The notes beneath the pieces were generated by a model. That model saw only the letters and a list, made by a program, of their open reading frames with translations, was not told the DNA's origin and ran no database searches. DNA of 64,000 bases, taken from positions 868,001-932,000 of the forward strand of contig MCGT01000005.1 of NCBI GenBank assembly GCA_002104935.1. Direction: 5' to 3'. The DNA is from Hesseltinella vesiculosa (lineage: Eukaryota; Mucoromycota; Mucoromycetes; Mucorales; Cunninghamellaceae). Both the position numbers and the translations under genes were made by a program. Shown piece after piece: positions 1 to 64,000 of the stretch (the first letter of the stretch is position 1; every line of letters begins with the position of its first letter).

Positions 1-1454
1 ATTTGCCAAATGATAAGTTTGTGCTATCTGTCTATCGGCAAGACCAGAGAAAGTAAGGCGTTTTTTTTTTTTTTTTTTTTTTAATTTTACTCGAGAATTG
101 ACTTTGAACGCTCTTGGTTAATTGCTTGGTCTTCACCCTAGGTCCTGCAGTCTTTGCCCAAGTGAATGCAATCATGGTAAAACAGAAGAATTGGTCTGGA
201 TGTGGGTGACACTGACGATCGTTTATCTTTTCTCGTACGTCGTAGCATTGTTTTGACCGGCTAGAAGAGTTTGGGATCTATGCCGAAGAATTCTTGGAAC
301 CCTACAAGAACATGCTCAAAGATATCCACCAAATCCTCGAGGTAGACGAACGAAACGGCGCCTTGTCCAAACCAGTGATGCAAATCTCATGGCACAAATT
401 CCATCGCTGCGGTAAGCCAAAACTCAAGAACAGCTCTTCTTCCACCAAGAGCTGATGATTTGTATTTCATAGAAAATATCTACAATAAGCTTCTGAACAC
501 CATCCATGAAGTATCTCCAGAGTTGTAAGTCGGGCAGAAAATCATTCCGAACCACCGCTCACTTTTTTTCTACCAAAACACAAGACTGCCGATCCGCAAC
601 CAATTGCTACGCATTCGACGCCAGTTGCTGACAGTGGCGTGCCGTGCCGACTTTGATGCCGACGACATTCGACCTCTGCAAGAGGAGTTGGATGACATCG
701 ACACCAAGCGTGTGGATGGCAAGTTTATGGCCGACGATGGCGTGTCAGTCCCCGCCGGCCAAGCCGTCCTCACCACCCTGATGGATCAAGTCTTTGGGTT
801 CGCGCATGATCTGATCATCGTCACCACCCCCGACTTCTCGCCTTTCCTCCAAGCCATCCGCGAGCGCCTGGTGGAAATCAAGTGCCATCTGGAGCGGCTG
901 GAACTGACGCAGAAATGGACCATGCGCCAGACCGATCTTTATACCTACCAACATCAACTACACGACATTGTTAAGCTGCGCTACAAAGGTGGCGATGATG
1001 AACAGCCTACAGACAACGACAAAGTGGGCCAGTTTGTCGATGACCAGGGCAACGTACCCGAAGGCCAGACCTGCATCAACTTCTTGTTGCACAAGTGCTA
1101 TCGCATGATCCTCATGCTCATCAACGAAAGCGTTCCCGTCAGTGAAGCCCTGACTCCCATCTACAACCAGCTGGTCTCGGTCAAACATTGTCTGCTTGCT
1201 GTCAAGAAAATAGGTGCCCCCTGCACTGATGAAGAGCTTTATCCGTAAGTCAAATCTGGGCGCCCCTTTCGCGGTCACCTTACCCTTTTTCTTTTCTTTT
1301 CTGTAGTTATCAAATGAAACTCTCCAGTATTGAAAGGCTAAGAAAAGATGGCAAATTTTATGTAGGAGATGCCATCCCTGAGGGCCAGGCACTATGTGTA
1401 TCGACCTTGGAAGAATGCTACCAGCTGCTGGATAGCCTACGCGAGAGTGTATAG
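1..1454 (+). CDS. DUF2408-family fungal protein, 5' end cut by window
   Basis: Conserved fungal protein of unknown function; I recognise the DUF2408 family from its repeated unit. The unit is a helical stretch, then 'D.KRVDGKF..DDG.VP.GQA' and a second helical pair. It occurs at least three times: around 690-770 (VDGKFMADDG), around 1010-1070 (GQFVDDQGNVPEGQ) and around 1340-1390 (KDGKFYVGDAIPEGQ). Exons seen: an opening exon up to about 53, a short exon at about 138-176, then from 249, with further introns at 411-471, 526-585 and 1245-1306. The first intron holds a T22 run. The protein ends at the TAG at 1452-1454. The reading frame of the first exon is uncertain, and the true start may lie left of position 1. 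No catalytic motif is visible. Family assignment is fairly sure; function is unknown. Confidence 0.75.
61..82. repeat. T22 homopolymer inside an intron
   Basis: Uninterrupted run of 22 T just downstream of a GTAAGG donor. It is typical of the homopolymer tracts found in introns throughout this window. Confidence 0.9.
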
Positions 1455-1790
1455 ACTTCCTGAGGGTTTGCTTCTCCTCCCCTCAACCACCTTCTTCTGG
1501 TCTCTTTGTAGCCCCCCTTTTTTTTCTAATAAATCAACAATGAAATACAAGAAAGCTGTTAGATGAACGTGGTCCTGGTGCTCAGAAGCAACGTCAGTGA
1601 CCAGCTTTACGCTAAAAAACGAATGGGGCGGCAAATGAAGCCCAGAACATTGAATCGACGTGATTGGCCAGCACCCTTGAGGTCATCTTCCTCTTTCATT
1701 TTTTTCTCATTTTTTATTGTTTTCCCACCAAAATCCTACCCTCCACTTGTTCCATCTACTATTATTTTGTTGTCAACCCAAGTACATTAG
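1455..1790. other. Intergenic, 3' and 5' UTR space
   Basis: Between the DUF2408 gene and the ING gene. It is pyrimidine-rich from 1680 on, with CT/T runs directly before the ATG at 1791, as in many fungal promoters. No further gene seen. Confidence 0.6.
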
Positions 1791-2912
1791 ATGGAGTTCA
1801 CCGATATTCAACAAGATACCGGTCGTTACTTGCAAGAATATATTCAAAGTAAGCCCATGATCCTAGCTGTTGTTTATTTATTTTTATGTTGCCTTGGCTG
1901 TTTTCTACCTCTTTGTTGCTACTGCTCTAACGCCATTTTCTTATTCTTTCTTCTGTTCTTGCTGTCTATTAGGTTTAGAAAATCTTCCGAGTGAAATCGG
2001 CTATCACTGGGCTGAAATCCAGAACAGAGAAGATCAAGGCAAACGTAAGTTTTGTGGTCATAAAAAAAAATTAGGTCGTCCTGCCAAGCTGACGGGTTCT
2101 TTTTTTTTTTTTTGGCTCTCCTTTTTTTCTTCCACATAGATTTAGAACGACGGGTACACACTGGCCAGCATGACTTGACAAAGATTCATCGATCGTGGTT
2201 TAGTCAAGACCAAGAAAAGCGAGAAAAATACATCAAACATGAACCCAATCTGATCAAAAGGATACAGCGTGATTACGACAAACTGGAAGATCTAGCCACA
2301 GAACGCATCAAACTGGCCGAGAATGCTCTGCATCTGGTAATGAAAAGTAAAACAAGAAAAAAACCATGTATTGACCTGGCCTTACTGTAGGTGGATCGTC
2401 ATTTAAAGCGCTTGGGCACCGAATTGGATATCTTTGATCGAGCTCATCCCGAATTACGACCCACACAGGATGAAGCACCCCCCTTACCAACCAGTAAGTA
2501 TGGGAGAAGGCGCAGCAAGGACAGGCACTCAACATTTTTTTTAAATAAAACAGACACAATGGACGACCTTACAAACGAAGAAGACGAAGACGAAGCATAT
2601 TTCAACATGATGGCACAACGACAGAAGAAACGCAAGAAGAAGGAAGTGCAAGAAAGCGAAGAAGGCGGTGAAGAGCCATTATATTGCTATTGTCGTCAAG
2701 TGTCCTATGGTGAAATGGTTGGCTGTGATGGCGAGGTAAGAAAACTGGCCAAAAAGCACACGGATGCCAATGACCGCTCATTTTTTTTTGCTTCCTAGAA
2801 CTGCCCTTATGAATGGTTCCATATGGATTGTACTGGCTTGACCGCTCCACCCAAAGGCGCCTGGTATTGTGACGAATGTAGCTTCAGGAAACGGAAGAAG
2901 AAGAAGTTGTAA
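1791..2912 (+). CDS. ING-family chromatin reader (PHD finger)
   Basis: Subunit of histone acetyltransferase or deacetylase complexes in the nucleus (yeast Yng1, Yng2 and Pho23 are the family members); the PHD finger reads histone H3 methylated at lysine 4. The N-terminal ING helical domain starts [17 protein letters not shown] and continues in LENLPSEI and the coiled helix around [20 protein letters not shown] basic, acidic linker (RQKKRKKK) follows. The C-terminal PHD finger has the full C4HC3 set: CYCRQ, GCDGENC, WFHMDC and WYCDEC. The protein ends in a lysine-rich tail (RKRKKKKL), the usual polybasic region. Introns at 1848-1971, 2045-2139, 2336-2390, 2494-2550 and 2736-2798 restore the frame. 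Length of about 260 residues fits the family. Which paralogue it is cannot be decided. Confidence 0.92.
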
Positions 2913-3285
2913 TGGCTGGCCGTCTCTGTTACTTTTTTACTTATTTTAGCATACATTTAGTTTTCTATACCATTTCCCCCTCTTACACAACACATACACA
3001 TCTCTCTCACTTCTTTACTCGCATATCATTTTTTAAACACACTTTGCCCATATACTCTATCAACGCTATTTGCTGGACCGAGACTCATCCCGCGTTCCTT
3101 CACTTCTCACAAACAAACGTGATTCCCGGAAAAAATGCTTGTCAATCAAAAAGATGTCATCGTCGAGACGTCGGAAAAATTAACCTTTTTGGAATCTCTC
3201 CAAATCCCAAAGAAGTCTGGTTGGTATCGCCTTTTTTTTCACTTCTTTTCTATTTTCTCAAGGCGCAAAGAAACCCATCACAACC
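2913..3285. other. Intergenic promoter region
   Basis: Between the ING gene and the secreted acidic protein. T-rich with CACA/CTCT stretches (2980-3020); no gene recognised. Reading frames here are shadows. Confidence 0.55.
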
Positions 3286-3954
3286 ATGCGTTACTCAATC
3301 ACGCTTGCTACGCTTTGTGTAGCTGTTCTTGTCCTGGTTCAAACCGTCCATGCCCAGGAGGAATTTGGTAAGCGACATCCATTTTGAACGCCCTTGGTTT
3401 GACCCCACTTATTTTATACGCCTAGACATCGCCGAGGTGTTCAATGAAGGTAAGAGTAAAAAATGAGCTTGACATGGGCTCGGTAAGCTCATGCTCTTTT
3501 ACCATTAGCCTTAGCCTCAGTGGAGGCGGATAGCATTATTAAGGCTACCAAGCATGAAGAAAAGTCAAGCGAAAGCTCAATGGACGAAAAGGACGACGAC
3601 GACGACGATGACGACGACTCCGTCGAGATGGATGAGGAAGACTTCAAGGGCGGTCATAACGTAGAAAAGGCGGTGGATCGTGTGGGCCGAACGACATTGA
3701 AGAATTTGTCTACACCGGATGTGGCCATCCCCACGGTGTTACCTGATGTCAAGGTAGTGAATGCCACTACGCTTCCTATTTCCTCCCGTGCGCGTCTGAC
3801 CTACAACCCCACCCCCTCTGGCGAAAGCAAGGTGCCCATCCCATCGGCTCGCAACCGTGTCACCAAGAAGAATGATGGTCAGCAATTGACCGTGTCGGCC
3901 TCTTCCTCCTTTGTTGCCTTGGGCCTGTCCCTGCTGCTCTTTACTTTACAATAA
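3286..3954 (+). CDS. Secreted or GPI-anchored acidic protein
   Basis: Unrecognised small protein with clear export signals. The first exon starts at ATG 3286 and encodes a signal peptide (MRYSITLATLCVAVLVLVQTV, then HAQ as a likely cleavage site). Two short introns (about 3367-3424 and 3450-3508) lead to the main exon. The mature part has a poly-Asp run (nine Asp near 3594-3618) inside an acidic stretch, then a Pro/Ser/Thr-containing segment. The C terminus is a hydrophobic tail preceded by Ser residues (SASSSFVALGLSLLLFTLQ), which resembles a GPI-anchor addition signal. I infer a cell-wall or plasma-membrane surface protein. No domain or function is recognised. The stop is TAA at 3952-3954. 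Gene structure is sure; role is not. Confidence 0.75.
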
Positions 3955-4335
3955 AAGGAACCTTTCCTCTGTGTCCTTTCGAGACAGAATGAAACCCACC
4001 AAAGAAAACATGAACTTTTTTTTTGATGTTTGAAAACAGAATGTTTGAAAACAGACATTTTATTCGTTAATCACGTAGCAGAGCAAAAGAGGTCAAGGCA
4101 AAGAGAAATCAGGTAGATTATTTTATTCAACGGGAATGGGAAGAGTGGAGGTATTCATCTTTCAAGAGACGTATGGACGAGTGGGTGGCGGCCAGAACAG
4201 AGAGAGAGATGCTGAGCCAGGGCCATGAGGAGGACTGCCAAAAAATTAAAACAGCGATGCATAATTGTCTCTTTTTTCCCTCTCGTTTTTCTTCTCTTTT
4301 CATTTTTTTTTTCAGCTGCAACTATTGATTGGTAT
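3955..4335. other. Intergenic; possible untranslated or first exon of helicase gene
   Basis: Contains a good 3' splice site (T-rich tract then CAG) at about 4315. The downstream helicase may therefore have an additional upstream exon here; ATGs at 4210 and 4226 are candidates, but no canonical donor links them. Confidence 0.4.
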
Positions 4336-7300
4336 ATGATGACCAAAGAACAGGACTCTTTTGAATTGTATGGAAGTGACGACGATATCTTTACACAGCT
4401 GGATCAAGATGCCATTTTTACCTTGGACCCTGTCACTGACGCATGTCAAAAAAAAAAAAAAACCAGATATCAAACGCGACGCGCCTAACACTCTCATGTA
4501 TACTACTTTTATAGACGCATGGATCCGATCGAACAAGCAACCCAATGGACAGAATACGTGAGTTTTTCGGCAGTACAATTCTTGGCCTGATTTTGCTTTT
4601 ATGCTTTCTTAGCCAAAGCATTCCGAACGGTGTTCAACTTCAAGACGTTTAATGAAATCCAAGCCATTGCTTTTGACAGAGTATGGCCTAAACAGAAAGT
4701 GATAGAGAGGAATGGCGTACGCTGTTCCCCCAAACGGAAACTCACACACTCGTATTGTTGAATGTTAGTTATTTACCAAAGATCAGAGCATCGTCATTTC
4801 AGCACCCACCGGCACCGGCAAATCGGCTCTGCTTGAATTAGCCATGGTACGCTGCTTCATGACAAGTTCTCTCTCGGTCCGCATGGTCTACATGGCGCCT
4901 ACGAAAGCTCTGTGCGCCCAAAAGGCTGAAGCATGGAACTTGAAGTTCAAACCTCTTGGCTACCTTTGCAAGTTTTTTTTTTTTTTTAAAAAAAAAAAAA
5001 AGTGGCGTGGTGTCCCATGGTCTCAGTTTGACTTTTTTTAGGTCAAGAAGTTACAGGTGATATCGGCATGAAAACATTGGACGCAATTCGCCAATGCAAC
5101 ATTATGTAAGCTGTCTCATTTGTCATTCTTGAGCGAATCATCTCCGGTTCGACTCTAATCAACCCCACCCCCTGGCGCACTTCTTGAAAACACACTTCTT
5201 TGACTTACTTTTTTTTTAGCGTGACCACTCCAGAAGTATGGGCGGGTTTGACTCGCTGTTGGAAAGAACACGCTGACCTTGCCCAGTCTGTGAAATTATT
5301 CATGGTAAGTTCTTTTATTGGCTTTGATGAGCTTCTGGTCTACTCACAATGTCTATGTCCGTTCGATGTAATGTCCATTGCAATAACAAAAAAAAAAAAA
5401 AAAATAGATTGATGAAGTCCAGGTCCTCAGGCAAAGTCGTGGTGCCGATCTAGAAGTGTGTGTTAGCCGCATCCAGGTAAAAGCAAAATATAAAAAAAAG
5501 GAAACGACACTGCTCGACTGGTTCCTTTGTTTAGAATATGAACCCTTTGGTACGATTTGTTGCAGTCTCGGCCATCATACCTAATATGGATGACGTCTGC
5601 CAGTGGCTCAATGCTACCCGTAAGCCCTTTTCTTTTTGTTTTTCCCTGTCTGGCCTCGACTCAATGTCGATTCTTTTTTTTTTTTTTTTAGCTCTTACAT
5701 TTTCTGAAGACTACCGCTCCATCAAGGTCCAGAGCATTGTGTGTGGCGTCGAGAAGAAGCATTACTTTTCAATGGCCTCCTTTGACAAGTATCTTGACTC
5801 CAAGTAGGCAGTGATGAGAGGCACGAAGATGAAGCAAACTCACCTCCTATGTTTGTTTTAGACTTTTCCAGATCATACAACAACATTCCGATGGGAAGCC
5901 TGTCATAGTGGTAACCTTGGTGGCGCTATTTACATATCACCACTCACTCCCCCTTTTCCACAGTTCTGCCCAACACGCGCCTCGGTCGAATCTGCCTGTG
6001 CCACGCTGGAGTCAAAATTGGCAAAGCGCCGTGTCAGGTACAGCCTCTTCTCTACTCTAACTGGCTCATCAAAATCTTATTACCAGTGACTTTCAAGTCA
6101 ATCATCCTCAGTTAAAAAAGTGTCTGAGCCATGGCATTGGCTTCCATCATGGTAAGGCTCGGCATCAAAACAAATGGATCCACATTTGAAATTCTCCTTC
6201 ATTGCCCCTCACTATCTTTACTTAGCTGGGTTGGATGCCAATGATCGCCGACTTGTGGAAACTCTGTTTCGAAATCAAACAATTCGAATTGTCGGTAAGG
6301 GCCTGGATACATCAATTATGAACGGCCCTCTCTGACTTTCACCTTAGCCACAACGCCCACCTTGGCCACTGGGTTCAACTTGCCTGCTTTTCTTGTGATC
6401 ATCAAATCAACTGTGTGTAAGTAGCCTCATATTGATCGGCTCACTCTGTACTTCCCTCCACTCCTCATGATTCGCTTTCTTGTTTTTTTTTAGCCTACCA
6501 AGAGGGCTTTTTGGAAGAGGCATGCGACGTGGACGTACTGCAAATGATTGGGCGCGCTGGCCGACCGGGGTTGGAAGCCGCTGGTCGAGCTGTGATCTTG
6601 ACCACGGATGACAAACAAAAGCACTACAAGGACCTTGTGACTTGTAACTCTGTTGTGGAGAGCAGGTATAAAAAGGAGGCAGAGAGAAGAGAGGGAGACA
6701 GGAAATGCCAACTTTTTTTTTCTTCAGTCTTCACCACTGTCTCTCAGATCATTTCCTCTCCGAGATTCGAAACGAATGTATATGTGATGAAGGAACATTT
6801 ATCAAATGGTAATGTACCTTGCCATGGAATAGATTTAACCAGGATCAAAATACTAGGTTTAAGTCCTCGTTCTTGTACCTCCGACTCAAAAAGAACCCGA
6901 CACATTACTTACTTTTGAACAATCGCCTTGGCAGCACCAGCCTCGAAGCATCTCTCCACCGTAAAGTGGTGTGGCCTGGAGAGTGAGAGGGCTGTCAGAT
7001 CGACCCATGCTTACAATCTTATCATGTAGAGCTCTTCACCAAGGAAACCAAACGATTCACAAAGTATGGCTTGGTCAAGAAGGAACCACGCTTAACCATT
7101 TCAGGTGAGGAGGTGAATGGATCATCTGGCCTAGGTCAATTTCATTTATTTTTTTAGACCTCGGCATTGTCATGGACACCTATGGAATCAAGCTAGACAC
7201 CATGATCCATATCCTGAACGCCCTACCAATGCAGTCCATGAGCGCAGTTGTAAAAAGAAAAAAAAAATCCCCAGAGCCGACGAAAACTCACCGCTTTCTT

Positions 7301-10215
7301 TTTGATCCTGATCCTGTTCAAGCTAAATCTGGTCAGCCAAGGTGAAGAGTTTAAAATGGCCCATGCCATTCGCATTGGACAGAAGAAGCTTCTCACGACA
7401 ATGGCCAATCACATCGACCTGAAATTCCCAAATGGTGGCAAACTGAACGTGACAGCTGACAAGATTGCTGTGACCATCCAGGTAACTTCCATCGATTTGG
7501 AGAAGGTTGGGAGGAGGACGGATGACAGTCACTCACTCACGCTCCCTCCTATTTTCAATTTCAGTGCTTGGTGGGAAAAGTCAACATTTTTGAGCATGGA
7601 AAGAACGCTACAACCACGGGCCTGTTGGCCGAAGGCTTTGCCATTCTCAAGATTGCCCGACGAATCAATCGATGCAAGTCGCCTTTTTTTTTTTTTTTTT
7701 GAGCAATGGCTCATTTTTATTTGGTTTACCGCTAAATAGGCGTGATTGATGCCGCGCGCTGCTCCGCTGACGGGCAGACTTTGCGTCATGCGATGGGCTT
7801 ACAGCAATCAATGAATGCAATGGTGTGGTCAGTTGGTTCAGACGAGTTGAAGCAATTGGAAGGCGTTGGGCCGAAAATCGCCAGTGATCTGAAGAATCAT
7901 GGCATTGCCACCATCAACGAGCTGCGCAAAGTCGACGCCTTGCGATTGGAATCGGTAGGAACCCATCCAATAAAAAATAACCGTCCATGACAGCCTGATC
8001 TCACTCTTTGTCTTTTCTCTTTATGCAGATGTTCCATCGCAACCCACCGTTTGGCACCAAGGTAAATAGAATTAAACCAGAAGAGATTCATTGTCCTCAT
8101 TGGTCATTGTTTTATTGCAGATCAAGAGCCAAGTTGCCAGCATCCCTCATTATTCACTACAGGTGAATCAAAAATGTGATGCTGCTTTGGCTGTGCTCTG
8201 GTTGACGGTAAATCTGACCCTTTCGTCGCCTCTGAAGAATGCACCCACCGATCCATTGGCCAAGGGCTACGCCACATGTATTTGGATCGAGGCAGGCGAC
8301 GATCATACGATCTTAAATTTCCAACGAAAGCCGTAAGTGAGAGGCCAAAATCAAAAACCACTTGACTTTTCATCCACTTTTCATTCAATGCCAACGTAGA
8401 ACCAAGCTGTTGAACGACACAGAGCTTCAATTTACATATGTTTGCAGCGTGAATGATCCAAACGTGCCATTGATTGTCCATGTCCAAAATGAGGATTTTG
8501 GTATTAAAAAAAAGCTCAGCTACCTCATAAAAAAAAAAAAAAGCGCACTTACCTCTTTTTTTCCTTTCTTATTTTTTTTTTAGTTGGTATTGATCTGCTA
8601 GAAAAGGTGTATCCAGGCGAATATCATATGGATTTCCTTGAAGAAGCACCTGTGACGAACGTTTCAGCCTCCTTTACAACGCAAGACATGATGGATCCTG
8701 GTCAAGGTAATGCTACAGAAATAACATCAGCAGCATAATGAAGCTGTTGTGGGCGTCCACATGGCTGACGCATTTTTTTTTTTTTACTCTTTGATGTATA
8801 GCCACTCCCTCACCTCAGCCAAGCACTCGTGCCAAGACCTCCAAACGACTTCCCCCTTGCAAGCATACTTGCAAAGACAAACGAAAGTAAGGCATTCAGC
8901 ACGTTGAATCAAATCAAGCTGACACATTCTCCTAACCATTCCAAGGTGCAAGCACAAATGCTGCCACCGCGAATTTGAAGATGTCAACAAGGCCTATCCA
9001 CGCGTCACGCTGGAACATCAGCAAACACAGCCCAAGTCTGATAAAGCCAAGGCTGCGGACGCTGACAATCTGATTCTGCCACCGCGCCGTCGCTTGCTTG
9101 ACCGTTTGAAATCGTCTGGTACAGAGCCTGGGCCATCCATGCAGCCAAAGTCCTCTGTCTCTCCAAAAAATGACAATCGCCATACCGCACTTTGCTCTAT
9201 GTCGCCCACCAATCTTAGCCAATTGAATGCGTTGCCAGCATTCCTTCATGAACCTTACAGCTCCTCACCGTCCTCGCTCTTGCATCAGCCGCAGCAACAA
9301 AACGTGCCTTCTGTATCATCCCCACAGCATGTGTCATCCACTAAACATACCCTAGCTGAAGATGACATCTCTGATGGGATCTCCAATTGGATCTGCGACA
9401 GCGATCTCTCATGGCTTACAAGCGACTCCTTGCCATCAATGACTTCACATACTGGCCAACTGGAGCCTACTGTTCTATCACCCAATGTCTCTGCGCCTGC
9501 ATCTACTGCTCCACCAGGTGCCGCTTACGAGCCAATGCTCTGCAGTTCCTCCCACAGTATTTTCTGTGAATTAGGCGACATGCCAACAATCTCAAGCAAC
9601 CCCATGTTCAGCGCTGCTCCATCTATCCCAGACGGCCTCCTAGCAGCTATGGGTGGTGAGCAGTCTCTTGACGTTGATTTCAGCTCGCTTGCTTCGTTCC
9701 CATCTCTCGACACCAATCTGATGTTGCACCTCTCAACCAACAATGCCCTCTCTTCCTCGCCTTCGATATATGCATTCCCGCTTGTGGACGAAACCGGACT
9801 GTCGGTCCTGGCCGACGCTGCTGCTGTAGTCTCACCTATGACTCCCATGTTTGTTCCACGGCCGCCTCTGACCATGTCTCCTCCCGGCTACGCTACACCC
9901 ATGATGCCATCTTGGATACCTGAGGATTTCTCTAGTTCTACGCCTGCGAACCAAACGAGTAACACTGGCTTACCCGTCTACCCATCACAGCAGCAGCAAG
10001 ACCCGCCTCCCTCCATTGACTTTGCTTCTCAGCCACTTTTCAACACCCAATGGTCACTTTCACCTGGACCACCTTCGACGACTTCACCTACTTCAAATCA
10101 GTTCTATCAACCGCCACTTCCCTCTGACCCCTCTCCCCTACCCCTCGTGAACTTGACCATACCCCTTGAAGGCTTGGATGACATGGAGTATCTCTTCACC
10201 TCTCCCTTTCAGTAA
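4336..10215 (+). CDS. HFM1: MER3/HFM1-like meiotic DNA helicase
   Basis: Ski2-like superfamily 2 ATP-dependent DNA helicase of the MER3/HFM1 group, which in other organisms promotes meiotic crossovers by extending recombination joints. Motifs in order: Q-motif region (IPKAFRTVFNFKTFNEIQ, around 4600-4670), Walker A (APTGTGKS, 4800-4830), motif Ia (YMAPTKALCAQK), motif II (IDEVQ, near 5409), motif III (VSAI), motif IV (VIVFCPTRASVE), HHAGL, motif V (ATTPTLATGFNLPA) and motif VI (QMIGRAGRPG, near 6545). A Sec63-type region with a helix-hairpin-helix (QLEGVGPKIASDL) follows, then a Cys/His-rich knuckle (CKHTCKDKRKCKHKCCH, 8862-8970) as in HFM1. A single long exon then adds about 400 disordered Ser/Pro-rich residues up to TAA 10213-10215. 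About 20 short introns, many with A/T runs. Motif II reads DEVQ instead of the usual DEVH. The exact start and the first intron near 4435-4512 are unresolved. Confidence 0.88.
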
Positions 10216-10426
10216 AAAAAAAAAACAATAGTCCTGCCATATCATAAATATAATATCCCTCCAAAAAGAAAACAGCCATGAGCTTACAATGCTGTCCAAA
10301 AACAGGACTTGGAACACTTCACGTCGATGGTGGAGAAAAAATGGTTGGGAAAAATGAGAGCAGCTACCGTTTAATTAATTAATTTAGTGTATTAAAAAAA
10401 AAGAAGAAGAGAAGACGCTTTTCAGC

Positions 10427-10871
10427 TCAAGTAGTTTCGTCATCGTAGTTATCCGATGTTGAGCCTTCGACGACATGCAGCAGGTCTGAAGTACCAAGAT
10501 CGTCACCATTCCCACCGTTGTCGTTAGACGAATCGTCGTCATCATCACCATCTTCTTCTCCCTTATGGCCGCCCCTATGGCCGGCCCTATGACCACCAGT
10601 CAAACCACCAGTCAAACCACCCAGCGGATTGCCAGAGCCACCAACACCGCCGTACGAATTAAGTGTTCCTCCCACGCTGCTAAGCAAGTTACCAACGAGT
10701 TCAAGTTGACGTTTTGCATTCGGGCGCTTGTCTAATTCTCCATCACCTCGAAATTTGATGGGCTGGGCGGCGACCAAAACCATGAGCATTGCGTTTAGAA
10801 AGAAAGCCAGCTAAAGTGAAGAAATGAAGTGTTTATGCGCCCAAAAAAAAAAAAAAAGGTCTTACTCTCAT
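10427..10871 (-). CDS. Small secreted Gly/His- and Asp-rich protein
   Basis: Unrecognised secreted protein of about 120 residues. Exon 1 is only six coding bases (ATG AGA, 10866-10871), followed by a GTAAGA donor and an intron with an A15 run. Exon 2 continues the signal peptide, giving MR-LAFFLNAMLMVLVAAQP. The mature part has a short basic stretch (KRPNAKRQ), then a glycine-rich segment with GGLTGG and HRGGHKG-like repeats, then an acidic Asp/Ser tail. Stop TGA at 10427-10429. The two-codon first exon and the LA(F/Y)FL.AM core are shared with the Cys-rich secreted protein at 51275-52024, while the mature parts are unrelated. Function unknown; a wall-associated or metal-binding role (His, Asp) is only a guess. 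Confidence 0.7.
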
Positions 10872-12306
10872 TTTTTGTTACTATTTAGCTGTTGTTATTG
10901 TTACTGTTGTTGTATTTGATAATTTGGATCCTTTTCTTCTATACTGCGTCTTTATATACTTTTTTTTCCTATGCTTCTTCAGGGGCTCGAAATAAAATAA
11001 ATATCAAGCAAGCCCGCCCAACGCTTTTGGTGGCCGCACTGTCTTCTGATTTGAAACGGGCCATGTGGAGGGACCAATTATGGGATAAAGCCTGGGATAA
11101 TGAACTGGAAATTCTAAATTTAACAAATTTGATGATTCAGGAGATATCGTTTCACCATTGGCAATGCGCTATGCTTTACACGTCACCAAAGAACAGATCA
11201 GTTGCAAAACAAAATGAAATAATCAGCAAGACTTGGATTGAATCGACTTGGAACCCTGCATCATGCAGTACAAGCGTGGCAATCACACAGCAACCACGCA
11301 AAAAAGGGTAGGTCTGGAGAAAAGGAGCAGGGGGAAAAGGTGAATGAAAGCGTATTTCATAAAAGTCATAAACCCGATACCACCTCCTTTTGCCCCCTTT
11401 CCTCATTGGAAAAAAAAACCCTCTGGCTTTCTTGTGCAGTATTTGCTCTTCCCAATTGGGACAGCTCCCATGATCCTTGACAGAAAAATGAAATGAAAAT
11501 CAAGACAGCGTGGGGCTCCTTACGGGATGGTTATTGAAGCTTTGTTACCATATTTCCACCTCGCAAGGGGGCAATTTCAATGCTTGCCGTGTCCTTGTGG
11601 ATTTCAATTTCGATGTGCCTGTACCATCCCTTCACTGTCTTCTAGATTGCAACGTAATACGATGGGGTATATGGAACATAGGCTTCAGGCCAGAGATTTA
11701 GGCAGGATGGCAAACATCGTACCGACACAAAATTTGGAGGATTGGCATTGCGAGAGATCGTCAGGTTTTAAGCAAGAATGAATGACCATCGCCTATGATG
11801 GCAAGCTACGAGGGATCCGTAAGGACCAAATTTAATATTTAGGCAATACACAGCAAGTCAGTGAGGAGGTACGTCGGTCGTTCTTTAATGATATTGATAT
11901 TACTTGAAAGTAGGATTAAAGGAGCCTGCTTCTTTTTTTTTTCTTTTATTCCTGCCTCACATTCACCGGCATCTCCACAACTGAGAGTGAAAATATAAGC
12001 TTCGATCGCTTCTTTCAATTCAGCTGTCCCTGGCACGCACCACTTTGCCTTTTTACATCCATCGTGCAATAATAAACCATCGCCTTTCTCCTTGTCAACT
12101 TGCTTTTTTCGAGATATTAAAACTGATCCTCAGCTTCCTGTAAGAAAATGACATCCTTACCCGAGGTGTCGAGTTTCTCCTGCAACTACGCGGGACATGT
12201 CACTGTCGGCAGTCCTATTCCAGGCACGAAAAAAAAATGTATTGTACAAAGCAGGTCATTCTAGGGGTGTGTAAACAGATAGCCTTTGCTAACAGGGTGG
12301 TTATGA
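10872..12306. other. Intergenic, no convincing gene
   Basis: About 1.4 kb. A frame on the plus strand at 10892-11311 starts with a poly-Leu stretch but has no recognisable domain and no splice continuation. The interval 12130-12250 probably holds the last small exon or the 3' UTR of the minus-strand coronin gene. Confidence 0.45.
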
Positions 12307-12797
12307 TTAATCATCCTGTATTGAAAGAAAAAGTAGGCTCATGAGTATTTTTTTTTTTTTTTTGCGGTAGGCTAAAGCAGCGGTATTTACCCATTCGTCT
12401 TCATCGACATCTTCGTGGTCGTGGCTAGTTTGTTCCTTTTTTATCCGCTCTTCGTCTTCCTTGTCGACGTCCTTGGCAGTGGCAAACATGCGTTTCATGG
12501 TTTCTTCACGACGCTGATCCATCGAGACTTGTTGCTTCCCCATTTCGAATTTGGCCTTGGCACGGGCGGCGCGTTCAGGTGGCGGAGCTTCGGACACTTG
12601 GGAAGAGAAAACGGGGTAAGAAACGCAAGGATATGACTCTGCCCTGGGTTTCCTTACATGGTACCATGTCTATGGGTTGCAACGACAGGCGGACCAGAGA
12701 TTTGGTTTGACCGGCACACCAGCTAGCGCCGTCTAGAGCAGCATGGGTGGTGTCTTCAGTCGGCACAAACACATCGTCTTGGAAAAACTCAGGCTGA

Positions 12798-12865
<68 letters not shown>

Positions 12866-15800
12866 AAGAAAAAGTGAGTGTGCGCATTGGTGGGAATGGG
12901 TTCGGAAGCATCTTACACGGGCACGAGGTAGGCGCACACCCAATACTTCGATAGCGTGAGGTGTTAGGCGATAGTACCTTGACAGTTCGACTTCCTTGAC
13001 GTCGGCCAGCGTCTTGGGCAAAAAGGCAAAGCCTTGTTGCAGCGAGCCAAATTCCAGGTTGGTCAAGGGTAAGAATTCATTTTTGGACTCGGTAAGGCCA
13101 AAGGCATGGATGATACGATCGCCCTGAGGGAGTTGAAGAAAAGAGGTCAGCTTGATGATGTTCTCATTGAGTTTCTTGTCAAAAGAGACTTACACGGCCA
13201 CAAATATAGATGATTTGGCAATCACGATCGACGTGGAGATCCATGACGCCAGGCGACATTTCCAGCGTGCGCTTGGCGACAGGTGCGTCGAGGCAGTTGG
13301 CATCAAAGAGGAGGACTTCACGGAAACAACCGGTGCCAAAGCCGACACTGACGAGGTATTGGCTATCCAGCCAGGCCAGGCGGCTGGGGCGAATCAAGGC
13401 GTGGGCTTTACCTTTTTGTAACAGGTTGTCGGTGCGGGCGTCGACGATGCGGAGTTGCTTGTCCTTGCTGACAGTGGCGATGCGTGTGCCATCAGGGCTC
13501 CAGGCCAGGCTGAGGATGGCATCCGCACCTTGGTGGCTTACTGCGAGCGAGTGTTTGACCTGGCCGTCGTGCCACACACGCACGGTAGGCGAGCCAAAGT
13601 CGGTGGACACTGAGGCTAGGACACCACTGGCGGTTGGGTGGTAAGCCAGTAGGCTGACTTTGTCCATGGTGGAGTCATGCCAAGAGGCAAAGGGCGAGAG
13701 CGAGGCCAGGCAGTCGTGCAGCTTCTCCATATCACCGTCGCATTCGTCCAAGGTGGGGAGGCGGTAGTGCAGGATCTTGTTGTCCAAGGACACGGTGGTG
13801 AGGATGTGGGTGTCAAAGGGATCGAACAAAAAGAAGGCGATGTCTGCTCCGGTGGCGACGGCAGGTACGTGGACAGGCAGGCGGCCAGGCTTGGCGGTAG
13901 GTAGGACGCCAACACGCCCACCTGCGCCTGACAATGGCACGGCCAGCCAGTGCTCATTGGCTTGCACCAGCACAACATTGGCGCCTTTGCTGACATCCAG
14001 GTCCTTGAGGTCGGTAAAGTGTGTGCTAGGGTGGTAAACTTTGTTGCCGATGTACTTGAACATGGACGCCTGGGGAGTGCCGTAAACTGGCAAAGGTTTG
14101 GCGGGCTTTTTTGCGATGGGTGGAACGCCAGCTGCTGGCAGGCTGGCAGCTGGCACGGTCTTTGCTGCGGGTTTGGCGGGCTCCAAGGGAGCGGCAGGCG
14201 TCACGTCGGGGGAGATGCTGGTGCTGCTGACTTGGTTGCTTTCGGAAGCAGGGGCACCGGCGGTTGTGTTGCTGGCCGGTGCATTTGCGGCGGCAGGCTT
14301 GTCGTTTGTAGGGCTGTTGGACGCCGCGTTGATCGCAGGCAACGCAGTGGATGGAGAAGGCTCTGGTGTTGGTGTCTGTTGTGCTGGAGACGGCGCGGCG
14401 GCTGCATGTTTGGGTTTCTGGATAGTTTGGCGCTTTTTGGGATCCAGCGAGACTTTGTCCAAAGGCTCGGTTTTGCCATTGAACCAGTCGGTTGCCGTCA
14501 ATGCTGGCACTACCAAATGCAGGTTGAGCTCTCTTCATCAATGAGCTTGGTTTAGAAACAAAGCGGACTTACTGGAGCCATTGGTATCAGGGAACAGTTC
14601 GCTGTGAAAATCAATGTATTGCTAAACGGAGAGAGTGAGGTGTGCATATAAAAAAAAATTACGAGCGGGTCTTACCTTGCGCGGGATATGATAAGAAATG
14701 GGGACGACGCCGGCGGTAGTGAGAGCGAGCAAACGAGCGACTTCAGTGTTCATGACATCAAGGACAGATTTGGGAGCAAGGGTGGCGCCAAGGACGGAGG
14801 CATTGGTACCGCAAGCCATGTTTTCGGCGACAGTGGGGGTGGACATGGTTTGGTCGAATTGCAAGGATCGGATGGTGGCGTCACCGCGGCTGACAAGGTA
14901 CATGGTTTCGGTGTCTTGGTCATACAAAGGCAGGAGTGTGCCGGTGGAAGAGCCGAGCGGGTTGGTGATGATGGGTTGGTTCATGTACCGGCTGTCCCAC
15001 ACGTGGTATTGCCGACTGCGCATCTGTAAAATGAGTCAAATGATCCAATGAGCAATAGCTTTTTTTTTTTTTTTCGCCCGTACCTTGTTCATACCAACCG
15101 AGAAAAGATAGGGAGAATCACCCATCCAAGTGACGCGGGAGCCTTTGATGGCTTCATGGCCCTTACCGGTCTGTGCAGAAGAAAAGAGGTGAGTGATAAT
15201 AGCTAGAGGTAGGAGAGGGTGTATTACATGGATCAAGGGATCGTTGGCACGGGGATCCCAGACTTGTACGGTGCCTTGGCCAGAAGTAGCAAGGCGGTCG
15301 CCCACACCGTTCCACGAGAAGGAATGGAATGCGCCAGACAAGGACAGCGTGCATGATTGCTGCTGCACATCCCACAGAGAGATTTTCTTTCCGTCGTTGC
15401 CCAGGCTGCAGAGGACCTGACATTAAAAAAAAAGCATAAATAAAGAGGCAGGTGCAGTCCAACATTGGGCTGGGTTACCTGATCGGCGGTGGGATGGAAG
15501 ACGAGGCAACTGACATAACGTGAAGGGCTTGACAGGGTGGTGGTGCACGTGGGCTGGTCTTGGCTGGTGTGAGGCAATTTCCAGAGTTTGATCTAGTGCA
15601 TAAAAACGAAAAAGCGGGTTACTTGTCTGACGTTAAGTGTTGAAAGGGGGTACCATGGCATCTTCACCAGCAGTTGCCAGGATCTGATCGTCAAAAGGTG
15701 AAAAGCACCAATCGGAAATGGGAGCCGCATGGGCATGGAAGACGAGGGCTTGATTGGCACAGCCTTTGCCGACATTGTCAAGGGCGAGCAGGGCCATGGC

Positions 15801-16098
15801 GCCATTGCCTTTGTTGACAGAAGAGAGGTGAGCGAGGTGGAATGGTCGTAGAAGGTCCTGATGAATGTACCTGACCATTTGAGGGAGAGCCAGGAAGCGT
15901 TGGCTTGGATCAAGGGTGACACATCGGATGATGACTTTTCTGCAGGAACATCAGGGTACCAGCTCTAAACAAAATAAGTACATGAAACAAAAAGATAACA
16001 ATAAGCAGACGTTATGAACGGTGCGTTTTTACCTCTTTCTTTACAGGAGCACCTACGGCATTCCTGTACTTGTTGAGGTTTTGAAATCGTTTGCTCAT
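12307..16098 (-). CDS. CORO7: Tandem coronin (coronin-7/POD-1 type)
   Basis: Actin-cytoskeleton or trafficking WD-repeat protein carrying two coronin propellers in one chain. It starts at ATG 16098 with the coronin signature (MSKRFQNLNKYRNAVG). The first propeller shows WD-type repeats (HAAPISDWCFSPFDDQILAT, then LCSLGNDGKKISLWD and VQVWDPRANDP) and the coronin extension (PRKQYIDFHSELFPDT). A Pro/Ala-rich linker (about 14080-14450) leads to the second module (FKYIGNKVYHPSTHFTDL), its propeller (SLAWSPDGTRIATVSKD) and a repeat of the extension (LTPHAIEVLGVRLPRAR). The C terminus is acidic and holds DVDEDEW, a likely acidic tryptophan motif. A GTAAAT donor right after that Trp suggests one more tiny exon near 12130-12200; in-frame read-through ends at 12307. 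The intron at about 12795-12915 carries a long CT microsatellite. Confidence 0.9.
12796..12873. repeat. GA/CT dinucleotide microsatellite
   Basis: About 75 bp of GA repeats with a few AT interruptions, then AAAG repeats. Read on the minus strand it is a CT tract ending directly at the CAG acceptor of a coronin intron, so it acts as that intron's polypyrimidine tract. Confidence 0.95.
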
Positions 16099-16222
16099 GG
16101 TAAAGGGGGAAAGGCGAGTTCAAAAAGAGGACAAAAAAGATTCGAGGCCGACGTTTTTTTTATTTTTTCTCTTTTGCTCCCCCTTTTTTTTTCTTTATCT
16201 TTTTTTATCATCCACTTATACC

Positions 16223-16732
16223 ATGGTTAGTGCACCTGTGTCATCTACACGGCTTGGCATGTTTTCAACTAGCACAGCTTTTAGTATGCTTGGCATGGCT
16301 ACGCTTGGCACTGCTACGCTTTTTGGGTAAGGGTTCTTTATATCGTGTGATGAAGGTTTATTGACTCTTTTTTTTTATTTTTACTTCAGGAATCATCGGT
16401 CTAGTCAATACTACATGGCTGGGTCAGCGCTGTCCGTTGTTGCATTACTAGGTAAAGAAAACATGAAGAGATAAGTATTCATGAAGAGGAGGGAATGGGA
16501 GTATGTAGAAAAAAAAAAAGCCCAAAAAGCTTAAAAGTTTGAATTTCCATATGCAGGTGTACACAAGTGGTTCCATCGAGAAGACCGATTGCCAGCACTT
16601 TTATATCAAACGTCTTCTAGCCATGGAAATTTACCGATGCAGCATTTGCGGTTATTGAACAACGCACCATCGTCCATGTCGCTTCATTCTCCGTGTCCTC
16701 TCTTTGTGTATACGCAACAACATGCTCTATAA
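16223..16732 (+). CDS. Small predicted membrane protein
   Basis: Unrecognised protein of about 107 residues in three exons. The introns begin at 16327 (GTAAGG) and 16452 (GTAAAG) and end at 16389 and 16556; both joins keep the frame. The N-terminal half is Gly/Met/Ala/Thr-rich and hydrophobic (FSMLGMATLGTATLFG), and a second hydrophobic segment spans YYMAGSALSVVALLGVHKW, so two membrane passes or a hairpin are likely. The C-terminal part is polar. Start ATG 16223, stop TAA 16730-16732. It lies head to head with the coronin gene across only 124 bp, so the two may share a promoter. No family recognised. Confidence 0.6.
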
Positions 16733-16992
16733 TCATCATTATCGCTCGCTTGTCTACCTTATACCCACTTTTTTTGAATCAAGGCGAATAAAAAAAAAAT
16801 GCTACATCTGTATGCCGATTTTGACTGGCTGGGCATTCTTTCCCTCTTTGTTTGTTTTTTTTTTGTTCGAGCCGAGATTCGATTTCTGTGCCAATCCCAC
16901 ACGTTCAGTATTCACCCTTTTTTACTTTTTGTTGTTTGCATTTGTGTTAGCGACCGGTTTCTATTATTTTATTCTTTGCCCCTTATCTAGGA

Positions 16993-18519
16993 ATGACATC
17001 CACTAGCCCATGGAACGAAGGCATCATTGACATCTGGTTTACTGAGCTGGATCAGCAAACCTTGACACCTACACCAAAACAGGGCGAATTCGACGCCCTT
17101 TGGAAAGACATTATCGGTTGCGATCCACCCAACAATGTCGACCTGTCTGGTCTTCAGGAGAAGGCCACCATGGCTCAGCACAGCCCATTGGTACGCGACA
17201 ATGACTCTGATCAACTCAATACCTCTCCAACTGACTCTCTTCCGCATCGCTCCGACTCTTCTTCTCCTTATTCCACCTTGCCTATACCCTCTTCAGCCGA
17301 TCCTCCCTCCCCACCCTTCCAACTGGCCCGTATGGATGCCTCCCACGTCTTGACGCCTGCAACCATCAATCCATCCATGTGCCGACGCGCGCCTGGCTTG
17401 TCATTGGATGGTTTTAAACGTGTATTAAAACGACGGCACTGTCGACCCCCACCCAACCCTCTTCTGTCCAAGCAAAGATCATTCTTCACTGTCCCCACCA
17501 CCCGTTTGGCTGTTCGACAAAATTATAACGAGTCTGTCAAAACTCCTGAGCCCTCCACACCTCCTCCTGTCCTCAGTGAAGAGCACTATGAAGTCGAATT
17601 TATTCGAGGTCACCGGATGAAAAAAGTAACAAAAAAAAAAAAAAAAAGGACGCCACTCATAGGACCGCTTCCTTAGCGTTGCTGCACACATTACCTCGTG
17701 AAGTGGAAAGGCTACAGCGAAGATGACAATACGTGGGAGGAATCGGAGCATATGCTGGAGTAAGCTCCTAAAAAAAAAGTCCCTCACCAACCTGACCTTC
17801 CTTTTCCCTTCCAGGGACACTCCGCTGAGTGTGCTCAATTATTGGGATGATATGCCCAAAAATGTCAAACGACCACAGGGCCTGCCCCTGCGAGAAAAAA
17901 TCACGCCTCCACCTTCCGATGAATCTGGCACCGAAGATACCTGCAGCACGCTTTCCCGCAGCGCCACCACAAGCCCGGTGCCTGAAGATCTTCTGATGAT
18001 GAGCAGTTCTGATGACGATGATGATAATTCAAGCGCAAACTCCAGTTTACATGGCAGGGGTATCCATTGGAATGTTGGTAGCAGCTACGGCCCCCAGGAC
18101 AAGATCATCCGCTTAGCCCGCCGTTGCCGCATCAACGAAAGCGACCTGGACATGACCTTTCGATTAGATGGCTACCGCCTAGCCTACACTTCCTTCGATC
18201 CTTCCATTGATGTCGCCGCGGCCGATGATTATGATATCCAAACAGTTCTGCGTCTCAAGCGCAACCCAAACGTCCTTTTGGCCTATCTCACCTGGTAAAG
18301 CTAACAAGAACCCACCCTCTTCTTTAGTGGTCTGACAACCCTTTTTCCCCAATTCGTCCCAGGAACAACGGTCTCAAGACGGCACATCTCATCGAGGAAT
18401 TACACCAACACAATCCTGCAAAGGTAAATGAGAAATCCAGCGAAATACACAATCGACACAGTCACTCACTTTTTCACCAGCTCTTCTCTTTTTACGAGTC
18501 CAATATTAGTTACCTTTGA
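16993..18519 (+). CDS. HP1-like chromodomain plus chromoshadow protein
   Basis: Heterochromatin protein of the HP1/Swi6 type: a chromodomain that binds methylated H3K9 and a C-terminal chromoshadow domain for dimerisation. A long Ser/Pro-rich N-terminal region (about 200 residues) precedes the chromodomain, which is split by an intron at 17627-17689. Joined, it reads YEVEFIRGHRMKK, then HYLVKWKGYSEDDNTWEESEHML; the aromatic cage positions are Tyr, Trp and the Trp of NTWE. A Ser/Asp-rich hinge with an acidic run (near 18010-18030) follows. The chromoshadow domain is recognisable from LAYLTWNNGLKTAHLIEELHQ and its end FSFYESNISYL. The last exon begins at 18481 and stops with TGA 18517-18519. 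The N-terminal extension and hinge are longer than in typical HP1. Confidence 0.82.
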
Positions 18520-18671
18520 TGAATACCGAGTAAATTGCCAAATGTTTCAATGTCCTATTGACTCTAATTTATCGGTACACAAAAAGGGAGGAAAGTATCT
18601 ACAAGCTTGGAGGATGAATGCTAATTACAAAGTGAAAAAAAAAAAAAAAATGCAAGAAAATGACAGGATGT

Positions 18672-19914
18672 TTAAATGCCTGTGACAGCCAATAATCGAC
18701 TCTTTGCACGGCCGTTGAAGTCGACACTGTGGACACCAATGACATGGCTGATGACGGCTTTGACGCGGTCACCAAATTGGCTGGGAAGCTCGTCCTTTCT
18801 CGGTGTTTGTGGGTCGCAATAGGTCACATCGATCGGGGTGATCCATCGCGTCATTCGGTAAAAGGCATAATACAAGAAACCTTTGCGTGTATCCCAGTAA
18901 GGCGAGCCCCAGTCGGCATTATAGCAAAGGCCCACTGGACACACTTTGACGCCAAGCTCAAATGCGCCCTTTTGGAAGCGGATCGTATAACGGTTGTTGA
19001 CGCAGGTGCCTTCGGGGAAGATGATCATCGGGTTGGGCCAAGTTGTCGGATTCATCACATGTTCTCGTAGTCTAAAACGTAAAGTTGTCAGTGTCATTTG
19101 GCCGGCTTAGGCAGCTTCTTACCTCAAAGAAAGATGCTGGCGTTCGGTTGGATCGCTGCGATCAAACGTCATGGAGTTCAAGTAGTTTAAGCCATTGTTC
19201 TGCAGAAAGCCCAGCGCGCCTTTGTGTCGAGCCATCACCACGGCGCCTGGGAATTGGTGCGCACTGATCACAATGTAATCCAGGTAGGAGGTATGATTCG
19301 CCTGGATCAAAGAAAGAGGGGATCAGTAAAAAAAAAAATGAAAACGGAGTAGGGCGACTTACGACAAACACATGAGGCTCTTGCAGTGTAGGCTTCTCAC
19401 CATGGTAGGCAGGCACCACCCCAAGCGAAAATAATATGCCTTTGCAGTAGTACTTCACCAAAGTTGACTGGAAAAAAAATATCAGCGCCTGGGCCGACAA
19501 GGTAAAATAGTCTTACAACCATGTCCTTCTTTTCCAAAAACAGAGCAATGGGCAGGGTGGTAAAGAAGGCAACGGTTGAGGCGGTGAGCGTCGTCAATCG
19601 AAGTGGCAGTAACACACCATAGCGGATCAATGCACTCGGCACTTCAAGGCATTGATCAAGCCAGGTCTTTTCATGGGTAGCTGTCAAGAAGCATTTCGCA
19701 AAGTGCATCTAGCCATGGGCAGAAAAACAAGTCAATATTAATGGCCAATGAAAGAGACAAGGACCCACCAACTCGTCTTTTGAATAATCGAGCATATCGC
19801 CCGGTCTACAAAGGAAAAAAGGGGGATTAAGTGACCAAGAAAAATAAAAATAAATGTGTACCTTTCCATGGCTTTGTCTTCAGAGGGTGGATACTGCCGT
19901 TCAAAAGGAGGCAT
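18672..19914 (-). CDS. Glycerol-3-phosphate acyltransferase (GPAT3/4-like)
   Basis: Endoplasmic-reticulum acyltransferase of the PlsC/LPLAT family, most like animal GPAT3/4. It would make lysophosphatidic acid, the first step of glycerolipid synthesis. Seen in order: a polar N terminus (MPPFERQYPPSEDK from ATG 19914), a hydrophobic region (TTLTASTVAFFTTLPIALFL), the catalytic NHTSYLD motif (HX4D), the acceptor-binding FPEGTC motif and the GPAT3/4-like stretch CVNNRYTIRFQKGAFELG. The C-terminal part contains WITPIDVTYC. Exon joins near 19863, 19772, 19709, 19515 and 19360 keep the frame. A further upstream exon is possible, because the frame remains open with a T-rich stretch to about 19998, but no ATG fits. 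It is head to head with the Era GTPase gene. Confidence 0.87.
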
Positions 19915-20066
19915 TGTTGGACAATCGTTTACTCGCAATGCAACCTGAAAAACGGTAGTGAAGAAAAAAGGCGCAAAAAAAAAAATGCGGCTTGTCAATG
20001 CTTTTTTTTTTCTTCCTCAGCTTTCTTGCTCGTCATTTTTTCTTTTTTTATTTTTATAGATGCACC

Positions 20067-21592
20067 ATGTTTAGACGACTTGTCGGCACCCAATGTAAGC
20101 CATGGCTCGGTAGAAAACCGTCCTCGTAAACATGGCACCATGACCAAACAGAATGGACAACAGGAGATCGCTTGGGATTGGAGGCTGATCATTCTTTTCT
20201 TTTGACGAGCAGGCTGCCAGGGACGATCGTATGCGATCATGACTCGAGCAAAACGACAAGCTGGCATCCCATTGCGCGACCGACCTGCCCCAGCCAAAGC
20301 GGCTGTTCCTTCCAAAGCCACACGCACCAAACCTGCACAACCTATCCGCCACCCGCCCAGCCCGGCCACGATGACGGAGCGCCTGGTCAAGCCAATCCAG
20401 CCATTTGATCAACCAGACAACCCTCACTTGCTCAAGGTCGCTCTGCTCGGTGCTCCCAATGCTGGCAAATCCACTCTAATCAACAAGCTGATCGGTGAAG
20501 AGGTAATATATATATATATATATTTCTTGACGCCATCTAGCCTGTGCTTTCGACCAACCACTAAGTTTTCTATGGGCGACCTTTTAGATCTCCATTGTTT
20601 CTTCCAAATCACATACCACCCGAGATCGGATCTTGGCCATCCTATCGGAAGACAACCATCAAGTGGTAAGACGAAAAAAACAGGCGTCGCATAAACTCAC
20701 TCTCTATTGGTCGGGGGGAAGATCTTTTTGGACACGCCAGGCATTGTCGCACCCAAATCCAAGCAGCTTGTCCACCGCAGCGTTTCCACGTCTTCTTGGC
20801 GAGCTTTGGATGAAGTGGATCATGGTAAAAAAAAAATAGTACGGTGGCTGAAAAACTCATGTCTTGTTGACAGTCATGATCATCATCGATGGACGACACG
20901 TGGGCACCGACACATCGCTGATGACACAAGAATACATGCTGAACCGACTTCAGGGCCTCCAGCTGCCAGCCACCTTGGTGATCAACAAGGTTAGTCGCAA
21001 AAGCGTGTGAAAACTAACTGCTCACGTGTTTCCACTTTATGAAAGATGGACGCACTTGAAGACCACAGCGCCTTGGATGACTTGACTCACACCTTCCAGC
21101 AATCCTACCCTCACCTCCGCCGCGTGCTTTATGTATCTGCTCTGTACGAAGAAGGGCTAGAGAAGATCAAGGTGAAAGCCAAAAAAAAAAAAATGCCTCG
21201 GTGTAGCAACTTTCTCACGGTTCTTTTTTTGGTAGTCTGCTCTGTTTGAACAAACACAGCCCAAGGCCTGGCTGTACCCACCCCAACAACGGGTCGAGAT
21301 GGCCGAATTGAAACGTGTAGAAGAAGTCATCCGAGGCGAATTCTTCAAACGCTTACACCAATACTTACCCTATATGCTCAAGCAAGAAAACGTCGATTGG
21401 ACGGTGCTACCCAATGGCGCCCTCCGAATTGAGCAAAATGTGTTTGTTGAACGAGACAGCCAGCACAAGATCGTCGTTGGTACCAATGGAGCTATCATTG
21501 ACCAGGTCGTACGACATGCCACAAAGACCCTTTGTTCAGCTTTCCAGCGTCCTGTGAAACTCTTTATCCAAGTCAAGACCAAAAGGAAATAA
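20067..21592 (+). CDS. ERAL1: Mitochondrial Era-type GTPase
   Basis: Era-family GTPase, a small-subunit rRNA chaperone; in animals ERAL1 does this in mitochondria. Exon 1 (ATG 20067 to about 20094) plus exon 2 give [19 protein letters not shown], an Arg-rich sequence without acidic residues that looks like a mitochondrial presequence. GTPase motifs: G1 [10 protein letters not shown]2 region SKSHTTRD, G3 DTPG, G4 NKMD and G5 SAL. A C-terminal KH domain follows ([22 protein letters not shown]) and the protein ends in lysines. Introns at 20503-20588, 20664-20727, 20825-20872, 20990-21045 and 21172-21236; the first of these carries a TA repeat. Stop TAA 21590-21592. Length is typical of Era plus a presequence. 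Confidence 0.92.
20505..20522. repeat. TA dinucleotide repeat in intron
   Basis: About nine TA units directly after the GTAATA donor in an intron of the Era GTPase gene. Confidence 0.9.
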
Positions 21593-22502
21593 ATTTTTTT
21601 AATCAATTTCAAGCACCCACAATTTCTGCCATGTTACAATGGTCGCCCAAAAGTTTGGCTCGCCGAGCAAATAAAAAAAATTTTTCTTTAGACAAATTAT
21701 TCTTTACTAGAATACTGTGATGAATCTTCCGGCTTTGATACGAGCGGGCTTCCTGGGGAGAAAGCAATTTCTCTTTATTATGCAGGGCTGGTTGCTCATT
21801 TATGCCTTTGATGCTCTGTGTCAAAGGTTCGAGTGATCAGCACTGTCAGGGAGGTATGACGATGCAATGCTGGGTCTATATTCACTACCCAAACAGTGTT
21901 GTTTTGCTACAGATCTGATGAACCTTTTTTTTTTAAACCTTGAAACGAAAAAAGAATGATTTCTAATCGACGAGAAAATTTTTCCAAGTTGAGCCAAGCC
22001 ATGTTTTTTTTTAAGCTTCTTCATGTGCTTTTCTTTTGCGATTTTTCTAACAGAGAGAAAAAAATCCCATTGCTCGGGAAGGAAAAAAAAAAAAAAAAAA
22101 AGCATCATCTGCTTTTCGTTCTGATTGGATTTTTAACCCTATGACTCGCCATGCCATTATAGCAAGATGATTGGACATCCGCGCGTTGGCCTCTTTTTTT
22201 TTCTTCTCCGCCACCACAGTTCTTTCCTTCCTCTTTTCAGTCTTGTCTTCGGACGATGTCAAAGATACAATGAAAAATGGTAAAACTATGGAAAATGGAA
22301 AAAAATGTTTAAATTTGGGATGCGAGATTTGGAAAAACTCCTGCAAAAGCAAAAAGGTAGTTTTTCACTAAAAAGGAAAAGAATGCGATTTTAAGAAACA
22401 AGAGCTACTTTTTCAAAAAAAAAATTAAAAAAAAAAAAAAGAGAAGGGGGGAGGAGATAGCAGAAGGGGAGATGAGGAGAGGATAGAAAGATGCGATGTT
22501 GC
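21593..22502. other. Intergenic between convergent genes
   Basis: About 0.9 kb separating the 3' ends of the Era GTPase and GATA factor genes. AT-rich with A18 (near 22083) and mixed A runs (22416-22440). No gene seen. Confidence 0.6.
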
Positions 22503-24013
22503 TTATTTTGGAGAAGATGCATGAAAAGAAGTTGATAAGCTAGAGGAAGGGGTAGATTGAGACAATGACCGCCGGGAACGGCGCATGGGATCTTGATCGT
22601 TGACAGACAGATCGGTCACCAGCACATCATAAGTTTCCCGTTTCATCGGCTTGATGGTGTCTTTTTGGCTTTCAGCCTTTTTTCGTGTTAGCTTAGCATA
22701 ATCTATCCAAAAGAATGAGTCACTTGTCAAGTGGTTGGTCAGGCACTTACGCAGTCCACAGGCATTGCACAGTGTCCTCGCTCCGTCCGGCCCCCGTCGC
22801 CATTCTGGCGTTTCCGAGATATTGCAAGAATGACAGCGACCCTGGAAGGCAGCACGCCGCTGATAAGAAGAAAAGGGATATCAGCTTATCTTCTCCAGAT
22901 CCCCCACATCCAAACAAAAGCGCAGATGCTTACCCCTCGACGTTTTTGTCGTATGGTGTGAAAAGAGCCTTCCATTTTGCCGGATAATTTGGTGGTGGTG
23001 ATGATTTCACTTTGGCCGAGGTCCTGGAAAAAAAAATGACATTGATCAGATCTTATTTTGGTTCCTATTTTAGTCTTGTGATGAAGGGAGTACCTGATGT
23101 GAGTCAGCCACCTGGTCTTGACCACCATGGAGCTTCATGATTTCCGAAGCCATTTGCTGTTTTCGTAGCCGAAGAAGAGCATTCAGGACCTCATTGGCCC
23201 GCCCGATCATGCCATCCAACCAGGGTCGCATGTTCGTTGAGTCACTGAAATAATCTTGATCAAGTAACATTGCCTTTTGCTGCGTCATGTTGTCACTTAA
23301 ATAATGACATTGTAGTAACACCTGGGTTCCAAAAAAACAATGAGTTCATGGCATAAAAATAGAAAAGGGAGAGAGCGACAAAGAGATGGGTGGCCAAAAA
23401 GAAGAAGTAAAAAAAAAAAAAGGAGACTTACCTCGTTGATATCGCCTTCAATCCGTTGTGAAGGTGGGTCTTGTGAGGAGCGGCGTCGTTCATGGGAAAG
23501 CGAAGAGGAATCTCGTCGTTGGTATAATGACGACATGGTCATGGCAGGGACGGGTACAGAGGCACTGGTATAAGGGATGTCCATGGACGAACTGCTGCTG
23601 CTGCTGCTATTGCTGCTGCTTCGGGGGGCATGATTGGAAGGAACATGATGGGGATGTATGCTTGCGAACGATGGCATCGTTGTGGGCAAAGATGACGGCA
23701 TTGGGGCTGTGGGTGGCGAAGGGAGCAACATGGAAGGATGTTGGTGTCCCGTCATAGGGTGATCCTCGGGGCACGGCGTCGACACTGTCCAAGGACTGGT
23801 GGGTAACGACGGCTGTATTGGCGAGGAGGCGGCTCGTTCTCGCAAATAGCCGTCCATGCTGGAAATGGGAGGTAATGTTGGTCGTTTGTCCGGCATTGGA
23901 TGACTCTCGTTTCTACGTGTTGTTGATGAGTATCGGCTTAACACAACACCCCCTGTTTTTTATTGTTTCATAATGTTGTTATCACGCCATTGTTACCTTG
24001 AACTAGCAGACAT
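22503..24013 (-). CDS. GATA-type zinc-finger transcription factor
   Basis: Nuclear DNA-binding regulator with one GATA finger. The start is ATG 24013 in a mini-exon (MSASSR) joined to 23912, giving [16 protein letters not shown] long Ser/Pro/Met-rich region with a pure Ser run (near 23590-23615) follows. A helical segment ([22 protein letters not shown]) may be an interaction domain. The finger is CHSC, 18 residues, CNACG, i.e. CX2CX18CX2C with [18 protein letters not shown], followed by the basic HYAKLTRKK tail after an intron. This 18-residue loop is the common type in fungi (as in white-collar-2 and related factors). No PAS domain is present, so it is not a full white-collar protein. Stop at 22503-22505. 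Target genes unknown. Confidence 0.88.
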
Positions 24014-24661
24014 CAATGACCAAGGGCAATGGGGTGAGGCAAAAGAGACAGACACGATAAAAGAATGTTTTTAAAAATGGAAGTCAAAAAAAAAGTTTGA
24101 AAAAAAAAAAAGAGCAGAGTGAAAGAAGAGTGTTTTGAAAAAAGGGGGGAAACAAAGAGAATAAAAGAAAGAAGGTTTTCCTAAGAGGGCTATCTTTTCT
24201 TTTCTTTTCAGCAGGAGGACAAAATAAAAGTGAAATTTCCTTTTTTGGTCTATCTGCGTTTTGTTGTTTTTGTGGGCAGACAAACCCAGTGCTCAATTGA
24301 GACCCAATCACCGAGCTCCATCTTCGTTCCATTGCCGTAAGGAGCATTGAAGGCAGAAAACCTAAAAAAGGGTTGGACTGTCTCAAATGGTGTCACATGG
24401 TCAACTTTCATGATCAAAAAAAAAAAAAAAAAAAAAAAAAACTTCCAATATCATCCCATCTTCCCCTTTTACATTTCATGCCACGTGGGTCACTATTTTT
24501 GACGATGATGGCCAAAAAAAAAAAAGGAATCCATTGGTAGATCTTCGTCCCTGCTTTTTTTAATGATATATACAAAAGAAGGGGATAACAGCATAGAAAT
24601 GTGGGGGAAGCTAAAAAAAAAAGGGGGAAGCCTTGTGGGAGCAATAAGGAGACGAATAAAT
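24014..24661. other. Intergenic, homopolymer-rich
   Basis: Upstream region of the GATA factor and 3' flank of SGF73. Contains an A run of about 24 (24417-24440) and several shorter A runs. No gene recognised. Confidence 0.6.
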
Positions 24662-26442
24662 TTAGCGCATGGAAAAGCCGCTGGCAATGGAGGAGGAGGG
24701 ACTGGTGGGAGACATGGTATCGACGTTGAAGATGGGCGTTGGGGTGTAACCGACAGGGACGTTGGTATGAGGAGGAAAGCTGGGCTGAACGGTCGGGTAG
24801 GTGGGTGCAGAGGTGGCAGGGGCCGACTGTACACTGTCTTTGGGGGTGATGGCTTCCAACAAAATGTCATGCAATCGGTAGGTCTGACGCTGACGCTTGA
24901 CATGATAAAAAGGGCGCTGCGCAAGTGGGACTGGATGGTTGGACCGCAACGCAAGCATCACTTGCTCGATCTCTTCGTCCGAGTCAAAGTAGTCTTCGGT
25001 GGGCGTGGTGCTGGCTGTCGGGGTATGGCTGGCACTGGAGCTGGGCAGGCCCTTTTTCAACTTTAAGCCTTGTTTGGTGGTGGGGGTGGTTGGATGGGTC
25101 ATGACGGTGGGGGCACCGCTGACATTCGCTAAGGTGGGAAGCAGTGTGAGATGAGGCAGAGAGTCGCTGGTCTTGCGCTTACTCTGAGGCCGACCAATGG
25201 CTTTCTTTTGATAGGCATTGAGCAACATGTCATAAGGGTGGGAGCGGCCAGCCACGGCTCGCTTGGCACCCATGGAATGGCTCTTACAAGTCAGTGATCG
25301 AGTACAGGGTGTGGTATTGGGAGGTTGAATAACGCCACATTGCTTGTCCAAATCCAGTGGAGCTAGATGAAGAAAAAGAGTTGAGGCTAGAACAACAAAA
25401 AATAGCCATCTCACCTTTTTGCTTGGCACCTTTTTTGGTTTTTTCCTTCTTGCCCTTCTTCTGTAGCTTATCAGCGGGTCGCTTGACTTCTTCTTGTTTG
25501 ATGTCCATCCTCTTCTTCTTCCTGTCTCTGGCCTTGGAGCCCATATCATCGTCAAAGTCTTCATTGTCAGAGAAGAAGTTTTCGGGCGTGGCCTTTTTCG
25601 CGGTGCCTTGTTTGCGGATCTTGTCCTTGTCTTGGACACATGCATCTGTAGAGAGTGTCAGGCGCCGTTTCCTCTTTGTTCGCGCCGTCTTACCCAGATG
25701 TTCCTTGAAGTTGGTAGCCATGACAGGTCGTTTGCAATGATTGCACTTGACCAGCAACGACTCATCCTCCATGGGCATATTGCCAAACGTCTTGAGGTCG
25801 CGGACACTCAATTTCGTGACGTTGGAGTTGTTATCGTCATCGCTGTCGTCCACTAGCACCATGGCTGTTAGCTTTTTTATCATTATTATTATTATTCTCT
25901 CAGATCTTACCATCCGAAGGGTCCAAGGCCAGGTTCACCGAACTCCAGCTGCTTCCAGCAGCCTGCTGCAAAGCATTCGACTCGGATTGCAGGAGTGGAT
26001 GGTCGGGTTTGATGCTGACCTGCTGCCAGCTGTTGGCATCTTGAAAGACGGACAGCATGCCAGGTGTGACATTTTTGGTCCAAGATTTATCTTGGGATGG
26101 GTTGCCGCCAAGCAATGGTTTGGACAGATTTGTAATGTCTAGCAGACGAGAGTAGAGCCAATCAAAAAAAAGTGAGTCGTTTGTCTTTGCTTGGAAGCTC
26201 CTAAGGTCACCATTATCGCCTCTGCCAAAACACTCTCGCCCTAAAGGACCGCTCTTTTTTCATAGCGTACCTGTTTGCAATCTATCAATCTTGATGGCAT
26301 TTTGCTTGACGACTGCTTGCTGATCTTCCGTCAATGCCTCTAGTTCAAGAAAACATCATCAACCTATGGATCATGCGACAATCGTTCACGCGCAGCTCTT
26401 CTTCGCATTACCTTGCTTTCTTGAAGAGCCATTGCTAGACAT
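24662..26442 (-). CDS. SGF73: SAGA subunit SGF73 / ataxin-7 homologue
   Basis: Component that anchors the histone H2B deubiquitinase module to the SAGA coactivator complex. Start ATG 26442 (MSSNGSSRKQ). An N-terminal Cys/His site reads CNHCKRPVMATNFKEHL, matching the ataxin-7 zinc finger that docks the deubiquitinase. A basic Lys-rich region follows (KKKRMDIKQEEVKRPADK). The SCA7 domain is clear: LDLDKQCGVIQPPN, then CTRSLTCKSHSMGAKRAV and GRSHPYDMLL. A Pro/Ser-rich tail with ALRSNHPVPLAQRPFY ends at 24662. Introns separate the finger, linker and SCA7 parts. Length and domain order fit fungal SGF73. Confidence 0.92.
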
Positions 26443-26627
26443 TTTTCAAGCTACAAGAAACCCCAGACTAAATAAAAAATAATACTGTAAAAGAAGTGGA
26501 AAAAACAGCGCTCAGCACTCAAGCTCTGACTGTCATTGTCGACGTGGTCATCTCTCTGCTCATTTCCATCTGCGCCTCTCATTGGTCAAGAGGAACAGCA
26601 GGCAAAAGATCATTTCAGATTTTTATT

Positions 26628-28525
26628 TTATAGCACAGAGGGTTGGTTTTCATTCTTGTCCACATTGCGCCAAGAGTTATTCATCACCCCTCGGTAGTTC
26701 CATACTGGGTATTCTTGTTGGATGTTACCAGACGTGTCCACTGAAAAAAAAAGCGGATCAGTCAACCTGTTTTGGATAGTCATGCCTTACCAGCGCGACA
26801 CACAATGCGTTTGTTTCGGTGGGTATGAATAGATGCTGTCCAAAGACACCAAGACCAAACGTTGGTTGTATGGGTGTCCATTTGAGGCTGGAATAAGTCG
26901 GCCTCGACCCAGGTCTTGCCGTCATCGCCAGACACGTCTATGTTGGCAACCAAAAAAAAAAAAAAAAAATCAATATTGAGACAGTCTGGGGAGGGCAAGT
27001 CAACTCACCCACTCGCTGAATGCCACGGCCACCGCCTACAAGGCAAAATGAGAGGGTTAAACCGAGGGAATCCTCGCTGTCTTGGTCTACCTGAAAGAGC
27101 ATAGCCTTTCACCAGCCGCTTGCCAGGCTGGCTACCCGTTTCTAACACGCCATCTACAGGTTCACACACGTAAGACTGCACATTGAATTCGCCAATGGAT
27201 GGCACCTTGCACCAGTAATCATTGGCCTGCTGTTCACAATCCACCTGAACAATAGCGAGAGAGGAGGGTTAATAGCCAAAAGTGTCAACAGGTGAAGGTT
27301 TACATGGGCGGGTAAAATCTTGTAGTCTTTTCTTTGAAAATAAGAGCGTGATTCTTCGTCTTGGATAACAATGGATTTCAGGAACTTGACAGATCGTGCA
27401 CCGATATAGCCTAATAAGAAAATAAAAATCAGAGGTTTGATGCACAAACACGTAAAATAAATTAACAGTTTTTTTTTTTTTTTTTTACCTGGTACGACCA
27501 CGCGGATAGGAGCGCCATGGTCCCTGGTTAATGGCACATCGTTCATTTCATAAGCCAAAAGCACATCGCCAAATTCATCCCTATAAAACAAAAGCCGATG
27601 ATTAACCATTCACTGTGTCGTCACCGAGACTTACAATGCTTTGGTAAGAGGAATGGAAGACCCATAACAAGTATCTTCTTCGCACTGGATCACAATAATA
27701 AAAAAAGGAACCATGAGATTTCTGTATCTTGGTTTGTGCAACCAGCCTGGGATTTCCCAGGACGACAGTCTGAAAGGTGGTGCCTGATGACGTCTTATTA
27801 CCTCTTCCACCGATTCAAAGGCAACATGGAGCTTTCCAAGATCGTGGATTTGACAATTCAAGCCGATGGATTCCAACACATCCTTCAAACGACATCCGCT
27901 GTATTTTGCATTGGCCACAGCCCCTGGTCCCCAAATCACCTGGTTTGAAACATGTAAGCCCATGACCACATCCAAACTGGACACTTACCCCTTTGGTATG
28001 CTTGACACGGTGTAAACCATCACGGCGATTGCCCTAGGAAGACGGGCGAAATAGGGATGAGTCGATGCGAAACAAACCAGGATCGTTTGCTTACAGCACA
28101 CTGATTTCGACACCAACCACAATAACAACAACAACAAAAAAAAGGAGTCAGTTTCCATGCTTGTTTTTCCCACCCGCCTCGCCCATTCTCCCTTTTTCTT
28201 CTGCTGCCATCAAGCGCTTCGCTGCTGGCCGATTTACCTGTAGAGCCATGACAACCGATTTCTTTGCAAAATCTTGCTTCAATTGCTGGACAGTAAAGGA
28301 GGCAGGTGCTTGGATACCAATGCCAGAGATGGCAATGACATGTTTGTCATCGAGCTCTGGGAGAGGGCCATGCGATCGGCAAAAGAAATACGGCAATGGC
28401 GTAATATAATTCTTAACGAGATCAGATGGCTGAGGCTCGGCATTGAAGGGAGCATCTTTCCGAATGACAAGAGCAAAGTCATCGCGGCATGGATCACAGG
28501 TGTAGTCAAGCTGCTTCTTAGCCAT
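26628..28525 (-). CDS. SUOX: Sulfite oxidase (molybdenum cofactor enzyme)
   Basis: Oxidises sulfite to sulfate using molybdenum cofactor. The protein begins at ATG 28525 with the Mo-domain (APFNAEP, then [17 protein letters not shown], close to plant-type enzymes); no cytochrome b5 domain and no obvious targeting peptide are seen. The catalytic motif CAGNRR is assembled from three exons: ...VVMALQ, then a 6-nt exon TGTGCT (Cys-Ala, 28095-28100), then [15 protein letters not shown]. Other motifs: [36 protein letters not shown], the dimerisation part [19 protein letters not shown] and a C-terminal [11 protein letters not shown]. The last residues (PSVL) are not a good peroxisomal signal, unlike plant sulfite oxidase. 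Stop TAA 26628-26630. At least nine introns. Confidence 0.92.
28095..28100 (-). other. SUOX: 6-nt microexon encoding catalytic Cys-Ala
   Basis: Bases TGTGCT on the minus strand lie between an ATCAG acceptor and a GTAAGC donor. Inserted between MALQ and GNRR (both phase 0) they restore the invariant CAGNRR motif. No other AG in the preceding T/G-rich stretch gives an alternative longer exon. Confidence 0.75.
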
Positions 28526-29934
28526 GATAACTTATGAAATATAAAATAAATAAAGAACAGGCAAGAAAGCGAACAGGAAAAAAAGGAGTTCTTTTTAAAA
28601 AGGGCATCATGCGGATGCGATTGACGCTCCGAAGTCTGAGCATGTTCTTTTTTTCCCAGGCCTTCCTATTGGTCCTGCCTCTGTCTGTTGGCATTGTCTC
28701 GTACCTTGCAGATCCACGGCTTCCTCCCTTCTCAGCACAGAGTCGTCATCCCTCGGGCTGCTGCAGCTGTTTGGTCGGTCAGTGCCTGTTTGGTTCTGGT
28801 TTCCTTTCATGATGATGGTTCATACGGAGCCGGAGGAGCCACTAGGCAAATGCTGCCCAAGCCATGCAAAAGGATCGGAAGAAACAAATTTGGCCGAACG
28901 GACGTGAACGCGCGGTTTCAATCAAGCAATTGGGTTGGACAAAGAATCAGGGCATGCGCTTGCCCATTGAGATTTAAATGAGCCATTTTTTGCTGGAAAT
29001 GGTAAGCACGTCCCATTCAACGTTTAACCAAGTGACAGCTAGGCCATCGACTGACCGAAAAGCATGGCTTGATACGGCAATAATAAACAGGCACTCATTC
29101 GCCTCTGGGCCAGTAAGGTGGCACACCAGAAAACCCTAGTGTCTCAAAAAGTTAATTGAGTTTATGGTTCTGTCCACTCTTTTCTCAGAAAAGCAATTTA
29201 TGCTTAATGTTTTTGAGATGGCCCATTGGTGGCGGAGAGCCTGTCGACTGTCTTGCAATGGAGAAGGTTCCTTTTACCAGGCTTACCGCTCATCTTGAGC
29301 TTGCTGCCTTTGAAGTTTTGAGTCAATCTGCTGGGATTGGATGTGAGCGTGGGGCTTCGTGCCTTGGTCCACAGAGCCATGGCGAAGCTGCCCAAGGCTA
29401 TTGACCACTCTCACTATTTATTCGCTGTGAAAATGCTTGCAACCATCGTCCTTATCTATACGCTAGCTGTATGCAAATTTTGGAATGGTTTGGTATTCAC
29501 TGATTTTTTCTTCCTCGGTTTATCGCCTGAATTTGACCTTAGTTGCCATTCTGAAAAAAAAAAAAAGAAAGAAAAGAAAAGTAATAACCGCAATGAATTT
29601 GGATCGCCTAGCTCACAAGACGAGCATTCACTTTAGTTATTTCTTCACTGCTTGTATAAGATAAGTAGTTCAATGGCACAGGTTTCCTGGTCGTTGGCAG
29701 ACAAAAAGTCGCAGACGGAGCAGACTTTTTTTTAAAAAACCGACGCTCTTTCTCTTTGTTTTTTTTAAAAAAAAATGTCCAACCACAAGATGCCTGAACG
29801 CCATGCTTTTACACTATTTGATACCATCATTGACACGATACGAGGGACAAGAAAATGTAAATGATGCTACTCAAAAAAAAAAATAACAAATAACGAAAAC
29901 GCCATCTGGCATCTCAACGGCTTCCAACTTTGTG
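28526..29934. other. Intergenic, no convincing gene
   Basis: About 1.4 kb upstream of both the sulfite oxidase gene and the SWS1 gene (divergent pair). Several short open frames are present but none has a domain or splice support. The region ends in A/T runs (29729-29775, 29872-29882). Confidence 0.5.
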
Positions 29935-30418
29935 ATGTTTGCAGTGACAGAAGATCAGGTACGGGTATTGCACGAGTTACTGGGAACACTGATCCTCGAT
30001 GCACTCAACTTTTTGGATAATGAAGCAGGTAGGTCTACATGATGGAGCCTGGAAAATGGAACCCGACTGACACTTCAATTTGAACGCCTTCAAAAAGTGA
30101 TCCGCCATCAGTGTGGGCCAGAAGCCAAGCGAATAGCCTACAGCATTGCTGATGGTGAAAGGACTGTCCTGTGTTTTATCTATCCTCGTTACTGCTCGTG
30201 CGATTCCTTTGTCAGCAAGACGCTCTGTCAACGATCTGAACTGATGGTAAAAACGAACCTGTGGCTTCGGGTTTTTTTCTTCTTACCTATCGTTTGCCCA
30301 GTGCTGTCATGTATTAGCCGCGATTTTGTATGATGCTCTGGATCATAACCAACCCAAAAGGATCTGGGACGAGGATTCCTTTGGTGAACTTCTGTTTGAC
30401 TGGACCGTGCCTGCATAG
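29935..30418 (+). CDS. SWS1: SWIM zinc-finger protein SWS1/ZSWIM7-like
   Basis: Shu-complex-type recombination factor; SWS1/ZSWIM7 binds RAD51 paralogues and supports homologous recombination. Three exons: ATG 29935 to GAAGCAG at about 30029 (MFAVTEDQVRVLHELLG), then from about 30097 (IRHQCGPEAKRIAYSIADG), then from 30301. The SWIM motif CXCXnCXH is complete: YCSCDSFVSKTLCQRSELM-CCH, with the final Cys-X-His created across the second intron. The rest reads VLAAILYDALDH. About 115 residues, near the size of ZSWIM7. Stop TAG 30416-30418. Confidence 0.85.
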
Positions 30419-30630
30419 ATCAACCTCCATGCGTGCCCGAGGGATTCATTGGCTCAAGAATCAAGGTTTTGGTGTCACTGTTGTGCAATGTGCCGTGTTA
30501 CAAAGACTGATATTCCTCAACTTCGCTTACCTTAAATTGCTTGTCCTATTTTCTTTTTTTTCCCCCTTGTCAATCGTTTTTCCTCTTTCTATCAACCGTC
30601 TTATCACTTTTAGTTTCCCCCCTCTCGTAT

Positions 30631-32292
30631 ATGCCTCATCTATTGGACGAACAGGCTGGCAGTTTCGCCTCTAGAAAGGTTCGGATGAGCACGACCAGCT
30701 CGGTTTCCACAGGGTGAGGACGAGAAGAAAGAAGAAAAAGGGCAAGGCTGACGTCTTTTTTAGGACCCTCGAACGACCTGAATCTCCCACGTTGCCCAGC
30801 GACATCAGCTCGTTTATTTCCAAAAGCCTACCTCACCAGCTACCACCTGTTGCCGAAGTACCAGTATTCGTGGAGCAGCCGACCCCTAAACCCAGCAGAT
30901 CCTCCTCGTCTAGAAATGTCAAGAAGAGTCGATCTCATTCAGGTAATCGAGGACCGTGTGCTTCATAAAGCGCAAAACGTAGACCTGACGTGGTGTCTCC
31001 CTCTATCTAGAAGCGCAGATGCCCAGCCCACCTGTAAAAGCACCCATTGCAGAAAAAGAACCGGAGCGGCATGTGCGCAACAATGAGGTTTGGCGAGAAG
31101 ATTACACGAGCTATCAGCCTCCAGCCCCTGCATCTGGCATGTATTGGTCGCGGTATAAAAAAGCAATGCCGCATGCTCTTCGAGGCCACTCCGTTAATTT
31201 AGTTGGTGATCAGCTCTATGTCTTTGGCGGTGCCAATCAAAAGACTTATTACAACAAGCTGTACATCATGGATATGGGTAAGCATAAAGAGCAGTGAGTC
31301 ATTGTGCCTTAACATCCTTTTTTTTTTTTACGCTAGACACTTTGACCTGGCGCCAACCCAACACCCTGGGCCCATCCCCGTCTCCCTGCCGAGGCCATTC
31401 CACTAATGTGATTGAATGCCAAGTGGGCAGCCGCAAATCCGCTCACCTCATTGTCTTTGGCGGCGGCAACGGGCCTCACTATTTCAACGATATCTACACC
31501 TTGAACTGTGGTATGACTGGACAAAAAAAAACGCGAGGGAAGTCTGATGTAGTTTATTCTCTCCTTCAATAGACACGCTGACATGGAGCCAACCCAGAGT
31601 CAAAGGCAGAGTCTGTTCACCTAGACGAGCGCATGTGACCTGTGTATGGAGGAAGAAGATTGTGGTGGTCGGTGGTGGCGACGGCGATCGGCCGTTGGCG
31701 GATGTGCATATGCTGGACATTGCCAACCCAGAAGAAGTGACCTGGGCCACTCTGGCACCTACCGGGGATGCGCCTGTGGCCCGTGGTTATCATACTGGCA
31801 ACCTTGTCGGACACCGGCTTGTCGTGTTTGGTGGTAGTGATGGCATGGAATGCTTCAGCGATTTGTATGTGCTTGACCTGGAAAAATGCCACTGGACGGC
31901 TGTGTCCCTGTCACAAAGCATCCCTCGGTTTGCTCACACTGCCACCCAGGTTGGCTCCTATCTATTTATTGTGGGCGGACACAATGGAGGCGTCTATTCC
32001 AGCGACGTGCTTGTGTTGAATCTAGGTAACCCATCCCCATTTGACAATCGCGTGTGCTGAAGCCTCTTTTTAAACAGTGACAATGGCCTGGGAAAGCAGG
32101 AAGATCTATGGTGCTGTGCCTCCAGCCAGAGGTTATCACTCTGCTGTTTTATACGATTCACGTCTGTATGTCCTTGGTGGCTACGATGGCCGAAGAGTGT
32201 ACGACGATTTGGTCATGCTGGAGCTGTCATCCTGCGCCTATCTCCCACAAATCACCAACTTTGACATTGACCTTTCCGAATTGCAAGAATAA
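30631..32292 (+). CDS. Kelch-repeat beta-propeller protein
   Basis: Kelch-propeller protein, probably a scaffold. Start ATG 30631 (MPHLLDEQAGSFASRKVRM). The N terminus is disordered and rich in Ser/Pro, with basic patches. The propeller begins near 31140 (MYWSRYKKAMPHALRGHS). Repeats show paired glycines: YVFGGANQ, IVFGGGNG, VVVGGGDGD, VVFGGSDG, FIVGGHNGG and YVLGGYDG, so six blades. Introns at 30713-30762, 30944-31011, 31277-31336, 31512-31572 and 32025-32077. The coding part ends soon after the last blade (FDIDLSELQE), with no coiled coil as in Tea1 and no BTB domain. Stop 32290-32292. Family sure, partner unknown. Confidence 0.82.
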
Positions 32293-32441
32293 ACAAGGGT
32301 TGCTTTTTATTCTATGCTGCAGTGAAGCCCGACAAGCGGTTGAGAAATGTTTGCTGATGCACGACAAAAGAAGGCGACAAAACAACAAAATACATAGGCA
32401 AAGCCATGGTGGTATCGTCGATTAATAAATAAGGATGGCCA

Positions 32442-32660
32442 TTATGCTTCCTCGTCTTCGTCTTCATTGTCGTTGTACCCGATGGTGGTATTGTCCATGG
32501 ACTCGTTGTTTTCTTTCATGACGCTGGTCAAGTACTGATTCAGCTGAGCCTGCAGATCGGTCACACCTTGGATGAGCTGGGGCATGGAAGTACCTTGAAC
32601 GCTGGCTGTAAACAACTGGGATTGTTGATGGCTTTGATACGAGGCTTTCAGGGTGGACAT
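32442..32660 (-). CDS. GON7-like KEOPS subunit (candidate)
   Basis: Single-exon protein of 72 residues, ATG 32660, stop at 32442. A helical middle part reads MPQLIQGVTDLQAQLNQYLTSVM and the C terminus is very acidic (DNEDEDEEA). This size, the LQ..LN.YLT helix and the acidic end resemble the fungal GON7 subunit of the KEOPS/EKC complex, which makes tRNA t6A. The similarity is weak and from memory of the family pattern only. It lies head to head with the mitochondrial SSB gene, 170 bp apart, an arrangement that supports it being a real gene. Confidence 0.55.
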   Translation of the reverse strand: MSTLKASYQSHQQSQLFTASVQGTSMPQLIQGVTDLQAQLNQYLTSVMKENNESMDNTTIGYNDNEDEDEEA

Positions 32661-32830
32661 TACAAAAAAAGAAATAGGAGGATGACGAGAACGAAGAGAA
32701 AAAAAAAAACAAGGCTGGACCAAATTTGGGAACAAAGAAAATGGGTTGCACGAAAGCATGACAACCATGAATTTTTTTTTTTTTGAGCTTTCTTTCTTTT
32801 TCATTCACTTCAACTTTTTTTTTGATAATC

Positions 32831-33576
32831 ATGCCTGTCCAATTGTTGCGTTTGACATCTCGCCCTTTAGCTCGTGTAAGTGGATGCCATCACTTATGAT
32901 CTGGACTGCCCAAAGATGCTTACTTTTTTTTTTTTTTTCGTTTTTCTAGTCTTTCTCGTCGACCTCCACTCGTGCTACACGTAATTCTATCCCTGACTTT
33001 ACTTGGATTGAACCAATGGCTCATTTAATTCTTCATCATTCATAGTCAACAAGATCCAATTGATTGGTCGTGTGGGTGCTGATCCTACTGTGACTGAATT
33101 AGGTGATCGCAGCGTTGTCAACTACACCGTCGCCACCTCTGAAACCCACTCTGATAAAGAAGGTACTTATCTCCTCCAAGAACCAATGACACTCATCATT
33201 TTCTTACTTTGGCTAGGCAACTTGGTCAAGAAGACCCAATGGCATCGTATTGTTTCTTGGAACTCTGCTAGCTGGCTCCCTGAGCGTATCAAGAAGGGGT
33301 ACGATACGGATTGAAAACCAGAAAAAGACTCACGTTTTCTTCTTGTTTTATTAGTGACCTCGTCTATGTCGAAGGTCAACTTCGATACAGCGATTACACC
33401 GATAAGGAAGGGGTCCAACGAACCAAGGCTGATATCTACCAAAGTAAGTTGACCACGCCAGCACACGAAAAAAATAGGGGGGGGGTTGCCGAGAAATGAA
33501 TATTGACTTTTTTGTGTTAGGCAACTGCAGATTGTTGGCTCACTCCCAAGCTTACCATAACCAAGAAAACGAGTAA
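32831..33576 (+). CDS. RIM1: Mitochondrial single-stranded DNA-binding protein
   Basis: Bacterial-type SSB acting in mitochondrial DNA maintenance. The start ATG 32831 gives a presequence rich in Arg/Ser (MPVQLLRLTSRPLARSFSST), which fits mitochondrial import. The OB-fold starts with NKIQLIGRVGADPTVTEL, then YTVATSE, WHRIVSWN, LVYVEGQLRYSDYTDKEGVQRTK and a short tail. Introns at 32876-32949, 32981-33044, 33163-33217, 33299-33355 and 33444-33520 are in frame. Stop TAA 33574-33576. About 135 residues, the typical size for Rim1/mtSSB. Confidence 0.93.
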
Positions 33577-33794
33577 ACGTTTGAAATGATGCGTGTATTC
33601 AACATTAATAAACCTTCCAATTTGTGCAAAAGCCCGAGACGTGTTGGATGAAAAAGAGTTCCAAGTGTACTGAGCGCGTATCCGGTCACAAAAAAAAAAT
33701 TTATTCGCCTTGGTGGTGCGGTGGTCCAAAACGAACCGTTTATAAAGTGAAGCCGCCTGGCTTCTTTTTATTTCTTCTTTTTTTTTGCTCTATT

Positions 33795-33865
33795 GGCATC
33801 CATCCATCTAATGTGTTTTGGTATCCATCCATCTAATGTGTTTTGGTATCCATCCATCCATCCGG
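33795..33865. repeat. 25-bp tandem repeat
   Basis: Unit GGTATCCATCCATCTAATG followed by TGTTTT, two nearly perfect copies (33795-33819 with one change, 33820-33844) plus a partial third that extends into CATC repeats. Lies immediately before the possible start codon at 33871. Confidence 0.9.
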
Positions 33866-33870
33866 ATATA

Positions 33871-34157
33871 ATGGCTATCAACGTAAGTGTTTTATCAATT
33901 CCCTCCTCCCATCCCTGGTAAAGTAGAGGCTGGACAAGGTGACGGTGATGATAATTATCCCAATACCTATAGCATCTTTTTGGGGGTCCGTTTTGGAAAC
34001 CCAGGTGTAGTGTTAGTGTATCATATTTGAAGTCATAGTTACACTGAGTCATTTTGTCCTATTCCTCTACTTTCCAAACCCTTTGAAAGTTGAAAAAGAA
34101 TGGAATCTGATCTTTTTTCTCTCACAGGCACAGGCAGCTCTTGGATTGGCCATTTGA
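33871..34157 (+). CDS. Possible intron-rich microprotein with one membrane segment
   Basis: Weak candidate. ATG GCT ATC AAC is followed by a perfect GTAAGT donor (33883). An exon after GTAAAGTAG (about 33929) reads RLDKVTVMIIIIPIPIAS and ends at a GTGTAG donor (about 34004). A last exon after CTCACAG reads AQAALGLAI, stop TGA 34155-34157. All joins are phase 0, giving about 40 residues with a strongly hydrophobic core. I recognise no family. It could be chance; the donor quality and the consistent frame are the only support. Confidence 0.3.
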
Positions 34158-34443
34158 CCTTTTTAAAATAAAAAAAAACCTTGTTAAAGAAAAGCGACTA
34201 ATTTAATGAACATCGTACTAAAGAGAGAAAGGAGGCCATAAGGAATCGAGTTTGGATAGGGTCATCCCTTCCCTTCTGTGCTTTGCAACGAGTGCCAGGA
34301 CGGCGATTTTGAAATTCTCATCAACTGGGTATTGCAAGGATTTGCATTCATGCACCTTTTTTTTTTATTTTTTTTCCACTTTTGACACCGTGAACAAACC
34401 AATCAGGATGTAAGTGCCCTACCCTATTTTTTGCAGTAAAAAA

Positions 34444-36166
34444 TCAAAGATCCTTGAAATGTCGATCTTTGCAAGTGTCGTCATTGCAGAGGCCGCCATT
34501 CAGCTCGTACGCACACATTGGTCGGTTGAAATCGTCTTCACTGCCAGCACCTGGAGGCTGATTACCTTTTTGTACGGATTGAATACCCATGTAGGCAAGC
34601 GGGGAAGCATACACTCCGTTATCAGTGGGAAGAGCCTGAGGTAGCTGCAAAACAATAGCAATAAAAAAAGGTGTGGTCACTCCATTTCGTTCTTTTTCCC
34701 TCTTTCCAGCCATTTCACTTCTCTTTACCTTGGGGGGAGGCGAGGTAAGATTTTTGGGCGCTGTCTGATTTTGAGAGGGTGTGAAGGAGCTGGGAGGATG
34801 AGACGGCGACGAGGCATGGATTTGTGAAGTAGAGGCAGCAGGATAGCGTAAGGAGGAAGGATGGTGGCCCATCGATGCGGGTATGTGTGCTGTAGGTCGA
34901 TAGGACGCGACATGGGTCGGACGGCCTCTTCTTGCAAAGGACTTTGTGGGGAGGATGTTGCTAGAGGCGACAGGTTGCTGAAAATGAATGGCAGACACAT
35001 CGATCTACCACAACGTAAAGAGGACGTGAATAAATATTGTCCTCCACGTTCGTTTTATTTTTTTTTCTTGGTGTTTGCTTACACTTTCCAGCTCCTTGTT
35101 CAGGTCCACAGGTTTGGCGGGAGTGCTTGTGGCGGTGATCTCACCCCGCATGTCAGGTTGTGGGCCAACGCGTTTGACGGGGGGCTGGGGAGGACGGATA
35201 AAGGCGGTCTGCGCAGCAGGCTGAGGGTCAGGTCTTTTGGAGGTGGTTTGAGGGGTGCGGATAAAAGGAAGTTGCTGGCTGAAGGCATCATCATCCTTTT
35301 CGCGTGATTTTTGCGGTTGGGAGGGCAGTGGCTTTGCAGAGGAAGATGGCTGCTTCTTTTGAGGCTGGGCAGACGCGGTCGGAGCTTCCTGCGCAGAAGG
35401 CTTTGGTTGCTGCTTATTTGGCTGAACCTGCACAGTGTCGGTTCTGGTAGGTGCAGGCACAGTTGCTGACCAAGCAGCTACGGGAGGCGGCACGAAGGAG
35501 GGCGTGGCAGCGGATGCCGGAACCGTGGGAGGAACAACATCGATATCCATCGGTTCAGGGCCACTGGTATCTTTTGCGGTGGCAGCAGGTGGAGGCACAG
35601 TTGCCAAAGGCGTGATCGAGCCAAAGACAGGTGGGGTATTTAGGCGGCTAGTGGCCGGCGACAAAGGGACAGAGTGCGACGATCCTGTCCTGACGAGCGC
35701 GGGTGCTGCTGGTATTGGGCTGAGTGGGATAGCGGCTCGGGAGGTGTCGGTCGACATCTTGTCCATTGTCTTTCCAGCTTGCTGCGAAGCCATGTCCTTT
35801 GCTGTTGCTGTGGTAAGGGGTGCAGTAGACGAGGTCGCTGGTAACGAGACAACGGCGGCGGGCTTTTTACCTTTGCGATGCATCCGATGAAGCTTGCGTT
35901 CCTGTTTCTTTTTCAAAGATGCCTTGAATTTGGAAATCATGGCTACGGAGCGCAGACGATCCGTGGCATTTTGTTTGATCCGGTCATCCAATTGACGCAA
36001 ATTTTTGTTGAGATCGGCCACTAACAGCTCAGTAGCCATGAGTTCATCCTTAAGAATCTGTCGCTTTTTGTCAACATCAAACTAACAAGATGCAATGAAT
36101 TTAGTTTACAATGTACGAAAAACACCTGAACTCATATAGAAGATGGTCGAATCTTACCTTGGCCAT
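34444..36166 (-). CDS. Red1/ZFC3H1-type zinc-finger protein
   Basis: Nuclear RNA-surveillance-type protein by its last domain. The C terminus reads MCAYELNGGLCNDDTCKDRHFKDL, the CX5-6C..C..H zinc finger typical of fission-yeast Red1 and animal ZFC3H1, which recruit the exosome to unwanted transcripts. Start ATG 36166 (MAK, then an intron, then FDVDKKRQILKDELMATELLVADLNKN), a coiled-coil region up to about 35880. The middle (35090-35850) is a long Pro/Ala/Ser/Thr-rich disordered linker. Introns at about 36087-36157, 35004-35090 and 34647-34729. At about 520 residues it is shorter than Red1 or ZFC3H1. It shares a 220-bp divergent promoter with CDC45. Confidence 0.7.
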
Positions 36167-36386
36167 ACTGGATAGAATGAAAGTTGGAAGAACAACAAAA
36201 AAATAAAAATAAAAAGATGTCGTCCCTCTTCAAGCCATTTTGACTGCGACAAACACGCCAGCCAATGGTAGCCGGAGATGGCAAGCGCGGACAGGCTGGC
36301 ACCAAGAGAAAAAAAAAAAGGCGCGCCTGTCTTTTTTTTTTTTTCTCTTCCTCCTTTCCTACCTTGCGCTTTTTTGTTATTTTGCC

Positions 36387-38686
36387 ATGGTGCGCATCAC
36401 AACGGACCAGTACCTTCAGGCGTATGATCGCATCAAGCACGAATCTTTAGAAGGCAATTGCATCATCTTTGTTGCACCTGATGTTGATGCCATCTGTTGC
36501 TGCAAAATCTTACAGGTACAAAGATTTCCGTTCTTAGCCGTCGATGCTGACTTCTGTCCTTTCATGCTCTTGATCTCTATTGATTAGTCGCTGCTGAAGC
36601 AAGATATCATTCAGCATAAAATCGTTCCTGTGGCTGGTTACCAAGACTTGGAACGAGCTCATACCATGCTTGTGGAAAAAGACAAGCAGGTAAAAAAAAA
36701 AAAAAAAAAAAACTCGGGCCGACCCAATACTCTCTCCTTCCTCGACGGATCTGGGCTAATGCAAAGAGCAAACGAATGGGCACACTCATCATTGATTTCT
36801 TCACTGCTAGCTACGGACGATTATCATGATCAATTGTGGTGGGCTAGTGGATCTGGCCGAATACTTTCCAGACGCTGATGACGTGACCTTTTATGTGATT
36901 GACAGCCACCGACCACTGAACCTGGACAATATTGTCAGCAGCAGCAACGTGTGTGTGTTTGACGACGACAGTGAAACGGAGAAGATGAATGATTTGATCA
37001 AGGTGTACGAAGAGCTTATTGTAAGGACCACAGCGGACCTGTACCGAAGCTTGATCTAACCATTTAAAAATACCAGTATGACAATGTGAACGACGAACAA
37101 GAGAACGATGAAACCGTGGAAGATGATCACACAACAGACTCCGAGGACGACGAAGGACCGCCACGGCAGCGCCGACGCTTGAATAATGACCAAGATGATC
37201 GCTACCACAAAGAACTCAAGCTGCAAGAATACTATGAAAGCATGTTCCACGCAAACTCATCGTCAGGCCAAATGTACCATTTGGCCACCCAGCTGTCCCG
37301 CGCCAATCAAGACCTTCTCTGGCTAGCCATGGTTGGGGTGACGTCCCAGTTCATATTTGAGCGCATCAATACCACGAGATACATGGACTATGTAAACCGG
37401 TTCAGTGACGAAGTCGCCATCTTTCAAGCACGCGATCCCGAAACGCCCACGCCCAGCAAAAAAGCCGAGGACGCTATCCAATGTGAAGATGAATACCGGT
37501 TCATGCTCTTCCGCCACTGGAGCCTTTACGACAGCATGTATCATTCCAGCTACGTTGCAAGCAAACTTGGTGTATGGCGTGAATACGGTCAAAAGCGATT
37601 GAACAACATGTTTGCAAAAATGGGGCAAGTTTGAACAAAAGGGTGTGGCACAGCGCGTCTGACCCTTTTTTTTTTAGATTCTCACTTCAACAATGTCATC
37701 AAATTTATACCCACATGGATATGGATCTCAAGAATATTTTACGCAACAAGATCGAAACAGTGGCCCCATTGTATGGTCTGACCGACATTTGCTTCCCAAG
37801 CTTTTCGCGGTCGTACGGCTGGAAATACAGCCTGTCGGCAAGTGACGTGGTATATGCGCTAGCTACCCTGTTGGAAACCAGCCCCTCCGCCGCCGCCGTT
37901 CTCGGTGAATCCATGGCCTTTCATCATGATCAAGAGTGGGACTCCCTAGACGACAAGTCGGATGACCATCCTGATGATCTAGGCAGTGAAAGACGGCGCT
38001 GGTGGATGCGTAACTTTTACATCACTTATGACTCGCTGAATAGGTACAGAAAAATGAACGCCAAGGCACGGTCCAACGAACTGACTTTTTTTTTTTTGTA
38101 TCAAGCATCGATGACATTCGCCGAGGCATTGGATTATGTATGAAGATGCAAAAAGCTATTGTGCGGCAAGGCACCTCCATCATTGATAAGAAGACAACGC
38201 GCACGCTCAAGACCTTCCGCATGGTGCTGATCAAGGATGGGCCGGATTTACCCTTGTTTCAACACCCTTTGACATTGTCCAAGTTGGCTCTTTTCCTAAC
38301 CGACGCCTATCGCGTAAGCATCTTCCTTTTTGCCTCCTGCCCCAACGGACGCCTGACTCATTTTTATTTCTTAGGAACACGGCAAACGGAATCTGCCCTT
38401 TGTGATTTCCTCTTTGGATGAACATCATGACTCATACTTGGTGGTGGCCAACTCTGCGGCGGCCACCTTTGGGGATGTCAAGAAAAAGTATGCCTCACGA
38501 ACATGGATCACAGCCGCCCTGACCTCTCTCTCTTTTTTTTCCTCTTTTAGCCATTTCGGTCATGCTTTCCAAAAAGCCTCGATGGATACCAAGGCGCGAA
38601 CGTCCTTTGATAGTTTTGAAACGTCGGTGCTGCAGATCCATAAGAATGATCTGGAGCACTTTTTAGAGCAGCTGCTATTGTCATGA
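36387..38686 (+). CDS. CDC45: CDC45 replication initiation factor
   Basis: CDC45 is part of the CMG (Cdc45-MCM-GINS) replicative helicase. Start ATG 36387 (MVRITTDQYLQAYDRI). N-terminal DHH-like fold: FVAPDVDAICCCKIL and INCGGLVDLAEYF, then YVIDSHRPLNLDN. An acidic loop (NDEQENDETVEDDHTTDSEDDE) with a basic patch (RQRRRLNN) follows, as in other CDC45 proteins. Conserved core parts: DLLWLAMVGVTSQF, MFRHWSLYDSM, and the C-terminal block (RTLKTFRMVLIKDGPDL, HFGHAFQKAS). At least eight introns, several with A/T runs (e.g. 36690-36712). Stop TGA 38684-38686. Complete by length and motif order. Confidence 0.95.
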
Positions 38687-38802
38687 AAACGCATGCCCTT
38701 TGACAATAAAAAAAAACATCCATTGAAACGGCCGTTTATTTGGCGGATGGTCTATGCAACGAAAATGACAACAGGGATATCTACTGCTTGGTAAGAAGGG
38801 TA

Positions 38803-39534
38803 TCAAGATGACTTGTCGACGGGCAAGAACAGCTTGAATTCAGGCGGCATGTCGTCTTCAGAGTACAGTCGGTCAGTGAAGAAGACGCGTCGTAGGCGGC
38901 AATTGGCATGAATGGTCACACGACTGGTTTCGGAGTAGGAGGTGCCATAGGCTCGTTTGGTGAGATCAGCAAGGTCCAGCACCATTTGGTTCCAACCGGG
39001 CTCCAGGCGCAAAGGCATGGTGCAAATAAGAGGCTGGACGCGTGTTTCCAGCTGGAAGTTGGAGGCCCGGAATCGTCTCGTTTGCTGCTTGTCGTCTACC
39101 AACTGCACTTCAAATGACACATACCGATCTTCCAAATTCTTCACCAGGAAGACTAGGTAAGGTAGCTTGATGCCGAGCGATCGTTGGTCCAGAGGCGGGC
39201 AGGTGATGTAGGTCGATGCAATGTTGTTGGAGAGAAGCTCCAGCACATTGGAAGTGATCATGGTGTCCTTGACGCACTCGACATGGGAAATAACATTGTC
39301 ATCATCACTTTGTTCTGTCTTGACTGACCATAGCTGTAATGGCTCGGATCTAAAAAGGGTGACAGCCGAAAATGAAAACGATCAGCACAACCTATCAGCG
39401 ATGGTTTGTTTTCTCGGCTTTACCCAAGGCTGTAAAAAATCGACAGGAAGCCAGACTAGAGAGCAAAACCATCAGCCCATCTCCCTTTTTTTTTTTTGAT
39501 TGCCAATGAATACCTGAAAAGTATGTCGAAACAT
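38803..39534 (-). CDS. CFAP20: CFAP20 / BUG22 homologue
   Basis: Homologue of the highly conserved ciliary/centriolar protein CFAP20 (BUG22), an inner-junction protein of axonemal doublets that is also linked to nuclear genome stability in animals. Three exons: ATG 39534 (MFRHTFQ), a middle exon ([11 protein letters not shown], about 39425-39456) and the main exon from 39353. Joined it reads [25 protein letters not shown], followed by STYITCPPLDQRSLGIKLPYLVFLVKNL (two adjoining stretches), RFRASNFQ, ICTMPLRLEPGWNQ, RVTIHANCRLRRVFF and DRLYSEDDMPPEFKLFLPV. Identity with the metazoan family is high over the full length, about 190 residues. Stop at 38803-38805. It is head to head with COQ7 across 129 bp. 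Confidence 0.95.
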
Positions 39535-39663
39535 TTGAAAAGTTTGAAAAAAAAAAAAAAAAGTCAGGTGAAAAAAAAAAAAAGCCTGTTGAGCGGAACC
39601 TGGGTGCTTTCATTTCTTCCTCTTCCCTGGTTCAGACAAACAACAACAACAAATAGAATAGCA

Positions 39664-40378
39664 ATGCTGTCGACGACACGATCCGCTGTACCTTATACCA
39701 AGCAAGTCTGCTTACGATTATACACCACCAGCGCCAAGTCGACGCTGCCGCCTCGGCAATTAACCGAGGATCAACGCAAGCAACTGGGGCCAATGATTCG
39801 AGTCGATCAAGCAGGCGAGGTGGGTGCCTATTACATTTACAAGGGCCAGATGGCAGTGTTGGGCAAGGATAAGAATCTGCGCCCATTGCTGCAAGAAATG
39901 TGGGATCAGGAAAAGCAGCACCTGGACCTGTTCAATGACTTGGTAGGCAAGCACCGCGTGCGTCCAAGTCTGTTGCGCCCAGTTTGGGAAGTGGCTGGCT
40001 TTATGGTGGGTGCTGGCACAGCCCTGATGGGCAAGGAAGCAGCTATGGCCTGCACCGAAGCAGTCGAGACTGTGATTGGTAACCACTACAATGACCAGCT
40101 GCGCGAGTTGCATCAAATCAAGCAGCCCAGCCAAGACCTGACGTATTTGTCCGAGGTAACCTGGCCAGAGCGATTGGCGGGACGCTCAAGGAAAGCAAGC
40201 ATCTCACCTGATTTTACATTTGAACGAATAGACCATTGCCAAGTGCCGTGACGAAGAATTAGAGCACCACGACATTGCCGTGGCACATGACGCTCAACGT
40301 GCCCCCTTCCACACCGCCCTGTCAGCTGTCATCAAGCAAGGGTGCAAGACAGCCATTTGGGTAGCTGAACGTGTTTAA
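39664..40378 (+). CDS. COQ7: COQ7, ubiquinone biosynthesis hydroxylase
   Basis: Di-iron monooxygenase that hydroxylates demethoxyubiquinone in ubiquinone synthesis at the inner mitochondrial membrane. The N terminus is a presequence (MLSTTRSAVPYTKQVCLRLYTTS). Catalytic ligands are visible: GEVGAYYIY (Glu), the WDQEKQHLDLF EXXH-type pair, MACTEAVETVIGNHYNDQL, and the last block EELEHHDIAVAH (EXXH). One intron at 40156-40231. Stop TAA 40376-40378. About 210 residues, normal length and complete. Confidence 0.95.
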
Positions 40379-40465
40379 TTTTTATTCACTCGCATCTCTG
40401 CTTTTACCGTAAAAAAAAGAAAATTAAGCCCTGCATTGTATCATTATGAAAATAAAAAGAGGTAT

Positions 40466-41135
40466 CTACTTGAAAAAAACGTAATAGGCCACAATGACGG
40501 CCCCCACAATAAACAGGGTCAACACACAGAACATGGATCCAGATTGCTTGGACGCCATTTTTGTAAAGTTTTGCATGGTTCGGCCAAGCACGGAGTGGGT
40601 ATTGGAGAATTGGTCGTTCTGGCAGGGGAAAAAAAATAAAAAATAAAAAAAGTGAGCGGTTTACGACGCACCCGTCTCCTCGATTTGCTCCTACCATGCT
40701 GTCCAGTAGGCTATTGCCATGTCGAATTTCTTCACCAATCTTGCCACTGATCTACAATGTAAAGTAAGAAAAAGGTGTGAGGGGACGGTTGGTGGTGGGC
40801 GGCTATCCTTACACTTTTCAAGATGTTGACTTTGGCTGACAGGCCATTGATCCGGTCATCGCTTTGACTTTCCATATACTCTAAATCGCCATCGTCCATC
40901 CGCACTTTATGGGATGGATCAGGGGTCGATCGTGCACTGTTGTATAAGGAAGATGATGGCGATGGGGTAGACTGTCGTTGATGATCGCCAAACAAGGCTG
41001 TCCGGTTGTGGAGATTTTGGTAGGACCTAGGCCATCATGAAGAAACAGCTCGTTAAAAGAAATCATCCCTCTTGCCCATATTCCCATGGTTATGCATGCC
41101 TACCTAACACTACTTTGCCCAAACTGTCGTGACAT
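40466..41135 (-). CDS. BET1: BET1-type SNARE (ER-Golgi transport)
   Basis: Tail-anchored Qc-SNARE for ER to Golgi vesicle fusion. Start ATG 41135 (MSRQFGQSSVR), joined to SYQNLHNRTALFG after an intron (41032-41103). The SNARE helix covers DDRINGLSAKVNILKSISGKIG and NSLLDSMNDQFSNTHSVLG, with the central Gln layer in the usual place. The C-terminal anchor is FCVLTLFIVGAVIVAYYVFFK, stop TAG 40466-40468. About 150 residues. Introns at 40753-40813 and 40623-40694. Confidence 0.9.
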
Positions 41136-43148
41136 TAAAGATGGTGTAGGAGGAAAAAAAAAAATAAAATAAAAAGAGACCCCAATTAAGAATGCGGGAA
41201 TCTCCGCCTTTGGCAATGCCACGTCTTTGAAGTGAAGCCGAGGACCATGGAGGCATTGCCGTGGGAGGCTAGCCGAGGAATCAGTTATCGGCATCTTCTA
41301 AATTTCAGTAACGAAATTTGAGGTCATATTGCATAATGAAATGCATGTAACAAGATAGGGCAAAACGAGAAAGTGAAAAAAAAAAAAAAAAAGTGACAGC
41401 GTAGCACTGCTTTTCAATGCATTTGCGTCGGTGCATTCACTTCAACCCAAGTGTGCGTTGTCCTCGTATCCACGCTTGCAATCACGTCGGTTTGATCGAA
41501 CAAAGAGGATGGCTGCATGGCACTGGAGAACTTGAAAAAAAAAAAGCGACGCGTTAAAAATAGCCAGAGATCATCTTTCAAGGGTGGGGCTTTTTTAAGA
41601 CACTTGCTTCGAGGCTCAGGTGGCATAAAAATAACTGATTGTTGAAGTCTGCACTGGAATGGCAACCCAAAGCCGCATGTGTCACCAGCCTCATCACTTG
41701 GCCCATGCTTCCAAGGTTTCCTGTTAGAAAAAGGGGGTGTGTTTTTAGCGTTTTTCTCCTTTTTTTTCCACCATATCAACAAGGGAAGTTCTCCGTATGA
41801 TTGGCCAGGACAACAGAAAAAGAGAAAAAAGGGTCTTGTCGCACAAATCCAGGGGGGAGATCACCAAGGTCCTTTATTTAAACACAGATTTTGATGTGGT
41901 GTTTCATCGATAAGACATGCAAAGCGCCAAAAATGGGACGTTGCAGGTTTTTAGGAAAGTTCAAAAAAAGGCTCTTTTTAGGAGCTTGTTTCAGTCCAGA
42001 TGTTCGCTGGGACCAGCTATCCAAGCGAAAAGGAGCAAAACGGTAGAAATGACTCCCGCAGTGTTGTTGTTGTTTTTCCTGTTTGAAGCTCGAAATCAGA
42101 TAACGGCCCGTTTTCGTTGACCTAGGAGATATCGCTTTGTTTACTTTTAAAACACGTGCAAGCAAAAATCACCGTTTATAGAACTTGTCAAACAAAAAAT
42201 AAAAATAAAAAAATAGAGGCAAGGTTGTTTGCCTGGATTTTATCATACTTTTTATTGGCGTTCCCAATGAATAACAAGAAAATGAGGTCTATAGAATAAA
42301 ATAGTGTTGTTGGGTTGTTGTTGATAGTAATGAGAAAGAGGAGGCATGCGTAATGAAATGGTGAAACGAGGGCGAAAACAGAGAGAGTCAAAAAATGAGT
42401 GATATGCTGGTGACGTTCCATCAAGTATAAAAATGATGTTGGTATTTTTTTGGAGACATATTAAAGAATGAAAACGTGTTGATGGATTGATTTTACGATC
42501 GAGGATAAACAGGGCAGTGCTCTTTAAAAAAACCATCAGTGAAAAGCCAAGGCAAGGATAGAAAACACTTACTTGTTTTATGGAGGGGTGAACCACAAAC
42601 TACGCATTTGTCGTTTTGCATGATGAAGACCAATAAAAGGTGATGAAAAATAACAAAAATGAGGTATGAAAATGCTTTTTTTTTTTTGAAAGGAAAAGAA
42701 AAAGGAAGTATCAGAAGGCCAGGAACCATCCTTTTTTATGGTGAAAAAGGTCGGAGTGTGAATTGTTTCCATGCGTCTCTTGCATCTTTTTGACAGCCCC
42801 ATTTTTTTTTTCTTTTTGCACATTGGCAACGTGTTCTACAGGAAATTTTTGTTTGAAAAAAAAGTGCAAATGTCATCATCATACCTTGATTGCATGGTAC
42901 CGATGCACACTACTGTCACAAAATGAGAAGATCTGTATTAATAAAATGAAAAAAGGATTCCACTGAGATTCCGCCCCCTTATTTTCTGGCTGTCAAGTCC
43001 TGCAAAAGCCACCATTCTGATATTTTTTTTCAACGACAAAAAAAGGATGCGACAAATGAAGTCAAAGGTTTGGCCCATGTGCTTCAAAAAAGTCAGGATG
43101 ACATATTTTTTTATTTTTACCCCTGAATTTTCCAACTCCTTTATTTTT
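41136..43148. other. Intergenic stretch with uncertain exons
   Basis: Two kb with no recognised gene. On the minus strand an exon-like piece (41419-41533) follows a T-rich CAAG acceptor and ends in a stop. A short zinc-knuckle-like reading lies at 42487-42623 (see separate entry). Much of the rest is A/T-run-rich. Decayed genes are possible. Confidence 0.4.
42487..42623 (-). CDS. Possible CCHC zinc-knuckle exon or microprotein
   Basis: From ATG 42623 the minus strand reads MQNDKCVVCGSPLHKT. A GTAAGT donor follows (about 42573). Joining to an exon after TTTTTTTAAAG gives KHCPVYPRS and a stop. The joined peptide has a perfect CX2CX4HX4C zinc knuckle (C-VV-C-GSPL-H-KTKH-C). At 25 residues it is either an independent microprotein, an exon of a larger gene not resolved here, or chance. 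No family beyond the knuckle can be named. Confidence 0.3.
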
Positions 43149-44054
43149 CTAGCAGGTTGACAAAAGCAGTTGTTTAAACCGAGACAGAGCGGCTCTAATG
43201 TCTGCCTCCCCTTCTAAAAATTCGATCAGGCCCAGCTGAGCTCGGGTGTGGCGCAAGATATGCTGCTCTTCTTGATAAGGGCTCGTTGGTATTGGGTATG
43301 GGCTGGGGCGAGGGTTCTCGAGGAGGGATGGCGTTGGTTTTTTGTCTTGCAGATGCTGGCGTAGTTGGTTTGTTTCCTCTTGAGCTAAGCGCAATTGCTT
43401 GGTGAGATAGTGCTCCCGCATCTGGTGCATGATGGACTCCACTTGCAACGTCACCAAACTTGTATGGAGGGAACCATTTTGGAACGTCGAGGCCGAGGGA
43501 TCGTCCAATTTTTTGATCACCAGAGATTGTGGTGATTGGGGTAAAAACTCTTGCGCAGAATCGTCTATTTTTTTGTTGAGTGTTTCATGTTATTTTATTT
43601 TATTTTTTTTTTTACGTTGCGGGACCATGGTGAGAGATGAGTGCGGTTCCAAAGAACGCCAACTGATTGGGCTATGGGCGTCGATGACAGGATCTTCGTC
43701 ATCGGAGTAAGACGATTGGGTCAAGCTAGGGGAATCAGGGATGGACCGCAGATGGTCAACGACATGCGGCACAGACAACCGATGGTGTGGACGGTGGTAA
43801 AGGGGGGTGGTCAAAGACATCGGTCGACGTGAATAACGATGGGGTGGCAAGGCAGGTGGGCTGTCATAGGAGATGGCGGAGGCTCGCAGTGGGGGCGAAG
43901 GCGGGGGTGACCGAGGCAAGGCGGGCGATTTGGAGGGGTGGAACAATTGGGATGCATCCCATTTCTTCCACTTCGCAAACCGTGTTGGTTCTTTGGTTCG
44001 TTTTGTCTCTACCACTTTATCATGCACTCGACTTAACAAACGTTTGAGTTCCAT
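43149..44054 (-). CDS. Unknown Ser/Pro-rich protein with coiled coil
   Basis: Unrecognised two-exon gene. Start ATG 44054 (MELKRLLSRVHDKVVETKRTKEP), a basic N terminus, then a Pro/Ser/Tyr-rich disordered middle (SPPPSPPLRASAISYD, SYSDDEDPVIDAHSP). The intron at about 43571-43615 has an A-rich start. Exon 2 (DDSAQEFLPQSPQS..) leads into a helical, probably coiled-coil segment (MHQMREHYLTKQLRLAQEETNQL), and the C terminus is another helix (LIEFLEGEADIRAALSRFKQLL). Stop at 43149-43151. No enzymatic motif. The frame and intron are convincing; the function is not known. Confidence 0.6.
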
Positions 44055-44630
44055 CGAGAAGCCAAACAAAAAAAAAAAAAAAAAAGAAAAGGAAAGAGGA
44101 AAAAAATGATGCTGGGGATGCTCCTTAAAACATATTTGATGAATTCCTCTCAATTGATCTGCATGGTTGCAAATGAAAGGGCTGGCGAAGAAGCGGTAAA
44201 ATGAGAGACTGAAATGATCAAGGGAGCCATCCTGTTCAACTAGGCTGGGCGAGCTGGGAATTCATGTCACGTGTTTGTCTCCGCCCTGGCTGTTCCAATT
44301 TCCAAATACGACATCACCGGCGGACTTTCACGTAGAGATTTTGTCCTTTTTGAATTCAAACAATCACGTCGCACAACCATGGCCTCAAAAAATTTTAGAG
44401 TTTCTTTTCTTTCCTTCTCTCCTCTTCTCTTTTCTCTTTATATCTTTTTCTTTCTTCATTTCACTCCATTCCCTCTTCACCTTCATTTTAATTACCACTT
44501 CATATCCACCCCATACTATCCTTATCTTGTTTGATATACCTTTTGCTCCTTCCTTTCCTTCTTTGACTTTTTTTTGAATCCAGCAACTCTTTTTTAGCAT
44601 CCCTACAACACCACACATTCTTTATTTATC
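44055..44630. other. Shared upstream region of divergent genes
   Basis: Between the unknown Ser/Pro-rich gene and the bHLH gene. It carries a very long pyrimidine-rich stretch (44395-44560) before the bHLH start, typical of a fungal promoter leader. No gene seen. Confidence 0.6.
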
Positions 44631-46027
44631 ATGACCGATCTTACCCTTGTTCCTTCCAACCAATACAACTATATCATCAATCCTGTTATGGTACAAAAAA
44701 TGGAAACAACAGATACCTCGGCACAAGCTCCACCCGTCACTTCTTACGATTCACAATCTTACACTTATCAAGGTAAGTCCAACTTTTAAGGAGAACAAGG
44801 GCAAGGGGTGACAAATGATGGCAGTAATAGAGTATAAATGTGCGCTGGTGGGTCGTCAAAAAAAAGGGGGGGCAGGCGTAAATTGGCTGGAAAAAAAAAC
44901 CATCGTATTCAATTTACCTCTATGCAGACTATTCCTTCCAACAAATGCCTTTGACAGCATACTCTGCCGGGTCCGTGTACGGCAGCCTGCCAAACTACGA
45001 GGCACCGCGCTTTGTTGCTCAGCCCAATAGCCCCGAATCCTTGTCGTCGTCTTCCCCTCCCACCCCTCCTTCTTCCAGATCACCTTCCACCAAAGTGACG
45101 GCCACGCCTACTCCCTCTCATTCTACCAGCACGATCTCTTCCAGCCTATCGCCTCCTCCTTTCCAAAAACAATCTCAACTCTACCCACTGGACGAAACCA
45201 GCCCCGCCACCCTCACCCCCCTTGTGCCCTCGACCTTTTCCAACTCCACCAGCGCCCGCGTAAAGGAAACCATCGCTCGTGCCAACTCCGTCCCTATGGA
45301 GTTCTACCAAACTGAATTTTTGGAATACTCCAAGGAAACCTACGAACGCAAGATGGATGCCAAACGCAACAAACGAAAACGCTCCATTCCCCAGCAGGAT
45401 GACCTTGATGATACCAAACGCCACAAAATCGCTGATTTCGATGACGCTGATCTTGTGGATGAGGATGATATCGAATCACTGGCTAAATCGTAAGTTTGGG
45501 CTGTGAACCCCTTGCTCTCTTTCTCCTTCTCCCCCCTTATTTTATACTGATGTCACCTTTTTCTTTGTAGGCGTGGCATTGCAAGCAACGAATTGCGACG
45601 ACAAATCCATATTCAATCCGAGCAGCGCCGTCGAGCTCAAATCAAGGATGGTTTTGATGAACTGCGAAAACATCTGCCCGGCTGCAGCAACAAAAAAATG
45701 AGCAAGGCCGCATTGCTGACAAGAAGTAAGTGATTGGATCATCACAACCTTGGCGACCTCCTTTTTTTTTTTTTTTGGTGGCTCATCTCTTTTTCTTGTG
45801 ATTCTGGAACCAATTTTAGCTGTACAGCAAATTCAGCATTTGAAATCAACGCAAAGTGAACTACTGGCCGAAGTCGAACGCCTTGTCCAAGAGAATGAAG
45901 CTTTGAAAAAGTATGATTTTCAGCCTGTCGTTGCAAACTCGCCGTACTGACTTTAGCTCCTCTTTTAAATAGGTTCCAGCATGGTGTTCTACAGCGTCAA
46001 GCCATGGAAAAGATGTACAACTTTTGA
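44631..46027 (+). CDS. bHLH-leucine-zipper transcription factor
   Basis: Nuclear E-box-binding factor. Start ATG 44631 (MTDLTLVPSNQYNYII). A long Ser/Thr/Pro-rich region and a basic/acidic linker (DAKRNKRKRS, then DDLDDTKRHK) precede the bHLH. The basic region is LRRQIHIQSEQRRRAQIKDG, with the His-Glu-Arg contact triad. Helix 1 and loop are FDELRKHLPGCSNKKMSK, and helix 2 starts AALLTRTVQQIQHLK after an intron. A leucine-zipper-like helix follows (ELLAEVERLVQENEALKK). The pattern resembles the Max/Mlx and fungal bHLH-zip groups. Stop TGA 46025-46027. Introns at 44774-44925, 45491-45570, 45726-45819 and 45911-45972. Confidence 0.88.
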
Positions 46028-47871
46028 TTGACTCACTTGATTATGGCCACTTGCCTCCTTTTTTTTATCTCTTTTTTTTTATTTATGGTGTTCACGGATT
46101 ACTTTATGATCTCCCTACTACGTACATGTCTCTTTGTCTCCTTAATCCCGCCGATTGACTTTTTGTTCCACCCAGTTACCCTCATCTCCTTTGTGCCTAG
46201 ACCTCTTTTTCTATCTTGCCCTTGTAGCCCTCTCTTCATCACGTTGCCCCCCTACTCACTGAAAAAAAAAAAAAATACTCCTCTCCCAATTTCAAACAAA
46301 ATAAATGAAGCCCATTTTTTTGACTTGCTTCAAACAGGTTAGCTATTGTCGATCTTGCACAGAAAAAAGTTACACAAGAACAATGAAGTGGAGCTTTGGG
46401 CTATTCCTTGGCATGCATGTTTCAATAAACGAAATGACAATGCTGAATGAATTTAGTCTTTTGAAAGCTCTTTTGCCAACACCAATGCCCAACTCTGGTT
46501 AGCCAGAAAAAAATTGGCAGTCCACTGTCACTTTCTGGGGTATTTCCGTTTTTCCATCCTCAATGCGCTCCGCGTATGGCTCTTAGCACACGCTATGTCC
46601 ACGGTGCCAACAGTCCTATCTACTAAACCATGCGGTTTTTTTTTTTTTTTTTACTGTATATATAAAAAGGAAGGGAACAGTAAAACCGCCTGTCAAGTTT
46701 GCATATTGCAGGTTCCTCCACTCTTCTTGCACCGCTGTATCCGCTGCGGCTAATCAATTGCGGCATCTTCTTCCAACCAAAAGCAATGATGGCCTTGGTC
46801 ATCCTCATTCGCAACAAGCAATGAGTTCAAGACATTGTCGTAATGTGAACACAAGCTGGATGTGATCGCCTTGGCTGTTCCATTTTTCTAGTCATTCCGC
46901 ATTTGTCACATGCCCAGGCTGGTTTTGGAGGCAGATTGCAGATGGATGAAAAGATTTGTCGCGCTTTTTGCTACCTTTTTTGCGCGAAATATTTCGAGTT
47001 TGGTATATATCACAACTCTGAAGTCTTGCATTAGTCCATACACTCACAAATGATTGGGCAAATGAAAAAGCCAAAATCGGCCTCGGTTTTGGCTGACTCA
47101 AAAGCTGTTGTGATGCGTGATCCGGTTGACTCCAAACTTGATGGGGAAGGAGTCCGCAGGGAGAAATATTGACAGGTACATGGACTAGGCAGAAAAGAAC
47201 CAAGGATATCATCATAGATGGACCACCCTAGCAAAACGGCTGGACGGTCATGATTTGTCATGTCCCCCCAGCCCAACATCGCATTATACGCGCCTTGAGC
47301 TTGTAATGAGCATCATTCTCTCTTCCAGTACCAACATGGGTTAAATTTAGAGTGGATCGGTGGAGGTTATGTCTTTGATGAAAGGTGGTGTTATTTGCTG
47401 GATCATAAAGGAGGTCGGTCCCCTTTGCTCTCTTTGAAAAAGACAACACGCTCGACGGCACGTTTGAAGAAATGAATCGGTATGGAATTTCCCACGGCAG
47501 TATGCTCTCACAAAACGTAGTGATGTTGAATAATTCCACCCGATTGGTGAAGTCAGCCCATCAAAGACATTTTGGGACCTCCAATTTCCCAAAAAAAAAA
47601 AAACGGTGGCAGCATGGAAAACAGGCGTCTGGCGGAATATGAAAACTGCGACGCGAGTCCAGTCGTTGGAGATGGCCACTCCGAAATTCCGTCAACCACT
47701 CCTTTGCAGTAAGCTAACTCCTGAATCATGCATGACAACCACCTCCTAATACAAAGCGGAGTAATCAAGATGCCTGTATAATTATTTACATACAACTACA
47801 GAAATCGGAGCGCAGAATAAATGCAAGAAGAGACAATAACTAACAAAAATAAAAGGAGTGCTGTGCATGGC
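46028..47871. other. Intergenic, 1.8 kb, no gene recognised
   Basis: Between the bHLH and FCP1 genes, which converge here. Minus-strand frames around 47258-47795 are open for 80-110 codons in overlapping registers, but they show no domain, no start and no splice continuity; they may be remnants of a lost gene. T20 run at 46632-46651. Confidence 0.45.
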
Positions 47872-50212
47872 TCACTCGTCTAAATCGCGGAGCAAGTCAT
47901 CTAAGTCATCGACGTCGTCATCGTCATCAGCACTGCTGCTGCTGTTGCTCTTCCTATCATCGTCAGGTTCGCCAGTATCATCCGTCAGGGCTTCATCCAC
48001 TTCTCGGTCAGCATCATCCCAGTCCACATTTTCTAGCTTCCAATCTTCGTCCAATTCCTTGTCCAGCTCCTTCTCTAGCTCATCGACGTCAAAATCTTCC
48101 AGCGGGGTGGACTCAGGGTTGTCAACATCCAGCGCCTTGCCATTGTCTTCGGCGACATGACTATGTGCATCATCATCGGCAACTCGACCCTTGGCGACGC
48201 ATTCGTGCACCCACGATGTATGCACAATTTGGATGCGAGGGAACTGTTTCTTGGCATTGTATGCTTCGGCAGAATTGATCTAAAAAAAAAAAAGCCTGTC
48301 AATCCATTTTTGATTCGATCCGTGCTCGTCTTGTTGTCACTTACATTGGCTGTCACAAAATGGGTGGTGTCCTGGGATACGCGCGTGTCACATCGAGCTC
48401 CATAGTAACGAGCGATATTCCAGTCTGGGTAATGATGAGGACCTTGGGGCCGGTTGTAGCTGGAAAAGGACAGGTGGAGCTGGCCAAAGAGCTTGACACG
48501 GAATGGGTATATGTGGTCGACAATGTTGGGCAGCTTGATGTTTCCGCGCTCGGACCGAGCACCCTGGGATTTCATGGCATCGTATTGGCCATAATAACCA
48601 GCATGAACATCCTTGAACACTTCCAGCTTGGCATACAGTTCACGGTCGTCGTCGACGGTAAATGGCTTGCCACCCGTATCACGTTCCTTTTCCAGCGCTT
48701 CTTCTTTAGCAAGCTCCAACTCCATTTCAAGCTTGTGCTCCAATTCCTTTTCGTCCTTCTTTTTGGCATCTGCATACACAAAGAAGATGAGCAGGCTGGG
48801 TGCACGACCTTTTTCCTATTCTCTGGATATCATCTGACGAGACTCACCTTCTTCAGTTTCTGCAGCGGGTGGTGCGTCTTGTTGATTAGAGGCCAACGCA
48901 GCTTGAACTGACTGCTGCTGTTGACATTGAAAAAAGAGGACGGGTGAGTTTCGACAACGTCTTTCACACCACTTCTCTCTTCAAATGGGGCTACCTTTGC
49001 AAGATGGAAGGGGGAATTGATGTCGCCAACGCCCTTGTAAAACACATAGGGCCGGATGTGTACCAGGTTGTGGGAGTATTCCCAGACATCCAAGCGATCA
49101 TCCAAGACAGCCACCATCGATTTGTTGTTGGTCAACACACGGTCCAAGGATTTGGTGAACTCGCCTGGAAGAGAAAGAATCAATGCGTCAACGACCGCTC
49201 TCCTTTTGCGCTACACGCTGCCTCGGCTTACTTGACCGTTGAGCATGAGCCAATCGTTCGTTGTCTTCGCGGGCCATGATGCGATCACGGAACAAATCAC
49301 CTGAGGGGTCCAGTTCCTTCACAACCGCCTTGGCATAGTCTCTGGTGCCCATGGTATACACGTGCAACTCGTATAGCCCGGCTAACTCGGTTAAGAATTT
49401 TTGCACACCAGGTCTAATAAAAAATGCCATTCATTCAGTTCCTCTGTAAAACTTGAGGTAGGCGCCTTTACCGAAGCTTCAAATGGTATTCAGTGGGGGC
49501 GTTGGGCAACACAAACTGACGGATATCCTTGAAGATTTCTTGGTTGGCAATGTCTTCGTCGTTGAGCCAAGTTTTGGTTTCCAGAGATGACGACGTGTGG
49601 ATCAGCGTTTGATCCAAATCAAGAACCAGGATCAGCTTGCGGTCTTCAAGTAACCGTGTCATATTTTCTTGCTCCATTTGGCCGGCTCGCTAATAAAAAC
49701 CGTGCGGGTGAGCTGAGCCTCTTTTGTTCTTCACAATGTCGCTTGTATGATTTTGATTTCACTGGTTTTTTTTGCAGATCATCGTACATCCATGCATCGG
49801 ACTCTCCATGTCCTCTGTTACTAACCTGGCGAGTAGCTGTCAAGAGAGGCTGATCAACACGAATGTTCACTTGGGCGGATTGCTGTTCAGTGCTGCAAAG
49901 AAAATAATTAACAGAGGTCGAATTAGGAGTGATTGATTGGCAGCATGAGAGGAGAAATGTACAAAATCTTACAATGCCAAATCTTCACCACAGTTTGCAC
50001 ATAATCCTCCAAACATAACTTCATGTCGACAAGGAGATTCATCGGAGGTGTGTGAATTGGAAGGTGGCGTTGTTGAAGGCTGTTTCAGATCAGGCGCGCT
50101 TGGCTCTGTGTCTTTTTTCTGGACAAATGAAAGTGGTAAATGTGAGAAGTTCAATGGAAGAGCATCATTAGATGAGACATACACGCTGTTTTCTTGGAGG
50201 CTCTTGATCCAT
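47872..50212 (-). CDS. FCP1: FCP1, RNA polymerase II CTD phosphatase
   Basis: Dephosphorylates the RNA polymerase II C-terminal domain to recycle the enzyme. Start ATG 50212 (MDQEPPRKQR), then an intron with GTATGT and TTTGTCCAG. The N-terminal Cys/His box reads CRHEVMFGGLCANCGEDL. The FCP homology domain has the HAD-phosphatase motif VLDLDQTLIHTS, then KLRPGVQKFL, YTMGTRDYA, and VAVLDDRLDVW. The BRCT domain starts near ARYYGARCD and includes THFVTANI and HTSWVHECV. The C-terminal tail is strongly acidic with Ser (DDDDDVDDLDDLLRDLDE), as in other FCP1 proteins where it binds TFIIF. Stop TGA 47872-47874. Complete. Confidence 0.94.
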
Positions 50213-51274
50213 GCTCAGAACAATGAAAAAAGAGGAAGAAAGAAAAAAAAAATAAAGAAGCGGACTTTCCATTTCCTTGGTTGGTCGCCATCGCGGGTTC
50301 AATGGCAGAAAATTTTATTTTAAAAGGTATGAAATCGCCTGCTGGGTGTCACGTACGTAGATGATGGCTTTAATTATAAACGGGTGGGTGGTGTGATAGA
50401 TAAAACGGTGCCGAGGGCAAGAGGTATTGGGAGAGACTATGAAAACAAAAGAGAAATCATAACCAACAGTTTCACGTCTCGACTGGCCTTGGACCAATCA
50501 GTGCCGCTTGCTGATGAACAATGGCCATGACAAACCGTACAAGGCTATTGCTCCATAGCTCTCCTTTTACTGAATACATGCTTTATTATTTTATTATTAA
50601 TATACCGGATTTTCGCCATCATTTGGCCAATGCCAGGTATTTCTTTGAGCTGCGAATAAAATGCTTTAGCTGGCGGGCACTACCCGCTAAGTTTTAAGCG
50701 TGCAAAATCAGCTTTAGTACATGTCAGCCTTATATCTCTTCCCCTCACTGCCGAAGAGAGCTGAAAATTCATTCAAAGCCATTTCTCATCATTTTGTACT
50801 GGTATGCAACATTTTGGGCGAATTTATTTAGAGCAATTTTGCGCTGTGATTTTTGATCAGATCGCCTGGGGGATCGCCTGGCGAAAATGGCCGATTTTTC
50901 ATTATTTTAAGCTGGGGAATCAGAGGTGCCAAAACGAAACTGATCAAACGCTGGCTGGGCGACCATCATCAATCGACCTGATTTTTACAACACCTTCATC
51001 ATTCTTGCATTTGCACAGGTGCCCAAAATTTCACATCGATCTAATCCCTCAAAAGTGCTCTGCAATGTTTGCTTTTTTTTTTTCAAAATCGAGGAAAAAG
51101 GTCGGATGACATATTCAGTCTCCGCACTGCATTCTTGAAAGGGAGAAGTCGAGCAAAGAATCTGCTGCAATGGTGAGAGTTGCCATCATTTTTTATTTAA
51201 TACCCAAATCAATATTTGCTAAAACGATTCATTCAATTGCTACAATAAATAAAATGGCTGCTGATGGCCATTTT
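50213..51274. other. Intergenic, no gene seen
   Basis: About 1.1 kb upstream of FCP1 and downstream of the Cys-rich secreted gene. No domain, no tRNA-like clover and no splice-supported frame found. Confidence 0.5.
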
Positions 51275-52024
51275 TTAATCGCATTTGTCATTTACCTCAA
51301 CGCAGCGGCTCTTGTCAGTGCCAACATTACAGCACTTGCCAAGTCGCCCCATTCTCTCGGTACAAATGGCATCGTTATTGCACCTGGTCCCATCGTAAAA
51401 CGCGCATTTTTGCCCCAACCTGGTAACCAAAGGAGGGCAGCAGGAGCCAGACCCTGTCTTGGATGATGGCATATCACCTTCTGCAACGCAATCCCGTCCT
51501 GGTTGCTTCGGCTGGCAGATGCCTGCAATACAGTAATCCCACGTACCAAAACAGTCGAGGATGCTGCCGCACTTTGACCCAGTTTTGCCATAATCTATAC
51601 CATAGTAGAGAAAAAATGAGTGCGTGAAGAAAATGGTGGTGTGACAGGCAAGGCCAAGCACTCACCAGGATCAGGCTCGGGTAGCTCAAATACTGGAGGC
51701 TCACAAGGTTTTCCAGCGATGGTTGGGAATCCATAACAGCATTTCTTGGGGCCACTATTGGGGTTAGGAACTTCGCCTTTGGCAACACATTCATGGCCAG
51801 GTCTTGGAGGTTGGCAAAACCCACCAACACAATCATAAGGGGTGTTCAAACAAGCAGCCATACCACCCAATGTATTCGTGACGCATGGAACATAGCCCCC
51901 TGTCGATTGGGCTCCGACGAGTCCGACGACCATTGCACTCAAAAAATATGCCAGCTATAAATCAATTTCATCAGTACGTCCATCTTTCCTATGATTCTCC
52001 ATAGGATGAGCTCCTTACTTTCAT
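51275..52024 (-). CDS. Secreted cysteine-rich protein with duplicated module
   Basis: Unrecognised secreted protein of about 210 residues. Exon 1 is just ATG AAA (52019-52024) followed by GTAAGG; exon 2 gives MK-LAYFLSAMVVGLVGAQ, a signal peptide. The mature part holds two copies of a Cys module: first CVGGFCQPPRPGHECVAKGEV with a later CC pair, second CIAGICQPKQPGRDCVAEGDM with a CC pair. The C terminus adds more cysteines (CNNDAICTERMG, CCNVG). The second intron (about 51594-51663) separates the modules. Stop TAA 51275-51277. The even spacing of Cys suggests disulfide-bonded repeats, e.g. an effector-like or wall protein; no family named. It shares its split signal-peptide design with the gene at 10427-10871. 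Confidence 0.72.
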
Positions 52025-52772
52025 ATTGGTTAATTCCTTTGCGATTTGCCTTCCTAGCCGCGACTTTATGTGGGTATTTATTTATTTTTTTTTCGGCGCA
52101 AAAATTGTACCCAGCTGCTTTGCCAAGTCAGCCGCGTAAAATCCGGCTCTTTTGCATCCCATCCACAAGACAATAACGAAATTAGACGTGATCTCAAAAG
52201 AACGAAAATCGCCTCTTCCGGTCGATTTTCCTCCTAGCATATGGACTTCGTTATGCATGCTGAGTATTTCTTGAAAGCCGGAAGTAGCTGCACAGCGGCT
52301 CCTTCCGGCTTTTTTGGACACCCTGGATGATGCACTTCTACTTCATTCAGAAGAAAAACAAATGATGGAATGCAGCACACAAATGAGAGAGCTGGTGCTG
52401 GGACCTCGGGAAAAAATGCTCTATTCTCAAAAAAAAAAAAAAGAGTTGTTCGACCTGCGGATGTTTTGAGCGAATGGATCAATATGACAGTTTACTTGTA
52501 TGCCGCTTCTTGTGAGTACATGAATGTCATCTATGCTGAAAGCAGATACTGTTTTTCCAAAATCAAATGTCGCAGATTGTGAAAAATGAAAAAGTCAGCC
52601 ACTACGAAAAAGGACAAATAGGTGAGTGAGAATAAGAACAAACAACCAATGAGTGATTCGCTTACCTTGTTTCATTTTTGTTAGAACCGAGCTTATTTTT
52701 GAGCACTTACTTTTATAAAAGCATCAAATGTTGATATCCACGTTTTGAATGGATGCTATAGAAAAAAAAAAA
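52025..52772. other. Intergenic; 3' flank of Fanzor-like gene and promoter of Cys-rich gene
   Basis: No protein gene seen. Contains the 11-bp hairpin at 52274-52312. For related RuvC nucleases the guide RNA is usually encoded at or just past the 3' end of the nuclease gene, which here is this interval, but no RNA gene can be shown by eye. Confidence 0.5.
52274..52312. repeat. Perfect 11-bp inverted repeat with T run
   Basis: Arms AAAGCCGGAAG (52274-52284) and CTTCCGGCTTT (52302-52312) are exact reverse complements around a 17-nt loop, and the right arm continues into more T (to 52315). It could be an RNA hairpin, a terminator-like element or part of a transposon end. It lies 460 bp past the Fanzor-like stop. 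Confidence 0.85.
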
Positions 52773-55700
52773 TTATGCTTGCGAAGGACGGCCAGGGCGT
52801 TGCCAGGGAAGAGAGCGGGTTTGGGAGGCTTCCCAGGTTGTAAGAATGATTGCCATTGCTGAGGCAGCTAGTCGGTCACGTTCAAAAACTGTTCGACAGG
52901 TTGAACATGACTTCAAAGCAAAGATCCCTTGGCCACCAATACGGAAATTTTCAACACGCTGGTGCTGGCATCCATGCGATACACACATCTAGACCCCCCC
53001 CCAAACAAAAGTAGATGTGAGCAAAATAGGTAGGCAAGCCGCCACTCTTGCATTGGCATACCCGAGAGGTGCGGAATTCATCGATAGAAAAGACAAGGCA
53101 CTTTCCTCTTGCCATGTGCTCCAGTAGGAGTCGACGAATCATCTCCGACGCTCCAGTGATGTGACCTTTGAAGCCCTTGCGATTGACGTTTTGCTTCATT
53201 CCAGAGCCAAACGCAATTGCCGGAACTTTGGTGACACCATCGTTCTTGACTACGCCATGCAAAATCCTTGTGGAATCCTTCATTGGTCTACCAAAGATGT
53301 CAAGCATATAATATAAAATAAAAAAGGCGGTGAACAAAAAAAAAGCCTTTGCTAGGGATGGCTTACAGTGGAGGGGGCCGAGAATCCAATGTATGGATTA
53401 GGTCGCGCTCTAAAGCATTAAGGGACTCCACAGCTATGGGAACCAACGGAGCTTGTAATTGTGAGCGGGCCAGAGATCGTTGAGCTGCCATTGAGGCAAG
53501 CACGTGGATGTGATTCATCAACTTTTTCTTGTAGGCTTTGTTCCTTCGGTTCCTTCGGTTTCGCTTGGTGCGCCATGTCTGTCGTTTGGATTTGTTGTAC
53601 TTCTTTCCTCCAGTCATGAGCACGTTTGCACCAAATGCTGTCGCCCGCTGTTTCCCTCGATAGCCATTGAACCGGTCAACGAGGCTCTGCCGATTGTAGA
53701 ATTCGCAGATGGCGGGTAGATTGGCCAGAATTTTTCTGATGCGCGCAAAATAAACGTCTGGTGATGCTGTCTTGGCTGTCCCGATCGTTGATTCGAATGT
53801 TTGAAACGTCACTGCGTCTGAAGATCCAGGCATGTTGACCCAGGTGTGATTCTTTCGATAGGCCAGTGCTTTCATGCGGCTTGTATGCCCGCTCTGTGCA
53901 TGCAGTTCCTTGGCGGTGACTCGGCGCAAGGGCAATGGGCTTGTATCAAGCACTCGTGCGCCATCATCAGATTCATCAGCATCACTAGGGACACAGGTGC
54001 ACAACCGGCGGCTATGTTGGTCATCCACATTGGCTGGCTTCTTCCCTTGTCGACGCGGTATCAACGATCCAGGGTCTGTGTCAGGCATAGGTATCGGTCC
54101 GATGGCTGTAACTGTGGTTCGTCGCCCAGGGTCAATTGTCGAGAAATTGAAGCGATTTCGCACATCATGATCCATGGGTGCCAGGTCTTCGAGGCGAGCC
54201 TCTTTCATTGGTAAGCCTGAAATGCGACTAAAAGTGAAGTTCACCTCCACACCGTTCGTTGAAATCATCATCAGGGGATCATGCATCAATGGATCGAGCA
54301 AATCTTCGTGTCTGGGAAAAAAAAGTCAGCAACAGTTGCCTTTTGAGAACAGAAAAAAATAAGGTACCGATGGATATCAAAGTGCTCCATGCGAAACAAA
54401 TCAAAATACGTCTTCAGGGACAGGAACGCTGATGGGACAGACAGATCCAAATCACCAGTGCCCTGACGGGCAGTGGGTCTTGCTCGGCTGTGTACGGGAC
54501 TGTAACAGTGAATGTTTTCCGGAACGAGGTCGACGTGGCGTAGTCCCCATGATGGCTGCGGAAGGACGGCAAATGGCTTTGGTAGTGGATGATCCAAGAA
54601 TGGGTGGTTGTCGTACTGTTCCATGGATGCGGTAGCTTCTAAGAGCAATTGGATCGAGTGATGTGGATGTTGTTTAAGATAGCCAGCTGTGATGATTCCC
54701 ACGTACTGAGGCTTGAAGACAAACAACTGCGTAACCAGTGCGTTTCCCAGGTCAGTGTAGGCGGTGATGGTGTGTGGCATATCTTCTGGCCATTCAGCAT
54801 GGTCGAGCACGGCCGTCCAGTCAATGGCAGGATGATACTGTTCAGTCTTCATGGCAAAGTGAATATAAGATTCATCCACGAGCTTGGTCACAATCCACTT
54901 TGGTGGTTGAGTGGGCCACTTTTTTTTTTTTTTTTTTAAAAAAAAAAAGGTTGAGTTAGCCATCCCAGATTCACCCTCAGCATCGCTCTTTTTTAAAGAG
55001 GCCTTACATTTCCACAAAGCATAAGCGCTAGAAATCGGATGTACGACTTGAATTTGGCCTCAAAGTGTTCATTCGTAGATTCGTTGTAGCCGGTTGCCAT
55101 ATGGTCCAAGGCGCATTTGATTGTATTTGCGTCAATAGAACCAGGGGGAGGCGCGAACAGCAGAGACGGGGAACCAGGTTCTGCAGCCAATGCAGCTTGG
55201 AGGGAACCAAAATGGCCAAGGAGTTCGGGTGGGAGCTGCCCTGCAAATCCTCCCACGTTTTGGTCACCACGTAAGAGCATGTATACCTTGTATAGTCCAT
55301 TGCCATTCATGACAGTTCGCACGAGTTGCTGAGGATAGGTCAGGATAAAGTGGTTGACAAACAACCCAACGCGTAGGATGAGCTGACGTAACTGTTGGCT
55401 AGCGTCAGTCACATTTTGTTGAAGAGTCAGCATGTGATCAGGTCGCACGGCAAAGTCAAAAGAGAGTTTTCTTGTATATTCCTCACGATTTGGCAAGACA
55501 TCGTCGTAATACTGCTTTTTCGTTGGCCGCATGTGTGATCTGGGTGTGGCATCAGGGTTGGCAGTTTCAAGCTTGCGTTTTCGACGGCCTTCTTTCTTAT
55601 CTTTTTCAATATTGGCTTGTTCATCACGATTAGCTGACTTGGTGGATGTCGATGCTTAAAAAAAAACCAGAGTGAGCCACTTTCCAGAAGGACACTGGAA

Positions 55701-55837
55701 GGTGCCTTTGGAAACTTACGTCCAGCTTCTTGGTAATGTTCGCAGGCAGCACTCTTTTTTGTAGCGTGACCTTCTCTTCCACAGCTATTACAAAACACTA
55801 GACCTACTCCAACAAAAGCGAAGCATTCATTTTTGCT

Positions 55838-55873
<36 letters not shown>

Positions 55874-56032
55874 AAAACAGAACGTACCTCGTCGGTTGGC
55901 TGCCAATTGAGTCATCAGGATAATTCGATCTGTGGGATCCAGATCCAGGCGATCCATGTTGTCCAAAAGATCTTGCTCAGTATCGTATGTGAATGACGAC
56001 ACTATGTTTGTAAAAAGGTCTTTTGAAATCAT
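52773..56032 (-). CDS. Fanzor/TnpB-like RuvC nuclease, RNA-guided type, intact
   Basis: Eukaryotic TnpB homologue (Fanzor): by family knowledge an RNA-guided DNA endonuclease carried by mobile elements. Seven exons (56032-55888, 55803-55720, 55654-55008, 54918-54368, 54311-53367, 53287-53062, 52988-52773) total 2,814 nt, 937 residues, no internal stop. N terminus: helical leader, CCHC-like knuckle (CNSCGREGH..C, exon 2), then a basic stretch GRRKRK. RuvC-I is STIDPGRRTTVTAIG (Asp about 536); RuvC-II is FSIDEFRTSRMC (Glu about 861, the rearranged position known for Fanzors); RuvC-III is FERDRLAASAMAII (Asp about 904). The zinc site uses CVSHGC and CSTC (868-897). A basic segment RTKRNRRNRRNK lies between RuvC-I and -II. 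The knuckle is not a usual Fanzor feature. Intron 1 has a T33 run. No terminal inverted repeats found by eye. Confidence 0.82.
55840..55872. repeat. T33 homopolymer in Fanzor intron 1
   Basis: The longest homopolymer in the window. On the coding strand it is an A run within the first intron of the Fanzor-like gene. Confidence 0.9.
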
Positions 56033-56327
56033 GATGAAAAGAGGAAAGAAAAGGTCGAAAATGATCAAACTCCTCTCCAAATTTAAAGGGAAAAATCTTT
56101 TGAAACTGCGGTCATTCCATTTTTAAATGAAAACAAGAAATGAACAAGCCTAGCTGTCTTATTGAACAACATATAAACAAGGAATTGTTTTATTTCAGAT
56201 TGTTTTTTATAATAGAGTTGCCACAGAAGAATGGAGGGGGGGGGGGAAGCTTGAGATGGGAGACATGCACACTTTTCAGATCCTTGGAACCTTTCCACAT
56301 TTCCAAGGTCAACCAGGTCGAAAACAG

Positions 56328-56850
56328 GGTGGCATCAGGGTTGGCAGCTTCAAGTTTATATTTTCGACGGTCGGCTTGCTTACCATTTTCAATATTGGCT
56401 TGTTCATCAAAATCAGTTGACCTAGAGGATGGTCGATGATTTTTTTTTTTTTAAAAAAAAAAGTGAGCCGCTTTCAGAAGGACGATGGAAGGTAACTTGG
56501 GAACTTACGTCCAGTTTCAAGATGAAGGTTACAAGCACGACTCTTCTTTGCAGCATGACCATCTCCTCCACAGATATTACAAAACAAGAGAATATCAACA
56601 TCAATAAATGTTTCACTGTTATTAGGAGAATAGCTTACCTGGCCGGCTGGCCACAAATTGAGTCATGAGGATAATTCGATCCGCGGGATCCAGATCCAGG
56701 CGTCCCTTGTAACCCACTAAGTCATGTTCAGTATCATATGTGAACGACGATACTATGCTTGTAAAAAGGTCTTTTGAAATCCATGATGAATGACTGGAAA
56801 GAAACCGGTCGCAAAAGATTAAAGCTCCCTTCCATTTTGGACGGTCGGCA
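56328..56850 (-). pseudogene. Duplicated, broken 5' part of the Fanzor-like gene
   Basis: Diverged copy of the leader and first three exons of the neighbouring Fanzor-like gene, same orientation. Matches: ISKDLFTSIVSSFTYDTEHDL (56780-56720) against ISKDLFTNIVSSFTYDTEQDL; the knuckle CNICGGDGHAAKKSRAC against CNSCGREGHATKKSAAC; and DEQANIENGKQADRRKYKLEAANPDAT split over the third exon. Next to the start codon the copy has one extra base (ATGGATTTC instead of ATGATTTC), which throws the ATG out of frame. Homology stops abruptly after ANPDAT (56328), so the nuclease domain is missing. A tandem duplication followed by deletion, or an insertion remnant, explains this. Confidence 0.8.
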
Positions 56851-56912
56851 CCTGAAACAAAAGGGGATCGCATGAAATCAGGTTCTGACGCCTCTTTTTT
56901 ATTTAAAAACAA

Positions 56913-57216
56913 ATGTCTTTACGTGAGTAATGCATGAGTAAGACTAGTAAGACGTCTAATCTTTCAAACCATAGCAAACAAGCGATCTTCAAGTTTAAAC
57001 CGAAAGAATATCTCATCGAGTGACTGGCCTGAAGGTAAGCATTATATTAAACCAACAAAAAAATCAAGATCCGTTTGTTATTCAATTGGTTCTCAATCCC
57101 AAGAACCAGTTTTCAATGGCAATGATCCTCTTGTAAAAAGCAGGAAGCACTAGATCTTGCTTCCTCCTCCTCTCAGTCATTGCAGCAATTTAACTTTTTT
57201 TTTTCTTTTTAATTCA
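56913..57216. other. Upstream region of the 57.2-kb gene
   Basis: From an ATG at 56931 the plus strand is open for 29 codons (ending KFKPKEYLIE) before a stop. It could be a lost or unspliced first exon; no clean donor in phase was found. Confidence 0.4.
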
Positions 57217-58420
57217 GCCAAGGATATCATTGCCATTCATGGCGATAGTTCAGATGAGGGCGACATTTATAACTTTGAACTGCAGGCCAAGCGTAAGCTC
57301 CGTGTGCCTCGAAAAAGAGAGATCACATGTCCGCATGTAATCTGGATCTCACCGCGCCTGCCTGTCTCGTAGGAAAGAAACGCAAATGTCTCTCTCTCAA
57401 GAAAACTGGTGCCAAGGGTAAGGTGGATTGGAGCAATTTGACAGCAAGGCAGTCTGGTTATCTTTTTTTTTTTTTTTTCACAGAGCCCGACGAAAAAGAA
57501 GCTTTTTCTTTCACAGATCCTGGCGAGAATGATTGGAAGGTTGCCATTCTCATAGATGCTCCTAAGCTATTGGCCAAAGAAAAAGCCGGAGTACTCAAAA
57601 GTAATCATGGTGGACAAAGCTTGAATTGGTCAGAGCATGTTGATGTAGCTAACCAATTTGACTAGCACCCGATATTACCTCTTATCAACAGTCTGTTCGG
57701 GGGGAATGTGGACTGGTTCAAGGTAAGCAACAGAATACAATGACTACGTTTTTGAAGGATAAAATAGATGAGGAAAGAAGCAGCAAGGGCTTGCCATTTT
57801 TTCGTACAAATTCGAAAGTCCTCCAGTCCAGCGGCGGCCCCGCATGTTTGCCTTCCTCACAGAGTAAATGCCATAACCCCACGAAAGCCGAAAAAAAAAT
57901 AAGGCATGGCAAAGTCTAAGTAATATGTTTAGAAGAATCTCTCCCACCACTGAAGCGTTCATGTATACCCTCAGCCAACAATCAAGGTACTTGGTCAATT
58001 TGTCGATTCTGATTTTTTTATACTTCTCATTTCTCTAGCCCTGATGATACAATGACTCGAAAACCCATCCAGATTCAACGCGCCATTCTGAGAAACCTGC
58101 TTCGCCAACACCCAGACAACACTACCCTACTGAATCAAGCCATTAGCCTTGAGGAAACCGATGTCAAGGAGCGGCCAATCGCTATCAGTCTTTTAGTAAA
58201 GCATAGCAGCAATCAAAAATTAAAAAAATGAATGTCCTCTATGCCAAACATCCTCTTACTCAAGACCATAAACAAGTTGGTACCCACCAATGGTTCTTTT
58301 TTATTTTAGAGTGGGTTCTCAAACCGCTTAAAATTTCATATCCATACTCCGCTCCAGCACATCAAGCACAGTAGTGCCTGGTTTTGGTCGATTGAGATTT
58401 TAATTGGTCAGCACTATTAA
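57217..58420 (+). CDS. Unrecognised multi-exon gene, 5' end not found
   Basis: No family recognised. Exons after good acceptors join in frame: KDIIAIHGDSSDEGDIYNFE (from 57217), KKRKCLSLKKTGAKE (57373-57417), then EPDEKEAFSFTDPGENDW up to the GTAATC donor at 57601, then TPDITSYQQSVRGEC from 57666. Later parts: MTTFLKDKIDEERSSKGLPFF, PDDTMTRKPIQIQRAILRNL (58040 on) and, after an intron, SGFSNRLKFHIHTPLQHIKH to a TAA at 58418-58420. Acidic-Ser and Lys-rich pieces suggest a nuclear protein; QNTMTTFL vaguely resembles a PCNA-binding box. Some joins near 57870-58039 are uncertain and no in-frame ATG was found upstream. It may be a real gene or a partly decayed one. Confidence 0.4.
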
Positions 58421-59388
58421 AGTCACCAACGTCGTTCCAAAAGCGGATCGGCATGCGACTTTGTGATTGCGACATGTTTTTGCCGAAAACACTGTAAGTG
58501 CACCTCATGATTCGACAAAAAAGCGTCGTGAGCTGCCTGAATATCCAGCCAATGAAAACGGCGACACACCTTTTTTTTTTTTTCTCGCGTTTCCTTTCCA
58601 TTAACCAGCAAGACAAGAAGTGCATGATCTTAAGAAAAGCCATCCAAGCAAACAAGGAATCAGAAAGGATACGACCTATGCAAACAGAAAAGCAAACATG
58701 TCTTCTAGAGAAAGGCGTCAAGTGGCAGCCAAATGGCCGATCACGAAGCCCATCAAAGAAAACAAGGGCTAATCATGGACAAACAGGCCGATACTTCTGC
58801 ATTCAATGCAAGTCTACCAAGCCATGGCGCTTCCCGTCCCTGTCCATCTCGTCCAAAGCTACCAAACTCGGAAAGCGCTGGCGCCGACTGCTATCCATTG
58901 TGCCAAAGATTGGAAAAATCTTGTGGACGGCGTTTCCTCTGCTTTATCAGCTAAATCTTCACAAATTGCCTCACACGTGCCGGCAAGTAGGGTGTCAATG
59001 TTGGGCAACAAGAAACATGTGAAGGTCTTCGTTTTATTTTATTACGCAGGAGCTGGTACATCATGCTATACCATACGCGCTCTCTCTCTCTATGATCCAG
59101 CGGGTGAACTGAAGCAAGGGCGACTCAACTTGTCAAGTTCAATGAAAAAAAAAAAAAACTAAACCGACATGACTTCTTGTGGTTTTGTGTTTTTGTAGAC
59201 ATTTTATCTATCCATGTACAGGTATCAGTACAGTAAAGTGGCAAGGCAAAAGGAGCCAATGTCAAAAAAGACGACTGGGCAATGATTTTTGTGCAAGCCC
59301 CGCCGGTTCTCTCTTTATTTTTTTTTCTTTCCTTCTTTCTTTTTCGTTCACGCTCTATTAAAGCATTTTATTGTCCCATTTGTGACCT
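58421..59388 (+). other. Exon-like but interrupted sequence, possible gene remnant
   Basis: After a T-rich CAG acceptor (58609) one frame runs RQEVHDLKKSHPSKQGIRKD.. to 58769, meets a single TAA (58770-58772), then continues open to about 59020 (VYQAMALPVPVHLVQSYQ, DWKNLVDGVSSALSAKSSQ). Overlapping frames are also open here, so the true reading is unclear. No domain recognised. Confidence 0.35.
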
Positions 59389-61344
<1,956 letters not shown>

Positions 61345-61561
61345 CGGCTTTCTTTATTTTCTGGCGTAGAAAGGCTTTGGACAAAAAGACCTCAACAAGA
61401 AATGTTGGATCATGTAGTTCTTCGTCACTATCACGAGTGGCATCATAGAATCGAAATAATAATAAAAGGGAGGAAGGGGCGAAAGAAAAGCTTGTGGATG
61501 CACACAAGTTGGTATCAAATGATCACGAAAAAAGGAGACGCTGAGAGACGCCGAGAGATCG

Positions 61562-63723
61562 TCAGGCCGATTCCTGTAACGATTCTTGTAACGATTCTTG
61601 CAAGGAGCCGGGTTTGGCCAGCCAGGAAAGCATCCAATCGACCTCTTCTTCGTCGTCCTTGTCTTGAGAGATGGATGTTTCCGAGGTGGGCGTGCCAGGA
61701 GCACTGTCGGATTCTTCTTCCTCGTCATCCTCGACGCCCGTGGCCATGGTGATTTGATCCATGGTAATCAATTGATGGTATTCCATCTCCGCATACCTAT
61801 CCCAATCGCTGGAGGGGAAAAAAAAAATAAGAGTCATTTTTTTTGTCGTGGGACAGACGAGGCGAGTGTTACCAAAGATAGGTGGTTTCAAAATGACCCT
61901 CTTGGAGTTTTAACCGCACACAGCCTTGGGTGGATTCATGCAAGGTGAATTTCTCCAAGTGCAAAAAGGTATCTAAGAAGCGTTCGGCAAACAAAGGGTT
62001 TTTTTTCAGTTCCATGAGACGGAATTGGCCGTGGACTTTGGGTTGGATCAGGTCGCACATTTGACGCAGGATGTCATGGAAGCTGATTTCTTCACATTCT
62101 TGGTACATCAGCTTTTGTTTCTCCATTTGTTCTTGCCAGTACAACTCCAGCTCATAGCTAGATAAGATGCCATCTCCGTCTTCATCAAGCATCCGGAACC
62201 TAGGGCCATCAAGATGAAAATCAGCCCTGATGCTTTTTTTCCCATCGCCGATTGAACAAAGCCGGCGGCGTTTACCAGTATTCTATAGATCTCGGATTGG
62301 TCTTGTCGATTTCATGCAAGAGGAACCCTAAAAGAAAAAAAAAAAAAAAGATGAGATTCATGTGCATTTCTTAAAAAAGACACTTGCAGATGTAGTCGAG
62401 ATAGGTCAACTGGCGTTGGTGAAGTCGATTCCTTGAAAAGGCTTCGATTTGACCAAAGGAGATCAGGCGGTCGATGACGCGCGGATTCAGAGCTTGATCA
62501 TTGTATTGGAATAGATCTTCTTCCGTTAACATCAGGTCATGGTCATTGTCCAAGGTCCAAAATTTACAATAGATTACATAGAAGTGCTTATAGGAAAAGT
62601 AGTCTTGGGTCTGTGTGCCAAAAAAAAAAAAATGGAAAAAAAGGATGAGGCGAATGTCCCTTGTTCCGAGATCTCTTTTTTTTTTTTCCTGTCCCTTACA
62701 TTGTTCAATTCGATATTGCTGCCAAGTGATTTGATTCTTGAAGAAAATTGGCATTGACGAAATTGTCGCAGGGTCATTTTACCCGAGGAACAGCCTGCCT
62801 CATAAAAAATGCGACAGATCACAGTCTCGACTACCGATTTTTTAAAAAAAGAGATCAGCTTCGTTTTTTTTTTTTTTTTTTGATCGAGTCACGATTACTG
62901 TAGCGTTCTTGGAACATGGTATTGTTTGTTAGGAATTGTAAGCCAGGGTGATTAAAGACAAGATCTATTTTTGAAGAAAAAAAGGATGTCAGTCGTTGCA
63001 GGGGAAAGGGGAAGAGAGCGAGGGGTTCTTTTTCTCTGCTTGCATGAATGCTGTGTTACCTTCCAAAACAGCGAAAAAGTCTTCCGGTGTCAGGAAAGAT
63101 CGTTGTTGTTCTTGTAAAATATTAAAAAGCAAAGCATCATCGTCATAGCAATTCTTTGACAAACTTGTCCATGCTCTAGAAATATAGAAAGAAGGGGGGA
63201 AATGATATTGGCGCGAAAAAGGTTGGTTAGCAAAAAGCCATTCGTTTTTTTTTTTCAAGCTCCTTTTTTTGTAAGCAACCCGCTTGACCATGTCGTTCAG
63301 CACGTTGCCTCCTCTTCCCTTTCTCCTATTTTCTTGGTTGTTAACAATGTCGTTACTTACTGAGCAAATTGGACATAGGTGACACCGAGATCGTCTTCTT
63401 CGTCAGAGAGAGGCAAGGAATGTGTCGAGGTCACCATTTTTCGATACAGGGCCAGATTCATATATCTGGGTAATTCACATGCCTTGGTGACGGGGAAAAA
63501 CTCGGGTTCTCGTAGGCAGGTGCGATCTCCATATAAATGCTTGACGATCGCCTAAAAAAAAAAAAAAGGTCAGCATTCCCTTCCAAAACGAAAAATTGCC
63601 CTCGGTAAACTGGTGCGTGTTTTCCTTTACCATGACTTTATGTTGATGTTGGTCTTTTTCAATGATGGATGTGGGTCGACCAAAAGGAAAATAAAATGGT
63701 GGAATGGTTTTGTATGGAGGCAT
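61562..63723 (-). CDS. PP2A regulatory subunit B'' (EF-hand type)
   Basis: Calcium-responsive B'' (PR72/PPP2R3-type) regulatory subunit of protein phosphatase 2A. Start ATG 63723 (MPPYKTIPPFYFPFGRP, the conserved N-terminal motif). Seen in order: IPPFYFP, helical repeats (AWTSLSKNCYDDDALLFNIL), first EF region (FWTLDNDHDLMLTEEDLF), second EF hand (DEDGDGILSSYELE, good calcium ligands), then YWQEQMEKQ and a DWDRYAEMEYHQL tail. The acidic C terminus ends with three LQES repeats encoded by a 12-bp tandem repeat. Many short introns; an intron near 62860-62882 holds a T20 run. Stop TGA 61562-61564. Confidence 0.9.
61569..61604. repeat. 12-bp coding tandem repeat (LQES x3)
   Basis: Three near-identical 12-bp units (GATTCTTGTAAC type) encode LQES-LQES-LQES at the C terminus of the PP2A B'' subunit. 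Confidence 0.85.
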
Positions 63724-63909
63724 GACAGAAACAAAAAGAAAAAGGCAAGGGCGCAAAAGAATTAAAAATGGTACAAAGAAAAGCGAATAAAGCTTGTATG
63801 GGTATGTTGTGTGGAAGGGTAATGGCAAAAGAAAGAAGAGAAGAAAGACACAGTAGAGATGAAAAAGTTGGGTTGTTTTTGTTCCTTTATTGTTTTGCAC
63901 TAAGGAGTT

Positions 63910-63934
63910 TTTTTTTTTTTTTTTTTTTTTTTTT
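63910..63934. repeat. T25 homopolymer near window end
   Basis: Uninterrupted T run upstream of the PP2A B'' start; the region 63724-64000 otherwise shows only A/T-rich upstream sequence. Confidence 0.85.
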
Positions 63935-64000
63935 GACACATTCCTTTGCAGTGTTTCCTTCATCTTTTTCAAATTGGCAGTGGGTCCACCTGGTTCCCCT

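Follow-up and report, generated by a model that had tools for sequence, protein, structure and literature searches.

A predicted Fanzor1-type nuclease with an N-terminal zinc knuckle, encoded on a probably non-autonomous, TA-flanked transposon of Hesseltinella vesiculosa

The window analysed here, a stretch of 64,000 nucleotides of the H. vesiculosa genome, carries on its minus strand (56032-52773) a gene whose seven exons splice to 2,814 nt, that is 937 codons plus a stop with no internal stop codon, as the first-pass annotation had proposed. Its six introns measure 56-89 nt each and all run from GT to AG. Splicing of the frame places exon 1 (55888..56032), with the start codon at 56032, and exon 4 (54368..54918); exon 2 (55720..55803), which bears a zinc knuckle, was placed in the same way and by comparison of copies, and exon 3 (55008..55654), with the basic stretch GRRKRK and a REC-type region, by splicing and lineage alignment. 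The same two lines of evidence place exon 5 (53367..54311), which encodes the WED-type motif STNG, RuvC-I and a helical arm. RuvC-II lies in exon 6 (53062..53287), and the C-terminal zinc site, RuvC-III and the stop in exon 7 (52773..52988), placed by splicing. An alternative acceptor of intron 1 would shorten the product to 935 residues; the 937-residue model is the better one because this AG occurs in the window copy only and is missing from four other near-identical copies. In the paralog L016 (36% identity), breaks or extra stretches fall at junctions 2/3, 3/4, 4/5 and 6/7, junction 5/6 being outside its coverage.

The catalytic motifs that had been read from the sequence are all present. 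RuvC-I is STIDPGRRT (54116..54142), in which D536-P-G is invariant in four lineages, as is E861 of RuvC-II, SIDEFRTSR. Lineage alignment also places the C4 zinc site C868-X4-C873...C894-X2-C897 (52896..52985) and the RuvC-III aspartate D904 (52875..52877). D536, E861 and D904 are conserved across three aligned lineages, and a fragmentary fourth retains the first two; all of these relatives were taken from the genome to which the window belongs. Six residues separate the relocated glutamate E861 from C868, and a catalytic glutamate six residues ahead of the zinc finger is reported as a signature of Fanzors in PMC10711439. The RD that follows the Fanzor zinc finger by 5-50 residues is here R903-D904, with five residues between it and C897. 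At the position of the WED motif TDG, the window and C78b proteins have TNG, the C13 protein CDG and the C2b protein TDG. The TS motif is present as well, but 327 residues lie between D536 and T864, outside the D-X(125,275)-[TS][TS] range that PMC3627910 gives for a 2013 set. The Fanzor1 PpFz1 has a RuvC insertion as well, but because this spacing is not followed to the letter, we prefer "Fanzor1-type" to a claim of proven membership.

Profile comparisons point in the same direction. Pfam PF07282 matched all three lineages scanned (best E 1.2e-8), and PHROG 506 ("transposase") two of the three (best E 9.8e-6). For the C-terminal part of a sister family, the PDB gave matches to LaTranC (E 0.00022) and to L79, a TnpB-like protein (E 0.0047). 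A profile of the family gave a sole match in the PDB, the Guillardia theta Fanzor1 (GtFz1), with E 0.27 from three rows and 0.011 from four; this match spans the end of exon 3 and the start of exon 4, and the zinc site aligns as a further colinear segment with a score below zero. The window protein by itself reached PF07282 at E 0.0016, under the curated cut-off, and found no PDB match at E<=1. Prediction of the structure of exon 5 alone was of low confidence (pLDDT 48). We conclude from the motifs and the weak profile matches that the gene product is probably a Fanzor1-type nuclease; the motif order, the conservation of D536, E861 and D904 and the PF07282 and GtFz1 matches are consistent with the earlier suggestion that it may be active. 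An IS607-type Fanzor2, or a bacterial TnpB of recent transfer, could be read from the weak IS607_TnpB match of NCBIfam in one of the three lineages (E 0.0039) and from the sister family's match to L79. However, the protein has 937 residues, its gene six introns, and the only PDB match of the whole family is a Fanzor1. Moreover, the carrier is a non-IS607 eukaryotic transposable element, a repeated element with inverted repeats in which a Pfam scan of six ORFs revealed neither transposase nor recombinase, so that we hold such an origin to be very improbable.

The zinc knuckle, C53-X2-C56-X4-H61-X7-C69 (55742..55792, minus strand), had been regarded as an unusual fusion. As a private event this did not hold: the four zinc-binding positions are invariant in three aligned lineages of 31-42% identity that share the knuckle (the C78b and C13-type proteins included), and a further lineage, C7, has it at the same place with the spacing CX2CX4HX6C. 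The private-fusion reading was dropped, and the knuckle, being common to several lineages, is therefore old in this genome. Its CX2CX4HX7C spacing differs from the retroviral CX2CX4HX4C, and its best PDB match is the HIV-1 nucleocapsid (E 0.048). A literature search returned no paper pairing "Fanzor" with "zinc knuckle", and the portions consulted of PMC10432273, PMC10711439 and PMC11423790 do not name an N-terminal knuckle. Most likely, the knuckle and the basic stretch after it would add contacts to guide RNA or single-stranded DNA; shared by relatives in the genome, it is a concrete candidate for an extra nucleic-acid-binding module.

The gene lies within a repeated mobile element of 5,946 bp (52549..58494, minus strand) with CAG..CAG ends, a context that the first-pass annotation had overlooked together with the upstream duplication of the first exons. 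There are five near-identical copies, C45 (the one in the window), C78, C56, C38 and C15; homology among the first three stops at or beside 52549 and 58494, and the last two are cut by contig ends. The terminal inverted repeats are imperfect. The left one (58468..58494, CAGTGTTTTCGGC..TGTCGCA) aligns to the right one (52549..52574, TGCGACATTTGATTTTGGAAAAACAG) with a score matched by 1 of 2000 shuffles and by 4 of 1570 same-spaced control pairs. Similar right ends occur in C34, C22, C78b and C2b, and the left end resembles that of the paralogous C78b element (0/2000 shuffles as good), whose own two ends form no significant inverted repeat (246/2000). At three mismatches or fewer the left repeat is found only in the C78 and C56 copies. 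Both ends adjoin a TA (58495..58496 on the left, 52547..52548 on the right), likely a target-site duplication, since the two flanks match a joined-flank query at exactly these two bases. TA stands on either side of the window and C78 copies, and on the right only of C56, which has AG before its left end. Five of the ends read (window, C78, C56, C38 and C2b) have T immediately beyond the right TA; the actual boundary may therefore be a few bases farther out, and part of TA(T) could be element sequence. As to an empty site, the joined-flank search matched the window's own two flanks only.

Upstream of the nuclease gene, the exon 1-3 module occurs a second time in tandem as a diverged duplicate (56329..56834, minus strand, about 72% identical), here and in the four other copies. 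On the plus strand, open exon-like stretches mark a possible second gene (56935..58228); one 60-residue stretch of it was found in four element copies only, and its four ORFs had no Pfam match at E<=0.1. The sub-cut-off Pfam matches in the six element ORFs, RGS (E 0.0024) and DUF6358 (E 0.047), were taken as chance. A short plus-strand frame that begins inside the right repeat was discarded, as the relatives seem, by eye, to shift frame. Within the window, neither Rfam at gathering scores nor ARAGORN returned a match. The genome contains at least 164 DDE_3 matches; the inverted repeat showed no significant resemblance to that of a 772-bp Tc1-like repeat (between 90 and 1984 of 2000 shuffles scored as well).

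Among the five copies, the gene is uninterrupted in two, the window copy and C38, whereas frameshifts affect C56 and C15 and an insertion interrupts C78. This state of the copies would suit a recently dead element whose frame is intact merely through late insertion. However, the window and C38 copies differ by 9 nonsynonymous and 11 synonymous changes, with the nonsynonymous ones below expectation (binomial p = 0.003), and silent changes among the copies exceed expectation. The deficit points to function until recently, not to expression today, and we give a dead element limited credence. The 2.8-kb frame, open over seven exons here and also in C38, and the same deficit set the gene apart from a chance reading frame.

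Downstream of the stop codon lies a conserved non-coding region. In the 3' UTRs of diverged families, a hairpin is followed by intron-like GT...AG signals and then by the right end of the element. The window's hairpin region (52720..52757, minus strand; AGC, a 6-bp hairpin ... GCT) is a candidate guide-RNA scaffold, supported by compensatory changes over eight loci. Six of these loci form 6/6 pairs (per-locus shuffle p 0.015-0.034), and C2 and C45b form 5/6 (p 0.23 and 0.16). With loops removed and arms cut by hand, because MAFFT put the hairpin arms in the wrong place when aligning the 3' UTR pieces, five of nine hairpin pairs show changes on both sides with pairing kept, and slid controls lose pairing; since hand selection of arms favours pairing, the per-locus shuffle test is the fairer of the two. 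The pairing analyses excluded C33 and C64, the arms of which could not be aligned. Folding of single sequences at the window's right end gave nothing stabler than shuffles (z about +1 in three stretches, -0.8 in the hairpin stretch). For the 75 nt before the donor (62 in the window), z was -0.2 to -1.2 in six of eight loci, -2.0 in C33 and -3.8 in C64. The conserved 3' segments might instead be subterminal sequences bound by a transposase, for the left end is also conserved between families (74% over 62 nt against C78b) and some fragments bear a left end or a right end alone. Yet the hairpin is located about 170-210 nt inward of the right end, and its pairing survives changes on both sides; we judge this explanation unlikely.

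A guide-RNA region is the reading that we favour for these segments. In a further, more tentative proposal, the same nuclease would use a guide RNA assembled by the host spliceosome, in which the scaffold hairpin, carried by the 3' UTR portion of the final coding exon, is joined to the right end and a flank-derived guide in the exon that follows. In the window, a putative intron of 109 nt (52602..52710, GTAAGT..TTTTTCGTAG) would separate the hairpin from a terminal 3' exon of 53 nt (52549..52601) that reaches the right end, with the presumed guide next to it in the flank; both features are on the minus strand. In eight 3' UTRs (seven without the near-identical C45b), GT..AG signals can be marked by eye in the stretch from the scaffold to the right end. 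Compared with C78b and C2b, the window shows conservation in the 5' exon part (z 4.9 and 7.7) and in the 3' exon part (7.7 and 7.8), but not in the intron interior (-0.5 and 1.1). In the C13-type family just 3-4 bases separate the acceptor from the right end, so that splicing would join the scaffold to flanking, guide sequence; the 16 copies matched run into 16 different sequences. However, the interior is conserved between C33 and C64 (z 5.0) and slightly so between C13 and C10 (2.0); the exons are weakly conserved between C78b and C2b (1.5 and 2.6), and the 5' exon of the window against C13 reaches z 2.8. The donor is changed in C22 and the acceptor in C34, both fragments, and one of five further 3' regions (C34c) shows nothing comparable. 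Moreover, 22 of the window's 60 GTRAGT donors have an acceptor-like partner, such pairs being common by chance. For C10, C33 and C64, the right end was placed by eye rather than by copy comparison. The inverted repeat shares sequence with the 3' exon, and a transposase would conserve that repeat as well. That a spliceosomal intron divides the guide-RNA gene in the knuckle-bearing Fanzor clade of this genome is possible but less likely than not, as is spliceosomal assembly of the guide itself.

Taken together, the locus is very probably best explained as a predicted Fanzor1-type RNA-guided DNA endonuclease on a probably non-autonomous, TA-flanked transposon with short imperfect inverted repeats. 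The protein would bind RNA derived from its own 3' UTR and the right end of the element, the guide being the last bases of that RNA, from DNA just past the TA. The nuclease may cut chromosomes that have the flank without the element, the empty site being either one left by excision or one on the sister chromatid, in which case repair off the occupied copy would restore the element; transposition would rely on a transposase supplied in trans. If the guide is indeed split, its production would be coupled to splicing, host machinery would attach each element's flank-derived guide, and in the C13-type family the 3' exon would be nearly all host-derived guide. Guide RNA would then arise by a route that does not appear in the literature searched, the titles and opening lines of abstracts among the matches listed naming no spliced Fanzor guide. 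With many copies in different flanks within one genome, the proposal is directly testable by RNA sequencing.

Among known systems, the transposase-less Fanzor1 elements MCi-4, ROr-4 and PBl-3 of Mucor, Rhizopus and Phycomyces resemble the window element in being fungal, in lacking an encoded transposase and in having inverted repeats, but they have 9-bp MuDR-type duplications; the TA is as in the Mariner-type Fanzor elements of the paper that describes them (PMC3627910). PpFz1 of Parasitella parasitica is likewise a fungal Fanzor1 with a RuvC insertion and a short guide-RNA scaffold (PMC11423790); it was not among the PDB matches, and its chain may be absent from the PDB set searched. GtFz1 (PDB 9cer/9ces/9cet) and SpuFz1 (8GKH) share with the window protein the DPG of RuvC-I, the relocated glutamate and the C4 zinc site followed by RD, and are also alike in belonging to a multi-copy inverted-repeat element whose 3' end holds the candidate guide region. 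In contrast, the window protein has 937 residues against the 600-700 usual for Fanzor1 according to PMC11423790, and an N-terminal CCHC knuckle by which, as far as the Fanzor1 descriptions consulted go, it differs. An intact, multi-copy nuclease of such size and domain make-up would widen the set of eukaryotic RNA-guided nucleases. Further differences from GtFz1 and SpuFz1 are the over-long spacing from RuvC-I to the zinc site, the CX4C in the first zinc half and the intron-like signals inside the guide region. Some IStrons carry TnpB. IStrons, described in PMC4227781 as a group I intron plus an IS element, resemble the window element in combining an intron with a mobile element, but here the signals are of spliceosomal type and lie in a eukaryotic 3' UTR.

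The protein encoded on the minus strand at 56032-52773 is very likely a Fanzor1-type nuclease, judged from its sequence by taking together the invariant residues, the PF07282 and PDB matches, the DPG of RuvC-I and the position of the Glu. When it is aligned with the L016 paralog (C78b lineage; 36% identical across residues 298-719 and 42% across the aligned rows) and with the C13-type family (31% identity), D536, E861, D904, the four zinc Cys, C53, C56, H61 and C69 are invariant, and the fragmentary fourth lineage C2b (34% identity) keeps D536 and E861. The window gene and the L016 paralog share exon breaks at junctions 2/3, 3/4, 4/5 and 6/7. All three of the lineages tested matched PF07282, at E 1.2e-8 for the best of them and at 0.0016, below the curated cut-off, for the window protein. 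The window protein alone had no PDB match at E<=1, and the sole match of a profile search was GtFz1, with E 0.27 for a three-row and 0.011 for a four-row profile. The C-terminal part of C13 matched LaTranC (0.00022) and the TnpB-like protein L79 (0.0047), followed by unrelated zinc proteins, and the C2b piece, which lacks the C-terminal zinc site, had no relevant PDB match. The first-pass annotation of a Fanzor-like nuclease with its catalytic residues kept is thus upheld by the invariant triad, PF07282 and the four-row GtFz1 match. Moreover, the Glu lies exactly six residues ahead of the zinc site, as Fanzors are defined in the accessible part of PMC10711439; however, the 327 residues between the RuvC-I Asp and the TS motif fall outside the 125-275 residues (Asp to TS) given for Fanzors in the accessible part of PMC3627910.

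The gene consists of seven exons that join to 2,814 nt, in which 937 codons precede the stop, and its introns are GT..AG in every case. This model, proposed earlier from the sequence, proved correct including intron 1, since the alternative acceptor is missing from all four other near-identical copies in the source genome (27.05 Mb in 85 contigs). Its short introns of spliceosomal type and the nearest published elements suggest that this genome is fungal. Among the five copies compared, the coding exons are uninterrupted in the window and C38; the C78 gene is broken by an insertion of ~0.3 kb immediately after the RuvC-III Asp, and the C56 and C15 copies carry frameshifts, C15 being incomplete as well. 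The insertion in the last exon of C78 (L009, C78:39946-40235) is solo-LTR-like, with TG..CA ends and an apparent 5-bp duplication by eye. Long intronic poly-A/T tracts (55846-55876 and 54919-54950) vary in length among copies. Of the differences between the window and C38, 9 are nonsynonymous and 11 synonymous (dN 0.0042, dS 0.0163; binomial p 0.003), and the binomial test, applied to four of the six copy pairs, gave p 0.006 for window and C78, 0.0008 for C38 and C78, and 1e-5 for window and C56. This pattern is a sign of protein-level selection until lately.

The N-terminal zinc knuckle, C-X2-C-X4-H-X7-C, is encoded in exon 2. Its spacing recurs unchanged in C78b and in the C13-type lineage; in C7, which resembles C2b closely by eye, the spacing is C-X2-C-X4-H-X6-C. 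Because the knuckle occurs in these three lineages and residues 1-146, used as a query on the genome, hit 47 times at E<=0.01, often in fragments of the same loci, the module is old in this Fanzor clade. Its best PDB matches, the HIV-1 nucleocapsid knuckles (E 0.048), are too weak to assign it to more than a general type. Single-stranded nucleic acid is a common ligand of CCHC knuckles, and the one described here may contact the guide RNA or the R-loop. Upstream of the gene, at 56329-56834 (-), lies a diverged second exon 1-3 module (start, knuckle and basic stretch), also found in other element copies, whose start region has extra bases in the window relative to them.

A genome search with the RuvC-I exon gave at least 89 matches at E<=0.001, falling into 73 places (spacing >5 kb). 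Three besides the window are 98-99% identical to it in protein, and a contig end cuts the fifth near-identical copy, C15, before this exon. Homology of C78 and C56 to the window ends sharply at or beside 58494 (left) and 52549 (right), and these ends form an imperfect inverted repeat (scores as high in 1/2000 shuffles and 4/1570 same-spaced window pairs). The left end of C78b resembles that of the window (0/2000 shuffles as good), and the inverted repeat of C78b's own ends is not significant (246/2000). TA stands on both sides of the window and C78 copies; C56 has AG before its left end, and contig edges remove the left end of C38 and the right end of C15, whose left end is shortened. TA precedes the left ends of the relatives C50 and C78b and follows the right ends of the window, C78, C56, C38, C2b and C22, whose last G is missing, and is absent after those of C34 and C78b. 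Since T comes next after TA in the window, C78, C56, C38 and C2b, the right end could extend further, which counts against a simple TA duplication. When the two flanks were joined into one query, its sole genomic matches were the window's own flanks, and the overlap of these two matches was precisely TA. A Pfam scan of six of the element's ORFs found neither transposase nor recombinase, and the genome contains at least 164 DDE_3 matches, so that the element is probably non-autonomous; we infer the label 'Tc1/mariner-like' for it. A 772-bp Tc1-like repeat with a DDE_3 remnant and inverted ends of ~105 bp (C78:45858-46628 in L010 and C78:454422-455190 in L016, 94% identical) directly adjoins two different Fanzor elements, in each case on the left side, and apparently has the TA in common with them. 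A possible second gene of the element lies head-to-head at 56935-58228 (+); none of its four ORFs matched Pfam, and one exon-like stretch of 60 aa has matches only in four element copies. Cysteine-rich ORFs at 51275-51954 (-) and, in L010, C78:47014-47619 (-) are mutually similar by eye, each near a Fanzor insertion.

According to the accessible parts of PMC10711439 and PMC10432273, Fanzor1 guide RNAs originate at the right end; they span the inverted repeat as well as the target duplication and continue for ~15 nt into the flank. The window element fits this layout: a candidate scaffold (52757-52720) would be followed by the right end (52549), TA and copy-specific flank as the guide. A putative intron (52710-52602) would split this region. 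In an end-to-end DNA alignment of the window and C78b, the coding exons are 60-67% identical and the 3' UTR 75% over 210 aligned bases; in local matches, identity is 78% for 65 nt close to the right end, 93% for 27 nt leading up to and including the donor, 75% for an 83-nt coding block and 74% for 62 nt of left-end sequence. Eight 3' UTRs, among which C45b and C13 are near-identical, fit one plan with borders placed by eye: hairpin region, donor (GTAAGT, or GTAACT, GTAATT, GTAAAA, GTAAGG, GTAAGA), 70-170 nt, YAG, 2-73 nt and right end, with a pyrimidine-rich stretch and the YAG closing the putative intron. C34c, one of five further 3' regions compared, has nothing comparable.

That the guide region is divided by this intron, which would be a new part of the mechanism, is a tentative reading that we consider less likely than not. 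Conservation tracks the exon borders in window pairs, as z-scores against shuffles (5' exon part, intron interior, 3' exon) were 4.9, -0.5 and 7.7 for window-C78b and 7.7, 1.1 and 7.8 for window-C2b; elsewhere the pattern is mixed (1.5, -0.3 and 2.6 for C78b-C2b; 1.5, 5.0 and 15.8 for C33-C64; 11.4 and 2.0 for C13-C10, and 2.8 and 0.1 for window-C13, the 3' exon being too short in both). The right-end repeat, however, needs conservation for transposition anyway, and comparable donor/acceptor signals arise by chance at 22 of 60 window donors. The divided guide is also favoured by covariation of the 6-bp hairpin immediately after AGC, which has 6/6 pairs in six of eight loci and 5/6 in two; in hand-cut arms 95.8% of cells pair, both sides have changed in 5/9 pairs and sliding abolishes pairing. 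The folding energy of the window 3' region is unremarkable. Further in its favour, the acceptor is placed right at the element's end in the C13-type family, whose copies end 3-4 bases beyond a splice-acceptor-like CATAG. This high-copy sister family occupies L047, L048, L051 and ~20 further places, and the sole N-terminus read has the knuckle.

Genome-wide, the scaffold-and-donor motif TTTAATGCTTTTN5GTAA has 26 matches (reversed control, 0), of which 21 lie ~0.82-0.85 kb behind one of the at least 89 listed RuvC-exon matches, compared by hand. The right-end pattern TTTTTTCCATAGTGG has 16 matches with 16 different following sequences (TGGA in 14, TGGG in 2), although a copy whose last tested base is G escapes this search; 15 of the 16 matches adjoin one of the listed RuvC-exon matches.

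Fanzor1 in fungal transposons has been known since 2013 (PMC3627910, accessible part). In a literature search outside which most subscription papers lay, we found no published account linking Fanzor with a zinc knuckle and, in titles and abstract openings, no spliced or intron-bearing Fanzor guides; a knuckle common to this genome's Fanzors and intron signals in the guide region are thus new relative to the searchable literature, which is no proof of absence. The five scaffold-and-donor motif loci with none of the listed RuvC-exon matches nearby (C4:742053, C17:354716, C23:61263, C26:264134 and C29:149804) are possibly elements without the gene and candidates for guide-RNA-only loci, similar to the 'ghost' loci described in the accessible part of PMC10432273.
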